Source: an uncultured Flavobacteriaceae bacterium (GTDB taxonomy: Bacteria; Bacteroidota; Bacteroidia; Flavobacteriales; Flavobacteriaceae). Taken from it: DNA of 64,000 nt. Both the position numbers and the translations under genes were made by a program. The DNA lies in the NCBI GenBank assembly GCA_947494825.1, contig CANLWN010000001.1, positions 868,001 through 932,000 on the forward strand, read 5' to 3'. Position 1 is the first letter of the stretch; each line of letters begins with the position of its first letter. The notes beneath the pieces are model-generated. The model did not search any database and was not told where the DNA came from. It saw only the letters and a program-made list of their open reading frames with translations. Shown one piece after another: positions 1 through 64,000 of the stretch.

Positions 1-128
1 TCGCCTATGCCCCATTTGCCATCCGTTTCCAACATCAAAAACCAGGTTTCCTTTTGGGTCATACGCCCACGGGAGGTTCCGGCCGGACGTTTAAAATCGA
101 GAACATATTTTTTGTAGGATGCCTGCAT
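1..128 (-). CDS. menC: o-Succinylbenzoate synthase, N-terminal part, cut by the window edge
   Basis: Reading the minus strand from ATG at 126-128 gives 42 residues that run off the window: MQASYKKYVLDF, then KRPAGTSRG, then TQKETWFL and a closing GKWGIG. This matches the N-terminal capping region of MenC in the enolase (MLE) superfamily, including the Thr/Trp-Phe-Leu strand and the GIGE turn. MenC dehydrates SHCHC to o-succinylbenzoate in menaquinone synthesis. The identification fits menA, menD and the isochorismate synthase found between 4.5 and 10.4 kb on the same strand. The catalytic Lys and metal-binding residues lie outside the window, so activity cannot be judged. A dipeptide epimerase of the same superfamily is the main alternative, but the context favours MenC. 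Confidence 0.82.
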   Translation of the reverse strand, partial: MQASYKKYVLDFKRPAGTSRGRMTQKETWFLMLETDGKWGIG

Positions 129-139
129 ACCGATGAATC

Positions 140-173
140 CAAATTTAACTATATTTTAGCGGATAAAATCAAA
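140..173 (-). promoter_or_regulatory. Candidate promoter for menC
   Basis: On the minus strand a perfect -7 box TAAATTTG (140-147) follows a TTTG (170-173) after 22 nt, matching the Bacteroidota pattern TTTG-N19-23-TAnnTTTG. The box is only 12 nt from the menC ATG, so the leader would be very short. It lies just upstream of the divergent dehydrogenase start at 177. Confidence 0.45.
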
Positions 174-176
174 GAA

Positions 177-971
177 ATGGAAAGGATTGATGGGAAAGTA
201 GTATGGGTAACCGGGGCTTCCTCCGGAATTGGGGAAGGCCTGGCCCGTGAGTTGGGCAAAAAAGGGTGCAAGCTGATTCTCTCCTCCAGGAAGGAGGAAC
301 AGCTACAGCTAGTAGCTACACAATGTGGCCCTACCGAAAATGTAAAAACGCTGCCCTTGGACTTGGCAGATTTTGATGCCCTGCCCCAAAAGGTAACTCA
401 GACCTTAGGTTTTTTTGGTCGAATCGATATCCTGATCAATAACGCAGGGGTAAGTCAGCGTTCCCTGATTCTAGATACGGATTTTGAGGTCTATAAAAGG
501 CTTATGGACATCAATTATTTGGGCACCGTAGCACTTTCCAAGGCCTTGCTCCCCTATTTTATACAACGGCAAAAAGGGCATTATGTAACGGTGACCAGCT
601 TAATGGGGAAATTCGGTTCGCCCTACCGGTCGGGTTATTGTGGGGCCAAACACGCGCTGCACGGTTTTTTTGATGTGCTTCGCATGGAACACGAAAAGGA
701 CGGCATTGCCATTACGCTGGTATGCCCGGGATTTGTGCAGACCAATGTGGCCAAGAACGCGCTTACCGCCGATGGCAGCCCTCAAGAAAGCGATGATACC
801 GCCACACAGCAAGGCTTGCCCGTAGCTGTCTTTGCAAACAGAATGATCAAGGCCGTGGAACGCAAAAAATATGAGGCCTATATTGGGCGCGGCGAGGTAA
901 AGGGCATCTATTTAAAGCGTTTTTTTCCGAAAATGCTTCATAAGGTAGTACTAAAAAGTATCGTGAAATGA
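177..971 (+). CDS. Classical short-chain dehydrogenase/reductase
   Basis: 264 residues. The Rossmann glycine motif TGASSGIG follows the first beta strand (residues ~9-16), NNAG lies near residue 88, and the catalytic Ser plus YCGAK supply the S-Y-K triad of NAD(P)H-dependent classical SDRs. The reading frame stays open to 54, but the family begins just before KVVWVTGAS and the upstream part overlaps menC on the other strand, so ATG 177 was chosen. The layout resembles DHRS7-like enzymes, and a hydrophobic/basic tail (KRFFPKMLHKVVLKSIVK) may associate with the membrane. The substrate is unknown. It is divergent from menC and convergent with the histidine kinase after 10 nt. Confidence 0.85.
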   Translation: MERIDGKVVWVTGASSGIGEGLARELGKKGCKLILSSRKEEQLQLVATQCGPTENVKTLPLDLADFDALPQKVTQTLGFFGRIDILINNAGVSQRSLILDTDFEVYKRLMDINYLGTVALSKALLPYFIQRQKGHYVTVTSLMGKFGSPYRSGYCGAKHALHGFFDVLRMEHEKDGIAITLVCPGFVQTNVAKNALTADGSPQESDDTATQQGLPVAVFANRMIKAVERKKYEAYIGRGEVKGIYLKRFFPKMLHKVVLKSIVK

Positions 972-981
972 GCGTATCCTG

Positions 982-2976
982 CTAATTGAAATTGAACCAA
1001 AAACGGACACCTTCGGCCGTTTTGTCAATGTTCAACATGGACTGTAGTTGGTTCACCAAACGGTTCATTAGGCGAATTCCCATAGAGGAATTGGTCCGTT
1101 CATCAGTATCCTCGGGAAGTCCCACCCCATTGTCGGTATATTCAAAGAAGCCCTGTTCCCCGTTTTTTCTAAGGTGGATGTAGATCTTTCCGTTCTCATC
1201 ATCTTCGGGAAAGGCATACTTAAAGGAGTTGGAGACCAACTCGTTCAGGATCAGCCCGAAAGGAATGGCCCGATCAATGTCCAGTTCTACCCCTTCGGCG
1301 TCAATGGTGATATTGATGTTGTGTCCGCCTTTTTTGAATACGGACTGTACGCTGTTGACCAAACTCTCTATATAGCCCTGCATTTCTATGACGGACAAGT
1401 CGTCGTGCTGATATAATTTTTGATGGATCAGGGCCATGGCCTTTACGCGGCTCTTGCCTTCCTCCAAAGCCTCTATAGCGGCCTTGCTCCGGGTGTTCTT
1501 GGTCTGTAGGCTCAGCAGACTGGATACCATTTGCAGGTTGTTCTTTACCCGGTGGTGGATTTCCTTGAGCAGCGAATCCTTTTCCACGAGCGAGTTCTCA
1601 ATGATGTGCTTCTGCTCGGCGATCAGGCGTTGGTTCTTTATACTTTTGAGATAGGCATAGACCAGACCTGCAAAGCCCAGGAGTGTAAAAATCAAGGAAA
1701 TGAAGACCAGGTTGATCCGTTCGTCCTTCGCTTGCATTTCGCTGCGCGCCCGTTCCATTTCCAACTTCTGTTCGTCGATCTTCTTCCTGGAGTTGGCCAG
1801 ATCATATTCGGCCACCACCTGTAGCTGTTGTTTTTTAAGGGAGGTGTCATTGGTATCAATGGAATCCCTTATCCGAATGTTCTTTTTTAAATAAAAGGTT
1901 GAGTTCCTAAAGTCCTCAACTCTGTCATAGTAGGCGGCAAACAGCCTGTTCCTTTTTAGGACATGTTCCGTTTTACTCAGGTTGAGGTCGGTATTCAGGT
2001 ATTCCCTGGCCATACGATAATTTTCCAACTGGAGATGGCAATCCGCTAGGTCTAGACTATTTTCAATGATGTCCAAGGAATATTTGCCCCCGTTGTTTTC
2101 CGTAATGGTGGTGATGGCGTTCTCCAGATAGGGAACCGCTTCCTCATATTGTTTTAACTGCACGTGGCATTTGCCAATATTGCCCTCTATAATGCCCTTT
2201 AACAATTTCCCCTCAACGATTTCCTTTTCCGTTTTCACATCCGAAATATCGTTCAGGAAAACATCGATATACCCTTTGGCCTTTTTAAGGTTGGCCAGGG
2301 CCACGGAGGCTGACTTGTCCAGGCGGAGGTAATTGCCCACATTGTTGTTGTACTCTGCTAAACCGTACAGGTCACTGTCCTCAATATTCTTTTTGACCTC
2401 CATGATATAGTCGTTCATCGCCTTTCTGTGCAGGCCCAAATTGGAATAGATGTCGTAAAAGGCAATATTTTCGATAATGCCCAACTCTTTTTTAGCGGTT
2501 CTTACCTCTAGCTGTTTATCGTAGAACTGGAGCTGCGCATAGTTGTCGTCCATCAGGTCCAACAAAATCCTTTTTGAATTGAAGCCCAACTTTTCCTTCT
2601 CCCCGTACAGCTCATTGGCAATGGCCAAACTCTTGTCATAATCTCCCAAATCACTGTAAATCTGGGACTGCATTATTTTATAGCGTTCAATAGCGGCCGA
2701 ATCTTTGGTCTTCTCCGCGCTGTTCAGATACACGTTTACCGTATCGAGCCAGTCGTAGGCAGAATTTTCATTGTAGCGGTTGATCCGGTTGAAGAAGAAG
2801 TCGAACTTGTCAACGGCACCGGGGGTGTCTCGAAATGTTTTTAAAAGGTTTTCCTCAATGGAGGTTGTATCCTGTGCCATTGCAGTGCCCATGACCCAGA
2901 ACAAGGCCATGTAAACATACCATATCTTACCGCGCAACTTTACCATATCATAATAAGGGGTTACCTTAATTGCCAT
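982..2976 (-). CDS. TPR-containing sensor histidine kinase (HisKA_2 / HATPase)
   Basis: 664 residues. An N-terminal signal segment ends around MGTAMAQ. A long helical TPR-type region (~residues 40-400) follows, then a coiled coil, one transmembrane helix (~421-443), the HisKA_2 phospho-acceptor motif EIHHRVKNNLQ (His at ~474/475) and a HATPase domain with NELVSNSFKYAF (N-box Asn ~578) and DNGVGLP. The TPR part would therefore be periplasmic and the kinase cytoplasmic. Kinases of this design usually work with LytTR response regulators, and one is the next minus-strand gene upstream (3731-4486), although 754 bp separate them. A second in-frame ATG at 2946 gives a more compact signal peptide (MVKLRGKIWYVYMALF) and may be the true start. 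The input signal is unknown. Confidence 0.88.
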   Translation of the reverse strand: MAIKVTPYYDMVKLRGKIWYVYMALFWVMGTAMAQDTTSIEENLLKTFRDTPGAVDKFDFFFNRINRYNENSAYDWLDTVNVYLNSAEKTKDSAAIERYKIMQSQIYSDLGDYDKSLAIANELYGEKEKLGFNSKRILLDLMDDNYAQLQFYDKQLEVRTAKKELGIIENIAFYDIYSNLGLHRKAMNDYIMEVKKNIEDSDLYGLAEYNNNVGNYLRLDKSASVALANLKKAKGYIDVFLNDISDVKTEKEIVEGKLLKGIIEGNIGKCHVQLKQYEEAVPYLENAITTITENNGGKYSLDIIENSLDLADCHLQLENYRMAREYLNTDLNLSKTEHVLKRNRLFAAYYDRVEDFRNSTFYLKKNIRIRDSIDTNDTSLKKQQLQVVAEYDLANSRKKIDEQKLEMERARSEMQAKDERINLVFISLIFTLLGFAGLVYAYLKSIKNQRLIAEQKHIIENSLVEKDSLLKEIHHRVKNNLQMVSSLLSLQTKNTRSKAAIEALEEGKSRVKAMALIHQKLYQHDDLSVIEMQGYIESLVNSVQSVFKKGGHNINITIDAEGVELDIDRAIPFGLILNELVSNSFKYAFPEDDENGKIYIHLRKNGEQGFFEYTDNGVGLPEDTDERTNSSMGIRLMNRLVNQLQSMLNIDKTAEGVRFWFNFN

Positions 2977-3002
2977 ATCTTTTTAACGCTCGATACCAAA
3001 AT

Positions 3003-3028
3003 TTATTTAGGACTGCGGTCCTAATAAA
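3003..3028. promoter_or_regulatory. Near-perfect inverted repeat upstream of the histidine kinase
   Basis: The arms TTAGGAC and GTCCTAA (3007-3013, 3018-3024) flank TGCG. The symmetry extends outward to TTTA / TAAA with one unpaired base. It sits about 30 nt before the 2976 start, so it would be either an operator or a hairpin in the 5' leader of the kinase mRNA. Confidence 0.4.
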
Positions 3029-3218
3029 CTCCTTGTCGTCCTAGGGGTCAAACTTACCACTATCACAGCGTTTTTTTTAATTTTTGTTGTCAAGTGAATT
3101 GAATACGTGGTGTGTTCAAATAACCGTGGCCGTCTGAAAGCACACCTATCAAGACTCCTGCATTCCTCCAAAGCCCAAGACGTCCACCCTGCTGTTGGGG
3201 GGAACAGATTATATTACA

Positions 3219-3271
3219 AAAGAGGCCCTACAGAATTGCACAGCCTCTTTGGTAAACACTATTTGAAAATG
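3219..3271 (+). repeat. Hairpin plus AACACTATTTGAAAATG, copy 1
   Basis: The arms AAAGAGGC (3219-3226) and GCCTCTTT (3243-3250) form an 8-bp stem. AACACTATTTGAAAATG follows at 3255-3271 and matches copy 2 (3511-3527) at 16 of 17 positions. In the same reading frame both copies encode a short HY(L/M)KM peptide stretch. Confidence 0.45.
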
Positions 3272-3470
3272 GTAAGATTTGGGATTTCTTACAGCAATTC
3301 AAATGTATCACTTAGAACCCTAGCTTTTAGAATATTGTTGTATAAGTGCCGATTTTTGTTGTGAAACGGGTCGGTGTTCCAAAACATGGTATTTCATCGA
3401 TAATTTTGGTATTTCATGGATGGTTTTGGAGTGGTGCGCACTTTGGCCCGGGAAGCGCATGTCCCAAACT

Positions 3471-3505
3471 AAAAAGAGCCTTACCTAAGTAGGTAAAGCC
3501 CTTTT
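3471..3505 (-). terminator. Probable terminator of the LytTR response regulator gene; also the hairpin of repeat copy 2
   Basis: The arms 3471-3486 and 3491-3505 pair across AAGT. Read on the minus strand, the two apparent mismatches become G-U pairs and the stem is followed by a T-run (CTCTTTTTAG), so it works best as a minus-strand terminator about 225 nt past the stop at 3731. On the plus strand it is followed by AACACTATATGAAAATG, like the hairpin at 3219. Confidence 0.55.
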
Positions 3506-3518
3506 ACGAGAACACTAT

Positions 3519-3569
3519 ATGAAAATGAAAAAATTATTTACGCCTAATACGTTTATGGATCGTAAGTAA
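3519..3569 (+). CDS. Possible 16-residue peptide ORF in repeat copy 2
   Basis: ATG at 3519 opens MKMKKLFTPNTFMDRK followed by TAA. It lies directly after the hairpin and the repeated AACACTAT string. A basic, Met/Lys-rich start on a very short frame could be a leader peptide or chance. I do not recognise it. The only support is that the corresponding frame of copy 1 also reads HYLKM. Confidence 0.2.
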   Translation: MKMKKLFTPNTFMDRK

Positions 3570-3730
3570 TTATAGGACCAAAGTATTTCATCCTTGCAAG
3601 CCCTCAAAATTATTGTTGCGTAGACCGCGAAATACGTTGTGAGCCCATTCCAAAATGATATCAGGAACAGATTTTGGGGAAAGAAGTCTTGGATAAAAAC
3701 AAAAATGCCCGGAAGACCAAAGGCTTTTGG

Positions 3731-4486
3731 CTAGGAATTCATGGCAGAGATAATAAACTCTTTAAAGTCCTTGGAAATGGGAATTAGGGTATTGTTGATC
3801 ATAATGTCCCGTGAATTAATGGCATCAATGTGGTCTACATTGACTATGTAGGACTTATGGGCCCTGTAAAATTTCTTTTGCGGTAATTTCTCCAAATAAT
3901 CCTTCAACGGGGACCTCACCAGGAATTTCTTATCTACCGTGTTGACCTCCAGGTATACATTGTCTGCCTTTATAAACTGAATGTCCTCAAATTGGATTCG
4001 GTAGTAGAGGTGTTGTTTCTTGACAAAAATGGAATCCTTTAGCACAGAGTTCGACATTACTTTGCCATCCTCTTCCTCTGCGCTTGCAGCGCCGCCCGAT
4101 TTTTCAGCGTAGTTAAAATTGGAAAGTGCAATTTCTATGGAGGTGTAGAGGTCCTGTTGTTCAAAAGGTTTTACCAGATACCCGTTAGGTTTTACCGTTT
4201 TGGCATTTTCCACGGTGGCCCGATCCGAGTTTGAGGTAACAAAGATAAAGGGGATATTGTAGTTTTCACGGATATGTTTTCCCAGGTCAATACCCGTTTT
4301 ATCGGAAGCAAGAATGATATCGATAAGCACCAGATCTACATGCTGTGTTTTTAATACCTCCTCTGCCTGCTCATAGACAATAACATTATCCACGATCTCA
4401 TAGCCAATTTCTTCCAGCATAGATTGCATGTCATCCGCAATGATGACATTGTCTTCAACGATCAAAATTCTAATAGGTTGTTCCAA
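3731..4486 (-). CDS. LytTR-type response regulator
   Basis: 251 residues: receiver domain (1-120) with the acidic pair near E11/D12, phospho-acceptor D56 in LVLIDI and K106 in GYLVKPF, all intact. An Ala/Glu-rich linker follows, then a LytTR DNA-binding domain (~145-250) with FIKADNVYLEV and FYRAHKSYIVNVDHI. It is probably the partner of the HisKA_2 kinase at 982-2976, since such kinases and LytTR regulators pair in Bacteroidota, though this is inferred from proximity and orientation. It lies 34 nt downstream of menA but has its own -7 box overlapping the menA stop, so it may be transcribed both with menA and independently. Confidence 0.88.
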   Translation of the reverse strand: MEQPIRILIVEDNVIIADDMQSMLEEIGYEIVDNVIVYEQAEEVLKTQHVDLVLIDIILASDKTGIDLGKHIRENYNIPFIFVTSNSDRATVENAKTVKPNGYLVKPFEQQDLYTSIEIALSNFNYAEKSGGAASAEEEDGKVMSNSVLKDSIFVKKQHLYYRIQFEDIQFIKADNVYLEVNTVDKKFLVRSPLKDYLEKLPQKKFYRAHKSYIVNVDHIDAINSRDIMINNTLIPISKDFKEFIISAMNS

Positions 4487-4515
4487 TTGGTGTGGTTTTA
4501 GGAGATTTTGTATCT

Positions 4516-4523
4516 CAAATTTA
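4516..4523 (-). promoter_or_regulatory. -7 box of the LytTR regulator gene
   Basis: The minus strand reads TAAATTTG, a perfect TAnnTTTG. It overlaps the menA stop codon at 4521 and lies 30 nt before the regulator start at 4486. No clear -33 TTTG is present at ideal spacing. Confidence 0.4.
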
Positions 4524-5429
4524 CAAAAAATTATTAAATGCGAAATAAAAGAGCAGGGCCCATAAGAAGGTGCTCAGTGCCACTTTCTTGAGCTCAGGAT
4601 CTAGCTTTACGGGCTCATCGGTGGTTCGTACTTTTTTGAAGTGGATAAAAATAGGAACAAAGGCCAGGAGGTGAATGGCACTTCGCCACCCATCAAAATG
4701 GCCCCATGTAAATGCAAGGGCGCTTAAAAAACTTAGGAGCAAAAGCAAGTAGTGATAGCGTTTTCCGTTTACGAAACCCAAGCGCACGATCAGCGTGTTC
4801 TTTCCCGCATTTTTATCCGATGCGCAATCCCGTAAATTATTGAGGTTCAACACCGCAGTACTCAACAACCCTACGGTGATGGCCGGCGCTACCGCCCAAA
4901 GTGTCAAAGATTTGGTATACAAGAACATTGAGCCGAGCACACCGAGGAGTCCAAAAAAAAGAAATACGAAAATATCGCCAAAGCCCTTGTAGCCATAGGC
5001 AGAAGTACCCACAGTGTATTTGATGGCAGCCCAAATGCTCACCACGCCCAAAACGAGAAAAAGCAGCAGGTACCAAAGTTGTTGGGCGCCAAAGGCGTAG
5101 TACACCACGGCGAGGACGAGCATTAAATTGATGATACTCGAAATAAGGATCCCCCTTTTCAGTTCGGTCCTAGAAAGGAGACCGCCCTGTAGCGTACGTT
5201 GCGGCCCGAGCCTTTCTTCATTGTCGGTCCCTTTTACGCCATCGCCGTAATCGTTTGCAAAATTGGAGGTGATCTGAAACCCTATAGTGGTACACAGGGC
5301 CAAAATAAACAGGATTGTACTACTGGCTCCATATAAACCGGCAAGTGCAGTACCTACAATGATTCCCGAAACGGAAAGTGGAAGTGTTCTTAATCTGGCA
5401 GCCTTGAGCCAGGCTTTAACTTTTGGCAC
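4521..5429 (-). CDS. menA: 1,4-Dihydroxy-2-naphthoate prenyltransferase
   Basis: 302 residues, about eight to nine transmembrane helices, UbiA superfamily. The first Asp-rich motif reads NDYGDGVKGTD (D60, D63, D69) and the second NNLRDCASD (D201, D205); these bind Mg2+-prenyl diphosphate. SNFANDYGDG is characteristic of MenA rather than UbiA. MenA joins DHNA to the polyprenyl chain in the inner membrane. The start is GTG at 5427-5429 and shares one base with the TAG of the upstream SPOR-like gene (TAGTG), which suggests translational coupling. The other menaquinone genes on this strand support the call. Confidence 0.93.
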   Translation of the reverse strand: MPKVKAWLKAARLRTLPLSVSGIIVGTALAGLYGASSTILFILALCTTIGFQITSNFANDYGDGVKGTDNEERLGPQRTLQGGLLSRTELKRGILISSIINLMLVLAVVYYAFGAQQLWYLLLFLVLGVVSIWAAIKYTVGTSAYGYKGFGDIFVFLFFGLLGVLGSMFLYTKSLTLWAVAPAITVGLLSTAVLNLNNLRDCASDKNAGKNTLIVRLGFVNGKRYHYLLLLLSFLSALAFTWGHFDGWRSAIHLLAFVPIFIHFKKVRTTDEPVKLDPELKKVALSTFLWALLFYFAFNNFL

Positions 5430-6028
5430 TAATAAGGGTCCTCTATTTTTAATCGTTTTCCGTCTTGATAAGAGGCCACAAACGCATCCTCAAAACCCAT
5501 TTTAACCAATTGGTACCTAAAAGACCGCGCCTCCTCAAGAGTTTCAAAATTACCAAGGGAATACGAATAAAAAGGATTGGTCTTAACAAATAAGGTGTTG
5601 CTCAAGGCTTCGGAGGACAGCGTCATGTTGTTGTCCACAAAAGACTTTACCTGAACGGAGTACACCTTTTCCTTGTCCAAGAACTTTTTGGCCAGGTAAA
5701 ACTCCTTTACCAAACTAAGTTCTTCATTCTGTTGCTTAAGATTATCGATACGGGTCTTAATGGCATCCAAACTATCAATGGAAACCAAGAGGTTACTGGT
5801 GTTCTCATAAGTGTTGGAACTGCTTAGGCCCGCGGTAAAGGAAGTGATGGCAAGCACACCGATGAGAAAGAGTGCTGTAATACCTGCCAGGACATTGCGC
5901 TGTAGCTTGCTTTTCCTTAATTCCTTGTTCTTAAATTTTATTTGATCTAATAGCCGCTCATTAATGATTTGGGCCTTATCTATATCCTTATGTAATTCCA
6001 GTAAATCACTTTCTTCAATAAAAGGCAT
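5429..6028 (-). CDS. Single-pass membrane protein with SPOR-like C-terminus
   Basis: 199 residues. A charged N-terminal helix (residues 1-45) precedes one transmembrane segment (VLAGITALFLIGVLAITSFT, ~46-65). A coiled-coil stretch follows (DAIKTRIDNLKQQNEELSLV), then a C-terminal domain around VYSVQVKSFV...YSLGNFETLEEARSFRYQLVKMGF, which looks like the fold of a SPOR (peptidoglycan-binding) repeat. The topology would put the C-terminus in the periplasm. It overlaps menA by 1 nt, although nothing in it suggests a role in quinone synthesis. Function unknown. Confidence 0.7.
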   Translation of the reverse strand: MPFIEESDLLELHKDIDKAQIINERLLDQIKFKNKELRKSKLQRNVLAGITALFLIGVLAITSFTAGLSSSNTYENTSNLLVSIDSLDAIKTRIDNLKQQNEELSLVKEFYLAKKFLDKEKVYSVQVKSFVDNNMTLSSEALSNTLFVKTNPFYSYSLGNFETLEEARSFRYQLVKMGFEDAFVASYQDGKRLKIEDPY

Positions 6029-6206
6029 ATTTAATTGTGTTTTTGGGGGTTCTCTGGTTAAATGTAAACAAAAAGCTACGTTTTGACAAAAATTTGGGGC
6101 ACTGTAGCGCGAAAGTACTTATTTAGACTGGTAAAAAAAATTAAATCCGAAAAAAAAATCACTATATCACCCTGACAATCATAGGCTTAAAAGAACAATT
6201 CCCTAT

Positions 6207-7049
6207 CTATTCCTCGCTTTGAACCAAATAGATTCCATCCTCCTTGATCGAAATTTTACGCTCACGGTACAAGGTGCCAATTCCTTTCTTGAACATTTTC
6301 TTGCTCATCTGGAGCTCGGTCTTGATGTCCTCCGGATCCGATTTATCGTGCAGCCTTAGGTAACCTCCTTGGGCCAGAAGTTCCTCATATATTTTTTGGG
6401 CCGCTGGCTCTAGACTTTTAAGGCCTATTGGCTGAAGGGAAATATCAATTTTGTTATCTGGCCTGATGTTTTTGACATAGGCCTTGATCCGATCCCCAAC
6501 GGCCATCTCCTTAAAAACCTCATTGGTGTATACCAACCCCTTATGTTTATTGTTGATGATGACTTCCCAACCCAGGTCCGTTAGCCGGGTTACAATAATG
6601 GCTACCTCGTCCAAGGGTTTTACGGTCAGTTCCTCGTTGTCCACAAACTTGTCCAGTTTGTTGGAGGCCACCAGTCTAAAGGATACTTCATCGAGGTAGC
6701 AAAAGACCACGTACCATTGTCCCTCCAGCATTTTGTGCCTTTGTTCGCTGAAAGGCACCAGCAGGTGTTTTTCGAGGCCCCAATCCATAAAGGCACCATA
6801 AGCGTTTACCTCGACCACCCTGAGCAATTCAAAAGTATTTCGAACAATATACGGTTTTAAGGTCGTGGCCACCGGCCGTTCCTCATAATCCAGATAACAA
6901 AAAATCTCTATATCGTCCCCAATGTTATAGGATTTGGGAACGTACTTGTTGGGTAGCAAAACGTCATTGCCATCTCCATCCCCGACAAAAAGACCTACAC
7001 TGGTATCCCTAAGAATCTTTAGCGTGTTATAATTTCCTAGTTCGATCAT
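6207..7049 (-). CDS. CvfB-like S1 RNA-binding protein
   Basis: 280 residues, matching the usual CvfB length. The order is an N-terminal S1-like domain starting IELGNYNTLKILRDTSVGLFV, a second (VVEVNAYGAFMDWGLEKHLLVPFSEQ), a third (LGWEVIINNKHKGLVYTNEVF...VGDRIKAYVKNIRPDNKIDISLQ), and a C-terminal winged-helix segment (DIKTELQMSKKMFKKGIGTLYRERKISI). Family members bind RNA and affect virulence-factor expression in Firmicutes; the role in Bacteroidota is not settled. Weak spacing to neighbours (77 nt to DUF2853, 178 nt to the SPOR-like gene) means operon membership is uncertain. Confidence 0.85.
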   Translation of the reverse strand: MIELGNYNTLKILRDTSVGLFVGDGDGNDVLLPNKYVPKSYNIGDDIEIFCYLDYEERPVATTLKPYIVRNTFELLRVVEVNAYGAFMDWGLEKHLLVPFSEQRHKMLEGQWYVVFCYLDEVSFRLVASNKLDKFVDNEELTVKPLDEVAIIVTRLTDLGWEVIINNKHKGLVYTNEVFKEMAVGDRIKAYVKNIRPDNKIDISLQPIGLKSLEPAAQKIYEELLAQGGYLRLHDKSDPEDIKTELQMSKKMFKKGIGTLYRERKISIKEDGIYLVQSEE

Positions 7050-7126
7050 GCGGCAAAAATACGCTTTAAATAATGGGATAAAAAAGCCGCTCCCTAAGGA
7101 ACGGCCGTTTGTTGTAAAATGTGTTG

Positions 7127-7471
7127 CTATGCGTCGTAAACGGACTCCTTATTAAAATGTTTTGCCAACATATAATAAACGACCGCCCTATACTTGTTGT
7201 TTACGGAAGAGCCGTAGCGCTCCACTACACTTTTGATGGCATCCATCAACTCTGGACCATCGTCCATCCCCAATTTCTTAAGCAAAAAATTCTGCTTTAC
7301 GATTTCCAGTTCCTTCTCGGAGGAACCGGAGACCTTGGAGGCATCCGAGTTGTAAATGGCCGGACCCAGACCTACGGTCACTTTGGTCAAAAAATCCATA
7401 TCGGGAGTGATGTTAAACCGATTCTCAATGTCGGTGGCGTACTTGGTGATCAGTTCATCTCTTTTACTCAT
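7127..7471 (-). CDS. DUF2853 family protein
   Basis: 114 residues from MSKRDELITKYATDIENRF. The frame stays open to 7546, but the upstream part overlaps the menD end and does not look like protein. It is all-helical and charged, with no signal peptide or membrane segment. I recognise it as DUF2853, a small cytoplasmic family common in Flavobacteriia and often found next to menD, as here (34 nt downstream). No function is established. Confidence 0.8.
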   Translation of the reverse strand: MSKRDELITKYATDIENRFNITPDMDFLTKVTVGLGPAIYNSDASKVSGSSEKELEIVKQNFLLKKLGMDDGPELMDAIKSVVERYGSSVNNKYRAVVYYMLAKHFNKESVYDA

Positions 7472-7505
7472 CAGGGTCAGTATTTTACGGTTAATTAATG
7501 GTGAC

Positions 7506-9263
7506 CTAAGATATAAAATCGAAGTAATCGCGCAAAATTTTATCATTCAATAATCTGGGGGTCCTTATCTCCATCAATTTTGGGGCATCGGACTTTTGAT
7601 AAAAGGCGGGCAGGGCACTTTCCAAGCTTTCCCCGTCACCGACCGCAAGGTGTTCAAACCCGTACATATCACATAACTGGGCGGCGCTAAACTTGTGTAT
7701 GGTCTCAAAGTAGTCCTCAAAATTTGCCGTGTCTTCAGCGCCAGGTAAAATCCTAAAAATACCGCCACCTTGATTATTGATCAGTACAATTCTAAAATCG
7801 GGACGTATGTGCGCATTCCACAGACCGTTGCTATCGTAGAAGAAGCTCAGGTCTCCTGTAATCAGAAGCGTTGGCTCTTTGTAATAAAGTGCCGCACCCA
7901 CGGCCGTGGACGTACTTCCATCAATGCCACTGGTTCCCCTGTTGCAGAATACCTGGATTGATGGGTCAAAATGGAACAACTGTGCGTACCTAACGGCAGA
8001 ACTATTGGCGAGATGCAACTGATAGTTTTTCGGAATGGCAGCGATCAGATGATGGAACACGAGCATATCGGAAAAGGGAATGCTTCCCATATACGCTTCC
8101 CTTTTTTTCTCGTATCCCAACTTTACCGATGTCCAATGATTGCGATAGTCGCTGGTCTGCGTTTCTACCTTCCCCAGAAAAGCGTCAAAAAACCCGTTTA
8201 CATTCATCTCAAAATGATGGGACAGGTTAAAGAAGGTATTGTAGGCCCTCTTGTCATCCACATGCCAATGTTCTTTGGGGCGGTAAGCCCTTAAAAAGGC
8301 CTTGATCTTTTTAGAGACGATGAGTCCCCCAAAGGTGAGCAGGACATCCGGTTGCAATTCCTTGAACAGCCGATCTCGGTCATCCGATTTTTCAATGGGT
8401 GCTATAATACTATCAATGCTAGGAAAAAACCTGGGCTGGTGTAGATTGGAAGTGGTTTCGGTAAAAACGATAACGGAACCGTCTTCGGCCAGTTCGTCAA
8501 GAAATTGTTGCTCTACGGAATGCGGATAGTTTACCCCGATAAGGACCATCTTCCTTTTGGAGGCGTTCCATCGTTCCACGAAGCTACGCATATCCGGTAC
8601 CGGCTTTTCCATAGCGGTTTCCTCGGTCCGAACAAAAGGCGTTACCATGGTGTTTTCAATTCTATCGTACAAAGGTTCTTCAAACGGGATGTTGATATGC
8701 ACTGGGGTATGTTCCCTGCAGGCAAGGGTAAGTGCCTTGTCCAGTTCCGAGTCGTTGTACGCCTGAATATCGGCTTGGTTGACGGTAAGGGAAACCGCAG
8801 CGTCAATGAGTTCAGGGGCAAGGTCTTCTATGGTTTCGGTAGCGTGCGACACATCTTGTTTCAGATTGGCCGAATAGCCTATATGCCGGGCAAACACATG
8901 GTCTTGCCGGATGGTCTGTCCGTCACCGATATCAATTTTATACACCGGCCTATCCGCCGAGAACACCAGCAAGGGTATCCTACTGTAAAAAGCCTCGGCC
9001 ACCGCCGGATAATAGTTCAAAAGGGCGCTGCCGGAAGTACAGACCACTGCCACGGGCTCCCGTTGACGCTGCGCAATGCCCAGGGCAAAAAATGCGGCGC
9101 ATCGTTCGTCCACGATGCTAAAACACTTGAAAAATGGATTTTCTGAAAAACCGATGGCCAAGGGTGCGTTTCGGGAACCTGGTGAAATCACGATGTTTTT
9201 GACACCTTTTGCCTTGCAATGCAAAACGACGGACTGTGCCGAAGGGATACTGGAATAGCTCAT
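7506..9263 (-). CDS. menD: 2-Succinyl-5-enolpyruvyl-6-hydroxy-3-cyclohexene-1-carboxylate synthase
   Basis: 585 residues, a normal MenD length. It is a ThDP-dependent enzyme that condenses isochorismate with 2-oxoglutarate. The N-terminal pyrimidine-binding domain has VISPGSRNAPLAIGF and the catalytic-glutamate region DERCAAFFALGIA. The C-terminal pyrophosphate domain has NRGTSGIDGSTSTAVGAA and the metal-binding stretch ITGDLSFFYDSNGLW...INNQGGGIF. An in-frame TTG lies at 9272, but ATG 9263 (MSYSSIPSAQSVV) is preferred. It lies 47 nt downstream of the isochorismate synthase. Confidence 0.95.
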   Translation of the reverse strand: MSYSSIPSAQSVVLHCKAKGVKNIVISPGSRNAPLAIGFSENPFFKCFSIVDERCAAFFALGIAQRQREPVAVVCTSGSALLNYYPAVAEAFYSRIPLLVFSADRPVYKIDIGDGQTIRQDHVFARHIGYSANLKQDVSHATETIEDLAPELIDAAVSLTVNQADIQAYNDSELDKALTLACREHTPVHINIPFEEPLYDRIENTMVTPFVRTEETAMEKPVPDMRSFVERWNASKRKMVLIGVNYPHSVEQQFLDELAEDGSVIVFTETTSNLHQPRFFPSIDSIIAPIEKSDDRDRLFKELQPDVLLTFGGLIVSKKIKAFLRAYRPKEHWHVDDKRAYNTFFNLSHHFEMNVNGFFDAFLGKVETQTSDYRNHWTSVKLGYEKKREAYMGSIPFSDMLVFHHLIAAIPKNYQLHLANSSAVRYAQLFHFDPSIQVFCNRGTSGIDGSTSTAVGAALYYKEPTLLITGDLSFFYDSNGLWNAHIRPDFRIVLINNQGGGIFRILPGAEDTANFEDYFETIHKFSAAQLCDMYGFEHLAVGDGESLESALPAFYQKSDAPKLMEIRTPRLLNDKILRDYFDFIS

Positions 9264-9310
9264 TGCCGGCAAAAATACGACGCAGGTACTTCTTAACCCA
9301 ATTCTGGGGA

Positions 9311-10426
9311 CTAATTATTCGGGTTTTGGAGTACACGTAACATGGTGGTACTCTTGGCTAGCGTTTCCTGCCATTCCTTCACAGGTACCGAGTCCTTTGT
9401 TATGCCCCCACCAACATAAATTTCCGCTTTGTTAGGTAGTAATTGCATGCATCTAAGGTTCACAAAAAGTGTGGTGCTTTCCTTGGCCATGCTGTAGGCC
9501 CGTTCTTCTACATTACGGCGCCTCGCTTTCCGATACCGGTTGCCGCCAAAGTTCAACTCGCCCAAAAAACCGGTATAGTAGGTCCGGTCATAGGGCTCGT
9601 GCTTTAAAATAAAAGCTTTTGCCTCCTTTTTGGGAAGGCCGCAGACTGCCGGTGTGGGATGCAATGCCTTAAGCACGGCTGCCAATCCACCCGCTCCCAA
9701 GCTGCCCGAAATACCTGTCCTCAAATGCCACACGCTCCCCGCCCGGACCGACTCGGTTTCCGAGAGCTTAAGTGCTGACAAATGGTCCTTTAAGGTATGG
9801 GAAATATAGCGGGTAACCATGGCCTGCTCCTCGCGTTCCTTAGCCCCCCAAACAGGATCTTTACGAGGTACAACAGGAAGGGTTCCCGCCAAGGACATGG
9901 TTTGTAAATGTTTGTGCCTTACATGCAACAGTACCTCGGGACTCGCGCCCAGCCAGGTACCCACTTTGGGATGATACCAAAGGTAACAGAAGGCTTCCGG
10001 ATGTAGTTGCAATAGGTCTGCGAACAGGGCCATAGGGCTTTTATCGCTAGGGACCTCCACTTTTCTGGACAGTACTACCTTTTCCATGACTTCCCGACCA
10101 ATTTCAGCTATTCCCTGCCTTATAAGGTCCAAATGCTGTTTTTCACCTGCTGTGGGACCGCTGACGGACAGACCCGTTCGCCCGGTATCCCGTTGTACGT
10201 CAAAGTTGGCCCAATGCACCTCATCGGGTACAATCAAGATGGTGGGGCGTTCGGAATCGAAAGGGGCAAAAACAAAACCCGTTTCCGTGAAATCCTCTGT
10301 GTAAAGAAGCGTGTCCGTATCCTGTAAAATTGCAGTCACCCGATCCTCCCCCGATTTCCTATAGGCCGTCAGTGGCAGGCCCTTGGCCAGGTGATCTCCT
10401 ATTTTGACAAGGAATTGTGAAAACAT
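9311..10426 (-). CDS. menF: Isochorismate synthase
   Basis: 371 residues, chorismate-binding (MST) superfamily. Visible motifs are EKVVLSRKVEV, WLGASPEVLL, MSLAGTLPV, HPTPAVCGLPKKEA, the catalytic-glutamate stretch YYTGFLGELN, and a C-terminal VNLRCMQL...IYVGGGITKDSVP that carries the Mg2+-binding region. It converts chorismate to isochorismate, the entry step to menaquinone. It starts 1 nt after the thioesterase stop and precedes menD, so MenF rather than a siderophore EntC is the better reading. The N-terminal third is divergent, as is usual in the family. Confidence 0.9.
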   Translation of the reverse strand: MFSQFLVKIGDHLAKGLPLTAYRKSGEDRVTAILQDTDTLLYTEDFTETGFVFAPFDSERPTILIVPDEVHWANFDVQRDTGRTGLSVSGPTAGEKQHLDLIRQGIAEIGREVMEKVVLSRKVEVPSDKSPMALFADLLQLHPEAFCYLWYHPKVGTWLGASPEVLLHVRHKHLQTMSLAGTLPVVPRKDPVWGAKEREEQAMVTRYISHTLKDHLSALKLSETESVRAGSVWHLRTGISGSLGAGGLAAVLKALHPTPAVCGLPKKEAKAFILKHEPYDRTYYTGFLGELNFGGNRYRKARRRNVEERAYSMAKESTTLFVNLRCMQLLPNKAEIYVGGGITKDSVPVKEWQETLAKSTTMLRVLQNPNN

Positions 10427-10427
10427 C

Positions 10428-10850
10428 CTACTTTTTGGGTAAGGCTATGGTCGTGAGCTTGCACAAGGAAACGAGATTCCCTTCTGCGTCTGTTATTTTG
10501 ATTTCCCACAGTTGTGTGGTACGCCCTTTATGAAGTATCGTGGCCTTGGCAAAGACATCGCCCTCACGTACGCCCTTAATATGGTTGGCCGAAATTTCTA
10601 TACCGCGTACGAAAAGCTTTTGGGCATCCATAAAAATATAGGACGCCGTACTGCCCACACTTTCGGCCAAGGCTACCGTAGCACCCCCGTGCAATACGCC
10701 ATCGGGTTGATATACCTTGGAAGTTACGGGCATTTTGGCCGTTAGAAAATTCTCCCCAACGTCTACATATTCAATATCCAACGTTTCCATTAAAGTATCC
10801 TTGCGAATATCGTTGCACACCTTAAGGATTTTTTCTTTGTAATCGTTCAT
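10428..10850 (-). CDS. PaaI/MenI-type hotdog thioesterase
   Basis: 140 residues, a single hotdog domain. The signature HGGATVALAESVGSTAS carries the His-Gly-Gly and the catalytic Glu/Asp position typical of the PaaI/YdiI clade, and ends with the strand LVSLCKLTTIALPK. As the first gene of the run thioesterase-menF-menD it may be the DHNA-CoA hydrolase (MenI) of menaquinone synthesis. That function is inferred from position; PaaI-type phenylacetyl-CoA thioesterase is the alternative. ATG 10850 is preferred to the TTG one codon upstream. Confidence 0.8.
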   Translation of the reverse strand: MNDYKEKILKVCNDIRKDTLMETLDIEYVDVGENFLTAKMPVTSKVYQPDGVLHGGATVALAESVGSTASYIFMDAQKLFVRGIEISANHIKGVREGDVFAKATILHKGRTTQLWEIKITDAEGNLVSLCKLTTIALPKK

Positions 10851-10879
10851 CAAATCATTTTTTGTAAAATTAAGGAATC

Positions 10880-10895
10880 GATCTTCAAAAAGATC
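10880..10895. promoter_or_regulatory. Inverted repeat in the divergent thioesterase/TetR promoter region
   Basis: GATCTT-CAAA-AAGATC lies midway between the two divergent starts (10850 and 10934). It could be an operator for either direction. It differs from the GAACGTTC palindrome nearer to the tetR start. Confidence 0.35.
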
Positions 10896-10898
10896 TAT

Positions 10899-10906
10899 TA
10901 TATTTG
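10899..10906 (+). promoter_or_regulatory. -7 box of the TetR-led operon
   Basis: TATATTTG is a perfect TAnnTTTG, 28 nt before the ATG at 10934. The operator-like palindrome lies 11 nt further on, at about the transcription start. No -33 TTTG is visible at normal spacing. Confidence 0.5.
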
Positions 10907-10916
10907 ATTTTATTTT

Positions 10917-10930
10917 AACGAACGTTCAAT
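10917..10930. promoter_or_regulatory. Candidate TetR operator (autoregulatory)
   Basis: AACGAACGTTCAAT has the perfect 8-bp palindrome core GAACGTTC (10920-10927), a type typical of TetR/AcrR operators. It sits between the -7 box and the tetR start, where bound repressor would block transcription of its own operon. Confidence 0.55.
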
Positions 10931-10933
10931 AAA

Positions 10934-11494
10934 ATGCCACGAATAAAAACATCCAAGGAGGAGGTCCTTCAAAAAGTGATCAATACCGTCCGAAAAAAAG
11001 GAATTGCTAACAGTAGCATGAGTGATTTGGCGAACGACTGCGGGATTCAAAAATCCCACTTCTACTACTACTTTGAGAGCAAGGAACGCCTGATCAAAGA
11101 TGTATTGGCCACCGTGAACAGTTATATGAACTACAATCTGAACAAGATTTTGGACAACGATGCACTGTCCACCAAGGAAAAACTGAGCAAGGTAGACGGA
11201 CTTATTTTTAAGCTCTTCCTAAAAAACGACGGCGGCTGTGTTATGGCCAACGCCGCCTTGGAGTCTGCCCATGCCAACCCACTGTATTTTGACGAGATCA
11301 AGTTGTTTTTCGAAAACTTCATTGCCGGCATAAAGCAGTTGCTAATGGAAGAATACGGGCCAAAGAATGCCCAGGAAATCGCAGAACAGATTGTACAGGA
11401 TATTGAAGGCGGCATCTTATTGATGCGCGTCTATAATGACCAAAAGTACCTGCAAAATGCGATCAAGAGAATGTATAACCTTATCCTTGTTTAG
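10934..11494 (+). CDS. TetR/AcrR family transcriptional regulator
   Basis: 186 residues. The N-terminal HTH (residues ~8-55) includes the family signature SSMSDLANDCGIQKSHFYYYFESKERLI. The C-terminal ligand-binding domain contains KNDGGCVMANAALESAHANP, common in regulators of the YcdC/C13 type. It is the first gene of a plus-strand run through the VOC protein, with a 3-nt gap to the hydrolase, and carries a palindrome at its own promoter, so it most likely represses this operon. The ligand is unknown. Confidence 0.88.
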   Translation: MPRIKTSKEEVLQKVINTVRKKGIANSSMSDLANDCGIQKSHFYYYFESKERLIKDVLATVNSYMNYNLNKILDNDALSTKEKLSKVDGLIFKLFLKNDGGCVMANAALESAHANPLYFDEIKLFFENFIAGIKQLLMEEYGPKNAQEIAEQIVQDIEGGILLMRVYNDQKYLQNAIKRMYNLILV

Positions 11495-11497
11495 TCT

Positions 11498-12388
11498 ATG
11501 CCCCCTAATGAAAGCCTGGATAATATGACGGAAATTAGCATTCGTACCAGCGACAATTACGTAATCACGGCGCATCGTTTTGACACCACCGATCCCAAGG
11601 GGTTGGTTTTTGTAGTTGCCGGTGGCGTAGGACTGCCCCAACGTTTCTTCTTTAATTTTGCCAAATGGCTGGCGCAACAGGGGGGCGTTGCCTATACGTT
11701 CGACTATAGGGGCATTGCCCTTTCTAGGCCCCCCAACCTCCGGGGCATGAAGGCTTCGTATCACGATTGGACCACAAAGGACTTTACCGCCCTTACCGAG
11801 TATGTAAAAAAGCAGCATCCCGATGACCGCTTGCTTTTGGTAGGCCATAGTTTTGGTGGCAATAGCCTGGGCATGGCCACCGCATACAAGCATTACGAAA
11901 AGTTTTTGATGGTTGGCTCCCAATATGGATACTACAAATATTTTCCCTTTCGGATGCAATTGTTGATCAATTTTGGGTTTCGTTTCATGGCTCCGGTGCT
12001 CACCTCGATCATGGGGTATTTTCCTTCCCGTTGGATCGGGCTGGGAGAACCCTTGCCCAGTCGTATTGCCCTGGATTGGGCTATTGTGCTGCTCAATAGG
12101 GAATCCTTGCTGGCACTGGCAGACCACAACGGGGAGAACCATTACGAAAAAATAACACAACCCATATTGGCCATAAGTATTGATGATGATAATTTTGCAC
12201 CCAGGAAATCCGTGGATGTCTTGGGACAAAAGGTGTTTATCAATGCAGCACTCCAAAGAATGCATATTGTACCCAGGGAGTACGGTCTAAAGCAGATAGG
12301 ACACAACGATTTTTTTAGAAAAAAGCACGAGGAACACCTTTGGCCCATCGTAACCGATTGGTTTGGGATAGAAAAGAACGCCATATGA
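11498..12388 (+). CDS. Alpha/beta hydrolase
   Basis: 296 residues. The nucleophile elbow GHSFGG has Ser at ~118, the oxyanion region is VVAGGVGLPQ (~39-48), and the C-terminal IGHNDFF carries the likely catalytic His. The middle 'cap' is rich in Phe/Tyr/Leu (KYFPFRMQLLINFGFRFMAP), which suggests a lipophilic substrate. A second ATG at 11525 is possible. It starts 3 nt after tetR and overlaps the next gene by ATGA (12385-12388), showing tight coupling. The substrate cannot be read from sequence. Confidence 0.82.
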   Translation: MPPNESLDNMTEISIRTSDNYVITAHRFDTTDPKGLVFVVAGGVGLPQRFFFNFAKWLAQQGGVAYTFDYRGIALSRPPNLRGMKASYHDWTTKDFTALTEYVKKQHPDDRLLLVGHSFGGNSLGMATAYKHYEKFLMVGSQYGYYKYFPFRMQLLINFGFRFMAPVLTSIMGYFPSRWIGLGEPLPSRIALDWAIVLLNRESLLALADHNGENHYEKITQPILAISIDDDNFAPRKSVDVLGQKVFINAALQRMHIVPREYGLKQIGHNDFFRKKHEEHLWPIVTDWFGIEKNAI

Positions 12389-13023
12389 AAACCGAACAAC
12401 TGAGACCCACTTATTTTCTCAATAGTGAACATCCAGAAATCCATGCCTTTGCCCAATCGGTCACGGAAGGCTACAATACGGAAAAGGAAAAAACGATTGC
12501 CCTGTTCAACGCAGTGAGGGACAATTATCTCTATGACCCTTACCATTTGGACCTTAGACCGCAAACGCTGGTGGCCAGTAATATCTTGGGGAGAAGTTCG
12601 GCCTACTGTGTGGAAAAGGCGGTATTGCTCTGTGCCCTGCTACGGACCCTGTCCATTCCGGCCCGGCTGAATTTTGGGGATGTCAAGAACCACATTGCGG
12701 TAGACCGCATTGTACAGATCTTAAAAACTGATGTACTGGTCTTTCACGGGTGTACCGAAGTGTTTCTTGAGGGTGCTTGGATCAAACTCACACCTGCGTT
12801 CAACAAAAGTCTTTGCAAAAAATTGGGCGTGCCCGTCCTGGAGTTCGACGGTACCAACGATGCTGTTTTTCAGCAATACAGTGCCGACGGCAGTACCTTT
12901 ATGGAATACCTACGGGACCACGGCAGTTTCAACGACTTGCCTTATGCAAAAATGCTGGCCAGTTTCAAGGAAAGTTACCCGCATATTAGGTTTCCCGAAG
13001 ACCTTATTCTTAATTTGGCCTAA
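12385..13023 (+). CDS. Transglutaminase-like cysteine protein
   Basis: 212 residues, starting at ATGA overlapping the hydrolase stop; the frame is open further upstream but that part lies inside the hydrolase gene. The transglutaminase-like core runs ~35-140. The likely nucleophile C75 lies in SSAYCVEKAVLLCALLRTL, and the His of FHGCTEVFL (H121) is present. The usual Asp of the W-x-x-x-D-P segment appears to be replaced by Thr (WIKLTPAFN, T136). No signal peptide, so it acts in the cytoplasm. It could be a peptidase/amidase acting with the flanking hydrolases, or a non-catalytic version. Confidence 0.78.
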   Translation: MKTEQLRPTYFLNSEHPEIHAFAQSVTEGYNTEKEKTIALFNAVRDNYLYDPYHLDLRPQTLVASNILGRSSAYCVEKAVLLCALLRTLSIPARLNFGDVKNHIAVDRIVQILKTDVLVFHGCTEVFLEGAWIKLTPAFNKSLCKKLGVPVLEFDGTNDAVFQQYSADGSTFMEYLRDHGSFNDLPYAKMLASFKESYPHIRFPEDLILNLA

Positions 13024-13038
13024 ACAAACCAAGCTTCC

Positions 13039-13683
13039 ATGAATTCCGTCGAAAAGCAGATTTCCTACACTACCACCAACTCGTACAGTACCCTCAACCA
13101 ACTTACGCCACAGACCAAAAACGTCTGGTTTGTGTTACACGGTATCGGGTACCTTAGTCGGTATTTCCTTAAGTATTTTGATGAACTGCCCCCAAATGAA
13201 AACTTTATTGTGGCCCCACAGGCCCCCTCCAAATACTACCTCAACGGGGCGTATACCCATGTAGGTGCAAGCTGGCTTACCCGGGAGCGAACGCCTGGGG
13301 AAATCGAAAATGTGATCCATTACCTGGACCAGGTCTATGCGGCCGAAGCACCGCCGCCGCATTGCAAGCTTATTCTTTTTGGCTACTCCCAAGGGGTATC
13401 CATAGCTACTAGGTGGGCGGCTAGGCGCAAGTTGCCCTGCGACCATTTGCTATTGCATTCCGGAGGGATTCCTGAGGAACTTGAAGGAAAGGATTTTGAC
13501 TACCTAAAGGAGCACGGAACCGATATTCGCATAATCGTAGGTGATAAGGATCAATACCTGACGGAGGAACGAAGGAAATCGGAATCAAAAAAAATAGAGC
13601 GGCTATTTCAGGGAAGGGCAAAACACCTTATTTTTGAGGGCAAGCACGAAATTAAAAAGACTATTATTAACACCTTGATGTAA
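13039..13683 (+). CDS. Phospholipase/carboxylesterase-type serine hydrolase
   Basis: 214 residues, alpha/beta fold of the YpfH/acyl-protein-thioesterase type. The oxyanion segment FVLHGIG (~31-37), nucleophile S117 in FGYSQGVS, an acidic residue in VGDKDQYL (~169-171) and H203 in EGKHEIKK form a plausible catalytic triad. No signal peptide. It is the third hydrolase-like gene in this operon and overlaps the GNAT gene by one base (TAATG). The substrate is unknown; small acyl esters are the usual preference of relatives. Confidence 0.82.
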   Translation: MNSVEKQISYTTTNSYSTLNQLTPQTKNVWFVLHGIGYLSRYFLKYFDELPPNENFIVAPQAPSKYYLNGAYTHVGASWLTRERTPGEIENVIHYLDQVYAAEAPPPHCKLILFGYSQGVSIATRWAARRKLPCDHLLLHSGGIPEELEGKDFDYLKEHGTDIRIIVGDKDQYLTEERRKSESKKIERLFQGRAKHLIFEGKHEIKKTIINTLM

Positions 13684-14249
13684 TGCCCGAGTTCATTACC
13701 CTTGAAAACGAAGCTGTACGGCTCTCCCCATTGGAACTGGACAACTTTCACGAGTTGTACCCCATTGCCTCACAACCAAAATTGGTACAGTACTCACCCT
13801 CCGACATTGAGACCCCCGAAGCCTTAAAAAACTACGTCACCGTGGCCTTGGAACAGCGTGAAATGAAAACCAGCATTCCTTTTATCATATACGACAAGGG
13901 AAAGGGACGGCACGCAGGATGCACGCGCTACATGAACATCGATTGGCACAATAAGGTCCTGGAAATAGGAGCCACCTGGATCGGACGTGAGTTTCAGGGA
14001 AGCGGACTCAATGCACAGATGAAATTTTTGATGCTGAACCACGCCTTTGATGAAATGGGTTTTGAAAAGGTGGAATTTAGGGTCGATGAACGAAACCTTC
14101 GCTCCAGAAAGGCCGTTGAAAAATTGGGCGGGGTACTGGAAGGAATCTTTCGGAAAAACGTTTATTTGCTAGACGGTTTTAAACGCAACACGTGTTGCTA
14201 TGGCATCTTAAAAGAGGAATGGGACAAAGCCCGAATTACGTTTTTTTAG
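13683..14249 (+). CDS. GNAT family N-acetyltransferase (RimJ/RimL type)
   Basis: 188 residues. It starts with the RimJ/RimL-like LENEAVRLSPLELDNFHEL, and the acetyl-CoA-binding region is WIGREFQGSGLNAQMKFLML (the Q/R-x-x-G-x-G/A loop), followed by KVEFRVDERNLRSRKAVEKLGG, typical of the family. It likely acetylates an N-terminal or small-molecule amine. Its overlap with the esterase stop indicates co-translation. The target is unknown. Confidence 0.85.
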   Translation: MPEFITLENEAVRLSPLELDNFHELYPIASQPKLVQYSPSDIETPEALKNYVTVALEQREMKTSIPFIIYDKGKGRHAGCTRYMNIDWHNKVLEIGATWIGREFQGSGLNAQMKFLMLNHAFDEMGFEKVEFRVDERNLRSRKAVEKLGGVLEGIFRKNVYLLDGFKRNTCCYGILKEEWDKARITFF

Positions 14250-14261
14250 TTTTAAACCAGT

Positions 14262-14654
14262 ATGGGACAACAAATAGCACTGATGAGTTTGGTGGTACGG
14301 GACTACGACGAGGCCATCCAATTTTACACGGAAAAATTGGGGTTTACCCTGGTGCAGGATACGGTGCTGGATGCATTCAAACGTTGGGTAATAGTGGCGC
14401 CGCCCCATTCCAAAGGATGTAGTTTGCTTCTGGCGAAAGCGGCCAATACCGAACAACAAGCCGCTGTGGGCAATCAGACCGGGGGCCGCGTATTTCTTTT
14501 TTTACATACCGACGACTTTTGGCGCGATTACACCAAAATGCGGGAAAAGGGTGTGCTTTTTAAAGAAAAGCCCAGGGAAGAGGTGTACGGTACCGTGGTC
14601 GTGTTTGAGGATCTTTACGGAAACCTCTGGGATCTTTTGGAACTCAAGACCTAG
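14262..14654 (+). CDS. VOC family (glyoxalase/bleomycin-resistance fold) protein
   Basis: 130 residues with the pattern SLVVRDYDEAIQFYTEKLGFTLVQD at the start and GTVVVFEDLYGNLWDLLEL at the end, where the Glu belongs to the metal-binding set of VOC enzymes. It is the last gene of the TetR-led run, 12 nt after the GNAT gene, and converges with the gene at 14662 after 7 nt. Members range from glyoxalases to antibiotic-binding proteins, so no reaction is assigned. Confidence 0.85.
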   Translation: MGQQIALMSLVVRDYDEAIQFYTEKLGFTLVQDTVLDAFKRWVIVAPPHSKGCSLLLAKAANTEQQAAVGNQTGGRVFLFLHTDDFWRDYTKMREKGVLFKEKPREEVYGTVVVFEDLYGNLWDLLELKT

Positions 14655-14661
14655 GCAAGAT

Positions 14662-15609
14662 CTATTCTTCCTTCTTTTTGGCCTCTTCGGGTGGGTAATA
14701 CGCTATACGTCTGGTGGTATAGGCGTTTTCTGGTGTAATAATCTGCTTGATCCAATTGCCCCCTTCCTCATTGTCAAACTGATAGATATATTCCTTTACG
14801 GTTTCCATGGGCCCCGTCTTGGTCGTCACTTTGGACAGCATTCCCCGTTGATCGTACCTATAATTGACCAGGGACTTTGGCACAAAGGACTTCTCCTTGG
14901 TATCATACTCAAAATGTTCTTCCCGCATCAATTTGTCCTCCGAATCAAACCGCTGTTCCACCGCCTTGGTGGGCAGTCCTTCAAAAAATTCCTTCGTCAA
15001 AAGAATGCGTTGTGTACCGCCCCCTTTGATAGGTTTGTTGGAGCTACGGATGGATTTTTGGATTACCTCGTTCAGAAAATACGTCTTGGTGGTCTCCCCT
15101 TTGTAGGTGGTGTAGCTGATGAGCGTCTCATCTATGCCGTCGTTATTACTACGCCCTACCCGAATTAGTTGATCGTCGGCATCAAACTCATATTCGTACT
15201 GATCGAGAAAATCCTTGTTATAGGAATATATCTTTTCGGTGACCTTCTTCCCCCCAGTAGTATCAATTTCATAAAAATTGGCAATGGAGGTGCTTTTTTC
15301 GAAGACACCATCCCTATAATTCTCCAAGCGCTTTTCGATCAGATGACCGTTGTCATAGATATAGTAGGTAATATCATGGTCCGAATCATTGTAACGGGTA
15401 ACGAGCTTGGTAAGGAACCCGTTCTCATCAAAATCAAACTCTTCCTTGCCATAATCCGTTATCACAAGGCACGATTTTACCTTTCCCCTAAGATCAAAAT
15501 CGTTGAGGGTAAATACTTTAAGCTCTTGCGAAACCAAAGTGTTAGGCGGTATACCGACCGTAAATGCGATGAAAACCAAAAAAAAGTACGTAGGGTAGTT
15601 TTGTATCAT
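14662..15609 (-). CDS. Exported protein with YD/RHS-like repeats
   Basis: 315 residues with an N-terminal signal segment (YFFLVFIAFTVGIPPNTLVSQ). The body is repeated short beta strands such as YGKEEFDFDENGFLTKLVTRY, DQYEYEFDADDQLIRVGR and VNYRYDQRGMLSKVTTK, resembling the Y-D repeats of RHS/wall-associated proteins, and it ends in a Lys/Glu tail. It is probably periplasmic or surface exposed. Such solitary proteins are common in Flavobacteriia; function unknown. It may be transcribed on its own, since dnaK upstream ends with a terminator. Confidence 0.7.
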   Translation of the reverse strand: MIQNYPTYFFLVFIAFTVGIPPNTLVSQELKVFTLNDFDLRGKVKSCLVITDYGKEEFDFDENGFLTKLVTRYNDSDHDITYYIYDNGHLIEKRLENYRDGVFEKSTSIANFYEIDTTGGKKVTEKIYSYNKDFLDQYEYEFDADDQLIRVGRSNNDGIDETLISYTTYKGETTKTYFLNEVIQKSIRSSNKPIKGGGTQRILLTKEFFEGLPTKAVEQRFDSEDKLMREEHFEYDTKEKSFVPKSLVNYRYDQRGMLSKVTTKTGPMETVKEYIYQFDNEEGGNWIKQIITPENAYTTRRIAYYPPEEAKKKEE

Positions 15610-15660
15610 ATATTCAAAATTACTTTATATTCTCACAAGGGAAAAACAAAATACGTACCA

Positions 15661-15693
15661 AAAATAAAAAGGGACGATAAAATACCGCCCCTT
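15661..15693 (-). terminator. dnaK terminator
   Basis: On the minus strand AAGGGGCG (15686-15693) pairs with CGTCCCTT (15669-15676) across 9 nt, with one G-U pair, and a T-rich tract (TTTTTATTTT) follows. It lies 34 nt after the dnaK stop. Confidence 0.8.
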
Positions 15694-15726
15694 CCTCATG
15701 TTATGATACTATAATATCTGTATCGT

Positions 15727-17634
15727 TTATTTCACTTCCTCAAAATCAACATCTTCCACATTGTCCCCATCCTTGGCTCCATCGGAAGCGGCTTCTTCAC
15801 CATTTGCGGAGGCTCCGCCCTGTTGTGCTTCTGCCTGCGCTTTATACATTTCCTCGGAAGCTACCTTCCAGGCCTCGTTGATTTTTTCCAAAGCGGGTTC
15901 AATAACGCCTAGATCTTTGCTTTCATAGGCCTTCTTAAGTTCCTCCAAGGCTTCCTCGATAGGTTTCTTCTTATCTTCGGAAAGCTTATCGCCAAACTCG
16001 TTCAGTTGTTTTTCCGTTTGGAAAATCATGCTATCCGCTTCGTTCAACTTATCTGCAGTTTCCTTGGCCTTTTTATCGGACTCGGCATTGGCCTCGGCCT
16101 CGGCCTTCATTTTTTGGATTTCCTCCTCGGTCAAACCGGAGGAAGCCTCGATCCTGATGTCCTGTGTTTTATTGGTCGCCTTGTCCGTAGCGGATACTTT
16201 GATGATACCATTGGCATCGATATCAAAGGTCACTTCAATTTGAGGCGTTCCCCTGGGTGCGGGTGGAATACCGTCCAAATGGAAACGTCCAATGGTCTTG
16301 TTATCCGCAGCCATAGGTCGTTCTCCCTGCAATACATGGATTTCAACCGAAGGCTGGTTATCTGCCGCTGTGGAGAATATCTGTGATTTCTTTGTTGGGA
16401 TCGTGGTATTGGCATCGATCAATTTGGTCATTACGCTGCCCATGGTTTCAATTCCCAAAGACAGTGGTGTTACGTCCAACAACAGCACATCCTTCACATC
16501 ACCAGTGAGCACCCCGCCTTGGATAGCAGCCCCAACGGCTACCACCTCATCCGGATTTACGCCCTTTGATGGTTTTTTGCCAAAGAATTTTTCCACGGCC
16601 TCCTGTACTGCAGGAATACGTGTGGATCCACCTACAAGGATAATCTCATCGATATCGCTTTTGGATAGTCCGGCCGCTTTGAGCGCTGTACTACAAGGTT
16701 CAATGGTGCGTTTCACCAAATCCTCGATCAACTGCTCAAATTTAGCCTTGCTAAGGGTACGAACCAAGTGCTTGGGCCCTGAAGCCGTAGCCGTTACATA
16801 GGGCAGGTTAATTTCGGTCTGGGCAGAGGAAGAAAGTTCGATCTTTGCTTTCTCGGCAGCTTCGCGTAAACGCTGTAGGGCCATAGCATCGTCCCTTAGG
16901 TCAATGCTCTCGTCTTTTTTGAACTCCTCGGCCAACCAATCAATAATTTTCTGATCTACGTCATCACCCCCTAAATGGGTGTCCCCATCAGTGGCCAATA
17001 CTTCAAAAACACCATCGCCCAGTTCCAAAATGGAAACGTCATGTGTTCCTCCACCAAAATCGAAAACGACGATTTTTTGATCGGTATCCTTCTTGTCCAT
17101 ACCGTAGGCCAGAGAGGCTGCGGTAGGTTCGTTGATGATTCGTTCTACGGTAAGTCCGGCAATTTCCCCGGCTTCCTTAGTCGCCTGTCGCTGTGCATCG
17201 TTAAAATATGCAGGTACGGTGATTACGGCACGACTAACACTTTGCCCTAGGTAGTCTTCCGCAGTCTTCTTCATTTTCTGAAGCACCATCGCGGATAGTT
17301 CCTGTGGGGTATACAAACGCCCGTCAATATCTACCCTTGGGGTATTGTTGTCTCCTTTGACTACTTTATAAGGTACTCTGTCAGCTTCCTTTTTAGATTC
17401 GGAAAACTTGTTGCCCATAAACCGTTTGATGGAATATATGGTCTTGTGCGGATTGGTAACCGCCTGTCTTTTTGCAGGGTCTCCTACCTTGATCTCTCCA
17501 CCTTCCACAAAGGCGATCACGGAAGGAGTCGTTCTTTTGCCCTCTGCATTTGGGATTACAACCGGTTCATTCCCTTCCATTACGGAAACACAAGAGTTCG
17601 TAGTTCCTAAATCTATTCCAATAATCTTGCTCAT
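15727..17634 (-). CDS. dnaK: Chaperone DnaK (Hsp70)
   Basis: 635 residues. The ATPase domain begins [16 protein letters not shown], contains [30 protein letters not shown] and [10 protein letters not shown]. The substrate-binding domain starts after [14 protein letters not shown] and the C-terminal tail ends [10 protein letters not shown]. It folds proteins with DnaJ and GrpE, neither of which is next to it here. Monocistronic: terminator downstream, divergent gene upstream. The upstream region lacks a TAnnTTTG box but has GACA-N3-TGTC plus TTGG-N10-GT, the same layout as clpB, suggesting common heat-stress control. Confidence 0.98.
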
Positions 17635-17685
17635 TCTATATATTTTAAATATTAGTGCTTTGTGTTTTTAACTGTTCATGGAATG

Positions 17686-17725
17686 ACAAACAATATGCCA
17701 AGGGCAAAAAACTGACAGGATGTCA
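17686..17725 (-). promoter_or_regulatory. dnaK upstream element: inverted repeat plus sigma-54-like TTGGCA...TTGT
   Basis: On the minus strand TGACA-TCC-TGTCA (17725 to 17713) is followed by TTGGCATATTGTTTGT (17701 to 17686). From the end of TGTC to TTGG there are exactly 12 nt, the same as at clpB. The TTGGCA and TTG blocks match the -24/-12 pattern of sigma-54 promoters except that GT stands where GC is expected. The element ends 51 nt before the dnaK start. Confidence 0.55.
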
Positions 17726-17872
17726 CGATGTGCCCGGGAGACTGGAAAATAGGGGTATCCACCATAAAATGCAACGACACTTATCTCACCCATGCCAGTT
17801 AGGTCTCCCATAAACTACGACGAAGTAAGTGCGTTTGTCAAAAAAAATGCAACCGATTAAATACATCTAGCT

Positions 17873-18331
17873 ATGAAAAAATTGAAAAAAATGAGTCTCG
17901 CTGCAAGCTTTTGTGCAGCAATCTTCCTTATCGCTTGTTCCAGTGACAGCAGTGACGATACTACGGATGACCAAGTTGGCAGTAGCAATCCGTTTACAGC
18001 AAGTTTGGGTTTAAGCCCTTCCTCTGTTGAAGAAGGAGGTACCGCAACCGTGACCTTGCGTTTGGACCGCCCCAATGACACGGGAGGTGTCTTAACTGCC
18101 AATTTTTCGTTTGGAGGAACGGTGGATCCCATGATGGACGTCGTCAGTATGGTCAACGCCAGTATAAGCATTCTAAACGGAGCTACCGAGGCTACCTTTG
18201 ACATTACCACTTTGGACGATGATGTCGCGGAAGGAGATGAGACGCTAAACGTGGAGTTTTCCTCCTTGCCCAATGGTGTGGAGGCAGGAAATAACGCCAG
18301 CGTTACCTTAACCGTTACCGATAACGACTAA
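17873..18331 (+). CDS. Lipoprotein with a Calx-beta-like domain
   Basis: 152 residues. Signal peptide with lipobox IFLIACSS (Cys ~22), an Asp/Ser-rich linker, then one Calx-beta-like domain: LSPSSVEEGGTATVTLRLD, then EATFDITTLDDDVAEGDETLNVEF and a terminal VTLTVTDND. Such domains bind Ca2+ and mediate adhesion or matrix assembly when repeated; here only one is present. It is probably exported to the outer membrane. Divergent from dnaK, convergent with 18339. Confidence 0.82.
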   Translation: MKKLKKMSLAASFCAAIFLIACSSDSSDDTTDDQVGSSNPFTASLGLSPSSVEEGGTATVTLRLDRPNDTGGVLTANFSFGGTVDPMMDVVSMVNASISILNGATEATFDITTLDDDVAEGDETLNVEFSSLPNGVEAGNNASVTLTVTDND

Positions 18332-18338
18332 AAGGGTT

Positions 18339-18794
18339 TTATTGGCATCCCTCCCTCCTACGGGTATCGATCAAGTAGATGATTTTCCAGGAATCCCCTT
18401 CCTTGAACAACTGAAAGGAATTGACACCACAGTGGTGAAAGCTTCCGTTTAACCAGAATTCGTAGGGTGTCCACGCATTGGCCATGGCCCCATCTACCTG
18501 GATATTGAAGGACAACAGTTTTTCTTGGAACTGAATACTGTCCGGGATGCTTGTGATGGAGCGTATAAGGTCATCGAACTTTTCCGTGCGCATTCGGCTT
18601 TCACCCTGCTTGTTTCTTCCAACGGTCTGCAAGATCACGTCTTCTGAAACTGTTTGTTTAATGGCTGTGGAATCCTGTTTGTGAAAGGCTTCAAAAAAGC
18701 TTTCCACCGTCTTCTGAACGGCTTCGTTTTCCGAACCCTGGGCCGCAAGGGATAGCCCACTTAAGCACAATAACAAGCATAATAACATTCGCAT
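18339..18794 (-). CDS. Exported SnoaL/NTF2-like protein
   Basis: 151 residues with a signal peptide (MRMLLCLLLCLSGLSLAAQ). The remaining ~130 residues fit the NTF2-like fold of DUF4440/'lumazine-binding' proteins: VQKTVESFFEAFHKQDSTAIKQTVSEDVILQTV, a central beta sheet, and GVNSFQLFKEGDSWKIIYLIDTRRR. No catalytic residues can be assigned. It is probably periplasmic. Convergent with the Calx-beta lipoprotein after 7 nt and divergent from panB. Confidence 0.75.
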   Translation of the reverse strand: MRMLLCLLLCLSGLSLAAQGSENEAVQKTVESFFEAFHKQDSTAIKQTVSEDVILQTVGRNKQGESRMRTEKFDDLIRSITSIPDSIQFQEKLLSFNIQVDGAMANAWTPYEFWLNGSFHHCGVNSFQLFKEGDSWKIIYLIDTRRREGCQ

Positions 18795-18880
18795 GGCCTA
18801 TGTTTTAGGAATAGGCTTCGAAAATAAGGAAATATTTTAAACAAATCTCCTTACATTTATCCCGCTTAAACCAAAACGCC

Positions 18881-19699
18881 ATGTCTGTCGCCAAAAAAGA
18901 GTACAAAAGAGTCACCGTAAAATCCCTTGTGGACATGAAACAAAACGGTGAAAAGATTTCCATGCTCACCGCCTACGACTATTCCATGGCAAAAATTGTG
19001 GATGCTGCCCAGGTAGATGTTATCCTTGTGGGCGATTCGGCCAGTAATGTCATGGCCGGGCATGAAACCACATTGCCCATTACCCTAGATCAGATGATCT
19101 ACCATGCTTCTTCCGTGATACGGGCCATTAAAAGAGCTCTGGTGGTAGTGGATATCCCGTTCGGAAGTTATCAAAGCGACCCTAAAGAGGCGCTACGTTC
19201 TGCCATAAGGATTATGAAGGAAAGTGGTGCCCATGCGGTAAAGGTTGAAGGCGGAGCTGAAATAAAGGAATCGGTAAAACGGATTTTGAACGCAGGTATT
19301 CCCGTGATGGGTCATTTGGGTCTCACTCCACAGTCCATCTACAAATTTGGGACCTATACCGTCCGCGCCAAGGAGGCAGATGAAGCCAAAAAATTGATGG
19401 CCGATGCCAAAATGCTGGAAAAATTGGGCTGTTTTGCAGTGGTCCTCGAAAAAATTCCGGCATCCCTTACCAAAAAAGTGTCCGAAAGTATTTCCATTCC
19501 TACCATTAGCATCGGAGGCGGCAAACACGCAGACGGACAAGTGTTGGTCATCCATGACCTATTGGGTATGACCCATGAGTTTAACCCCAGGTTTTTACGG
19601 AGGTATATGAATCTGTACGAGGAGATGGGAAATGCCATTTCCCAATATGTCGCAGATGTAAAGAGCAGGGATTTCCCCAGTGATGAGGAGCAGTACTAG
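18881..19699 (+). CDS. panB: 3-Methyl-2-oxobutanoate hydroxymethyltransferase
   Basis: 272 residues, full length. Motifs include [48 protein letters not shown] in order (metal-binding Asp in GDS), [27 protein letters not shown] and LEKIPASL. It adds a hydroxymethyl group from methylene-THF to 3-methyl-2-oxobutanoate in pantothenate/CoA synthesis. It heads panB-lspA-pseudouridine synthase (gaps 19 nt and -1 nt). No other pantothenate gene is nearby. Confidence 0.96.
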
Positions 19700-19718
19700 C
19701 ACCTAAAAGCTACCAGCA

Positions 19719-20201
19719 ATGCTTAGAAAAATTCCCGTTGTTCTTCTGGTCCTTTTGAATTTTGCCTGTGATCAAATTTCCAAGGACATCGTGAGGGAAA
19801 AAGTGGCGCCGAACGACTACATTCAAATTATTGAAGATAATTTTATCCTGACCAACGTGGAGAATACGGGGGCCATGTTGGGTATGGGACAAGATTTACC
19901 GCCGGTTGCCAAAATAGTCCTCCTGCAACTAATCCCAATGGTCGTTTTGGTGGGCTTGCTCCTGGGTATTTTAAGGAAACAATCCTTGGACAGGTGGTCG
20001 GCTTTTGCCTTTGCCTGCGTTATCGGGGGAGGCATCGGGAATCTGCTGGACCGCATTGCTTATGGCAAGGTGACCGACTTCCTGCATATTAGGGTCGGGG
20101 TACTGAAAACGGGCATATTCAATATGGCGGATGTTTCCGTTACCCTTGGTGTCCTGCTCATTTTGTTTTTCTCCTTAAGATCCAAAAAAATAAGTTTATA
20201 G
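19719..20201 (+). CDS. lspA: Lipoprotein signal peptidase (signal peptidase II)
   Basis: 160 residues, four transmembrane helices. Conserved family blocks are present: FACDQISKDIV, NVENTGAMLG, GGGIGNLLDRIAYGKVTDFLHI and IFNMADVSVTLG, with the two catalytic Asp in NLLDR and NMAD. It cleaves prolipoproteins ahead of the lipidated Cys, and this window alone encodes about ten likely lipoproteins. Its TAG stop overlaps the GTG start of the next gene. Confidence 0.95.
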   Translation: MLRKIPVVLLVLLNFACDQISKDIVREKVAPNDYIQIIEDNFILTNVENTGAMLGMGQDLPPVAKIVLLQLIPMVVLVGLLLGILRKQSLDRWSAFAFACVIGGGIGNLLDRIAYGKVTDFLHIRVGVLKTGIFNMADVSVTLGVLLILFFSLRSKKISL

Positions 20202-20902
20202 TGGGTACGAAAATAGTTTCCAACCCTGGCAATCTTCAGGTGGTATACGAGGATAACCACCTCATTGCCATCAACAAGAGGCCTGGTGATATTGTACAGG
20301 GCGATAAAACAGGCGATGTTCCCCTGAGCGTGGTGACCCAACAGTACCTGCGGGCAAAATACAGCAAACCGGGAAACGTATATCTGGGGGTAGCCCACAG
20401 GCTGGACCGGCCCACTTCGGGACTCGTGCTCTTTGCAAAAACCTCCAAGGCCCTCCCCCGATTAAACCGGATCTTTGCCGAAAAGGAAGCGCAAAAAGTG
20501 TATTGGGCAATTGTAAAAAATAGACCGGAAAAAGAAAGTGGGGTGCTGGTACATTGGCTAAAAAGAAATCCCAAACAAAACAAGTCCTACGCGCATATCA
20601 AGGAGGTGCCCGATAGCAAAAAAGCTATTCTGGAATATCGGCTACTCAAGAAACTGGACAACTATTTTCTCTTGGAAATTGACTTAAAAACGGGGCGCCA
20701 CCATCAAATACGGGCACAGCTTGCCGCGATTGGTTGCCCCATTAAAGGCGATTTAAAGTATGGCTCCGATCGCAGCAATAGGGACGGAAGTATCCATTTG
20801 CACGCCAAGCGGTTATCCCTGGTGCACCCGGTAAAAAAAGAAGTGCTCGAATTGACCGGGGAACTGCCCCAAGATGTGGTTTGGGAGGCCTGTACCCAGT
20901 GA
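20201..20902 (+). CDS. RluA-family RNA pseudouridine synthase
   Basis: 233 residues. The catalytic motif HRLDRPTSGLVLFAKT carries the conserved Asp; LKTGRHHQIRAQLAAIGCPIKGDLKYG is the second family block. No S4 domain is present, so it belongs to the short RluA type (TruC/RluA-like). It starts with GTG sharing a base with the lspA stop (TAGTG), which indicates translational coupling. The target uridine (rRNA or tRNA) cannot be told from sequence. Confidence 0.92.
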   Translation: MGTKIVSNPGNLQVVYEDNHLIAINKRPGDIVQGDKTGDVPLSVVTQQYLRAKYSKPGNVYLGVAHRLDRPTSGLVLFAKTSKALPRLNRIFAEKEAQKVYWAIVKNRPEKESGVLVHWLKRNPKQNKSYAHIKEVPDSKKAILEYRLLKKLDNYFLLEIDLKTGRHHQIRAQLAAIGCPIKGDLKYGSDRSNRDGSIHLHAKRLSLVHPVKKEVLELTGELPQDVVWEACTQ

Positions 20903-20914
20903 TACCAACCCGTC

Positions 20915-22459
20915 TTAGCGAGTGACCGCCATAGCCTTTTCCCGTATGATCTGGGCCACAGGTTTGTTCTGTAAATGGCTTTCCAGCCAGGAAAGGATGT
21001 CCAGATACAGGAAGGCCCGTTTTTCGTAAGGGTGATCCTCGTACTTTTTAAGCTGGTCATAGAGTTTCTGGAATTCGTTTCGCAACTCGTGAGGGTAAAT
21101 ATCGCCCAAGTTCCTCAAGAATTTGATCATTTCCTTTTGAACTTCGTGCAGGTCGTCCATCTTCAACAGAAATTTGTAGGTGCTCTTCAATTGTACCTCC
21201 AAATGGTAGTCCATCCCCGCTTCGTAGTGGGCCACCAAGCTAAGAACCCGGGCAAAACACATAAGGTCTTCCCGCATTTTCAAGTTCTTGTTATTGATGA
21301 TTTTCTTTAGATATTCGATACACGTCTTGTTATTGCCAACACCAAAATAAAGACAGGCTATTTTGTAGTAGAATACCATGATATGGTGTTCATCTATGCG
21401 ATCCTTGTGCTTGGCAATTCCATATTCCACGACCTTTACCAAATACAAGCCCTTCTCAAAGGTACCCTCCAAGAAATGTAGGTTCAATTTGTTGGAATTG
21501 ATGTATAAAAATGCCAAGGAGGAGATGTTGTCATTCTTGGGAAAACTGTTGCTGTTCACCATATGCTCCAATTTATCGAGTGTCTCTTTAAATTGGGAAC
21601 TGTATTTCACGTAAAACAAGGATTCCAGCAAATAGTGATTTCCTTTGAGAAAAAAGACCGGGTTCAGGTAGATCATCTCCTTCTGATCATAAAAAAGATC
21701 CACCCATTTGCTCGCATATTTATAGCAGGAGAGAAAATCCTGAATCAAAAAACTGTACCACAAATGCGCTTTGTACAGCCAAAGTTTTTCACGAAACCCC
21801 AATGCTTCGAGCTGGTATTTAGGCAGGTGACTTTCAAAATAACGGCGCACCTTCCAATAATCCTCATCATTGCGCACATAACCAACCTTTAGCATCATAC
21901 CGTACAGCTGCAGCGATAGGTTGGAAAGTTTACTGGTCATCACGTTCTGCTCGGAAAGTTCCTTTGCCTGAACGGAAAGCTCATCGGCCCGATCAGGAAT
22001 ACTGCGGGTAATGTATTGGGTCTCGATTATTTTTTCGAGTTCCACGATTTCATAAGCAATATTCTTTTCCTCATGCTCTATGGCGATGGATTTTACCTTA
22101 TCCAAAATTTTAAGACTTTGTTTGTACAACCCTTTTTGATAGAGGATGGTCGCAAAATCCAATTGTTCCCTAATTTGTACCCGAATGTTCTGGTTTACGG
22201 GATTTAAACGCAGGCTCACCAGTACCTGTTTGTACAGATGTGCCTTGAGGTTGGAAAGCTGTGTCTTTTTTACAATGCCACTGTCCAAAATGACGGTCTC
22301 GTCATAGCCCCGCATTTTATCCAATAAATTGAACAAAGCCAGGAATTTGGCATCCGTATTCACCCCCAAACGCCCCACATAGAGTTTAAATTGCCTCTTT
22401 TCCGATTTTGACAGGGATTTTACCAATACAAACAAAGCATCTTTATGGGCATTTGTCAT
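20915..22459 (-). CDS. Conserved all-helical (TPR-like) protein of unknown function
   Basis: 514 residues, no signal peptide or membrane segment. It starts MTNAHKDALFVLVKSLSKSEKRQFKLYVGRLG and continues as alpha-helical pairs such as LKILDKVKSIAIEHEEKNIAYEIVELEKII and KTCIEYLKKIINNKNLKMREDLMCFARVLSLVAHYEAG, suggesting a TPR-like solenoid. Similar ~500-residue proteins are widespread in Bacteroidota, but I know of no function. Convergent with the pseudouridine synthase after 12 nt and divergent from leuA. Confidence 0.7.
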   Translation of the reverse strand: MTNAHKDALFVLVKSLSKSEKRQFKLYVGRLGVNTDAKFLALFNLLDKMRGYDETVILDSGIVKKTQLSNLKAHLYKQVLVSLRLNPVNQNIRVQIREQLDFATILYQKGLYKQSLKILDKVKSIAIEHEEKNIAYEIVELEKIIETQYITRSIPDRADELSVQAKELSEQNVMTSKLSNLSLQLYGMMLKVGYVRNDEDYWKVRRYFESHLPKYQLEALGFREKLWLYKAHLWYSFLIQDFLSCYKYASKWVDLFYDQKEMIYLNPVFFLKGNHYLLESLFYVKYSSQFKETLDKLEHMVNSNSFPKNDNISSLAFLYINSNKLNLHFLEGTFEKGLYLVKVVEYGIAKHKDRIDEHHIMVFYYKIACLYFGVGNNKTCIEYLKKIINNKNLKMREDLMCFARVLSLVAHYEAGMDYHLEVQLKSTYKFLLKMDDLHEVQKEMIKFLRNLGDIYPHELRNEFQKLYDQLKKYEDHPYEKRAFLYLDILSWLESHLQNKPVAQIIREKAMAVTR

Positions 22460-22605
22460 CGTAAAAAATATAATTTAAATAATTGTATATCAATGCATTA
22501 GTAAGCCTTAAAAGTACTTTAACATTGTAAATGTTTTTCCCTATTTTGAGCTTTTCGTCTTGCTAGCCATATATTCGTATAGGTTCTTAAAACTACATAA
22601 ATATA

Positions 22606-23778
22606 ATGAGCAAAGATAAGGTACAAATTTTTGATACCACGCTTAGGGACGGAGAGCAAGTACCGGGTTGTAAGTTGGATACAAAGCAGAAGTTGATTAT
22701 AGCCGAACGCCTGGATCAACTCGGTGTCGATATTATTGAAGCTGGATTTCCCATTTCGAGCCCGGGAGATTTCCAATCGGTGAATGAAATTGCCAAATTG
22801 ATCAAGAATGCCACGGTATGTGGCCTTACACGTGCCGTAAAAAAAGATATCGAGGTTGCCGCGGAAGCGCTGAAATATGCCAAACGCCCTCGAATCCATA
22901 CCGGCATAGGCACCTCGGACTCTCATATAAAACACAAATTCAAGGCCAACAGGGAAACCATTATAGAACGTGCGGTAGATGCGGTGAAATACGCAAAATC
23001 GTTTGTGGAGGATGTTGAGTTTTATGCGGAGGATGCGGGAAGGACCGATAATGAATTTTTGGCTCAGGTCTGTGAGGCAGTCATCAAGGCGGGGGCCACG
23101 GTACTGAACATTCCGGATACCACCGGCTATTGTTTGCCCGAGGAGTACGGAGCCAAAATGAAGTACCTAAAGGAAAATGTAAAGGGTATTGAAAAGGCGG
23201 TGCTCTCCTGCCATTGCCATAATGATTTGGGGCTGGCGACCGCCAATTCCATTTCAGGGGTGATCCATGGCGCACGGCAGATCGAATGTACGATAAACGG
23301 AATTGGGGAACGTGCAGGGAATACCTCACTGGAGGAAGTGGTCATGATTTTAAAGCAACACCCCTATCTAAACCTCGATACCGGTATCAATAGCAAATTG
23401 TTGTACGACACCAGTCAAATGGTATCCCAAAAAATGGGGATGGTCGTGCAGCCCAATAAGGCCATTGTGGGTTCCAATGCCTTTGCCCATAGCTCGGGAA
23501 TCCACCAGGATGGGGTAATCAAAAACAGGGAAACCTACGAAATTATAGACCCGGAAGATGTTGGGGTCAATGAATCCTCGATCGTGCTCACCGCGCGGAG
23601 TGGTAGGGCCGCTTTGGCCTATAGGGCAAAAAAAGTGGGGTACGAACTTACCAAATTGCAGTTGGACACCGTTTACCAAGAGTTTCTGAAGTTTGCGGAT
23701 CGAAAAAAGGAAATATTGGACGCTGACATCCATGAGATCGTGATAGCCAGTAAGATTAACATAGAAAGTATCGCCTAA
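22606..23778 (+). CDS. leuA: 2-Isopropylmalate synthase
   Basis: 390 residues. TIM-barrel with [14 protein letters not shown], the [13 protein letters not shown] metal-binding motif, [13 protein letters not shown] and [12 protein letters not shown]. It joins acetyl-CoA to 2-oxoisovalerate in leucine synthesis. At 390 residues it has the catalytic domain and linker but not the C-terminal leucine-binding domain, so feedback control by leucine would be absent or different; this short form is common in Bacteroidota. Homocitrate or citramalate synthase are alternatives, but overlap with leuB (TAATG) settles the context. leuC and leuD are not adjacent. Confidence 0.92.
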
Positions 23779-24896
23779 TGAAACTAAAGATTGCCCTCTT
23801 GCCCGGAGACGGTATTGGACCCGAGGTTTTGACCCAGGCCAAGAAGTGCCTACAAGCCGTGGAAGAGGCCTTTAACCATAGCTTTCACTACACCGAGGCG
23901 GTCGTAGGTGCCATAGCCATTGACAAAACGGGCGACCCCCTTCCCGAGGATACCCTGAAATTATGCAAGAATTCCGATGCCGTACTGTTTGGTGCCATTG
24001 GCGCGCCCAAGTACGACAATGACCCTACGGCCAAGGTTAGGCCCGAGCAGGGTTTGCTTCGATTGCGTAGCGAGTTGGGCCTTTTTAGCAATATTAGGCC
24101 CGTGAAGGTCTTTCCCACCTTAATTGAAAAATCGCCTTTGCGCAAGGAAATTATTTCCGGAACCGATTTTACCATCTACCGGGAGCTTACCGGTGGCATT
24201 TATTTTGGCGAGAAAACCTTGAACGAGGCGGGGACTGTGGCATCGGATCTCTGTGAATATTCCGAAATGGAAATCAGCCGTATTGCCCATATGGCCTTTA
24301 AGGCCGCTAAAAGCAGAAGGAACAAGCTCACTTTGGTGGATAAGGCCAATGTGCTTGAATCATCCCGTTTATGGCGCAAAGTGGTTACGAAAATCGGGGA
24401 GAGTTACCCAGAGGTGGCCCTCGATTTCCTTTTTGTGGACAACGCCGCAATGCAGCTCATATTGAATCCGGCGCAATTCGATGTGATTCTTACCGAAAAC
24501 ATGTTCGGCGATATCCTTTCGGACGAAGGGAGCGTCATAGGAGGGTCCATAGGGCTATTACCTTCGGCCTCCATAGGGACAGAAAATGCCATGTTTGAGC
24601 CCATACATGGTTCCTATCCGCAGGCCAAGGGCCTTGATATTGCGAATCCCATCGCTGCTATCCTGTCCGCGGCCATGTTGTTGGACCATTTTGGATTGGA
24701 TGAGGAGGCGCGTGCCGTGGTGAGCGCCGTGAACAAGTCATTGAAAAAGAATATTGTGACGCCTGATCTGGATGCAAAAAGCAAATATGGTACCAATCAT
24801 GTTGGGAACTTCATCGCGGACCATATTATGGATTCCGAGGATCACTTGAACATCAACGATGAAAACATAGGATTGGGAAAATCCACTATTATCTAA
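23778..24896 (+). CDS. leuB: 3-Isopropylmalate dehydrogenase
   Basis: 372 residues. Starts LKIALLPGDGIGPEVLTQAKKCL; RELTGGIYFG and the substrate/metal region VDNAAMQLILNPAQFDVILTENMFGDILSDE are typical, and FEPIHGSYPQAKG is the NAD-binding signature. It oxidatively decarboxylates 3-isopropylmalate. The ATG shares a base with the leuA stop, so the two are translated together. Tail-to-tail with 24907 after 10 nt. Confidence 0.95.
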   Translation: MKLKIALLPGDGIGPEVLTQAKKCLQAVEEAFNHSFHYTEAVVGAIAIDKTGDPLPEDTLKLCKNSDAVLFGAIGAPKYDNDPTAKVRPEQGLLRLRSELGLFSNIRPVKVFPTLIEKSPLRKEIISGTDFTIYRELTGGIYFGEKTLNEAGTVASDLCEYSEMEISRIAHMAFKAAKSRRNKLTLVDKANVLESSRLWRKVVTKIGESYPEVALDFLFVDNAAMQLILNPAQFDVILTENMFGDILSDEGSVIGGSIGLLPSASIGTENAMFEPIHGSYPQAKGLDIANPIAAILSAAMLLDHFGLDEEARAVVSAVNKSLKKNIVTPDLDAKSKYGTNHVGNFIADHIMDSEDHLNINDENIGLGKSTII

Positions 24897-24906
24897 ACGC
24901 CATCTT

Positions 24907-26133
24907 TCATTCTTCGAGCAAGGTGTTTACGAAGGCATTGAACTCCTTTTTAAAAGCTACAAAGGCATCCCCTGTAGCGGGTCCGTTGAAACCCGTATGG
25001 ATTTTTCTGACCTTTCCCTTTTTATCCAAAAATATGGAGGTAGGATAGGAAAGTACGTGGTTGAGCATGGGCAACTTCTCCTGGGCCCGGGCCTTGTTGG
25101 AGGTGCCGTACTGGGCCAATAAAATGGGATAAGGAACACCTATGCGTTCTTTTAGCCTCTTGATTCCGGTAAAGGCAGCTTCCTTGGTTTTGGCATATTC
25201 AAACGCCAAGGCCACAAACTGGAGGTCCTCGTTTCCGTTCTTCTTTATGTAATCGACAAAAAATTTGGTCTCATCCAGGCAATTGGGGCACCAGGTACCC
25301 ATAATCTGTACAATGACCACCTTGTCCTTAAACATTTCGTCCTCCAAGGAAACCCTTGTACCTTCAGCATCGGGAAAGGAAAAAACCAGTTGATCATAGC
25401 CTTCTTTGAGAAAGGTAAGGGTGTCCTCGTCCGGGAGTTCAAAATCCTTGTTTCGAATACCCACAAAGGGTTCCTCAAAGTGATTGCCCGAATAAAAAGT
25501 GCCCGCTAGGCTGCTATCGGTGACCTTGGCAGTAAACAGAAAGGCATGTGCACCATCAAAGGCGGATAATTTCAGGGAATCTCCGTTCATGATCCCTTCC
25601 AAATAGCGATAATCACCTGTGGTGGTCCTAAAGGTGCCCGTGACCACATTTCCCTGCTGTGAAAACAAGCCTTTGGCCATATAACTATCTGGGGTGTCCG
25701 GACTAAACTCGGTCTCCCAAATCCCCGAAACATTAGCCGTGGCAGGTGTTTCGCCATCAAATCGGTTTTCCACCCCAAAAACAGCGGTAAAGGGCACCAC
25801 CCTATCCAAACTTTCCTTGACAAAGCTACCCGTAATGGTACTATCGGTAAATTTTCCAGAAATATATCCTTCGAACACCTTCATTTTTATCAGAATGGAA
25901 TCGGCGCGGGTAACAATATCGTCTATGGCAATGACCTCGCTGGCATTGTAGACCTCCATGTGATACCCTTTGGTTTTGTCATTGGACAGCTTAAAATTGA
26001 ATGGGAGCACCTCATCGTCGGTTACCTTGAGCTCTGCGCGCCAAATGCCTGTATTAAGTTGGGCGTCATTTGGTTTTTTGCAGGAAAGAACCAGTAAAAG
26101 AAACACGGTTAATAAAGAGAGTCTTCGTATCAT
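24907..26133 (-). CDS. TlpA-like thioredoxin-fold lipoprotein
   Basis: 408 residues from MIRRLSLLTVFLLLVLSCKK, a clear lipoprotein signal; the frame extends to 26199 but that part is not signal-like. An N-terminal beta-rich region (~25-240) contains two similar units (GIWRAELKVTDDEV... and GIWETEFSPDTPDS...), followed by a redoxin domain with the active site GTWCPNC (C282, C285) and a cis-Pro region SYPTSIFLD. It is probably a periplasmic thiol-disulfide reductase tethered to a membrane. Confidence 0.85.
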   Translation of the reverse strand: MIRRLSLLTVFLLLVLSCKKPNDAQLNTGIWRAELKVTDDEVLPFNFKLSNDKTKGYHMEVYNASEVIAIDDIVTRADSILIKMKVFEGYISGKFTDSTITGSFVKESLDRVVPFTAVFGVENRFDGETPATANVSGIWETEFSPDTPDSYMAKGLFSQQGNVVTGTFRTTTGDYRYLEGIMNGDSLKLSAFDGAHAFLFTAKVTDSSLAGTFYSGNHFEEPFVGIRNKDFELPDEDTLTFLKEGYDQLVFSFPDAEGTRVSLEDEMFKDKVVIVQIMGTWCPNCLDETKFFVDYIKKNGNEDLQFVALAFEYAKTKEAAFTGIKRLKERIGVPYPILLAQYGTSNKARAQEKLPMLNHVLSYPTSIFLDKKGKVRKIHTGFNGPATGDAFVAFKKEFNAFVNTLLEE

Positions 26134-26210
26134 AAGGGGACACTTTGTGTCTTTGAAAATCGACAACGGAAACTTACGATAAAAATTAAAACAATTCACG
26201 AAAATACCTG

Positions 26211-26241
26211 TTGAATGTCTTCCAGCATTGTTTTATCTTTG
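26211..26241 (+). promoter_or_regulatory. pheT promoter
   Basis: TTG (26211-26213) is followed after 20 nt by TATCTTTG (26234-26241), matching TTTG/TTG-N~20-TAnnTTTG. The box is 19 nt before the pheT ATG at 26261. Confidence 0.65.
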
Positions 26242-26260
26242 GACACTTTAAAACGGGCCG

Positions 26261-28687
26261 ATGAAAATATCTTACAACTGGTTAAAACAGTTCCTCCAAA
26301 TTGAATGGGACGCTGTAAAAACGGGAGAACTTTTGACCAATTTGGGATTGGAGGTAGAAGGGATAAGCCCTTTTGAGTCCGTTAAGGGCGGTTTGGAGGG
26401 TGTGGTCGTTGGCCATGTATTGTCCTGTGAAAAGCATCCCAACGCCGATAAGCTAAAACTGACTGCGGTAGACATCGGTCTTGACCAACCCGTACAGATT
26501 GTCTGCGGCGCCCCCAATGTAGCAAAGGGACAAAAGGTGCCAGTGGCCACAATAGGCTCCAAACTCTACGATGAAAGTGGAGCACCTTGGACCATCAAAA
26601 AAGGTAAGATACGTGGAGCGGAAAGCCATGGCATGATCTGTGCAGAGGACGAACTGGGCTTGGGCAACAGTCACGATGGTATTATGGTGCTGGCCGAAAA
26701 CCTGGTGCCGGGAACCCCTTGTGCCACCGTCTTCGAGATAGAGAAGGACACCGTCTTCGAAATAGGCCTAACCCCCAACCGTGCGGATGCCATGAGCCAT
26801 TTTGGGGTAGCAAGGGATTTAAGGGCCGGGCTGCTACAACAGGATTTGAACAAGGAACTGATCACGCCATCGGTGAGCCCCTTCAATGTGGACAATCGTT
26901 CACTTAAAATAGACGTATTGGTAGAGGACAATACTTTGGCCCCGAGATACTGCGGGGTGACCCTCAACAACCTTATCGTACAAGCTTCACCCGATTGGCT
27001 CAAAAACAGATTGAGAGCCATTGGGATAGCTCCTAAGAACAACGTAGTGGACGCCACAAACTACGTGCTGCACGAACTGGGCCAACCCCTGCATGCCTTT
27101 GACGCGGCCAAAATAAAAGGGGGGAAAGTTATCGTAAAGACCCTCCCCAAGGGGACCCGTTTTACTACCTTGGATGAGGTAGAAAGGGAACTGCACGAGG
27201 AAGACCTTATGATATGTGATGCGGAAAAACCCATGTGCATTGCCGGCGTTTTTGGCGGCACACAGTCCGGCGTTACGGAAAACACCACTTCCATTTTCTT
27301 GGAAAGTGCCTATTTTGATCCCATTTCCATACGAAAAACAGCCAAAAGACATGGTCTCAATACCGATGCTTCTTTCCGTTTTGAACGTGGTATCGATATC
27401 AACAATGTAGAATACAGCCTTAGACGTGCGGCTTTGCTTATCAAGCAAATTGCAGGTGGGGATATCAGTTCGGACCTGGTGGACCTATATCCCAATAGGA
27501 AAAATGATTATGAGGTTTTCCTGACCTTTGATAAGGTGAACAAACTTATCGGCGAGGAGCTGTCCGAGGACACCGTTAAATCCATTTTGGCCTCTTTGGA
27601 CATTAAGGTAAAGAACATTACGGAGTCTGGCCTGGGCCTTAGCATCCCCTTCTACCGGGTAGATGTGCAACGAGAGGTAGACGTTATTGAAGAAATCCTT
27701 AGGGTCTATGGATACAACAATATCAGCTTTAAGAAAAAACTAAGCGCCTCTATTGCTACGACATCAAAATTTGAGGATTACAAGGTGCAAAACCAGATTG
27801 GCAACTTACTCGCTGCCCTGGGATTCTTTGAAATCCTGACGAACAGTCTTACCACACCCGACTATAATGCGCTTTCTGGGGATATTCAGGATGCCCGCAC
27901 GGTGTCCATGTTAAATCCCTTGAGCGCCGACCTTTCGGTGCTGAGGCAGTCTATGTTGTTTTCCGGTCTGGAAGCCATCTCGTATAATATCAACCGGAAA
28001 AACAGGAATTTGAAGTTTTTCGACTTTGGAAAGACCTACCATCAATTTGAGGCCGAGCGGGTAGAGAACAAACACCTGTGTTTACTGGTCACGGGCGACA
28101 GAAATGCCGATAGTTGGTTGGCACCCGCCCAAAAAACCGGTTTTTATTTCCTTAAGGCTACCGTAGAAAATGTCCTGTCGCGCTTGGGCATTTCGAAGAC
28201 CAATTCAGGCCCGATAAAGAACGATATATTTTCGGAAGGACTGGTTCTAAAACACGGAAAGCAGGAATTGGTAAGCTTGGGTTTGATCAAAAATAAACTG
28301 CTTAAAAAGTTCGACATTAAACAAGAGGTTCTTTTCGCGGATTTCAGATGGGACGTCCTGTTGGAACTTGCTGCCAAAAATAGGGTGTCCTTTACCGATA
28401 TTCCCAAATACCCTGAAGTACGGAGAGATTTTGCCCTTTTGTTGGACGAAGGCGTGACCTTCAAGGAAATCCATGATATAGCGATACAGACAGAGAAGAC
28501 CCTCCTAAAGGATGTTAATCTATTTGACGTCTATCAGGGCGAAAACCTCCCGAAGGGAAAAAAATCCTATGCCGTTAGCTTTACGCTTCAGGATGAAAAA
28601 AACACCTTAACGGACAAACGGATTGATAAAATCATGGGTAAACTACAACGGCGCTACGAATCTGAATTGCGTGCGGAACTGCGTTAA
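26261..28687 (+). CDS. pheT: Phenylalanine--tRNA ligase beta subunit
   Basis: 808 residues, full length. Starts MKISYNWLKQFLQIEWD. In order: the tRNA-binding (EMAP/OB) domain (VVVGHVLSCEKHPNADKLKLTAVD, ~45-155), B3/4 domain with GLTPNRADAMSHFGVARDL, the B5 domain (~400-480), the core catalytic-like domain, and the C-terminal FDX-ACB anticodon-binding domain (KYPEVRRDFALLLDEGVTF to the end). It forms the alpha2beta2 enzyme with PheS, which is not in this window. Single-gene unit with its own promoter; next gene is convergent 3 nt away. Confidence 0.97.
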   Translation: MKISYNWLKQFLQIEWDAVKTGELLTNLGLEVEGISPFESVKGGLEGVVVGHVLSCEKHPNADKLKLTAVDIGLDQPVQIVCGAPNVAKGQKVPVATIGSKLYDESGAPWTIKKGKIRGAESHGMICAEDELGLGNSHDGIMVLAENLVPGTPCATVFEIEKDTVFEIGLTPNRADAMSHFGVARDLRAGLLQQDLNKELITPSVSPFNVDNRSLKIDVLVEDNTLAPRYCGVTLNNLIVQASPDWLKNRLRAIGIAPKNNVVDATNYVLHELGQPLHAFDAAKIKGGKVIVKTLPKGTRFTTLDEVERELHEEDLMICDAEKPMCIAGVFGGTQSGVTENTTSIFLESAYFDPISIRKTAKRHGLNTDASFRFERGIDINNVEYSLRRAALLIKQIAGGDISSDLVDLYPNRKNDYEVFLTFDKVNKLIGEELSEDTVKSILASLDIKVKNITESGLGLSIPFYRVDVQREVDVIEEILRVYGYNNISFKKKLSASIATTSKFEDYKVQNQIGNLLAALGFFEILTNSLTTPDYNALSGDIQDARTVSMLNPLSADLSVLRQSMLFSGLEAISYNINRKNRNLKFFDFGKTYHQFEAERVENKHLCLLVTGDRNADSWLAPAQKTGFYFLKATVENVLSRLGISKTNSGPIKNDIFSEGLVLKHGKQELVSLGLIKNKLLKKFDIKQEVLFADFRWDVLLELAAKNRVSFTDIPKYPEVRRDFALLLDEGVTFKEIHDIAIQTEKTLLKDVNLFDVYQGENLPKGKKSYAVSFTLQDEKNTLTDKRIDKIMGKLQRRYESELRAELR

Positions 28688-28690
28688 AGC

Positions 28691-29242
28691 TTAGATTTTT
28701 TTGGGCAGGATCACACTATCGATTTCGTGGACTATGCCATTGCACTGATTGGAATCGGCCGTGGTAATCTTGGCAGCATTCCCAAAATTATCCTTTAATA
28801 TGATATCAATGCCGCTCAGGGTGGCCGTAATCTTATTTCCCTGGACCGTAGTAAAGGTAGCTGTTCCATTCCCCCGGCACATGGCCTTTAAAATCTTGGA
28901 AGCCGTAAGTTCTCCCGCTACGATGTGGTAGGTAATGACCGAATGAAGTTCTTTCTTGTTTTCCGGGTGCAAGAGTGAAGCTACCTTGTCTGCCGACAAT
29001 TTTTGGAAAGCGATATCCGAAGGCGCAAAAACGGTAAATGGGCCATCTTCGTCAAGTGTCTCCTCCAAATCAATGGCCTTGAGCGCCGCCAGAAGGGTTT
29101 TGTGGTTTTTGGAATCCTCCGTACGTTCACTGATCGATTTCCCGAATTCACCATCTTGCGATCGCTGTGGGTTTTCCTGTGCAACGGACAAAAAAGTCGT
29201 CAGTAAGAGCAGTAGGGTTACAGGGGGTACCAAGCATTTCAT
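28691..29242 (-). CDS. Exported fasciclin-domain protein
   Basis: 183 residues from MKCLVPPVTLLLLLTTFLSVAQ, a signal peptide; the longer frame to 29311 is not favoured. One FAS1 domain follows (~45-182) with the H1 box GPFTVFAPSDIAFQKL, then VITYHIVAGELTASKIL and the H2 region NGIVHEIDSVILPK. FAS1 proteins mediate adhesion. It converges with pheT after 3 nt. Confidence 0.88.
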   Translation of the reverse strand: MKCLVPPVTLLLLLTTFLSVAQENPQRSQDGEFGKSISERTEDSKNHKTLLAALKAIDLEETLDEDGPFTVFAPSDIAFQKLSADKVASLLHPENKKELHSVITYHIVAGELTASKILKAMCRGNGTATFTTVQGNKITATLSGIDIILKDNFGNAAKITTADSNQCNGIVHEIDSVILPKKI

Positions 29243-29449
29243 AGGTTCTTCAATTGTGGGGTTAACGACCAAAATTCCGATAAACGGTAAAGAATGATCG
29301 ACAATATACAATTTATACGGAGCTATTCCGGATAGGGACCGCGTAGTTTATAGAATTTAACAAAATATTAACAATTTGCATTTTTAATTGAAATCGATTC
29401 CTCTTGTAATTCCTTAATTTTATGCCTATGCGGTAATGGAAGAAAGAAA

Positions 29450-30169
29450 ATGTTGCTAAAAAAAACGAACATAGAAGAAAGGCTTTTCCGTTTAAGGGCA
29501 AAGGAAAACAAGGCCGAAAACATCCTCAAGGAGGTGTACAATCTTCTGAGGGAAGACGCTGAAAGGGAAACAGGCATAGCAAAACGCCTGGCGGTGAATG
29601 CAAACGCTCCCACGAATCCGTTCCGTTTTGACCTCTTGGATACCAAGCGCATCTTTCACCTGGAGCAGATCAAGGAAATTTGTATCGATTACAGGCTTCG
29701 GTTCCTAAATTCCCGCTATTTTAAAGGGCCCTTTCCGCCATCGGCCATCGCAAGGATAAAACAGTTGGAAAAACTACACCATTTGGAGATACAGGGTTTC
29801 ATGATTATGGCTCCTTCCAAACTTTTTAAATTGGAGGACAAGGATGACCCGCTGCTCTTTGCGCCCATTGGCAATGGCTACTTTTATTTGGTCCATAAAT
29901 GGGGCAACGATCTGCATCCATTGCGAAAATGGCTTATGTGGCCTTTTAGAGACCTGAAGAACCTGATAGTATTGGTGCTATTCCTAAGTTATCTGGTTAC
30001 CCTAATGATTCCCGAAGGCCTATTTTCCAAGACCAATTCCAGTTCGGAATTTTGGATCGTTTATTTCTTTATGTTCAAATCCATTGCAGCGATAGTGATC
30101 TTCTATGGAGTGGCGCTGGGAAAAAACTTTAATCCCGCCATTTGGAACAGCAAATATTTTAACGCCTAG
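29450..30169 (+). CDS. Membrane protein of unknown function, two C-terminal helices
   Basis: 239 residues. A charged N-terminal helical region (residues 1-60) is followed by FKGPFPPSAIARIKQLEKLHHLEIQGFMIMAPSKLFKLEDKDDPLLFAPIGNGYFYLVHKW, a compact domain. Two transmembrane helices then follow (LKNLIVLVLFLSYLVTLMI and FWIVYFFMFKSIAAIVIFYGVAL). I do not recognise a family with a known role. The N-terminal domain would be cytoplasmic. It stands alone between divergent and convergent neighbours. Confidence 0.65.
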   Translation: MLLKKTNIEERLFRLRAKENKAENILKEVYNLLREDAERETGIAKRLAVNANAPTNPFRFDLLDTKRIFHLEQIKEICIDYRLRFLNSRYFKGPFPPSAIARIKQLEKLHHLEIQGFMIMAPSKLFKLEDKDDPLLFAPIGNGYFYLVHKWGNDLHPLRKWLMWPFRDLKNLIVLVLFLSYLVTLMIPEGLFSKTNSSSEFWIVYFFMFKSIAAIVIFYGVALGKNFNPAIWNSKYFNA

Positions 30170-30238
30170 ACGCTAAAAGGGCAGTACAAAAAATCTGTGC
30201 CACATGGCCAGGTCCTTTGCTATGGTAGCTTGCAACTG

Positions 30239-31378
30239 TTATCTGATAAAAACGGCAAAGGGAATGCCCTCAAGATCCGTATTGTCCACGAATTGGGCGT
30301 CGGGAGCTGGTTTAATGCGCAATAGTCCGCCCAATCCCTCGCTTCCGGACTTACGGTAACCGATCAATATGAGATTGTTCCCGGAATCGTAGGAAACCAT
30401 GGAAGTATCGCCAAGCTCAAACTCGAACTCACGCTGCTGCTCGCTGAGGAAATTTTCGTAGAAGTAAAGTATCGCAGTATTGCTACCGAACTCGTACACT
30501 GCAGGGATACTGGGATACTCGCCCGTACTTTCGGGCCTTTGATAATACAGGTTTCCAGAGCTGTCAAAAAAATTGCGTTCCGAAAAACCGAACTTGGGTT
30601 CCGTGCCTTCGGTGTAACGCACGGTGGAAAGAACTCCCATGGTCGTGCTACTGATTACCAGATGCAAGCTGGGGTAGCTTACCACGATATTTCCGTCGGG
30701 GTCTTTCTTTATTTTTTGTACCTCCAGATCCAGGTTAACCTCGTGCAACAGTTCCTTGGTCTCCGAATCCATGGCCACCAGAGCATTCTTTTTGGAACTG
30801 ATATCAGGGTCTAGCGTTAGGATGAACAAGCGATTGCCGGAAAAATCGAGTTGTAGGGGTTCCTCCGTTAAAGGGACATCCACATGGGCAGAAGAAGCAA
30901 TATCTATCGCCCTAATATAAAAATTCCTATCGCTTGGAAGCGGTCCAGGGGTCTCATAAGCAATGAAAAAGGAATCCGACGAACGGGCCACGGCCTTCAC
31001 AACAAGTTGGCAATCCAGCAGGTCGGCAAAGACCGTAACTCGCTCCGTGATATCTGTGGTGAAGTTATAGCTGGCGATTTCCCCGCTACAATCGGGATGC
31101 CTATTAAAATAGCTGAACCTAGTATCTTCAAGATAAAAAATGGACGGTTCCGGTATGGTCCCAAAAGGGCCGTTATTGGGATTATGCGTGACCATAAGGC
31201 GATTGGCATTGAGCTGCACGCTGGAAAGGTTTCCGTTATTCGAGGTAAGCAGTGCATAATCTGCCGGTACTCCCGTACCAAGCTCGTCATCGGTACCAGT
31301 AGTTGATCCGTCTTCCGAGCTACTACACCCCAGCAAGACCAATGCCAGAAGCGCATACCAAATGTGGTAGGTTTTCAT
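30239..31378 (-). CDS. Lipoprotein, probably beta-propeller-like
   Basis: 379 residues. Lipobox VLLGCSSSEDG (Cys ~18), then a Thr/Gly/Asp-rich linker and a body of repeated beta strands such as EPLQLDFSGNRLFILTLD, KIKKDPDGNIVVSYPSLHLVI and SMVSYDSGNNLILIGYRK. The D-x-x-G-N turn between strands suggests a propeller, but no known repeat family fits clearly. It is probably outer-membrane or periplasmic. Function unknown. It lies 27 nt upstream of nothing on its own strand except the ABC-F gene end at 31406. Confidence 0.65.
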   Translation of the reverse strand: MKTYHIWYALLALVLLGCSSSEDGSTTGTDDELGTGVPADYALLTSNNGNLSSVQLNANRLMVTHNPNNGPFGTIPEPSIFYLEDTRFSYFNRHPDCSGEIASYNFTTDITERVTVFADLLDCQLVVKAVARSSDSFFIAYETPGPLPSDRNFYIRAIDIASSAHVDVPLTEEPLQLDFSGNRLFILTLDPDISSKKNALVAMDSETKELLHEVNLDLEVQKIKKDPDGNIVVSYPSLHLVISSTTMGVLSTVRYTEGTEPKFGFSERNFFDSSGNLYYQRPESTGEYPSIPAVYEFGSNTAILYFYENFLSEQQREFEFELGDTSMVSYDSGNNLILIGYRKSGSEGLGGLLRIKPAPDAQFVDNTDLEGIPFAVFIR

Positions 31379-31405
31379 AATGTTGGGATTTGGGCATCGA
31401 TAAGT

Positions 31406-33034
31406 CTATACAGTCACAGCGTACAATTTTTCGCGCTGCTCCTTAATCGTCTTATCGGACATATATTCATCAAACGTCAAATATCTATCAATATTACCCT
31501 TTGGGGTCAATTCTATGATCCTATTTGCCACAGTTTGAGCAAATTGGTGATCGTGTGTGGTAAAAAGCACGGTCCCCTTAAAATTCTTCAAGGAATTGTT
31601 GAAGGCCGTAATACTTTCCAGGTCCAAATGGTTTGTGGGCTCGTCCAATTGCACCACATTTGCGCGGAGCATCATCATTCTACTTAACATGCACCGAACC
31701 TTTTCACCCCCGGAAAGTACAGCACATTTCTTCAGCGCCTCTTCCCCGCTGAACAGCATTTTTCCCAAGAATCCACGGATATAGACCTCTTCGCGTTCTT
31801 CTTCGGTTTTGGCCCATTGGCGCAACCAGTCCACTAGGTCGCTATCCACGTTGAAAAAGCTGGAATTGTCTGCTGGCAAATAAGACTGTGTGGTGGTAAT
31901 TCCCCATTGGTACGATCCGGCACTGGCCTTTTTGTTGCCGTTAATAATCTCGTAAAAAGCGGTAGTGGCCCTGGAGTCCCTGGAGATTATCGCCACCTTG
32001 TCCCCTTTCGCCAGATTAATGTTGATATTTGCAAACAAGGGTTCCCCCTCATCGGAATTGGCGGCCAGTTTTTCAATATTCAATATCTGGTCCCCCGCCT
32101 CGCGTTCCCGCTCAAAAATAATGGCCGGGTATCTTCTACTAGACGGTTTAATGTCATCGACCTTCAGTTTGGACAACATTTTTTTTCGTGAAGTGGCCTG
32201 TTTACTTTTTGCCACATTGGCACTAAAACGCTGAATGAACTCTTGTAGTTCCTTGGCTTTTTCTTCCGCTTTCTTGTTTTGTTGGGCCCTTTGCCTGGCA
32301 GCCAATTGACTGCTCTGGTACCAAAAGTTGTAATTGCCCGAATACAGGTTGATCTTTCCGAAATCGATATCCGCAATATGGGTACAAACCGCATCCAAAA
32401 AGTGACGGTCATGGGATACCACAATTACCGTATTCTCGTAATCGGCAAGAAAATGCTCTAACCAGCCAATGGTATCGTAGTCCAAATCGTTGGTAGGTTC
32501 ATCCATAATCAATACGTCCGGATTTCCAAACAGCGATTGGGCGAGCAGCACCCTCACCTTTAATTTGGAATCCATATCGGCCATAGCGGTATAATGCAAC
32601 TCCTCGGTAATACCCAGGTTAGACAAAAGTGCGGCGGCATCGCTATCGGCGTTCCATCCATCCATTTCTTCAAATTGCACCTGCAACTCCCCTATCTTAT
32701 CGGCATTTTCGTCGCTGTAATCGGCATAAAGGGCATCGATTTCCTTTTTAATCGCAAAAAGCGGTTTATTGCCCATGACCACAGTTTCCAGGACCGGGAA
32801 TTCATCATAGGCATTGTGATTCTGTTCCAAAATGGACATGCGTTTTCCCGGCTCTAGGTGTACGTGTCCCGAGGTAGCATCCACTTGGCCCGAAAGTATC
32901 TTCAAAAAAGTAGACTTCCCGGCACCATTGGCACCAATGACCCCATAAATGTTGCCGTGCGCAAAGGTTACATTGACTTCATCGAACAACACTCGTTTTC
33001 CAAATTGTACCGACAAATTTGATACGGATAGCAT
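31406..33034 (-). CDS. ABC-F family ATPase (YbiT-like) with degenerate second P-loop
   Basis: 542 residues from MLSVSNLSVQFGKRVLFDEV; the frame upstream to 33109 is not conserved-looking. NBD1 has Walker A GANGAGKST, a YbiT-type signature (KLKVRVLLAQSLF) and Walker B LIMDEPTNDLD. A P-site-linker-like charged helix follows. NBD2 keeps signature LSGGEKVRCMLSR and Walker B VVQLDEPTNHLDLE, but where the P-loop should be it reads ISRDSRATTAFYE with no G-K-S/T. ABC-F proteins act on the ribosome. Loss of the second P-loop Lys would impair ATP binding at one site. Confidence 0.9.
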   Translation of the reverse strand: MLSVSNLSVQFGKRVLFDEVNVTFAHGNIYGVIGANGAGKSTFLKILSGQVDATSGHVHLEPGKRMSILEQNHNAYDEFPVLETVVMGNKPLFAIKKEIDALYADYSDENADKIGELQVQFEEMDGWNADSDAAALLSNLGITEELHYTAMADMDSKLKVRVLLAQSLFGNPDVLIMDEPTNDLDYDTIGWLEHFLADYENTVIVVSHDRHFLDAVCTHIADIDFGKINLYSGNYNFWYQSSQLAARQRAQQNKKAEEKAKELQEFIQRFSANVAKSKQATSRKKMLSKLKVDDIKPSSRRYPAIIFEREREAGDQILNIEKLAANSDEGEPLFANININLAKGDKVAIISRDSRATTAFYEIINGNKKASAGSYQWGITTTQSYLPADNSSFFNVDSDLVDWLRQWAKTEEEREEVYIRGFLGKMLFSGEEALKKCAVLSGGEKVRCMLSRMMMLRANVVQLDEPTNHLDLESITAFNNSLKNFKGTVLFTTHDHQFAQTVANRIIELTPKGNIDRYLTFDEYMSDKTIKEQREKLYAVTV

Positions 33035-33180
33035 AGTACAGGCTTTAAAATTTGTGCAAAAATAAGCAAAATAAAGCCGCCCTGCCAATAATCTTGAACC
33101 CTTGCCCATCCCCCATTGGCTTTAACCCTTTCCTAGGTTTTTTTAACGCCCTATTAACAGGCGGTACCTAGTGCTTTTAG

Positions 33181-33188
33181 TAGATTTG
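33181..33188 (+). promoter_or_regulatory. -7 box for the lipoprotein gene at 33213
   Basis: TAGATTTG is a perfect TAnnTTTG, 24 nt before the ATG at 33213. The expected upstream TTTG is not clear. Confidence 0.45.
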
Positions 33189-33212
33189 TCACAATACGGC
33201 AGTTAATTGTGT

Positions 33213-34616
33213 ATGAATAAAATTCTATTCTATCTAGTTCTTTTCCTGTTGGCAAGTTGTGGTGAAGGGAAGAATGAGTGCCCAACAGTATATTTTGCCG
33301 GGGAAATCGTAAATCCCACAAGCAGTCATGTTGTTCTTTACAAAGACGACATGGTTATAGATTCGGCAAAATTGGACGAAAACAGTAGATTCTCCTTTCT
33401 GCTCGACTCTGTTGACGAGGGATTATACCATTTTTACCACGAGCCGGAAGTACAATATATCTTTCTGGAGCGCGGTGATAGTCTTCAAATACGTTTAAAT
33501 ACCATTGATTTTGATGAGTCCCTGATTTTTTCAGGCACCGGAGAGGAAATCAACAACTTCCTTTTGGAGATATTCCTTTCCAATGAACTGGAGGAAGAAT
33601 CCATTGCTTCATACTATTGGCTAGATCCCTTGGAATTTAGTGAAAAACTGGATTCCCTGCGGAATCAAAAGATTACCCTCCTGGAGAGTTTGATGGAGGA
33701 GGTTACCCTTACCGAGGCGCAAGTCGATATGGCTCGGGCAAGCATAGATTTCAGCTACTACATCTACAAGGAAAAGTATCCCTTTTATCACAAGAAAAGA
33801 ACGGGTGAGATGGGTATGGATGAATTTCCCTGCGATTTTTATGCCTATAGGAAGAGTTTGGATTTTGACAATAGGAACCTAACGTACTTTAGGCCGTACT
33901 ACAACTTCATGAAGTACCATTTTGGCAATATGTCCTATATGTCCTGCGCGGAGAATTGTGGCATTGACCTGCATTCCATTAAAAATCATTTGCATTTTAC
34001 CAAGCATACCATGGCGTTGATCGATAGTATGGTCACCCAAAAAGAGCTTAGGGACAACCTTTTTAGAAATGTGGCCATGGACTACCTTTTAAAGGTCAAT
34101 GATACGGAAGAGAACAATAAGGCGTTCATTGATCATTTTCACGAGCTTTCGGGCAACAATAAGCACATTGATGAGATTACGGACCTTTATGCCGGTATCC
34201 GAAGTATGCAACCCGATCGTGAACTCCCCGATGTAAAGGTACTTGATTCGGCCGGTAACCATATTTCCATAAGGGATATCGCCAAGGATAAGGACGTGGT
34301 ATTTTATTTCTGGTGGGGCACCCAAAAGGGGCATTTTAGGAATATGACCAAACAAGTGGCCAAGCTGAGTATCAAACATCCGGACAAAACCTTTGTGGGC
34401 ATTAATTTGGATACCGATCCCTTGCGATGGATTTCCATCCTGGAGACCAGCAATCTGGATAAAAGCAAACAATTTAGATCGGACAACACTTCCGAACTCC
34501 GAAGGGCGCTGATCGTGGACCACCTGAACAAAGGGGTCATTACCAAGGACGGTCGCATTGCCAACGCCTTTGCGAACATGTATACCACTTTCCAGCAAAA
34601 AGATAGCCCACAATAA
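33213..34616 (+). CDS. Lipoprotein with thioredoxin fold lacking the CxxC
   Basis: 467 residues from MNKILFYLVLFLLASCGEGKN (lipobox Cys ~16). The N-terminal ~100 residues resemble the beta-rich DUF4369-type domain of TlpA-like proteins (VVLYKDDMVIDSAKLDENSRFSFLLD). A long helical middle follows, and a C-terminal thioredoxin-like fold begins LPDVKVLDSAGNHISIRDI. Where redoxins have WCxxC it reads FYFWWGTQKGHF, so the domain cannot do thiol chemistry by that site. Likely periplasmic, with a structural or binding role. ATG 33213 chosen over a TTG two codons earlier. Confidence 0.75.
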   Translation: MNKILFYLVLFLLASCGEGKNECPTVYFAGEIVNPTSSHVVLYKDDMVIDSAKLDENSRFSFLLDSVDEGLYHFYHEPEVQYIFLERGDSLQIRLNTIDFDESLIFSGTGEEINNFLLEIFLSNELEEESIASYYWLDPLEFSEKLDSLRNQKITLLESLMEEVTLTEAQVDMARASIDFSYYIYKEKYPFYHKKRTGEMGMDEFPCDFYAYRKSLDFDNRNLTYFRPYYNFMKYHFGNMSYMSCAENCGIDLHSIKNHLHFTKHTMALIDSMVTQKELRDNLFRNVAMDYLLKVNDTEENNKAFIDHFHELSGNNKHIDEITDLYAGIRSMQPDRELPDVKVLDSAGNHISIRDIAKDKDVVFYFWWGTQKGHFRNMTKQVAKLSIKHPDKTFVGINLDTDPLRWISILETSNLDKSKQFRSDNTSELRRALIVDHLNKGVITKDGRIANAFANMYTTFQQKDSPQ

Positions 34617-34629
34617 TAACGGAAATAAA

Positions 34630-34663
34630 AAAGCCCGAAAATCAACTTGGATTTCCAGGCTTT
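34630..34663. terminator. Bidirectional terminator between 33213 and the transaldolase gene
   Basis: AAAGCC (34630-34635) pairs with GGCTTT (34658-34663), and inner AAATC pairs with GATTT, giving an interrupted stem. An A-run lies before and T/C-rich sequence after, so it can end transcripts from both convergent genes. Confidence 0.7.
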
Positions 34664-34685
34664 CCCTTAGCTAAATAGATCAGCT

Positions 34686-35339
34686 CTAATTGCCCTTTTC
34701 GTAATCTGCCAGGAACTTGGCAAGACCAATATCGGTCAATGGATGCTTTAAAAGTCCCTCTATCGCCGATAGCGGGCCTGTCATCACATCGGCTCCCAAT
34801 TTGGCACAGTCTATCACATGCATGGTATGCCGTACCGAGGCGGCCAATATTTGGGTTTCATACCCATAATTATCATATATATGGCGTATCTCGGAAATAA
34901 GGTTCAGTCCATCCGTGGAAATATCATCCAATCTCCCAATAAAGGGGGAAACATAGGTAGCCCCTGCTTTGGCGGCCAGCAACGCCTGTCCTGGAGAAAA
35001 TACCAGGGTGCAATTGGTTCTTATACCCTTATCCGAAAAATACTTTAGGGCCTTTACCCCGTCTTTTATCATAGGGACCTTTACCACGATCTGCTCGTGT
35101 AGTTCCGCCAATTCTTCCCCTTCCTTTACCATTTCATCAAATGTAGTGGCAATAACCTCGGCCGAAACATCGCCCTCTACCACATTGCAGATATCCACAT
35201 AGTGTTTTAGGATGTTGTTTCTTCCAGTGATGCCTTCTTTGGCCATCAGGGAAGGATTGGTCGTTACACCGTCCAGTACGCCGAGGGCTTCTGCTTCCTT
35301 AATTTGGTCCAAATTGGCCGTGTCTATAAAAAATTTCAT
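34686..35339 (-). CDS. Transaldolase / fructose-6-phosphate aldolase family
   Basis: 217 residues, the short TalC-type length. [36 protein letters not shown] in order contains the catalytic Asp and the TTNP motif; the Schiff-base Lys is K87 in [21 protein letters not shown] is also conserved. In this family fructose-6-phosphate aldolase carries Gln before the V-x-A-T-T strand whereas transaldolase carries Glu; here it is Glu (VSAEV, E61), so transaldolase activity in the pentose phosphate pathway is the better inference. Single-gene unit with a terminator. Confidence 0.9.
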
Positions 35340-35413
35340 GGGTAGTTGCGATTTAAGTTTAGTTAAACGTTTCGAAATGATTCCAGATCAAATCCCTACA
35401 AGTCGCTGCAAAG

Positions 35414-36223
35414 CTACAACTTATAATGATTTAACAACAGCTTCTCATATACTTTATCGGGTAAAATTTTCTTCAGGAAAAGTGAAAATTTTTGCATAAA
35501 TGCCCCTACGGTATAATGCACTTTTGGGCGCTTTGCCTCAGTGATCCGAAACACCTTTTTTGCGACCAAGTCCGGGCTAGAAGCACTGTCCACATCGTCG
35601 TTGATCATCGCAAGGGTATCGCTGTATTTTTTAAAGTAGGGAGAGCCCTCCAAAGGAGGCACATGGTATCTTCCCGCTGCGATGTTCGTTGCAAAATCGC
35701 CTGGGGCCAGATTGGTAAGTTGTATTCCAAAATCCTTGGTCTCCATGCGCAGGGTCTCGGTAAGCAGTTCCAGTGCGCCCTTAGTGGCGGAATAAATCCC
35801 GCGGTAGGGCAAGCCCATATAACCGGCTATTGAGGTGATGTTAATGATCAAACCCGATTTTTGCTTGCGCATTTGGGGCAAAACTGCCTTGGCCATATGT
35901 AGTGGGCCATGGAAGTTGGTCTCAAAGGCCTTGCGTATTTCCTCATATGGCGTTTCCTCTATTGGGCCTGTAATGCCAACACCAGCGTTGTTGACCAAAA
36001 TATCGAGTCGGCCCTCCTTTTCGATTACCGCTGCTACGGCACCCTGAACGCTATGCGCATCCCTAACGTCCAATTCCAACAGCTCAAAATGGGAAAAATT
36101 TGTGTGCCTGGCCAAGGTCCTAGTGGTACCGTACACGGTAAAACCCTTGGATTTCAAATGCACTCCTATCGCTTTTCCGATGCCGGAAGACCCTCCGGTG
36201 ATCAATACCACTCTTTGCTCCAT
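35414..36223 (-). CDS. Classical short-chain dehydrogenase/reductase
   Basis: 269 residues from MEQRVVLITGGSSGIGKAIG; the upstream frame to 36313 encodes a hydrophobic stretch but runs through AT-rich non-coding-looking DNA and is not favoured. TGGSSGIG is the cofactor motif, NNAGVG is present, and the catalytic set is Ser in INITSIAGYMG plus YSATK. The Thr-Arg after the second strand (GTTR) suggests NADP(H) preference. The substrate is unknown. It lies downstream of ffs on the same strand. Confidence 0.85.
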   Translation of the reverse strand: MEQRVVLITGGSSGIGKAIGVHLKSKGFTVYGTTRTLARHTNFSHFELLELDVRDAHSVQGAVAAVIEKEGRLDILVNNAGVGITGPIEETPYEEIRKAFETNFHGPLHMAKAVLPQMRKQKSGLIINITSIAGYMGLPYRGIYSATKGALELLTETLRMETKDFGIQLTNLAPGDFATNIAAGRYHVPPLEGSPYFKKYSDTLAMINDDVDSASSPDLVAKKVFRITEAKRPKVHYTVGAFMQKFSLFLKKILPDKVYEKLLLNHYKL

Positions 36224-36341
36224 ATTAGCGGAATTAAGGTTACAAATAAACAAATAAAAAACCTGGGAAGAAAAAAAGGAAACGGACAGAACAATAAACG
36301 GAAGAAGGCCCATGGGAATTTCATTTCAGGGCACAAAAAAA

Positions 36342-36435
36342 GGCAAGCTACCTACATCGCACCGCTACAACCGCTTACCCTTGCTGCGTTCCCACCCTGG
36401 GGGATTCTGCAGGAGCTGGTCGTGTAGGACTTGCC
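36342..36435 (-). ncRNA. ffs: Signal recognition particle RNA (small bacterial type)
   Basis: The minus strand folds as a long rod: GGCAAG...CCTACA at the 5' end pairs with TGTAGG...CTTGCC at the 3' end. The apical part contains CCAGGGTGGGAACGCAGCAA then GGGTAA, the Bacteroidota form of the conserved GGAA tetraloop and asymmetric internal loop bound by Ffh. A run of seven T follows the 3' end (36335-36341), acting as terminator, and a perfect TATATTTG -7 box precedes it. Length about 94 nt. The RNA targets nascent membrane proteins. Exact 5' end may be 2-3 nt further upstream. Confidence 0.88.
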
Positions 36436-36440
36436 AACTG

Positions 36441-36448
36441 CAAATATA
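36441..36448 (-). promoter_or_regulatory. -7 box of ffs
   Basis: The minus strand reads TATATTTG, ending 5 nt before the mature 5' end of the SRP RNA, the spacing expected for a Bacteroidota promoter driving a structural RNA. Confidence 0.65.
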
Positions 36449-36633
36449 CGACCTTTTAAACTTGCCGCCATATTTTACACCTCCAAAATTTACTTTTTTG
36501 GGAGGGGCGACAAAAATTGATCTTTTCCTTGCATCCCAGATCCAAAAACAACAGCCGCAAATGCTAAAATGCCATCAATTTTTAGCAATTCTCATTTTAC
36601 ATGCTTAATTTGCCGAGAAAGTATACGCATTCT

Positions 36634-37677
36634 ATGAGCCCCCTTAAGTTTTTAATCTTCAGTGTCTTAGCAACTTTGTTCCTGGCCTGCGGCGGCGGTA
36701 ATACAGCCGCTTCACAACTTTTTGATATCCAATTGGAAGGCGACCAAAAGCAATTTCGGCAAAATCAGGTCGTTGGTGTGGCCCTAAAGAACAAAAAGGG
36801 CAAGACCATTGAAAGGGTAAGCTATTCCATTGACGGCAAGGAGCTTCCTTTGCATGACAACAAGCTGAGCCTTAATATCCCTAAGCTGGGGAACAAATTG
36901 TTAAAGGCAACGGTTTCCTTTGAAGGCACCTCTGCCGAAGTATCAAAAAAAATAAAAGTGCTCGCGCCCAAGGCTCCGGAATTGTATACCTATGAGATCA
37001 TCAATGAATTTCCCCATAGTGAGGATGCCTATACCCAGGGCTTGGAATTTCACAATGACACCTTATACGAGGGTACGGGCAAGAAAGGAAGGTCTTCACT
37101 CCGCAAAATCGATTTTAAGACCGGAAACATCCTGAAGCAAATTGATTTGAACAACAGCTATTTTGGTGAGGGTATTACAGTGCTCAAGGATAAGGTCTAC
37201 CAACTTACCTGGCAAAGTGGCACCGGGTTCGTATACAACCTGAACGATTTTAAACAATTGGACCGTTTTACCTATAACAAAAGTAAGGAAGGTTGGGGTT
37301 TGTGCAATGATGGGGAAAAACTGTACAAGAGTGATGGAACGGAAAAAATATGGTTCTTAAATCCGGACACCTTGCTGGAGGAAGGGTATATAGAAATTGT
37401 GACCGATAAGTCGATCTTTAACCGGGCGAACGAGTTGGAATATGTGGACGGGAAGATCTATGCCAACGTCTGGCAAAAGGAAAGCATGATGATCATTGAC
37501 GCCCATAGTGGTGCCATTGAGGGCGTCATTAATTTTGGAGGCTTAAAGGGCAAGGTACGCCAGCACGAAAATCTGGATGTGCTCAATGGGGTAGCCTATC
37601 ATCCGGTGCGAAAGACCTTCTTCGTGACCGGAAAAAACTGGGACACCCTTTTTGAAGTCAAAATCAAAAAAAAGTAA
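36634..37677 (+). CDS. Glutamine cyclotransferase-like lipoprotein
   Basis: 347 residues from MSPLKFLIFSVLATLFLACGGG (lipobox LFLAC); an in-frame ATG at 36601 is possible but would spoil the signal. After an Ig-like N-terminal part (~25-120) comes a five-bladed propeller of the plant-type glutaminyl cyclase family: AYTQGLEFHNDTLYEGTGKKGRSSLRKID, FGEGITVLKDKVYQLTW, GWGLCNDGEKLYKSDGT, and ANELEYVDGKIYANVW. These enzymes cyclise N-terminal Gln to pyroglutamate; exported proteins with N-terminal Gln after signal cleavage would be substrates. The gene overlaps the thioesterase start by one base. Confidence 0.87.
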   Translation: MSPLKFLIFSVLATLFLACGGGNTAASQLFDIQLEGDQKQFRQNQVVGVALKNKKGKTIERVSYSIDGKELPLHDNKLSLNIPKLGNKLLKATVSFEGTSAEVSKKIKVLAPKAPELYTYEIINEFPHSEDAYTQGLEFHNDTLYEGTGKKGRSSLRKIDFKTGNILKQIDLNNSYFGEGITVLKDKVYQLTWQSGTGFVYNLNDFKQLDRFTYNKSKEGWGLCNDGEKLYKSDGTEKIWFLNPDTLLEEGYIEIVTDKSIFNRANELEYVDGKIYANVWQKESMMIIDAHSGAIEGVINFGGLKGKVRQHENLDVLNGVAYHPVRKTFFVTGKNWDTLFEVKIKKK

Positions 37678-38087
37678 TGGCGGCCTTTGAAAAAGTGATA
37701 CAGGTAGGTCCCGATGACCTGGACCAATTACAACATGTGAACAACGTACGTTATGTGCAATGGGTACAGGACGTGGCACAGGCCCATTGGCAGGCCCTTG
37801 CACCCAAGGAAATTTTGGGGCAGGTAGTATGGGTATTGCTGCGCCATCATCTGCATTACAAGAGCCAGGCCGTGCTGCACGACCACATAAGGATCAGAAC
37901 CTATGTATCCAGTACGGATGGGGTAAAATCCACCCGGATTGTAGAGATGTTCAACAATAAAAATGATCAATTGTTGTTACATTCAGAAACGGAATGGTGC
38001 CTGCTCAATGGCAAAAGTTTGAGACCTATGCGTATTTCGGATACTATCAAAGAACTCTTTTCCCAGAGCACCCCATTGTCCCCATAA
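37677..38087 (+). CDS. 4HBT-type hotdog acyl-CoA thioesterase
   Basis: 136 residues. DDLDQLQHVNNVRYVQWVQDVAQAHW is the 4-hydroxybenzoyl-CoA thioesterase signature, with Asp/His in place for the YbgC/FatA-like clade (D-x-x-x-H-V-N-N). It overlaps the previous stop (TAATG) and precedes the lipoprotein gene by 16 nt. The acyl substrate is not determinable. Confidence 0.87.
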   Translation: MAAFEKVIQVGPDDLDQLQHVNNVRYVQWVQDVAQAHWQALAPKEILGQVVWVLLRHHLHYKSQAVLHDHIRIRTYVSSTDGVKSTRIVEMFNNKNDQLLLHSETEWCLLNGKSLRPMRISDTIKELFSQSTPLSP

Positions 38088-38103
38088 AACCTCAAAACCC
38101 AAG

Positions 38104-39624
38104 ATGAATCGGTATCTGTATCTTTTGTTCCTTACCGCTCTGCTGATCTTTTGGAGCTCCTGTAGAAAGGACTTCGACTTTGCTCCCAGTACGGGGACTT
38201 TGCAATTCTCCCGGGATACGGTGTTCCTGGATACCGTTTTTACGAACATCGGTAGCAGCACGTATACCTTAAAGGTGTACAACAGAAGTAGGGACGATCT
38301 CAGCATTCCGAGTATACGCCTGGGCCAGGGTGATGCTAGCAATTACCGCTTAAATGTAGATGGCGTGGCCGGGAAATCCTTTGAGGATATTCCCTTATTG
38401 GCCAAGGACAGTCTTTTTATCTTTATTGAGACCACCTTTGATATTGCGCCCACCAATGCCAATGAATTTTTGTATACCGATGTCATACAGTTCGATTCGG
38501 GTGCCAACCAGCAGGAAGTCCCGCTGGTGACCTTGATCAGGGACGCGATTTTTTTATTCCCGGGAGAAGGGGCAAACGGGATGACCGAAACCCTGTTCTT
38601 GGGCTTGGATGAAGCGGGCAATGAAATACGGGTAGAGGGCTTTGTACTGAACGATGCCCAACTGGGTTTCACCAATGAAAAGCCGTATGTCATTTACGGC
38701 TATGCGGCGGTGGCCGACGGAAAGACTTTGAGTATGGCGGCTGGCACCAGGGTTCATTTTCACCAAGATTCCGGGATTTTGGTACGTTCCGGAGCTTCCT
38801 TAAAAGTGAATGGCGCGCTCAGCACCGATCCGGAATTGTTGGAGAATGAGGTCATCTTTGAGGGGGATCGTTTGGAACCCTCCTTTTCCGATGTCCCCGG
38901 GCAATGGGGCACCGTTTGGTTGCGTCCGGGCAGTATAGACCATGAAGTGGTGCACCTCACCATCAAAAATGCCACGGTCGGTATTTTAGCCGAGGGCGAT
39001 GGCGTGCTCAGCGCCCCCACCCTATCGATCAGAAACACACAGATCTACAACAGCGCCAGCGTAAACCTATGGGGCCGCACCGCCTGGATCAATGGGGAAA
39101 ATCTGGTTCTGGGAAGTGCTGGCAATATATCACTCTACGGTAACGAGGGGGGAAGATATCATTTTGCGCATACTACTATAGGCAACTATTGGGTGAACAG
39201 TTTTAGGAACGGCCCGGCCCTGCAGTTGGATAATACGATGGGAACCGATCTTGTGGGCGCCACTTTTACCAGTTGCATAATTGATGGCAATACATCGAGG
39301 GAAATCCTACTGGCCCAGGACGTGGGTGGCAGCTTTGTGTTTAATTTTACCCGTTGCCTGCTTAAATTTCAGGACAGTGGAGGCCAATTTGCGAACGACC
39401 CCCTATATGATTTTGGGAACAATGCCCTGTATACCGATCTTTTCCTCAACGAGAATGCCGATTTTAGGGAACCGAGGAGCAATGATTTTAGGTTGACCGA
39501 AAGTTCTTCGGCCCTGGACAATGCAGAACCGGCCACGGCACTGCAGGTTCCTTTGGATATTTTGGGAGTAGACCGTACCGTTTTACCGGATATTGGTGCA
39601 TATGAACGGATTCCCGAAAATTGA
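38104..39624 (+). CDS. Large beta-rich lipoprotein (right-handed beta-helix-like)
   Basis: 506 residues. Lipobox IFWSSCRKD (Cys ~20). Residues ~30-150 look like an Ig/abnormal-spindle-type domain (LDTVFTNIGSSTYTLKVYNRS...). From ~195 onwards short turns such as AAGTRVHFHQDSGILVRSGASLKVNG, APTLSIRNTQIYNSASVNLWG and VGATFTSCIIDGNTSREILL resemble a parallel beta-helix, and it ends DILGVDRTVLPDIGAYE, the typical close of such surface proteins. It is probably on the outer membrane. Ligand unknown. Last gene of 36634-39624. Confidence 0.75.
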   Translation: MNRYLYLLFLTALLIFWSSCRKDFDFAPSTGTLQFSRDTVFLDTVFTNIGSSTYTLKVYNRSRDDLSIPSIRLGQGDASNYRLNVDGVAGKSFEDIPLLAKDSLFIFIETTFDIAPTNANEFLYTDVIQFDSGANQQEVPLVTLIRDAIFLFPGEGANGMTETLFLGLDEAGNEIRVEGFVLNDAQLGFTNEKPYVIYGYAAVADGKTLSMAAGTRVHFHQDSGILVRSGASLKVNGALSTDPELLENEVIFEGDRLEPSFSDVPGQWGTVWLRPGSIDHEVVHLTIKNATVGILAEGDGVLSAPTLSIRNTQIYNSASVNLWGRTAWINGENLVLGSAGNISLYGNEGGRYHFAHTTIGNYWVNSFRNGPALQLDNTMGTDLVGATFTSCIIDGNTSREILLAQDVGGSFVFNFTRCLLKFQDSGGQFANDPLYDFGNNALYTDLFLNENADFREPRSNDFRLTESSSALDNAEPATALQVPLDILGVDRTVLPDIGAYERIPEN

Positions 39625-39701
39625 TTCTTTCTTTTTTACCCAAAATTTTAACATAAATGAAGGGCGTTTCCTTCAATTAAGCTCATTTTCAATGCATTAC
39701 G

Positions 39702-39731
39702 TAGAAAAACCGTAGTTTTTCTATGGTTTTT
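39702..39731. promoter_or_regulatory. Inverted repeat and phased CGTAG/TATGG motifs upstream of the LytTR gene
   Basis: Arms TAGAAAAAC (39702-39710) and GTTTTTCTA (39715-39723) flank CGTA, a perfect 9-bp inverted repeat. Related pentamers occur every 11 bp: ACGTAG at 39699, CCGTAG at 39710, CTATGG at 39721. A near -7 box TAAATTTC follows (39745-39752), 33 nt before the start. It may also act as a weak terminator of 38104-39624, although the stem has little GC. Confidence 0.4.
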
Positions 39732-39784
39732 CTTTAGTAGGTTCTAAATTTCTCTCCCTAATTTCGCTAATAAGAACTTGGCCG

Positions 39785-40516
39785 ATGGAATACACCTACA
39801 CCATAATAGACTCCGATGCCACCTCCAATCTGCAATTGCAGCATCATTTGGAGGCGTATGGGGAATTTGTGTGTTCCGGACTTGCCAAGAGTAGCGTTGA
39901 TGGCCTCAATACCATATTAAAACAATTACCCGATATTGTTTTTGTAAATCTGAACGAAAAGGCGTTGGAGTACTTTCAAATGGTTATGGAACTGCACCAA
40001 TACATGACCACCCTTCCAATTTTCATTGGGATTTCCAAAAGCAAGAACTATGCGTATGAGGCCATTAAAAACAATTTCTTCGACTATTGGTTACAGCCGT
40101 ACAACGAGTTCGATATCCGCAAGTCGGTCTTGCGCCTGGTTAAGTTAATGCCCAAGGAGACCCAATCGCATACCTTATGTCTTAAATCGTACAAGGATTT
40201 TCACTATTTGGATACGGATGAAATCCTCTATTTAAAGGCCGATAACAATGCAACCGATTTTATGATGACAGACGGGAGCACAGTCAGTGCCTTTAAGACG
40301 CTCAAAAGTTTTGAGGACCGTTTGCCCAAGCATTTTATCCGGGTGCACCAGAGTTACATCATCAATACCAAGTTTGTAAGCCGCATCAATTACGGCAAGT
40401 CTATCTGTGCCTTAAAGAATGGGGATCTGCAATTACCGTTCTCCAAATCCTACAGGCAAAACATCGATAGCCTTAAAAAAGTACTGGCCAAAAACACCAT
40501 TTCTACACTGAATTAA
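39785..40516 (+). CDS. LytTR DNA-binding protein with a pseudo-receiver domain
   Basis: 243 residues. The N-terminal domain (1-120) has the receiver layout, starting YTIIDSDATSNLQLQHHLEAYG, but the phospho-acceptor position reads IVFVNLNE with Asn instead of Asp, and the conserved Lys position reads DYWLQPYNEF with Gln. It therefore cannot be phosphorylated in the usual way. The LytTR domain (~135-235) is intact: YLKADNNATDFMMTDG, FIRVHQSYIINTKFVSRI. A direct repeat with LytTR-site geometry lies just downstream of its stop, before the 52-residue lipoprotein gene. How it is controlled is unknown. Confidence 0.85.
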   Translation: MEYTYTIIDSDATSNLQLQHHLEAYGEFVCSGLAKSSVDGLNTILKQLPDIVFVNLNEKALEYFQMVMELHQYMTTLPIFIGISKSKNYAYEAIKNNFFDYWLQPYNEFDIRKSVLRLVKLMPKETQSHTLCLKSYKDFHYLDTDEILYLKADNNATDFMMTDGSTVSAFKTLKSFEDRLPKHFIRVHQSYIINTKFVSRINYGKSICALKNGDLQLPFSKSYRQNIDSLKKVLAKNTISTLN

Positions 40517-40533
40517 CAAAATTCTAACAAAAA

Positions 40534-40576
40534 CCGTACAGATACTCACAAAATCCGTACATCTACTAAGGTTTTT
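40534..40576. promoter_or_regulatory. Candidate LytTR binding site upstream of the small lipoprotein gene
   Basis: CCGTACA occurs at 40534-40540 and again at 40555-40561, exactly 21 bp apart and in the same orientation. Two ~9-bp direct repeats one or two helical turns apart are the known layout of LytTR sites. CTAAGGTTTTT follows at 40566-40576, 11 bp after the second repeat, similar to CTATGGTTTTT 11 bp after CCGTA upstream of the LytTR gene. The start codon is at 40661. Confidence 0.5.
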
Positions 40577-40660
40577 ATTGTTAACCCCCCTCTGCCCCCC
40601 CTCTTTCCTAGCTTAGTCCCATAAACAAATCACATTTAACAAATCAAACACACACAAAAG

Positions 40661-40819
40661 ATGAAAAAGACGGTAAGTATTTTGGCGGTATTGGTAATGA
40701 GTATTGGCTTATTTTCTTGTGAGGCAGACAACAACCTGGAAGAAACGCAATCCCTTTACGAAAATTTGGACACCGATGCAACGGACAACGACCAAGTAGA
40801 TGATGACGGAAGGGAATAA
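40661..40819 (+). CDS. Small acidic lipoprotein, 52 residues
   Basis: ATG at 40661 opens MKKTVSILAVLVMSIGLFSC, a good lipoprotein signal with lipobox LFSC (C20), followed by a 32-residue mature part with 14 Asp/Glu and one Arg (EADNNLEETQ...DDDGRE). No domain is recognisable. It has its own upstream signal, a candidate LytTR direct repeat, and a strong terminator 24 nt after the stop, so it is a single-gene unit between a LytTR gene and a kinase/regulator pair. Codon use looks like its neighbours. A role as extracellular signal or envelope peptide is a guess. Confidence 0.75.
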   Translation: MKKTVSILAVLVMSIGLFSCEADNNLEETQSLYENLDTDATDNDQVDDDGRE

Positions 40820-40843
40820 TAGCTCTAAACCCTCATAATGTTT

Positions 40844-40880
40844 AAGCCTTAAATAAGTAACCGTATTTAAGGCTTTTTTT
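40844..40880 (+). terminator. Terminator of the small lipoprotein gene
   Basis: AAGCCTTAAATA (40844-40855) pairs perfectly with TATTTAAGGCTT (40864-40875) across an 8-nt loop, followed by T-run to 40880. It also separates this gene from the kinase gene starting at 40905. Confidence 0.85.
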
Positions 40881-40904
40881 CTATCTTGTTATTACAAGAT
40901 TCAT

Positions 40905-43016
40905 ATGAAAAATACCACCTACATACTAAAGTCTCACAAAGGGTTCATCGGCATATTACTCACAATGTTGATATTAGCTTGTGGAGCAAGGGAAGAAGAT
41001 CAATCCCTAAGCACGAAAGAAAGCGAAACCGATAGCATCTTGGCATGGGCTAAAACAAGCAGGAATACATCAATTTCCAAAGAAGAAAGAGAAAAATGGC
41101 TCACTAAGGCATATGATGCAGCGCTTATCTCCAAGAATGACTCCTTAAAGAGTCGTTATTTTTCCAGAATTTCCCTCTCCTATCTTAAACTGGAAGATTC
41201 GGCGGCCTTCAGAAAGACAAACGATATGGCTATGGAACTGGCTAAAAAAATAGGCGATTCCATTGGGCATGCCGAGACCCATTGGGATCTTGGTATCTTT
41301 TTTCGCGGAAATTCCATTCAGGATAGCGCATACTATCACTACCAAGAGGCTCAAAAAATTTATTCAAAAAACAACGATGATTTCCTTTCGGCCCGTTTGT
41401 TATACAATATGGCTGTCGTACAGGCAGACGTAAAAGACTATACGGGTAGTGAAATAACCACCATTAGGGCCATTGAATTATTAAAACCTTTGGATAAGTT
41501 CAGAGAACTCTATAATTGCTATAACAATTTAGGCTCTATTACCAAAGAATTAAAAGAGTATGAAAAGGCCATTGAATTCTATGAAATCGCTTTGGGGTAT
41601 CTAGTCAGACTACCTCAGAGCGGCAACTTAAGGTTGAATGCTTTGAACAACTTAGGTGTGGTCAATCAGGAAAAGGGTGAACATAAAAAAGCGATCCCTT
41701 ATTTCGAGGAGGTACTTTCTGCTGACAGTTTACTGCAAAAACGTCCTGATTTGTATGCTAGGTCCCTAGCTAATTTGGCCTACAATAAATTCAAACACGG
41801 TGCTTTCGACCGTAAAGTTATTGAGAATCAATTTAAATCCGCTTTAAACATTCGGGATAGTATTGGGGATATCAAAGGGCTCTCGGTAAGTAATTACAAC
41901 CTAGCAGATTATTATCTCTATTACGGGGATACTCTTACCGCTCTCTCTTATGCGAAAAAGGCGAAGGAAACTTCCAAGGTAATCAACAACAACAAGCGCC
42001 TGCTGGAAGTGCTAAAACTATACCCCAGCTTGGATCCCAAAAATGCTGCCACTTATACCCAGGAATATATTGCCCTGAACGACAGCCTGCAAATGGAGGA
42101 ACGCAAGACCCGCAACAAATTTGCCCGTATACGTTTTGAGACAGACGAATTCATAGCCCAAAACCAATTGTTGGCCCGGCAGCGGCAGTTGTGGATCGGC
42201 ATTGCAATGGGCCTGGTGCTGCTGGCCGGCTCCATATTTATCATCATCTACCAGCGCATTAAAAACCAGCGCCTTAAGTTTGATCGACAACAGCAGGAGA
42301 GCAACCAGGAAATCTTTGACCTCATGCTTAGCCAAAAGAAAAAGGTGGAAGAGGGCAAACAACAGGAACAGAAACGGATCTCCGAGGAGTTGCACGATGG
42401 TATCCTGGGCCAGATGAACGGTATTCGTATGATGCTCCTGGGCCTTAACAAGAAAACGGACGATGCCGCCGTAAGCCAGCGCCTGGAGGTTATTGGAAAA
42501 TTGCAGGACGTACAGGAAGAAGTACGCAGCATTTCGCACGAATTGAACTACGCATCTTATCAAAAAATTCATAACTTTATCAATTCTATCCAAGATCTGA
42601 TCAGATCCATCGGTGATGCGGCCCAGATGGCCTATGAATTTGATTATGACGAGGAGTTGGATTGGGATGAGCTGAACGGGGATCTTAAGATCAACATCTA
42701 TAGGATCGTTCAGGAAAGTTTGCAGAACTGTGTAAAACATGCCAGGGCCAAAACCCTGAGCCTACGGTTCGGGGCAGAGGAAAAGCTGCTCAAGGTAGAA
42801 ATTATAGATGACGGTGCCGGCTTTGATATGCGGAAGGGAAAACGTGGCATTGGTTTAAAAAACATAACATCGAGAGTGCACAAATTACAAGGTACCTGGG
42901 ACATAAAAAGCAAAATTGGAGCAGGAACCACGGTAACCGTATTGGTACCTTTTGAAAGGCAACAGATTGTACCCGAGGCCCCAGAAGAACAACAACCCGC
43001 TTTGGAAAAAGCATAA
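40905..43016 (+). CDS. TPR-containing sensor histidine kinase (HisKA_3 / NarX-like)
   Basis: 703 residues. The N-terminal lipobox-like signal ILLTMLILACGAREED suggests a lipid-anchored or cleaved start. TPR repeats occupy ~75-400 (ARLLYNMAVVQADVKDYTGSEI, ELYNCYNNLGSITKELKEYEKAIEFYEIAL). One transmembrane helix (LWIGIAMGLVLLAGSIFIII, ~430-450) and a coiled coil follow, then HisKA_3 with RISEELHDGILGQMN (His ~497) and a HATPase domain with IVQESLQNCVKHA, DDGAGFD and GIGLKNI. The Gln/Glu/Pro tail is unusual. It pairs with the regulator 18 nt downstream. TPRs would face the periplasm. Confidence 0.9.
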   Translation: MKNTTYILKSHKGFIGILLTMLILACGAREEDQSLSTKESETDSILAWAKTSRNTSISKEEREKWLTKAYDAALISKNDSLKSRYFSRISLSYLKLEDSAAFRKTNDMAMELAKKIGDSIGHAETHWDLGIFFRGNSIQDSAYYHYQEAQKIYSKNNDDFLSARLLYNMAVVQADVKDYTGSEITTIRAIELLKPLDKFRELYNCYNNLGSITKELKEYEKAIEFYEIALGYLVRLPQSGNLRLNALNNLGVVNQEKGEHKKAIPYFEEVLSADSLLQKRPDLYARSLANLAYNKFKHGAFDRKVIENQFKSALNIRDSIGDIKGLSVSNYNLADYYLYYGDTLTALSYAKKAKETSKVINNNKRLLEVLKLYPSLDPKNAATYTQEYIALNDSLQMEERKTRNKFARIRFETDEFIAQNQLLARQRQLWIGIAMGLVLLAGSIFIIIYQRIKNQRLKFDRQQQESNQEIFDLMLSQKKKVEEGKQQEQKRISEELHDGILGQMNGIRMMLLGLNKKTDDAAVSQRLEVIGKLQDVQEEVRSISHELNYASYQKIHNFINSIQDLIRSIGDAAQMAYEFDYDEELDWDELNGDLKINIYRIVQESLQNCVKHARAKTLSLRFGAEEKLLKVEIIDDGAGFDMRKGKRGIGLKNITSRVHKLQGTWDIKSKIGAGTTVTVLVPFERQQIVPEAPEEQQPALEKA

Positions 43017-43034
43017 AACCATGAACAGCTATTC

Positions 43035-43703
43035 ATGAAGACCTTGCGTATTTTGGCGATAGATGACCACGAGATGACCACCATTGGTTATAAGTATATC
43101 TTGGAAGATGCCAGTTTTGAAGATTTCAAGGTCCGGGTAGATACCGCCAAGACCTTCGAAAGCGGTAAACAAAAAATCGAGGAATCGGCACACTCCTTTA
43201 AGTACGATATTATTTTGTTGGACATCCAGTTGGCACCCGTAGATAGCGGGCAACCCTATACGGGCGAGGACCTGGGCATCCTGGCCAGAAAAATGGTACC
43301 CGAATCCAAGATTGTGTTCATGTCCTCCTTTAGCGACAATTACAGAATCAACAGCATTTTAAAGACTGTTGACCCGGAAGGGTATATGGTAAAGTCCGAA
43401 ATAGACCAATTGTCGCTCGAAGCCATGGTCAACACCGTCACCACCAATCCACCCTATTATACCCAAAAGGCGTTGGCGGCGATCCGAAAAAAAATGTCGA
43501 ACGACATTTCCCTCGATGATAACGACAAAAAGATATTGTACCATTTATCCATTGGGACAAAGACCAAGGATATGGTTCACCATATTTCCCTTTCCCTGGC
43601 AGGAATCGAGAACAGAAAAAGACAGTTGAAGACCATTTTTGGAATCGACAAACAAAACGATCAGGCCTTGATCACAGAGGCCCGGAACAGGGGCTTTATC
43701 TAA
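43035..43703 (+). CDS. NarL/LuxR-like response regulator
   Basis: 222 residues. The receiver has acidic pair D10/D11, phospho-acceptor D63 in IILLDIQL and Lys ~119 in GYMVKSE. The C-terminal ~60 residues (LDDNDKKILYHLSIGTKTKDMVHHISLSLAGIENRKRQLKTIFG) match the position and size of a LuxR HTH but with an atypical recognition helix (SLAGIENRKRQLKTIFG). It lies 18 nt after the HisKA_3 kinase, which is the usual partner class. A terminator-like repeat follows. Confidence 0.87.
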   Translation: MKTLRILAIDDHEMTTIGYKYILEDASFEDFKVRVDTAKTFESGKQKIEESAHSFKYDIILLDIQLAPVDSGQPYTGEDLGILARKMVPESKIVFMSSFSDNYRINSILKTVDPEGYMVKSEIDQLSLEAMVNTVTTNPPYYTQKALAAIRKKMSNDISLDDNDKKILYHLSIGTKTKDMVHHISLSLAGIENRKRQLKTIFGIDKQNDQALITEARNRGFI

Positions 43704-43783
43704 TTTTTTACTAGGGCGCCCGTTTTTTTGGGCCAAAACATCGACCAACAACCGTTTTTTACCACTTTTTTTACGGTTTGCAC

Positions 43784-43810
43784 AAAAACCTTAATTATTC
43801 TAAGGTTTTT
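43784..43810 (+). terminator. Inverted repeat after the kinase/regulator pair
   Basis: AAAAACCTTA (43784-43793) and TAAGGTTTTT (43801-43810) are perfect complements around 7 nt. It lies 81 nt past the regulator stop and 67 nt before the next gene, so it may be a terminator, an operator, or both. The right arm with its preceding C matches CTAAGGTTTTT seen at 40566. Confidence 0.45.
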
Positions 43811-43876
43811 CTGTACTTCAATTCTATGCAATCCTTTTATGTTTGTTCTACAATTGTTGTATAAACCGTACTCCCA

Positions 43877-44548
43877 ATGCCTATACATCAGGATAACTTT
43901 AAGGGTAACCTTAGTTTTAAGTTCGAAAGCGACCTTAAACTAAAGGGACTCAATGCCTTCAAAAGAAGCCTGGAGAGAGACTTTTTTTCCGAGGTAAACA
44001 TACGCCATCGTGCTACCAATGATACTGAAAGTGGTTTGATCATTGAGTTGGAAGGCAATTTTGGCTTACACGAAATCCTATACCACCTAAAGAATGAGAC
44101 TTGGGGGAATATGATCAAAAAAGATGCCGTTGAACATGGCACCTCTCCTTTTTTAAGAACGCTCCACGAACTTCGGGAGCTGAACCAGTTGCATATAGAT
44201 ATCGAGGAGTTCTCCCTTTTCCTAAAGGATACTGCAATTATTGTCAACAAAGTATACGAACAAAGTATTCCGGATCAGTTGGAAAATATCATGACCAGCA
44301 TAGCGGAACATTACGTCTATTTTACCAAGGAACTCACGGAAATACCTTATGAAATGTATATTCCGGTGTTTGAAGAAAGTCTCTTGGAAAACGATGCTAC
44401 CCTAGCTAACATCCGGACCGGAAACAACACCGCTAAGGATTATTTTAGCTTTTGGGGATTATATTTTGATTCTGAAGATGATGCCGTAATTTATGATTTG
44501 GCCAATAGGTCCATTGTATATGGAGACCTATATATGTTAAATCATTAA
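43877..44548 (+). CDS. Hypothetical protein
   Basis: 223 residues, no signal peptide, no membrane segment. The start (QDNFKGNLSFKFESDLKLKGLNAFKRSLERDFFSEVNIRHRATND) looks like an alpha/beta sandwich. The middle (FLRTLHELRELNQLHIDIEEFSLFLKDTAIIVNKVYEQSIPDQLENIM) is helical and acidic, and the end is acidic/aromatic (YFSFWGLYFDSEDDAVIYDLANRSIVYGDL). I do not recognise it. It lies next to the kinase/regulator pair and is preceded by CCGTACT just before the start and a CTAAGGTTTTT string, so it may belong to the same signalling locus. Confidence 0.6.
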   Translation: MPIHQDNFKGNLSFKFESDLKLKGLNAFKRSLERDFFSEVNIRHRATNDTESGLIIELEGNFGLHEILYHLKNETWGNMIKKDAVEHGTSPFLRTLHELRELNQLHIDIEEFSLFLKDTAIIVNKVYEQSIPDQLENIMTSIAEHYVYFTKELTEIPYEMYIPVFEESLLENDATLANIRTGNNTAKDYFSFWGLYFDSEDDAVIYDLANRSIVYGDLYMLNH

Positions 44549-44554
44549 TACTAG

Positions 44555-44591
44555 AATGGGAAGCCAATAATAGGGCTATCGGTTTCCCATT
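44555..44591. terminator. Bidirectional terminator between 43877 gene and glyA
   Basis: AATGGGAA (44555-44562) pairs with TTCCCATT (44584-44591), and the stem continues inward with GCC/GGT and AATA/TAT. It lies 7 nt after the 44548 stop and 17 nt beyond the glyA stop on the other strand. The T-tract is short on both sides. Confidence 0.55.
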
Positions 44592-44607
44592 TTGCGGCGC
44601 TATTTCG

Positions 44608-45882
44608 TTACGAACTAAAAAGCGGTTTGTCTTTCATCAGTTCATTTACCTGCTCCCTCACTTTTGCCAAAACCGCTTCATCTTCCGGATGCGTCAGTAC
44701 CTCATCGATAAAATCGACGATGAGTGACATATCTTTTTCCTTAAGCCCTCTAGTGGTTATAGCGGAAGTGCCAAAACGTATTCCAGAGGTAACAAAGGGG
44801 GATTTATCATCAAAAGGCACCATATTTTTATTGGCGGTTATATCGGCACGTACTAGTGCCTTTTCCGCGTCCTTGCCCGTAATGTTCTTGGAACGCAAGT
44901 CGATCAGCATCATATGATTGTCCGTTCCTTTCGAAATGATCTTATAATCCTTGGCCACAAAGGCTTCGGCCATAGCGGCTGCGTTCTTTTTGACCTGCAG
45001 CATATAGTGCAGGAAGTCATCGGTCAAAGCTTCCCCAAAGGCTATGGCCTTGGCCGCAATGATATGTTCCAAAGGACCTCCCTGATTGCCCGGGAAAACG
45101 GCCAGATCTAAAAGGGCCGACATTTTTCGCAGCTTTCCGTTCTTTAAACGTATTCCAAAGGGGTTGTCAAAATCGGCCCCCATCAATATGAGTCCGCCCC
45201 TGGGTCCCCGCAAGGTTTTGTGCGTGGTGGTGGTCACGATATGGCAATGCGGTATAGGGTCGTTAAGAATTCCTTTGGCTATTAATCCGGCAGGATGTGC
45301 AATATCTGCCAGCAACAGCGCGCCAACACTATCGGCAATTTCCCGGAACCGTTTAAAATCCATATCCCTGGAATAGGCAGATGCCCCGGCAATGATCAGC
45401 TTTGGCTTTTCACGCAGGGCTATTTCCTGAATCTTGTCGTAATTCAATACGCCGGTTTCCTCATCCACCCCATAAAAAACAGGCTTATACAGGCGGCCTG
45501 AAAAATTTACCGGAGAGCCGTGGGTGAGATGTCCTCCATGGGCCAAATCAAACCCCAATATGGTATCGCCAGGACTCAGACAGGCATGATATACGGCCGC
45601 ATTGGCCTGGGAACCGGAGTGTGGCTGTACGTTGGCATAGGCCGCTCCAAATAATTCCTTGGCCCTGTCAATGGCAATTTGTTCTACTTGGTCAACAATC
45701 TCGCATCCCCCGTAATAGCGTTTCCCGGGATAGCCCTCGGCATATTTGTTGGTTAGCACGGACCCTGCTGCCTCCATCACTTGGGGGCTTGTAAAATTTT
45801 CGGAAGCGATAAGCTCTATTCCAAGGGTCTGGCGTTCCCGTTCATCTGCAATAAGTTCAAAAATTTGATTGTCGCGTTGCAT
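44608..45882 (-). CDS. glyA: Serine hydroxymethyltransferase
   Basis: 424 residues, full length. Starts [28 protein letters not shown], with [16 protein letters not shown], and the PLP-binding Lys is K222 in [14 protein letters not shown]. It interconverts serine and glycine while loading tetrahydrofolate with a one-carbon unit, in the cytoplasm as a PLP dimer or tetramer. Single-gene unit, divergent from fahA. No glycine riboswitch is visible in the 115 nt between the two. Confidence 0.97.
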
Positions 45883-45952
45883 AGTAAAATAGTAATCGTG
45901 TTAAATGAGGCGTAAAAATACAAATTGCCAATCGTTAATTAGCAGAAAAGAA

Positions 45953-45960
45953 TATATTTG
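45953..45960 (+). promoter_or_regulatory. -7 box of fahA
   Basis: TATATTTG is a perfect TAnnTTTG, 37 nt before the ATG at 45998. A clear -33 element at ideal distance is not seen. Confidence 0.5.
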
Positions 45961-45997
45961 ATATGGAATTTATTAAACACAAGTTAACAACTACCAC

Positions 45998-47287
45998 ATG
46001 CCTTTTAAAACGAATGATCCGACCAAAAAAACATGGCTTTCGGTACCTGAAAATTCTGACTTTCCCATACAAAACATCCCTTTTGGGGTCTTTCTGACAC
46101 GGGACGATATCATTACCATCGGCACCCGGATAGGGGACCACGCCATTGACCTGGGGGCCCTGCACCAACTGGGCTATTTTAAGGATATCCCCCTTACGGA
46201 TGATATTTTCTTACAGGATACCTTAAATGATTTTATCTCCGACGGAAAAAAGACCTGGAGGTTGGTGCGCAATAGGATCAGCGAAATCTTTGATAGCAAC
46301 AATCCGGAGCTCAAAACAAATGAGGAACACAAAAAAATCGTGCTGTTTACCCTTGACGAAATTGAGATGCAGTTGCCGGTGCAGATCGGGGATTATACTG
46401 ACTTCTACTCCAGCAAAGAGCACGCCACCAATATTGGCACCATGTTCCGGGATCCCAAAAATGCCCTAATGCCCAACTGGTTACATATTCCAGTGGGCTA
46501 TCACGGTAGGAGTTCCTCTATTGTGCCCTCCGGTACCGCAGTACACCGCCCAATGGGGCAAACCCTTCCCAAGGGATCGGATACCCCAGTTTACGGACCG
46601 TCCAAAGTGGTGGATTTTGAACTGGAGACCGCATTTATCACCACGGATGCGAACGTATTGGGCGAGCCCATTCCCATAGAGGAGGCAGAGGATTATATTT
46701 TTGGCATGGTGCTGTTCAATGATTGGAGTGCGCGGGACATTCAAAAATGGGAGTATGTTCCCTTAGGACCCTTTTTGGCCAAAAATTTTGCGTCGTCCAT
46801 TTCACCGTGGATTGTCACCATGGATGCACTTGAACCTTTTCGGGTGTCTAGCCCAAAACAAAATCCCGAACCTTTGCCCTACTTGCGGCAGAAAGGGAAC
46901 AAGAGTTTTGATATCCATCTCGAAGTGGATATTACGCCGGAAGGCCAGCCACCCACAACGGTTACCCGGTCCAATTTTAAGTATATGTACTGGACCATGG
47001 CCCAGCAACTGGCCCACCATACGGTGAACGGTTGTAAGGTAAATAGCGGGGATATGATGGGTAGCGGTACCATCTCCGGCCCCACAGCCGATTCCTATGG
47101 TTCTATGTTGGAACTGGCCTGGCAGGGCACCAAGCCTGTACCCCTCAATGACGGAAGCACCCGTACGTCTATCCAGGATAATGATACCGTGACCCTGCGA
47201 GGATATTGCCAAAGTGAAAACGTACGCATTGGCTTTGGAGAGGTACGCACCAAATTGCTTCCTGTATTCCAATCCAAGAAAAAGTAA
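45998..47287 (+). CDS. fahA: Fumarylacetoacetase
   Basis: 429 residues, matching the eukaryotic-type length. The N-terminal SH3-like domain runs to ~115. The catalytic domain has DYTDFYSSKEHATNIGTMFR (metal-binding Asp and catalytic His), PVGYHGRSSSIVPSGT, DFELETAFI, NDWSARDIQKWEYVPLGPFLAKNF and GDMMGSGTISGP. It hydrolyses 4-fumarylacetoacetate to fumarate and acetoacetate, the last step of tyrosine/phenylalanine breakdown. No other homogentisate-pathway gene is in the window. Promoter upstream; single gene. Confidence 0.96.
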   Translation: MPFKTNDPTKKTWLSVPENSDFPIQNIPFGVFLTRDDIITIGTRIGDHAIDLGALHQLGYFKDIPLTDDIFLQDTLNDFISDGKKTWRLVRNRISEIFDSNNPELKTNEEHKKIVLFTLDEIEMQLPVQIGDYTDFYSSKEHATNIGTMFRDPKNALMPNWLHIPVGYHGRSSSIVPSGTAVHRPMGQTLPKGSDTPVYGPSKVVDFELETAFITTDANVLGEPIPIEEAEDYIFGMVLFNDWSARDIQKWEYVPLGPFLAKNFASSISPWIVTMDALEPFRVSSPKQNPEPLPYLRQKGNKSFDIHLEVDITPEGQPPTTVTRSNFKYMYWTMAQQLAHHTVNGCKVNSGDMMGSGTISGPTADSYGSMLELAWQGTKPVPLNDGSTRTSIQDNDTVTLRGYCQSENVRIGFGEVRTKLLPVFQSKKK

Positions 47288-47410
47288 CATCCCCAAAAAA
47301 AAGCGGGTTTCACCGATTTTATACGATATTTTACCGTTTTGCGTTATGTAAAAAGGCAAATTTGGCATAGCTATTGAAACCTGTGCCTCAAAACCCTTAA
47401 GTAAAACATC

Positions 47411-48598
47411 ATGAAAAAAGCATTACTTCTTTGTACAGCATTGGTGATTTTTATCTCCTGTGGCGGGGTAAAGAAAACCCAAGAGGCCTTAAATACCGGC
47501 AATTACGTTGCCGCGATGAACAAGGCCATGAAAAACTTGTCGGACAACAAGACCCGAAAAAACAATCAACCCTATATCCTCTTGCTCGAAGAGGCCTTTG
47601 CCAAGCACACCGAACGTGAACTGCAGCAGATCAGCTTTTTGGAAAAGGATGAAAATCCGGCGCATTATGAGGCCATTTACAGGAGTTTTGTACAACTCAG
47701 GAGCCTACAGGAAAGGATAAAGCCCCTTTTGCCCCTAAGGGTGTACGAGGAAAACAGGGATGCCCAATTTTCCTTCAACAACTATGAGGACGACCTCCTG
47801 GACGCCAAGGACCAGCTTTCCGAATATCTGTATGACAATGCTTCGGACCTCGTGAAAAACGCATCCAGCAAACAGGACTTTAGAAAGGCCTATGCCGATT
47901 TTGGTTATCTAAACGAAATCAACCCAGGTTTTGAGGATACCAAAAAAAGAATGGAAGAAGCTTATATAAAAGGTCTGGATTATGTGAAGGTAAAGATGAT
48001 CAATGACACCGAACAGATTGTCCCCAGCAGACTGGAGGAGGAATTATTGAACTTCAACGCCTATGATCTTAACGACCTCTGGACAGAGTACCATACCACG
48101 CCCCTGAGCACCGTTAAATACGATTATGAAATGCAGGTGGCCTTTAGGGATATCCTTATCTCACCAGAACAGGTGAACGAAAAACAGATTGTTAAGGAGA
48201 AGCAGATCAAGGATGGTTACAGATATGCATTGGATTCCAATGGCAATGTGGTAAAGGACAGCCTGGGAAACAAAATCAAGATAGACAAGTTTAAAACGGT
48301 GCGTTGTGATTTTTATCAGTTCACCCAGTTTAAATCTGCTCAGGTGGTGGGTAATGTAAGCTTTACCGACTTGCACAGCAAGCAGCAACTAAATTCCTAT
48401 CCCTTGGCGAGTGAGTTTGTTTTTGAACACATATACGCCAATTATAATGGGGACAAGCGGGCTTTGGACAATAATTTGGTGGCCCTGCTGAAATTAGGTG
48501 CCGTACCCTTCCCTACCAACGAACAAATGGTCTATGACGCAGGCGAGGATTTAAAAAACCGCCTCAAGGGAATCATCATCAGACACAAATTCAATTAA
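47411..48598 (+). CDS. Conserved lipoprotein of unknown function
   Basis: 395 residues. Lipobox VIFISCGGVKK (Cys ~17). The first part is TPR-like and helical (NTGNYVAAMNKAMKNLSDNKTRKNNQPYILLLEEAFAKHTERELQ). A beta-rich second half contains internal strands YEMQVAFRDILISPEQVNEKQIV and VRCDFYQFTQFKSAQVVGNVSF. The repeat of charged/helical pairs suggests protein-protein contacts at the membrane. No family with known function is recognised. It ends at a strong terminator. Confidence 0.68.
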   Translation: MKKALLLCTALVIFISCGGVKKTQEALNTGNYVAAMNKAMKNLSDNKTRKNNQPYILLLEEAFAKHTERELQQISFLEKDENPAHYEAIYRSFVQLRSLQERIKPLLPLRVYEENRDAQFSFNNYEDDLLDAKDQLSEYLYDNASDLVKNASSKQDFRKAYADFGYLNEINPGFEDTKKRMEEAYIKGLDYVKVKMINDTEQIVPSRLEEELLNFNAYDLNDLWTEYHTTPLSTVKYDYEMQVAFRDILISPEQVNEKQIVKEKQIKDGYRYALDSNGNVVKDSLGNKIKIDKFKTVRCDFYQFTQFKSAQVVGNVSFTDLHSKQQLNSYPLASEFVFEHIYANYNGDKRALDNNLVALLKLGAVPFPTNEQMVYDAGEDLKNRLKGIIIRHKFN

Positions 48599-48601
48599 AA
48601 A

Positions 48602-48631
48602 AAGCCCCGACGCGATTGTCGGGGCTTCTTT
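48602..48631. terminator. Terminator between 47411 gene and ytxJ
   Basis: AAGCCCCGAC (48602-48611) pairs perfectly with GTCGGGGCTT (48618-48627) across GCGATT, with A-run before and CTTTTAT after, so it can serve both convergent genes. Confidence 0.85.
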
Positions 48632-49026
48632 TATATATATTTTCCAAGGTCTACTTCCATAATGCCCCCGTGCGATTCATGGGCCACTGTACTTCCGTTA
48701 CGTATAACCAGTAGTTGGGGCGATTGGTGCATTACCTGAAACTTGTACCCCGTTTCATTGGACACTTCCCGATATGCATGCAAGTCCAAATAGTACAGGT
48801 CTGCCTCCTCCTGCGAAAAGGAATACCTATCGGAGAACATCTTTATCACCATGCTGCTTATCCCACAGCTTGTCGAATGCTTAAAAATAAACTGGGTCTT
48901 GACGGCCGACCTTTTTTCAATTTCATCCAATTGTTCCAGGGAGGTCAAAGGAATCCAGGGAAGTACTTTTTCCTCTTTTTTCGGTTTGTCGTTTCCCTTT
49001 CCCAATAAGGTTTTAAATAATCCCAT
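48631..49026 (-). CDS. ytxJ: YtxJ-type monothiol bacilliredoxin-like protein
   Basis: 131 residues. Thioredoxin-like fold: IPLTSLEQLDEIEKRSAVKTQFIFKHSTSCGISSMVIKMF, a cis-Pro strand HQSPQLLVIRNG and VAHESHGGI. The single Cys in STSCGIS is the expected monothiol site of the YtxJ/DUF2847 family, linked to bacillithiol-dependent redox control. Its presence implies that the organism makes bacillithiol, as many Flavobacteriia do; bshA/B/C are not in this window. It is divergent from clpB. Confidence 0.85.
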   Translation of the reverse strand: MGLFKTLLGKGNDKPKKEEKVLPWIPLTSLEQLDEIEKRSAVKTQFIFKHSTSCGISSMVIKMFSDRYSFSQEEADLYYLDLHAYREVSNETGYKFQVMHQSPQLLVIRNGSTVAHESHGGIMEVDLGKYI

Positions 49027-49104
49027 ACGTTTGCTTTACAAGTAAGTCGCATAAAATATATATGCTTACATACTGCCTAAATGTCCTATTTTTATTGAGT
49101 TTAT

Positions 49105-49146
49105 CCGACATTTTGTCGGTTAAATCGTGTTGGTAGGGTTGTTGCT
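49105..49146 (+). promoter_or_regulatory. clpB upstream element: inverted repeat plus sigma-54-like TTGGTA...TTGCT
   Basis: CCGACA-TTT-TGTCGG (49105-49119) carries GACA-N3-TGTC (49107-49117). Exactly 12 nt later comes TTGGTAGGGTTGTTGCT (49130-49146), which fits the sigma-54 pattern TTGG-N10-GC with correct spacing. No TAnnTTTG box occurs before the ATG at 49192. The same arrangement with the same 12-nt gap precedes dnaK. Confidence 0.6.
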
Positions 49147-49191
49147 CCTACCCTATCAAAAGTAAGCATTGCACTAGAAAAAAACAGACAT

Positions 49192-51792
49192 ATGAACCTT
49201 AATAATTTTACTATAAAATCGCAAGAGGCCATACAACAGGCGCAGCAAATTGCGCAGGGTTTGGGGCATCAACAAATCGAAAATGAGCATATTTTCAAGG
49301 CCATTTCCGAGGTGGACGAGAACGTACTGCCGTTCATACTCAAAAAGTTGAACGTTAATATTCCGTTGCTTCATCAGGTATTGGAGAAGGAATTGGAGAG
49401 CTATCCCAAGGTAGATGGTGGAGAGCTTTTGCTCTCCAGGGAATCGGGTAAAACCCTGACCGAAGCCAGCAACATAGCAAAAAAGATGCAGGACGAATAT
49501 GTTTCCATTGAGCATCTGCTATTGGCTATTTTTAAATCGAAGAGCAAAATTGCCCAGATTCTTAAGGATCAGGGTGCCACGGAAAAAGACCTACAAGCAG
49601 CCATTGGAGAGCTTCGGAAGGGCGGTAAGGTGCATTCCCAAAGTGCCGAGGACACTTATAACGCCTTGAGCAAATATGCCAGGAACTTGAATGAACTGGC
49701 CGATAGCGGCAATTTGGATCCCGTCATCGGTCGTGATGAAGAGATTCGTCGTGTACTCCAGATCTTATCGCGAAGAACCAAGAACAACCCTATGTTGGTC
49801 GGTGAGCCCGGGGTGGGCAAAACAGCCATAGCGGAAGGTTTGGCCCATAGAATCGTACAGGGGGATATCCCTGAAAATCTAAAGGACAAAACACTTTATT
49901 CATTGGACATGGGTGCCTTGATCGCTGGTGCCAAATACAAAGGTGAGTTTGAAGAGCGCCTAAAAGCGGTCATTAAGGAGGTTACCACTTCTGATGGCAA
50001 TATTGTGCTTTTTATTGATGAAATACACACTCTGGTGGGCGCAGGGGGCGGACAAGGGGCCATGGATGCGGCCAACATACTTAAACCCGCTCTGGCAAGG
50101 GGCGAATTACGCGCCATTGGTGCCACCACCCTTGACGAGTACCAAAAATACTTTGAAAAGGACAAGGCGTTGGAGCGCCGGTTTCAAAAAGTAATGGTGG
50201 CCGAGCCCGATACGGACAGTGCCATCTCCATATTGCGGGGTATTAAGGAAAAATACGAGGCCCATCACAAGGTCCGCATCAAGGATGAGGCTGTCATTGC
50301 CGCTGTGGAATTGTCACAACGGTATATTACCAATAGATTTTTGCCGGATAAGGCCATTGACCTTATGGACGAGGCCGCCTCAAAACTCCGTATGGAGATC
50401 AATTCCAAACCCGAGGAACTGGATGTTCTTGACCGAAAAGTAATGCAGTTGGAAATTGAGATCGAGGCAATCAAACGAGAGAACGACACTACCAAGCTAA
50501 AGGTCTTGAACGTTGATCTTGCCAATTTAAAAGAGGAACGCAATGAAATTTTTGCAAAATGGGAGAGCGAAAAAACAGTGGTAGACGAGATACAAAGGAC
50601 AAAGCAGGATATTGAGAACTATAAGCTTGAAGCCGAACGGGCAGAACGCAATGGGGATTACGGAAAGGTCGCAGAAATCCGCTATGGCAAGATTAAGGAG
50701 TCCCAAGAAAAGCTCGAGGAATTGCAGGAGGAACTGCAGGCCCAACAAGAATCCGAAACCTTGATCAAGGAAGAGGTCACCAACGAGGATATTGCAGAGG
50801 TGGTTGCCAAATGGACGGGAATCCCGGTAACCAAAATGTTGCAAAGTGAACGGGAAAAATTACTGGGCCTGGAGCAGGTATTGCACAAAAGGGTAGTTGG
50901 CCAGGAAGAAGCCATCAATGCGGTATCAGATGCCATACGAAGAAGTAGGGCGGGTCTTCAGGACACCAAGCGTCCCATTGGATCCTTCCTTTTTTTAGGG
51001 ACGACCGGAGTGGGTAAAACAGAACTTGCAAAGACCTTGGCAGCTTATTTGTTCGATGATGAAAATGCCATAACAAGAATCGATATGAGCGAATATCAGG
51101 AAAGACATGCCGTAAGCAGGCTGGTAGGCGCACCTCCTGGGTATGTAGGATATGATGAGGGCGGACAGCTTACGGAGGCCGTGCGTAGAAGGCCTTATTC
51201 CGTGGTCCTGTTAGATGAAATTGAAAAGGCGCATCCGGACACCTTCAATGTACTCCTACAGGTTCTGGACGAAGGAAGGCTTACTGATAACAAGGGTAGG
51301 ATAGCGGATTTCAAAAACACCATCATTATTATGACCAGTAATATGGGCAGCCATATCATACAGGAGAAATTTGAAGCTGCACGCGATATCGACAGCGCCG
51401 CCGAAATGGCAAAAATCGAGGTACTGGGGCTTTTGCGAAAAAGCATGCGCCCCGAATTTCTGAACAGAATTGATGATATTATTATGTTCACCCCTTTGAG
51501 CATGGAAGACATCACCAAAATCGTAGCGCTGCAATTGGATCAATTGAAAAAAATGGTATCCAAGCAGCACATTACATTGGATGCTACCGAAGAAGCCATT
51601 GCCTATCTGGCCAAGAAGGGGTATGATCCGCAATACGGAGCGCGACCCATTAAAAGGGTCATGCAAAAAGAAGTGTTGAACAGTCTATCAAAGGCGCTGC
51701 TCAGCGGAACCATAAAGGCGGACAGCATTATCCTGCTCGATTCTTTTGACGATGAACTAGTCTTCAGAAACCAGAACGAAATGGTCCAATAA
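49192..51792 (+). CDS. clpB: ATP-dependent disaggregase ClpB
   Basis: 866 residues. N-terminal repeat domain starting [35 protein letters not shown]1 with Walker A GEPGVGKT and Walker [16 protein letters not shown]; the ~110-residue coiled-coil middle domain (~400-520) that separates ClpB from ClpA/ClpC; NBD2 with Walker [14 protein letters not shown] and [26 protein letters not shown]-terminal [13 protein letters not shown]. It works with DnaK to dissolve aggregates. Single gene with terminator. It shares an upstream element with dnaK. Confidence 0.97.
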
Positions 51793-51807
51793 GCGGCTGC
51801 AAAAACC

Positions 51808-51853
51808 AAAAAAGACATCTCGGGGAATGGTATTTCACCGGGCTGTCTTTTTT
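51808..51853 (+). terminator. clpB terminator
   Basis: AAAAAAGACA (51808-51817) pairs with TGTCTTTTTT (51844-51853); inner CTCGG/CCGGG pairs partly. It lies 15 nt after the stop. Confidence 0.75.
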
Positions 51854-51862
51854 ATTTAAAAA

Positions 51863-51882
51863 TATATACCATACAGTATATA
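51863..51882. promoter_or_regulatory. Candidate operator for the TetR regulator at 51915
   Basis: TATATAC and GTATATA flank six bases (CATACA), a perfect 7-bp inverted repeat 33 nt before the ATG, in the promoter region of the regulator and just after the clpB terminator. Confidence 0.5.
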
Positions 51883-51914
51883 GTTTTTTTATATTCGTAC
51901 TAAAAACCGGGAGT

Positions 51915-52511
51915 ATGTCTACCAAAGCCGAACGCACCACAGCCTACATCATTGAAACAGTAGCTCCTATTTTTAATAAACACGGATATGTGGGCACCAG
52001 CATGAGTGATTTGACCGAGGCTACCGGACTGACCAAGGGGGCCCTTTACGGGAATTTTGAAAACAAGGAGGCCCTAGCGTTAAAGGCTTTTGAACATAAC
52101 CGCAAATTGTTGCTCAACGAAATCGACCAAAAGCTCGATATCCCTGGAACGGCCTTGGACAAACTTTTCTCCCTTACCGATTTTTATCGCCATTACGATG
52201 AGTTTACCTATGAAATGGGCGGCTGTCCAGTGCTCAACGTAGGTTTGGATGCCCAGCATAACAATAGTTTGCTGGCCGCTGCCGCCAAGGAAACGGCCAA
52301 GACTATAGAAGGTAAGATAGCTTTGGTACTGGAGAACGGGGTGAACAATGGAGAACTGAAGTTTCCGGTTACCCCTCTGCAATTCGCAAAACAATTGTAT
52401 ACCATGCTACAGGGTGCGGTCTCCATGGCTTCCTTGACCAGAGATCGGAAATACCTACTGAATACGGTGGCCTACCTGGACCAACTCATCAAAAAAGAAA
52501 TAACCAAATAA
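51915..52511 (+). CDS. TetR/AcrR family transcriptional regulator
   Basis: 198 residues. HTH at ~10-55 with GTSMSDLTEATGLTKGALYGNFENKEALALKAF. The C-terminal domain has EFTYEMGGCPVLNVGLDAQHNN, as in the YcdC/C-terminal-13 group, where a conserved Gly-Gly-Cys occurs. It is alone: clpB ends upstream and the following gene is convergent with 1 nt between stops, so its targets lie elsewhere or it represses only itself. Not closely similar to the TetR protein at 10934 apart from the family core. Confidence 0.87.
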   Translation: MSTKAERTTAYIIETVAPIFNKHGYVGTSMSDLTEATGLTKGALYGNFENKEALALKAFEHNRKLLLNEIDQKLDIPGTALDKLFSLTDFYRHYDEFTYEMGGCPVLNVGLDAQHNNSLLAAAAKETAKTIEGKIALVLENGVNNGELKFPVTPLQFAKQLYTMLQGAVSMASLTRDRKYLLNTVAYLDQLIKKEITK

Positions 52512-52512
52512 A

Positions 52513-54021
52513 CTAGTCCCCCAGCACCCTGAAGATCCAGGTCTCACCCGAATAGTTCCCGTCAAAATTGGAATCCCTGGCCTGTTGTGCTTCCTCGCGC
52601 TTGTTATACCTTCCCAGATACACATAATTGTAACCGTTTAGACTTCGGTAAAAGGACTGAGGGCGCATGCCCCGCTTCCTAAGCGTCTCCATAAAGGCAT
52701 CGAAGTATTTTTTGGTACCAAAGACATTGGCGATCACATAATAGCCAGCTTCCAATCCGTCTTCGGACTTCACCTCCTCATAACGCTCCTTTGTTTTCGG
52801 TGGTGCTGCCTTCTGAAGTTGGGCCAAACTGTCCTGTACGGCTTTTTTTCTTGCCGCAGCGGCTTCAGCCAATTTAAGCGTATTTAAGGAATCCAATCTT
52901 TTCTGTTCCAATAATTCCCTCGCCGCTTCCGCTGCCCTTCGCTGTTTAATGGAATCCAATTTCCGCTGTTCGGCCAGACGTTGTGCCAGGGCCCGGGCCT
53001 TTGCTTTTTCAACAGCGGCCAGGGAGTCCTTGTTCTTTTCCTGCGGCAGCTCCTCCTTTTCTTCAATCAATACCAGTTGCTCTTCCTCCTCGAAGCCAAC
53101 CACATTCTTACGAAGGTCCCCGGGTCCAAAATCAAAGGCGGTGACAATTTCCAGGGTAGGATCCCGGTCCTCGAGCTCGGTATCCACCCCAAATTCCACC
53201 AATGCGCCGATGGACCATTTTTTAAAGAACCTGCCGCCAAGGCCGCCGGAAACCCCATAGTAACTGTTATACCCGCCCTGTACCCAAAATTTGGAAGCGG
53301 AGAACAGGGTCGTGAGACCGTATTGTGTATCCTGATCTGGAAGGGTTTTTATATATACCAAAGGTCTTATAACTGCGCTTTCAGGAACTCCGGGTTGGAT
53401 CGGAAAGTCATAGTTCACAAATCCCAAATACATTTTGTCCGAGGGCCTGGTCTCCCTTTGGTTGTTGGAAAAGTTGAAATCGAATAGATTCTCGGAGGCG
53501 ATACCTGCACTGAACCTATCTACTGTAATGCTCACCCCCAGTGCCGCTTGGGCTATGAAATCATCGACGGTTGTTAGGGATGGCCCTTGAGGATTTGGGT
53601 TCTGAAGCAGCCTGTCATCGGCCAGTTCCCTTTTAAAAACGTAAATGTTGGTGCCTACGGCTAGTTGGGTAGAGCGCCCCAAAGCGAAGGTATAGGCATA
53701 GTTAAAAAGTCCTCCTATGTGCAGAAATGTTCCCGTATTATGTTGTAAATATCCAACCCCATAGACCGATTGGGCATCCAAACGCCCAGTATAGCTTAGA
53801 AACAAGGTACTGGGATCGGCATCAATGGTCTGCCATTGCCATCGGGTCCAAAGCGCCAAAGACCTAGGGTCGTTTCGCTCCAGGGAAAATGCCGGGTGAA
53901 ACAAGTTGGAATTGAATTGAGTAAGGTTATGCTGGCGTAAGTCTGTGGGCAGCGCAGTATCCTGTCCCCAAACAAAGGAAATCCATAGCAAGCCCAAAAA
54001 AAAACAGTACGCCCCACGCAT
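52513..54021 (-). CDS. PorP/SprF family outer-membrane protein with coiled coil and SPOR-like tail
   Basis: 502 residues from MRGAYCFFLGLLWISFVWG, a signal peptide; an upstream Met at 54042 is less likely. Residues ~20-300 form the PorP/SprF beta-barrel (LTQFNSNLFHPAF, SVYGVGYLQHNTGTFL, FSAGIASENLF). A Glu-rich linker and a long Ala/Lys/Arg coiled coil (~330-410) follow, with repeated K-x-LDSI/L units, then a C-terminal SPOR-like domain (GYYVIANVFGTKKYFDAFMETLRKRGMRPQSF...YVYLGRYNKREEAQQA). PorP/SprF proteins belong to type IX secretion and gliding. The tail would reach the peptidoglycan. No gldKLMN or large adhesin is adjacent. Confidence 0.87.
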   Translation of the reverse strand: MRGAYCFFLGLLWISFVWGQDTALPTDLRQHNLTQFNSNLFHPAFSLERNDPRSLALWTRWQWQTIDADPSTLFLSYTGRLDAQSVYGVGYLQHNTGTFLHIGGLFNYAYTFALGRSTQLAVGTNIYVFKRELADDRLLQNPNPQGPSLTTVDDFIAQAALGVSITVDRFSAGIASENLFDFNFSNNQRETRPSDKMYLGFVNYDFPIQPGVPESAVIRPLVYIKTLPDQDTQYGLTTLFSASKFWVQGGYNSYYGVSGGLGGRFFKKWSIGALVEFGVDTELEDRDPTLEIVTAFDFGPGDLRKNVVGFEEEEQLVLIEEKEELPQEKNKDSLAAVEKAKARALAQRLAEQRKLDSIKQRRAAEAARELLEQKRLDSLNTLKLAEAAAARKKAVQDSLAQLQKAAPPKTKERYEEVKSEDGLEAGYYVIANVFGTKKYFDAFMETLRKRGMRPQSFYRSLNGYNYVYLGRYNKREEAQQARDSNFDGNYSGETWIFRVLGD

Positions 54022-54115
54022 ACCTAAAATAACAAAAAACAAAACTATTAGATACTATTTTCTGCTTATATTAGTTAGATATTACAATATTATCGACATA
54101 AAACAATCCAAACCC

Positions 54116-54661
54116 ATGATGAAAGTTGCCAAACCTGTTGTGCTATTCTTACTTTGTACCCTATTCTTGGCCTGTAAGGAAGAGCAGAAACTACCAGCAG
54201 AACCCGTAGACGCGCTTACTTCCACTTTCTACTTTATTAGGCATGCCGAAAAAGACCGGAGCGACCCGGAAAACATTGATCCGGAACTGACGCAGGATGG
54301 CCTGGGCCGTGCCATGAAGTGGGCAGAAGTGCTAGACCATGTTGCCTTGGACGCAATCTATACCACCGACTACGAAAGAACTTCAATGACAGCTGCCCCA
54401 GCTGCCGTCAAACAAGATATCACGGTACAATATTACGATCCCCGTAATGTTGATTTGGAAGCATTTAAGGCGGCCAATTTGGGCAAAAATGTTTTGGTGG
54501 TAGGCCATAGCAATACGACGCCCGATTTTGTAAATAAAATGATCGGAGAAGAAAAATACGATGGGATGGACGATACCGATAACAGCAGTATGTTCATTGT
54601 GCAGATTACAGGCAATAGCACAACGGACATCCGGCTCAAAATAGATTGGGTCAAGAACTGA
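54116..54661 (+). CDS. Histidine phosphatase (phosphoglycerate-mutase fold) lipoprotein
   Basis: 181 residues. Lipobox LFLACKEEQ (Cys ~20). The domain begins FYFIRHAEKDRSD, with RHAEK carrying the phospho-accepting His and Arg, and later VLVVGHSNTTPDFV carries the second catalytic His. Acid phosphatase/SixA-like activity in the periplasm is likely; the substrate is unknown. Start at ATG 54116 (ATGATG) because of the signal sequence; the longer frame is not favoured. Its last 11 nt overlap the end of the convergent gene. Confidence 0.85.
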   Translation: MMKVAKPVVLFLLCTLFLACKEEQKLPAEPVDALTSTFYFIRHAEKDRSDPENIDPELTQDGLGRAMKWAEVLDHVALDAIYTTDYERTSMTAAPAAVKQDITVQYYDPRNVDLEAFKAANLGKNVLVVGHSNTTPDFVNKMIGEEKYDGMDDTDNSSMFIVQITGNSTTDIRLKIDWVKN

Positions 54662-55415
54662 CCAAAATGCTGTCCAGTTCTATTTTAGACAATAGTTCCA
54701 ATTCCCCTTTTACATAGAGGCTGTCCATGGATAAAATAGGACTGTTCTTGTCCGCCGCTTTATAATTTTCGTAATCCACAAAGCGTATGCCCTTGATGTA
54801 CCTTTCGTTATAGGCCCTTCTAAATCGCAGACCACCCCCATCCACGTGGAACACATAAGCCAAATAATCGGGTTTAAAGGTCGCCTTGTTGAACCAGTAT
54901 ACATAAACATCATCAAAGTCGTCCCCTCCGCCAACTTCATCAAAAGTGACCTTTATTTTATAGTACTCCTGTTCGTTGATCTTAACCTCACCCAGAAACT
55001 CCTTGTTCACGGCCGCATCGTTTAGGCCGTAGGGCAGCTTGGCAAAATAGTGTACCGAATTCACGGAATTGGAATATCTGCCAGCCATGGAATCACTGAC
55101 CTGCACTTCCGCGTCGTTTACGAAACGCTGAAATCCAGTATTGGTCTTGATATCCTCGATACGTGTAGAATCTGTAAGGGTAACACGGGTCAACACCTTC
55201 TTGCCATCCTGTAGTCTATAGGTATACTTCCTATCCCGAAAGGTGAAAGAAACGTTGCTGGTCCTGTGCAGGTCACCCCCGCTCACGGCTATGGCCTTGT
55301 CCACAATCTGTTGTGCAGAGGGTAGCGTAGCCGTTTGCTCCTTGCAGGAGAGCGCGCAAAGTGTCAGGGCAAAAACAAATACTGGGTTTATCAATTTTTT
55401 TGTCATCATCTTCAT
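54651..55415 (-). CDS. Lipoprotein, DUF6503-like
   Basis: 254 residues from MKMMTKKLINPVFVFALTLCALSCKE (lipobox ALSC). The rest is beta-rich: IVDKAIAVSGGDLHRTSNVSFTFRDRKYTYRLQDGKKVLTRV...YFAKLPYGLNDAAVNKEFLGEVKINEQEYYKIKVTF and a C-terminal YIKGIRFVDYENYKAA. I recognise it as a flavobacterial lipoprotein family (DUF6503), lolA/LppX-like in outline, with no known function. In-frame Met at 55433 and 55406 are alternatives. It overlaps the phosphatase gene tail to tail by 11 nt. Confidence 0.68.
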   Translation of the reverse strand: MKMMTKKLINPVFVFALTLCALSCKEQTATLPSAQQIVDKAIAVSGGDLHRTSNVSFTFRDRKYTYRLQDGKKVLTRVTLTDSTRIEDIKTNTGFQRFVNDAEVQVSDSMAGRYSNSVNSVHYFAKLPYGLNDAAVNKEFLGEVKINEQEYYKIKVTFDEVGGGDDFDDVYVYWFNKATFKPDYLAYVFHVDGGGLRFRRAYNERYIKGIRFVDYENYKAADKNSPILSMDSLYVKGELELLSKIELDSILVSS

Positions 55416-55464
55416 CTGTGTTTCTTCCCACAAAGATGGCCATAATTAATCTATTTTTCACCAA

Positions 55465-55494
55465 TTGATTATCCCATAATTGTTCCTATTTTTG
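55465..55494 (+). promoter_or_regulatory. smpB promoter
   Basis: TTG (55465-55467) then 19 nt then TATTTTTG (55487-55494), matching the Bacteroidota consensus. The box ends 8 nt before the smpB ATG, so the transcript would be almost leaderless. Confidence 0.6.
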
Positions 55495-55502
55495 TCCCTC
55501 CT

Positions 55503-55964
55503 ATGCAGCAAAACGTCAACATAAAGAATAAAAAGGCCAAATTTGAGTATGAGCTACTGGATACCTATGTCGCAGGCATTGTGCTTTCCGGGACGGAAAT
55601 AAAGTCCGTACGATCCAGTAAGGCCTCCATATCCGAAAGTTTTTGCGAATTCAATGAACGCGGTGAGCTTTTCGTAATCAATATGCAAATTGACGAGTAC
55701 AGCCATGGTACGCACTATAATCATAAGCCCAAGGCCGAGCGTAAATTACTGTTGAACAAGGTGGAGCTCAAAAAATTGGAAAAAGAAGTCAGAAATGCTG
55801 GACTTACCATAGTTCCACTAAACCTTTTTATAAATGACCGAGGTTTTGCGAAGGTCAAAATTGCCTTGGTCCGGGGTAAAAAGCTATACGACAAGCGGGA
55901 AACGATAAAGGACCGAGATAACAAAAGGAACCTGGACCGTATCAAGAAAAATTTCAACAACTAA
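55503..55964 (+). CDS. smpB: SsrA-binding protein
   Basis: 153 residues. Starts NVNIKNKKAKFEYELLDTYVAGIVLSGTEIKSVR, with the OB-fold and IVPLNLFINDRGFAKVKIALVRGKKLYDKRETIKDRD, the basic C-terminal tail entering the ribosome. It brings tmRNA to stalled ribosomes. tmRNA (ssrA) is not in the window. Convergent with pcm. Confidence 0.97.
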   Translation: MQQNVNIKNKKAKFEYELLDTYVAGIVLSGTEIKSVRSSKASISESFCEFNERGELFVINMQIDEYSHGTHYNHKPKAERKLLLNKVELKKLEKEVRNAGLTIVPLNLFINDRGFAKVKIALVRGKKLYDKRETIKDRDNKRNLDRIKKNFNN

Positions 55965-55997
55965 AACGCCCTTCCACTAACCTAAGTCCTGTTACAA

Positions 55998-56639
55998 CTA
56001 GTTCTTGTCCTCCAAAAGCGGTACAAAGCGGAAAGATCCATAGGTTGTCTTTTCAAATTCCTTCTCTGATTTCCGCAAATAACGTGTCATTATTTGCTCT
56101 TCCACACCTATAGGAATGACCAGTCTTCCGCCTATCTTCAATTGGGCCATAAGGGCTTTGGGTACTTTGGGGGCTCCAGCGGTCACCACAATGGCATCAT
56201 AGGGAGCTTCCTCGGGCAAACCCTTGTAACCATCCCCAAAGATCACCTTCTTGGGCCTATAGCCCATTTTTTTGAAAAAAATGTTGGTTTTTTTGAAAAG
56301 TTCCAACTGTCGCTCTATTGTATAGACCTTGGTCTTCAGATGTAATAATACTGCGGTCTGATACCCACTTCCCGTACCTATTTCCAGGACCTTATCCCTG
56401 GGTTTGAGCTCAAGAAGGGCGGTTTGAAAGGCCACCGTGTAAGGCTGGGAAATAGTCTGTTCCGCTCCTATGGGAAACGCCTTGTCCTGATAGGCGTGAT
56501 CTTCAAAACCACTGTCCAAAAATAAATGCCTGGGAACTGTGCGTATGGCATCCAATACCGTTTTGTCAGTTATTCCTTTAGCCGATAAGGTATCGGCCAA
56601 TTTGTTGCGCATTCCACTATGTTTTAACGTATCCTTCAA
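55998..56639 (-). CDS. pcm: Protein-L-isoaspartate O-methyltransferase
   Basis: 213 residues. The SAM motif LEIGTGSGYQTAVLL, plus FLDSGFEDHAYQDKAFPIGAEQTISQPYTVA (substrate-binding region) and VVTAGAPKVPKALMAQLKIGGRLVIPIG. It methylates isoaspartyl residues in aged proteins. Length is normal. Convergent with smpB and divergent from the oxidoreductase. Confidence 0.94.
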   Translation of the reverse strand: MKDTLKHSGMRNKLADTLSAKGITDKTVLDAIRTVPRHLFLDSGFEDHAYQDKAFPIGAEQTISQPYTVAFQTALLELKPRDKVLEIGTGSGYQTAVLLHLKTKVYTIERQLELFKKTNIFFKKMGYRPKKVIFGDGYKGLPEEAPYDAIVVTAGAPKVPKALMAQLKIGGRLVIPIGVEEQIMTRYLRKSEKEFEKTTYGSFRFVPLLEDKN

Positions 56640-56764
56640 GGGTTTGGTTTTGGTGTTACGAAGGTAAAGAAATCAGAATGAAAAAATGAAAATTGATACA
56701 ATATCGAAAGAATACATTACCCTATTTTACAATTAATCTCCTTACTTTTGAAAAAACAAAATGT

Positions 56765-57739
56765 ATGCTAAAAGCAGGAGTCCTCGGAGCGGGCCATTTG
56801 GGCAAAATTCATCTGCGCTTGCTCAACGAATCCCAAAAATATACCTTGGTCGGTTTTTACGATCCCGATGCCATAAACGGCAAAAAAGTAGCCGACGAGT
56901 TTGGATACCGCTATTTCGATAATATCAATACACTGATCGATGCAGTAGACGTAGTGGATATTGTTACCCCGACCCTCTCCCATTTTGATTGTGCCAGAAA
57001 GGCCATGGAAAAAGGCAAACATGTCTTTATCGAAAAACCAGTCACCAACACGATTGAAGAGGCGGAAACCCTGCTAAAGCTGGAAAAGGAATACAGGGTT
57101 AAAGGACAGGTAGGCCACGTAGAACGATTTAACCCGTCGTTTACGGCCGTAAAGGAGAAGATCCAGGAACCCATGTTCATAGAGACGCATCGCCTTGCCG
57201 AGTTCAACCCTAGGGGTACGGACGTTCCTGTGGTGCTAGACCTTATGATCCACGATATTGATGCCATTTTAAGTGTAGTGAACTCGGAAGTAAAACAGAT
57301 CAATGCCAGTGGGGTTTCCGTAATCAGCAAATCGCCCGACATTGCCAATGCCAGGATCGAATTCGAAAATGGGTGTGTGGCCAATCTCACGGCCAGTAGA
57401 ATTTCCCTGAAAAATATGCGTAAATCAAGGTTCTTTCAAAGGGATGCCTATATTTCTGTAGATTTTCTGGAGAAGAAGGTAGAGGTGGTGAAAATGAAGG
57501 ACGCCCCGGAAAATCCAGGGGATTTTGATATGATCTTACAGAATGCCGAGGGTGAAAAAAAACAGATTTATTTTGAGAATCCGGCTATCAAGACCAATAA
57601 TGCAATTTTGGATGAATTGGAGACCTTTGCCGATGCCATACAAAACAATACAGTCCCCGTGGTAAGCCTAGAACAGGGGGCTAAGGCCTTAAAAGTGGCC
57701 CTACAGATTATCGAATCCTTTAAAAAGAACCAAGAATGA
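56765..57739 (+). CDS. Gfo/Idh/MocA family oxidoreductase
   Basis: 324 residues from MLKAGVLGAGHLGKIHLRLL; the frame reaches 56693 but ATG 56765 fits the Rossmann start. GAGHLG and IEKPVTNTIEEAETLL (the EKP motif) mark the cofactor domain, and DLMIHDIDAILSVV carries the conserved His/Asp of the catalytic domain. The substrate is probably a sugar or related compound. It overlaps the dehydrogenase by ATGA (57736-57739). Confidence 0.88.
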   Translation: MLKAGVLGAGHLGKIHLRLLNESQKYTLVGFYDPDAINGKKVADEFGYRYFDNINTLIDAVDVVDIVTPTLSHFDCARKAMEKGKHVFIEKPVTNTIEEAETLLKLEKEYRVKGQVGHVERFNPSFTAVKEKIQEPMFIETHRLAEFNPRGTDVPVVLDLMIHDIDAILSVVNSEVKQINASGVSVISKSPDIANARIEFENGCVANLTASRISLKNMRKSRFFQRDAYISVDFLEKKVEVVKMKDAPENPGDFDMILQNAEGEKKQIYFENPAIKTNNAILDELETFADAIQNNTVPVVSLEQGAKALKVALQIIESFKKNQE

Positions 57740-58623
57740 ATACCATTGCAGTTATTGGGGCCGGAACCATGGGAAATGGTATAGCCCATGTTTTTGCACA
57801 AAAAGGCTATAAGGTTAATCTTATAGATGTCTCCAAGGCTTTTTTGGATAAAGGTGTAACCACCATTGCCAAGAATTTGGACCGTATGATCTCCAAGGAG
57901 CGCATTACCGAGGCCGATAAGAAGGCCACATTGGCCAATATTGACCCGTATACGCAATTGGCCGAAGGAGTAACCAATGTGGACCTCGTGGTGGAAGCGG
58001 CCACAGAAAATATAGAGACCAAACTCCATATCTTTCGCGAGCTCGATGCACTCTGCGAAGCACATGTTGTCCTGGCCTCCAATACCTCGTCTATTTCCAT
58101 CACGCAAATAGGTGCTGTCACCCAGCGTCCGGACAAGGTTATCGGGATGCATTTTATGAATCCTGTACCGGTGATGCAATTGGTAGAAATCATCAGGGGT
58201 TACAGCACGTCCGACGAGGTGACGCAAAAGATTATGGAGCTGTCCAAGGCATTGGGAAAAACACCGACGGAGGTAAATGATTATCCCGGTTTCGTAGCCA
58301 ATAGGATATTGATGCCCATGATCAATGAGGCAATAGAAACCCTGTTTCACGGCGTGGCGGGGGTCAATGAAATAGACACCGTAATGAAATTGGGCATGGC
58401 CCATCCCATGGGGCCCTTGCAACTGGCAGATTTCATTGGACTGGATGTATGTCTCTCCATTCTTCATGTGATGTACGATGGTTTCAAGAATCCCAAATAC
58501 GCTCCCTGCCCCCTATTGGTCAATATGGTGGCGGCCGGGAAGTTAGGGGTTAAGTCCGGGGAAGGTTTCTATGATTATTCCGCCTCCCGAAAAGCGGAAA
58601 AGGTAGCGGCCCAATTCAACTAA
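57736..58623 (+). CDS. 3-Hydroxybutyryl-CoA dehydrogenase
   Basis: 295 residues. NAD-binding start IAVIGAGTMGNGIAHVFAQKGYKVNLID. The catalytic His/Glu pair lies in IGMHFMNPVPVMQLVEIIRG, and the C-terminal domain has MKLGMAHPMGPLQLADFIGLDV and a second FYDYS. It oxidises (S)-3-hydroxybutyryl-CoA or reduces acetoacetyl-CoA. Starts at ATGA overlapping the preceding stop and is followed after 5 nt by DUF1015, so it is inside an operon. Confidence 0.92.
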   Translation: MNTIAVIGAGTMGNGIAHVFAQKGYKVNLIDVSKAFLDKGVTTIAKNLDRMISKERITEADKKATLANIDPYTQLAEGVTNVDLVVEAATENIETKLHIFRELDALCEAHVVLASNTSSISITQIGAVTQRPDKVIGMHFMNPVPVMQLVEIIRGYSTSDEVTQKIMELSKALGKTPTEVNDYPGFVANRILMPMINEAIETLFHGVAGVNEIDTVMKLGMAHPMGPLQLADFIGLDVCLSILHVMYDGFKNPKYAPCPLLVNMVAAGKLGVKSGEGFYDYSASRKAEKVAAQFN

Positions 58624-58628
58624 GTGTC

Positions 58629-59864
58629 ATGGCAATCATAAAACCGTTCAAGGCCATTAGGCCTACCAGGGACAAAGTGGCGTCGGTAGCCTCCCGTTCC
58701 TATGAAGAATATCCAAAAAAAGAGCTGGAAGCCACCCTGCGCTATAACCCCTTCTCCTTTCTACATATCATTAACCCCGGCTTTAAGTTCGATAAAAGAG
58801 TAAAGGGACAGGAACGCTTTACACTGGTCCACAACCGTTATCTGGAGTTCCTTGAGGACAATGTCCTGATGAAGGATGCCAAGGATAGCTTCTATGTATA
58901 CAAAGTGGAAAAGGGGGCTGCCAGCTGCTGCGGTCTTTTTTGCGCCACCAGCACGGCAGATTATGAAAATGATGTTATCAAAAAACATGAAAACACCCTG
59001 CAAAAACGGGAAACGCTTTTTGCCGATTACCTGGATACTGTAGGTTTTAATGCGGAACCCGTGTTGATTACCTACCCCAACAAAGAAAGTATTGCCGAAA
59101 TCATCCAAAAGGAAACCCGGCAAGATCCGGAGTACTATTTTACTACAACCGATAAGGTAACACACAAATTATGGGTGGTCTCGGACAAAAAAACAATCCA
59201 AAAGCTGCAGGTAGAATTCGGCAACATCGATTCTATATATATTGCCGATGGCCATCACCGAAGTGCCTCTTCCTATCTTTTTGCACAAAATTCCAAGCGA
59301 CAAAATCCGAATCATACAGGTAAGGAGCCCTATAATTTCTTCATGAGCTATTTGATTCCCGAATCCGAAATCAAAATATATGAGTTCAATAGAATGGTTA
59401 AGGATCTTAACGGACTTTCCAAAGAGGAGTTTCTAATTCAGGTAGACGCTTTTTTCAGGATCGAGAACAGGGGAGATTTGCTCTATAAGCCCCTTAAAAA
59501 ACATCATTTTAGTATGTATTTGGATGGCGAATTCTATTCGCTCTATCTGCGTAAAAAAATCTACACCTTTGATGATTCCTTGAGTGAACTGGACACCCAA
59601 ATCTTGTTTAAGACCATCTTGGAGCCTATTTTGGGCATCAAAGACCTTAGAAACGACAAACGGATCCAATACGGCTATGGGAAATACAATGTAATCCGGA
59701 TGAAGGACGAAATCGATCAAGGGAAATTCGCTGTTGGATTCAGCCTGGTACCCGTTACGATAGAGGAAATAAAGGCAATCGCGGACGAGGGCCTTGTGAT
59801 GCCCCCAAAGAGCACTTATATTGAGCCCAAATTGAGAAGCGGCATCACTATTTATGAATTTTGA
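58629..59864 (+). CDS. DUF1015 family protein
   Basis: 411 residues. Starts IIKPFKAIRPTRDKVASVASRSYEE; GAASCCGLFCATSTADYENDVIKKHE and YIADGHHRSASSYLFAQ contain the conserved 'DGHHR' motif of DUF1015 (a likely nucleotide-dependent, HTH-less family related to phosphoserine/serine kinase-like proteins). Its biochemical role is not settled in Bacteroidota. It is tightly linked to the 3-hydroxybutyryl-CoA dehydrogenase gene (5 nt). Confidence 0.88.
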   Translation: MAIIKPFKAIRPTRDKVASVASRSYEEYPKKELEATLRYNPFSFLHIINPGFKFDKRVKGQERFTLVHNRYLEFLEDNVLMKDAKDSFYVYKVEKGAASCCGLFCATSTADYENDVIKKHENTLQKRETLFADYLDTVGFNAEPVLITYPNKESIAEIIQKETRQDPEYYFTTTDKVTHKLWVVSDKKTIQKLQVEFGNIDSIYIADGHHRSASSYLFAQNSKRQNPNHTGKEPYNFFMSYLIPESEIKIYEFNRMVKDLNGLSKEEFLIQVDAFFRIENRGDLLYKPLKKHHFSMYLDGEFYSLYLRKKIYTFDDSLSELDTQILFKTILEPILGIKDLRNDKRIQYGYGKYNVIRMKDEIDQGKFAVGFSLVPVTIEEIKAIADEGLVMPPKSTYIEPKLRSGITIYEF

Positions 59865-59920
59865 ACAAAGCCCCTTCGATTACCGCGCCCTTAATCTACA
59901 AAGCTTGAAATGAACAAGAT

Positions 59921-60580
59921 ATGTCCATTAAAGAAAATTTAGACCAAATAAGACATGCCCTTCCCGAAAATGTGGTGCTCGTAGCGGTATCCAAAACCAA
60001 ACCAATAGCGACTATTTTGGAAGCATATGAGGCTGGCCAAAGGGTTTTTGGGGAAAACAAGATTCAGGAAATGACTGCCAAATGGGAGGCCCTTCCCAAG
60101 GATATCATATGGCATATGATCGGGCATGTGCAACGTAATAAAGTGAAATATATGGCCGCTTATGTTGCCATGATCCACGGCGTGGACAGTCTAAAATTAC
60201 TAAAGGAAATAGACAAACAGGCCCGGAAACACCAGAGGGTTATTGATTGCTTATTGCAGATCCATATAGCGGAGGAAGAGACCAAATTTGGACTTAGCGA
60301 GAGTGAGCTGGAGGAGTTGCTCCATTCCGAGGACCTGACGGAGCTAGAACATGTTAGGATTGTTGGACTCATGGGGATGGCCACCTTTACATCGGATGTA
60401 GGGCAGGTACAAAAAGAGTTCAGGTATTTGAAAGCGATTTTTGGGACCGTCCAAAAAAAGATTCCAGAATTATCCGTCCTTTCTATGGGAATGAGCGGCG
60501 ATTACAAGTTGGCAATTGCCGAGGGAAGCACTATGGTCCGGATAGGAAGTAGTATCTTTGGCGCAAGAAACTACCTTTGA
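59921..60580 (+). CDS. YggS/PROSC pyridoxal-phosphate homeostasis protein
   Basis: 219 residues. Alanine-racemase-like TIM barrel. The PLP-binding Lys is K25 in LVAVSKTKP; VFGENKIQEM, WHMIGHVQRNKVKYM and LSMGMSGDYKLAIAEGSTMVRIGSSIFG are the family blocks. It holds free PLP and affects vitamin B6 balance. Starts ATG 59921; its stop region overlaps a possible TTG start of the next frame. Confidence 0.94.
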   Translation: MSIKENLDQIRHALPENVVLVAVSKTKPIATILEAYEAGQRVFGENKIQEMTAKWEALPKDIIWHMIGHVQRNKVKYMAAYVAMIHGVDSLKLLKEIDKQARKHQRVIDCLLQIHIAEEETKFGLSESELEELLHSEDLTELEHVRIVGLMGMATFTSDVGQVQKEFRYLKAIFGTVQKKIPELSVLSMGMSGDYKLAIAEGSTMVRIGSSIFGARNYL

Positions 60581-60603
60581 ACAGATTCAACATACACGAG
60601 GCC

Positions 60604-61959
60604 ATGTATGCCATATTGGATATAGAAACCACCGGTGGAAAGTACAACGAGGAAGGTATCACGGAAATTGCCATCCATAAATTTGATGGCCATAAAGTGG
60701 TGGATACCTTCATAAGCCTGGTAAACCCGGAAAAGGAAATTCAGCCCTTTGTAGCAAATCTTACCGGAATCAACAATAAAATGCTGCGTACGGCACCTAA
60801 ATTTCATGAGGTGGCCAAACGTATCGTAGAAATTACCGAGGATACCGTATTGGTGGCACATAATGCGCAATTTGATTATCGGATACTGCGGACGGAATTC
60901 CGAAGATTGGGCTTTAATTTTGAACGAAAAACCCTGTGTACCGTGGATCTTTCCAAAAATCTGCTCCCCGAAGCGGATTCATACAGTTTGGGAAAATTGG
61001 TCCGGTCCCTTGGCATTCCGGTAAGCGATCGGCATAGGGCCAATGGCGATGCGCTGGCAACACTTCAACTGTTTAAACTGCTGCTCAATAAAGATCTGGA
61101 CAAATCGATCATGAAGGGCATCATACGCGAAGAGTCGCTTGGCGAACTTTCACCCAGGCAACTGGATATCGTAGAACAATTGCCATCCGAGACAGGCCTG
61201 TACTACATGTACAATAAAGAAGGGGAAATCATTTTTTTGGGCAAAAGCAAAAACCTAAAAAAAAGGGTGAACCAACATTTTACCAGAAGCGGGGAAACGG
61301 CAAGAAAAATACAGAAGGAAACCAAAAAGGTGACCTTTGAGCGTACCGGGAACGAATTGATCGCCATCCTGAAAGAACAGGAAGAATTGGGTCGGAACAG
61401 GCCCAAATACAACTTGAATTACCAACAACAATTATTTTCACACGCCCTTTATAAAAGTGTAAGCAAGGAGGGGTATTTTACGCTAAGGCCAGACAAGCTA
61501 AATGGTACCTCGGGTAGGATAACCACCTTTGCCAGCCTTGAGGGGGCAGTGAACCTATTATCTAAAATAAACGATGAATTTCAACTTTGCGATGAATTAA
61601 ATGCAATCCCCGAGGCCCGTTGTAGCTGCGTAAAAACCAATGCTGAGGACTGCCTGCAGCATACAGAGGTTACATGGTACAACCACCGGGTGGAACAGGC
61701 CATTGAAAAATACAGCCTTTCGCAAAAAAACTCCGTATTGATCGACAAAGGTCGGGAGGTAGGGGAACACAGTGCCATACTGATTCAAAATGGGATGTTC
61801 AAAGGCTTGGGATTTTACAATTTAAACCACCAAATAAATAATATTCATATCTTAGAATCCATAATAACGCCCATGAAGGGCAATATCAACACCACACATA
61901 TCATAGAATCCTATCTTAGAAAACGGAAAGTGTTGAAAATTTTGGACCTGGATCATTAA
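60604..61959 (+). CDS. DnaQ-like exonuclease fused to GIY-YIG domain
   Basis: 451 residues from MYAILDIETTGGKY; a TTG nine codons earlier overlaps yggS and is less likely. Residues ~1-165 are a DEDDh exonuclease (DIETTGG, AHNAQFDYRILR, HRANGDALATLQL). Residues ~190-270 resemble the UvrC N-terminal GIY-YIG nuclease (SETGLYYMYNKEGEIIFLGKSKNLKKRVNQHF), with the second motif FLG in place of YIG. A C-terminal ~180-residue region contains CSCVKTNAEDC. Such fusions occur in Bacteroidota and Actinobacteria, likely for DNA repair. It is 3 nt before the channel gene. Confidence 0.87.
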   Translation: MYAILDIETTGGKYNEEGITEIAIHKFDGHKVVDTFISLVNPEKEIQPFVANLTGINNKMLRTAPKFHEVAKRIVEITEDTVLVAHNAQFDYRILRTEFRRLGFNFERKTLCTVDLSKNLLPEADSYSLGKLVRSLGIPVSDRHRANGDALATLQLFKLLLNKDLDKSIMKGIIREESLGELSPRQLDIVEQLPSETGLYYMYNKEGEIIFLGKSKNLKKRVNQHFTRSGETARKIQKETKKVTFERTGNELIAILKEQEELGRNRPKYNLNYQQQLFSHALYKSVSKEGYFTLRPDKLNGTSGRITTFASLEGAVNLLSKINDEFQLCDELNAIPEARCSCVKTNAEDCLQHTEVTWYNHRVEQAIEKYSLSQKNSVLIDKGREVGEHSAILIQNGMFKGLGFYNLNHQINNIHILESIITPMKGNINTTHIIESYLRKRKVLKILDLDH

Positions 61960-61962
61960 ATT

Positions 61963-62799
61963 TTGAAGGAAGAAAAGCCACATAAAAGTTGGAAAACCAA
62001 GATCCACGAGGTTATCTATGGCACACATACCCCGGCCGGAAGGCTTTTTGACATCATCCTACTTATAGTAATCGTCTATAGTGTCATTATAGTGATGCTG
62101 GAAAGCCTGCCCCGATTTGATATAAAATATCATCGTTTTTTGGATATTTCGGAATGGGTGGTGACTATTCTTTTCTCCATAGAGTACATCCTGCGGATCA
62201 TATGCATAAAGAAACCCAGTAAATATATCTTTAGTTTCTTCGGTATTGTTGATTTTCTTTCAACGGTTCCGAAATACCTGTCCTTTTTCCTCGTTGGCTC
62301 CCAATATTTGACGGCCTTTAGGGCTTTGCGATTGCTACGGGTCTTTAGAATTCTCAAACTGGTCCGCTTTGTAGGTGAATCCAACAACCTTATAAGGGCA
62401 TTGAATGCCAGTAGGACCAAGATTATGGTCTTTGTGTTTTTTCTTGTGATCATTTCAGTCTTGCTGGGCACTACCATGTATTTGATAGAAGGCCCCGAGC
62501 ACGGTTTTAATAGCATTCCCCACAGTGTGTATTGGACCATTGTAACACTCACCACAGTGGGTTATGGGGATATTTCGCCCGAAACGGCATTGGGGCAGAT
62601 TATTGCTACGGTCATTATGATCATCGGATATGGTGTCATCGCCGTTCCAACAGGTATTGTATCGGCCGAATACGCCTCCTCGAAAAAAAAGCTCCCCAAG
62701 GAAGATATAGGAAGATCATGTACCGACTGCGGTACCGAGATCCTGCGTGCCGATGCCCATTACTGCAGAAAATGCGGGCACAACCTAGGAGAGGATTGA
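61963..62799 (+). CDS. Voltage-gated K+ channel-like protein with C-terminal zinc ribbon
   Basis: 278 residues. Six transmembrane segments; S4 carries regularly spaced Arg (FRALRLLRVFRILKLVRF), and the selectivity filter is TLTTVGYGD (residues ~196-203). After S6 the cytoplasmic tail ends in two CxxC pairs (C253/C256 and C268/C271), a zinc-ribbon-like knuckle. The start is TTG at 61963, since no ATG precedes the first helix. The stop overlaps miaA (TGATG). The ion is probably K+; what the zinc ribbon senses or binds is unknown. Confidence 0.88.
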   Translation: MKEEKPHKSWKTKIHEVIYGTHTPAGRLFDIILLIVIVYSVIIVMLESLPRFDIKYHRFLDISEWVVTILFSIEYILRIICIKKPSKYIFSFFGIVDFLSTVPKYLSFFLVGSQYLTAFRALRLLRVFRILKLVRFVGESNNLIRALNASRTKIMVFVFFLVIISVLLGTTMYLIEGPEHGFNSIPHSVYWTIVTLTTVGYGDISPETALGQIIATVIMIIGYGVIAVPTGIVSAEYASSKKKLPKEDIGRSCTDCGTEILRADAHYCRKCGHNLGED

Positions 62800-63722
62800 T
62801 GGCCGGGAAGACACTGATCAGTATCGTGGGCCCTACGGGAATTGGTAAGACCAACTTGGCCATTCGGTTGGCGGAACATTGGGGTACCGAGATCGTTTCG
62901 GCCGATTCCAGACAGTTTTACAAAGAAATGTCCATTGGTACCGCCGTGCCTTCGGTATCGGACCTACACCGCGTAAAACACCATTTCATACAGCACAAAA
63001 GTATTCTGGACCCTTATTCCGTGGGTGATTTTGAACGCGATGCCCTGGCTCTTTTGGATGTTCTTTTTGCCAAACATCGTACCGTCATCCTGGTGGGCGG
63101 CAGTGGGCTATATGTAGATGCCGTGAACAAAGGGCTGGATGTTTTTCCCAATATTGACCCCAATATCCGAAACGAACTGAACAACGTCCTCAGTGAATAC
63201 GGCCTTGGGCCCCTGCAATCAAGGCTGCAGGAATTAGACCCGGAACACTATAAAAAAATAGACCGGGAAAATCCCCATAGGCTCATACGTGCTCTCGAGG
63301 TCTGTATGGGTACAGGAAAACCCTACTCCTCCTTTTTGGGTGCCAAGAAAGAGCAGCGGCCCTTTAGGGGCATCACCCTGGGTATCCGGGCAGACCGGGA
63401 GGTGGTCTATGCCAGGATCGATCAAAGGGTAGACCAAATGATGGCCAACGGACTTTTGGAGGAAGCTCGGTCCCTGGAAAAACACAAAGAACTGAATGCA
63501 TTGCAAACTGTGGGATATAAAGAACTTTTTAGTTATTTTGAGGGGCAATGCGATTTAGAATTTGCCGTTTCCGAAATAAAGAAGAACAGCCGTAGGTTTG
63601 CCAAACGGCAACTTACCTGGTTTAAAAAAAATAAAGACACAATTTGGGTAGATTATGATGCCGACATAAAAGCGATCATTTCACAGGTGGAAACGCGCTT
63701 AAAACTGGAAGGATATGAATAA
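62799..63722 (+). CDS. miaA: tRNA dimethylallyltransferase
   Basis: 307 residues from [27 protein letters not shown]-loop [47 protein letters not shown] and [10 protein letters not shown] are MiaA blocks. It adds the isopentenyl group to A37 of tRNAs reading U-starting codons. It starts inside the channel stop (TGATG), overlaps gntK by 8 nt, and thus is translationally coupled on both sides. Confidence 0.96.
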
Positions 63723-64000
63723 TAGCGGTGCCTATATTTTTTTTGTGATGGGGGTTTCCGGCTGTGGAAAGTCGACCATCGGCAAATTACTTGCCAAAAC
63801 GCTGTCGATCCCTTTTTATGATGGGGACGATTACCATCCCGAAACCAATATTGCGAAGATGAGCGCCGGAGAGCCTTTGAACGACCAAGACCGTGCCGGA
63901 TGGCTCCGGACCCTCAATAGGCTTGCAAGGGAAAATGCAGCTACCGGTGCGGTGATAGCCTGCTCCGCTTTAAAAGTGTCCTACAGAGATCTGTTGAAGG
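63715..64000 (+). CDS. gntK: Gluconokinase, N-terminal part cut by the window edge
   Basis: 95 residues visible. Begins [21 protein letters not shown], a P-loop near residue 13-20, followed by [19 protein letters not shown] and [15 protein letters not shown], then [13 protein letters not shown], the typical order for GntK. It phosphorylates gluconate. It overlaps the last 8 nt of miaA. The C-terminus is beyond the window. Confidence 0.93.

Follow-up and report, generated by a model that had tools for sequence, protein, structure and literature searches.

What switches on the main chaperone genes of the class Bacteroidia? The question is raised by a stretch of 64,000 nucleotides from an uncultured Flavobacteriaceae bacterium (the whole 64-kb stretch is termed the window here), in which the upstream regions of dnaK and clpB share a short palindrome, GACA-N3-TGTC, that is followed at the same distance by a sigma-54 type promoter element. 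Sigma-54 promoters at chaperone genes are not new to this phylum: in Flavobacterium psychrophilum, mapped starts of the -24/-12 class precede groES-groEL, lon, dnaK, grpE-dnaJ, htpG and clpB, as given in the main text of PMC9723704, and an in-silico survey (PLoS One 2025, PMC12316311) describes in its main text sigma-54 enrichment at chaperones of Bacteroidota and Planctomycetota. A previous reading of this DNA from its sequence alone (henceforth the sequence-only reading) had held that no Bacteroidota design of this kind was known, which these two studies make too strong. We have come across no activator named for the chaperone genes in either, and a Bacteroidota heat-shock activator or its site is likewise named nowhere in the literature that we searched, a scope excluding most subscription journals. 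With the sigma-54 part already known, the new elements are a palindrome in helical phase with the promoter, its likely activator, and the retention of that activator in small genomes. Together they describe a switch that appears, from comparative analysis, to control the main chaperone genes across Bacteroidia, including very small symbiont-like genomes.

A shared element upstream of dnaK and clpB

The features of the window on which the analysis builds are the following.

15727..17634, minus strand: dnaK, 635 aa (curated models NF001413 and TIGR02350)
17724-17714, minus strand: proposed activator (enhancer) palindrome GACA-TCC-TGTC before dnaK, GACATCCTGTC, which spans roughly -50 to -40 relative to the predicted start
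17701-17687, minus strand: sigma-54 type -24/-12 element of dnaK, TTGGCATATTGTTTG, 12 nt past the palindrome
49107-49117, plus strand: proposed activator (enhancer) palindrome GACA-TTT-TGTC before clpB, GACATTTTGTC
49130-49144, plus strand: sigma-54 type -24/-12 element of clpB, TTGGTAGGGTTGTTG, 12 nt past the palindrome
49192..51792, plus strand: clpB, 866 aa (curated model TIGR03346)

By sigma-54 convention, transcription is predicted to start at about 17674-17675 for dnaK and at about 49156-49157 for clpB. On the minus strand, the dnaK upstream region reads TGACA-TCC-TGTCA, 12 nt and then TTGGCATATTGTTTGT; on the plus strand, that of clpB reads CCGACA-TTT-TGTCGG, 12 nt and then TTGGTAGGGTTGTTGCT. 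Both had been reported in the sequence-only reading and are present letter for letter. The marks of sigma-54 membership, a -24 GG and a -12 G(C/T) at fixed spacing, occur before both genes. Perfect copies of GACA-N3-TGTC are found in the window only at dnaK and clpB (two, with 0.48 expected), and at least two arose in 7 of 100 shuffles of the window. The TAnnTTTG box, said to be missing from both upstream regions, is indeed absent from the 220 nt examined before dnaK; the clpB region contains a single copy, TACGTTTG, at -166 relative to the start codon and well above the sigma-54/palindrome element.

Chaperone operons are elsewhere marked by the palindromes CIRCE (TTAGCACTC-N9-GAGTGCTAA) and HAIR (CTTGAGT-N7-ACTCAAG). 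Within the 64-kb window, CIRCE gave no match with up to 3 mismatches, and HAIR gave a single match at 20630 (1.95 expected) and none at dnaK or clpB. As a separate observation, TTGGNA-N6-TTG has 10 matches in the window, with 4.7 expected, and TTGGCA-N6-TTG is found without a perfect palindrome at 47362-47376 (plus), 51037-51051 (plus) and 63783-63797 (minus); some of these extra matches may be further sigma-54 promoters and some may be chance.

Specificity across the genome, class and order

The genome from which the window derives (4,538,061 bases in 32 contigs) contains exactly two perfect matches to GACA-N3-TGTC-N12-TTGG-N10-G, namely those at dnaK and clpB of the window. Near matches lie directly before two other chaperone operons, grpE-dnaJ (C2:342988, 1 mismatch) and groES-groEL (C6:97357, 2 mismatches). 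The only other one-mismatch match in the genome (C1:11676) falls within an unrelated reading frame, which we count against a regulon. Matching with two mismatches was discarded as a signal in its own right: it gave 75 matches in this genome against 72 in the reversed control, and since such loose matching cannot separate signal from chance, two-mismatch matches were used only together with the gene read behind them.

For the class, a strict form was searched (GACA-N3-TGTC-N12-TTGG-N-A-N6-TTG), yielding 40 matches in 37 of 396 Bacteroidia genomes and none in the reversed control. A gene could be assigned to 33 of the 40, in every case htpG, grpE, dnaK, clpB, lon, hsp20 or trxA; among these 33, none lies elsewhere than before a chaperone, protease or thioredoxin gene. 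They comprise 28 of 29 fetched loci (11 htpG, 7 grpE, 3 dnaK, 1 clpB, 2 lon, 2 hsp20 and 2 trxA), dnaK and clpB of the window, and, assigned by coordinates, clpB of G368 and grpE of G002 and G075; the rest of the 40 are L087, whose gene is cut at a contig end, and six left unread. Naming was by eye from N-termini for 10 of the 11 htpG, one of the two lon and one of the two trxA; the proteins checked with models are one htpG, one lon, one trxA and two hsp20. The chaperone enrichment that the sequence-only reading had offered as a check thus holds in the genome as well as in the 396-genome search. The two trxA (thioredoxin) loci with the strict element, L062 and L063, belong to two genomes of the same family (f41), an observation which suggests that thiol repair belongs to the regulon in some lineages.

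When the gap between palindrome and promoter box was left free from 0 to 30 in an order-wide search of 395 genomes, 98 genomes matched, with 8 hits in the reversed control. By gap, the 111 hits fall into 59 at 12, 31 at 13, 8 at 22-23 and 13 at other values; their genes were read only where the hits were shared with the strict class search or the small-genome search.

Palindromes in helical phase with the promoter

The strict form is absent from 359 of the 396 genomes; promoters selected by gene provide a fairer test. Protein or family searches of 60 genomes supplied dnaK, clpB and grpE with their upstream DNA; with the genome of the window added, the set comprises 140 class promoters from 48 genomes and, for other classes, 33 promoters from 13 genomes. 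Selection by gene is independent of the motif, and the best sigma-54 box within 350 nt served as anchor; its weights were hand-set after hits had been seen, and palindrome phase had no part in them. No clpB match was obtained in G041, G082, G081, G005 and G010, and two were dropped for a missing N-terminus (G713, G084); the clpB set leaves out G022, G004, G014 and G039 and counts G037 twice. Where two grpE occur (G030), the better one was used.

Among the class promoters, a sigma-54 box scoring at least 20 precedes 47 of 48 dnaK, 44 of 48 grpE and 31 of 44 clpB genes. At p<=0.01, boxes beat block shuffles for 34 dnaK, 35 grpE and 5 clpB; with only 5 of 44 passing, the clpB boxes must be called weak, which argues against a common regulon. 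In a comparison of 256 half-sites with 9 spacers each, GACA-N3-TGTC tops the single-gap counts, with 36 occurrences at gap 12. The distances from palindrome to -24 box form a series (12-13, 22-23, about 33-34, 43-45, 53-54, 64-67, 74-77 and 85-86), whose best-fitting period over gaps 16-75 comes to 10.5 bp, the phase being shifted by 0.08 bp relative to gap 12. Of the distal sites (gaps 16-109), 35 of 37 lie within 2 bp of phase, where 43% would be expected; the ten perfect ones among them are without exception in phase. As kinship between genomes violates independence, the p-value for the phasing is not a true probability, and weight was placed on these perfect sites and on the 21 families from which the distal sites stem. 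The 45 proximal and 37 distal sites observed compare with block-shuffle means of 0.14 and 2.9, and with 0 and 1 in reversed sequences. An in-phase site is present in 75 of 140 promoters and in 45 of 48 genomes (shuffled mean 1.1 for each); conversely, 65 of the 140 class promoters lack any in-phase match of at least 7/8, a further point against the regulon.

The gap of 12 nt, taken as fixed in the sequence-only reading, is therefore the commonest spacing and one member of a helical series, not a universal constant. An activator that touches the polymerase needs sites spaced by the helical repeat of DNA, which an operator that acts by blocking does not. Judged by this general feature of promoter biology, the spacing series favors the enhancer of an AAA+ activator over a blocking operator. 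Of the earlier proposal of a sigma-54 box with a palindromic operator, the -24/-12 box and the palindrome at a set distance stand, and a phased enhancer site takes the place of the operator.

The promoters of groES show the same arrangement, with a sigma-54 box of score at least 19 in 41 of 43, 8 proximal sites, and 25 of 28 distal sites in phase; several of the distal sites overlap the terminator of secG. A 7/8 match to the palindrome (TGACAAGCTGGCA) lies at gap 32-35, close to helical phase, within a hairpin resembling a terminator that follows secG; it stands about 100 nt before groES in the genome of the window (L044, G000:C6:94500-101000) and occurs also in L134-L136, L142 and L147. Terminator and enhancer may share sequence there, or this may be coincidence. 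Elsewhere in the phylum, outside the class, a 7/8 site is present at 5 of the 33 promoters, too few to claim.

A candidate activator encoded beside miaB

The sigma-54 gene rpoN is present in the genome of the window and in 61 of 61 sampled genomes of the phylum. The genome encodes five strong bacterial enhancer-binding proteins (bEBPs, AAA+ activators), four of them with a receiver or cNMP-binding domain. The fifth (C6:93652-94917) begins with its AAA+ domain, ends in a Fis-type HTH and has no recognised sensor domain; its gene stands in the order miaB-bEBP-lptE-secG-groES-groEL. It matches PF00158 with 223 bits, and the PF02954 HTH was detected in the protein itself and in all four of the distant orthologs examined. 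Among 16 aligned orthologs, the sigma-54 loop reads GAFTGA or GSFTGA in 15 and GSFTSA in L099, and the HTH core LGIS(E/Q)RTLYRKI hardly varies. All 119 class genomes give a match at E<=1e-60, in 116 of them with at least 50% identity; G103, G111 and G146 have only weaker matches of about 44% identity, which may be other bEBPs. In 80 named loci, of which only 60 reach 5 kb downstream, miaB lies upstream in 47, groES downstream in 37, and both are present in 32.

The likely activator of the chaperone promoters is this PspF-like bEBP without sensor domain, usually encoded beside miaB. Against curated PspF models it stays below the cut-off (272.9 of 443.55 and 224.6 of 529 bits), so that we regard it as a protein that would work like PspF without filing it as PspF. 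The aligned orthologs also share a conserved stretch, E-x4-YK-x-LFDM-x2-D-x-NDLK, at residues 282-309 between the AAA+ lid and the HTH, which could be a contact site for an inhibitor acting in trans. An AlphaFold model (mean pLDDT 54.9 from 16 rows) has a low-confidence helix at these residues and was put to no further use.

The operon of this bEBP has the palindrome in its own upstream region. Counting 47 miaB loci, minus three with too little upstream DNA, plus the one in the genome of the window, the palindrome precedes miaB-bEBP in 40 of 45 regions, against 2.2 on average in shuffles, and in 29 of those 40 a TAnnTTTG follows 17-21 nt after it. Sigma-A promoters of Bacteroidota have a -33/-7 consensus and, given this distance to TAnnTTTG, the TTG of the palindrome falls at the position of the -33 box. 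No consistent sigma-54 box precedes miaB (score at least 20 in 6 of 44 regions). The geometry is that of negative autoregulation, by which the bEBP would repress its own synthesis. Among loci without miaB, a self-site stands directly before the bEBP gene in 2 of 32 (L162, L199), a scarcity that counts against the regulon; when palindromes of every type within 350 nt are counted, 6 of the 32 have one.

Co-retention in small genomes

The 25 small genomes considered (0.2-1.3 Mb), chosen by size from the class and order searches, comprise 23 of family f106 together with G081 and G287, and include only 10 of the many genomes of genus g267, a 0.6-Mb genus of f106 that, at a guess from its size and order, looks like Blattabacterium. 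Of the 25, 18 have rpoN, and all 18 keep the miaB-type bEBP (49-62% identity), in 17 of them beside miaB. In 17 of the 18 it is also the only strong PF00158 protein; G287 has a second. Six of the 7 small genomes without rpoN have no strong bEBP; in the seventh, G658, a short contig encodes a divergent one. Since sigma-54 promoters require a bEBP, sigma-54 transcription in genomes with a single bEBP left should pass through that protein.

Several of these genomes also keep sites. Six of the 10 g267 genomes have one before grpE-dnaJ, a perfect palindrome in G638 and a symmetric variant in five; these 5 of 6 small-genome grpE sites read GTCA-N3-TGAC, off consensus, which weighs against the regulon. 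Sites before htpG occur in 2 of 10 g267 genomes and in G740, and 3 of 5 genomes of 0.3 Mb have perfect groES sites at gaps 23, 33 and 44, all in phase. Also adverse is G081, which keeps rpoN and the bEBP and has good sigma-54 boxes at dnaK, and in which no 7/8 palindrome was found at dnaK or grpE. The pattern search of the small genomes gave 18 hits, comprising 9 at grpE or htpG, 7 in one repeated stretch, and 2 isolated. The repeated stretch, GACACATTCTCAATCTTTTGAAAGTTGG, is nearly identical in all seven genomes that have it, six of g267 and the rpoN-less G718, at about 205-239 kb (loci L116, L118, L125, L128, L129, L131 and L132). It fits the search pattern with 1-2 mismatches; no reference gene matched it, and it is probably conserved coding DNA. 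The retention of rpoN in Walczuchella, Uzinura and Blattabacterium is called unusual in the text of the Walczuchella genome paper, which suggests a link to nitrogen products (PMC3971599).

Proposed model and alternatives

We consider it likely that the chaperone genes of Bacteroidia form a sigma-54 regulon, activated by the PspF-like bEBP via the phased palindrome, with probable autoregulation. The proposal draws on the whole-genome specificity, the 40 matches against 0 in the class, the phasing, the near-universal bEBP and its synteny, the self-site, the co-retention with rpoN in small genomes and the mapped F. psychrophilum starts. RNA polymerase with sigma-54 (RpoN) would occupy the TTGG-N10-G(C/T) box, where it cannot open DNA alone. 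The miaB-linked bEBP would bind GACA-N3-TGTC through its Fis-type HTH, centred at about -45 or whole helical turns upstream, and its AAA+ ATPase would open the promoters of dnaK, clpB, grpE-dnaJ and groES-groEL and, in relatives, also those of htpG, lon, hsp20 and trxA. It would probably limit its own synthesis through the palindrome overlapping the -33 region of its operon's sigma-A promoter. The presumed signal is heat. Because the bEBP has no recognised sensor domain, our guess is that an inhibitor acting in trans keeps it inactive, perhaps a free chaperone, in the way that PspA restrains PspF. Enhancers of sigma-54 promoters typically lie about 100-150 bp upstream, as stated in the text of PMC7057263; a site at -45 is unusual by this measure and counts against the model.

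The same short distance favors a different reading, in which the palindrome belongs to a separate regulator, for instance a heat-labile HrcA-like repressor, and a bEBP opens the sigma-54 promoters from another place or from solution. Short palindromes next to the polymerase are classical operators by position, the proximal site at -45 is nearer than usual bEBP sites, and the site at the miaB promoter is placed for repression. Helical phasing out to about -110, though, fits an activator and is needless for blocking; moreover, the operon of the bEBP has the palindrome in front of it too, the miaB-type bEBP persists in the small genomes that retain rpoN, and the window is without CIRCE, its one HAIR-like match being at chance level and away from dnaK and clpB. 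We therefore hold a separate regulator to be unlikely.

Another bEBP, a response regulator or a protein with a cNMP domain, might instead be the activator, leaving the miaB-linked protein to other promoters. Such candidates exist, given that four of the five strong bEBPs of this genome have sensor domains and that, according to the main text of PMC9723704, F. psychrophilum has three PF00158 proteins and sigma-54 promoters in more than one expression cluster. The small genomes speak against it, 17 of 18 with rpoN having the miaB-type bEBP only and several of them having sites; so do the self-site before the miaB-linked bEBP's operon and the proximity to groES in the 32 of 80 named loci that also show miaB. 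This assignment appears less probable still than a separate regulator. That dnaK and clpB resemble each other by chance, as the near-equal counts of two-mismatch matches and reversed controls would allow, is refuted by the 40 against 0 matches in 396 genomes and by the helical phasing, with the perfect matches in this genome lying only at these two genes; we give it practically no weight. Returning to the miaB-linked activator, a wider version is possible, though we would sooner doubt than assert it: the core heat-shock response of Bacteroidia would rest on one sensorless AAA+ activator, held off directly by a chaperone, sitting beside sigma-54 polymerase at -45 without a long DNA loop and repressing itself, a circuit not of the sigma-32 or HrcA type that would explain why Blattabacterium-like and scale-insect symbionts keep rpoN.

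If the model is true, the chaperone genes of a class to which gut commensals, fish pathogens and insect symbionts belong gain the master regulator so far missing, and sigma-54 systems gain an example in which the enhancer often adjoins the promoter and keeps helical phase with it. The persistence of rpoN in very small genomes of flavobacterial symbionts would also receive a testable explanation: in those examined, rpoN travels with the miaB-type bEBP and, in several, also with sites before chaperone genes.

Relation to known systems

HrcA/CIRCE and HspR/HAIR resemble the proposed regulon in that one regulator and one palindromic site serve several chaperone operons; they are repressors on other promoter types, unlike the sigma-54 element described here. 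PspF is a close parallel in architecture, likewise with the AAA+ domain first, no N-terminal sensor and a Fis-type HTH, and PspF represses its own synthesis. The SM4 promoters of F. psychrophilum are of the same -24/-12 class and precede the same genes as the element in the window; as signals for them, the main text of PMC9723704 reports blood agar, osmotic pressure, plasma and freshwater rather than heat shock. The survey in PMC12316311 places in-silico sigma-54 promoters at the same chaperone families, and the palindrome is what sets our element apart from it: 'palindrom' occurs in the main text of neither study, nor do 'UAS' or 'upstream activ' in that of the survey. PspF is controlled in trans by PspA, as described in the text of PMC7057263, much as we imagine for the miaB-linked bEBP, and the phage-shock system differs in its targets, in its site, and in having its enhancer about 100-150 bp upstream, where the palindrome described here often lies at -45.
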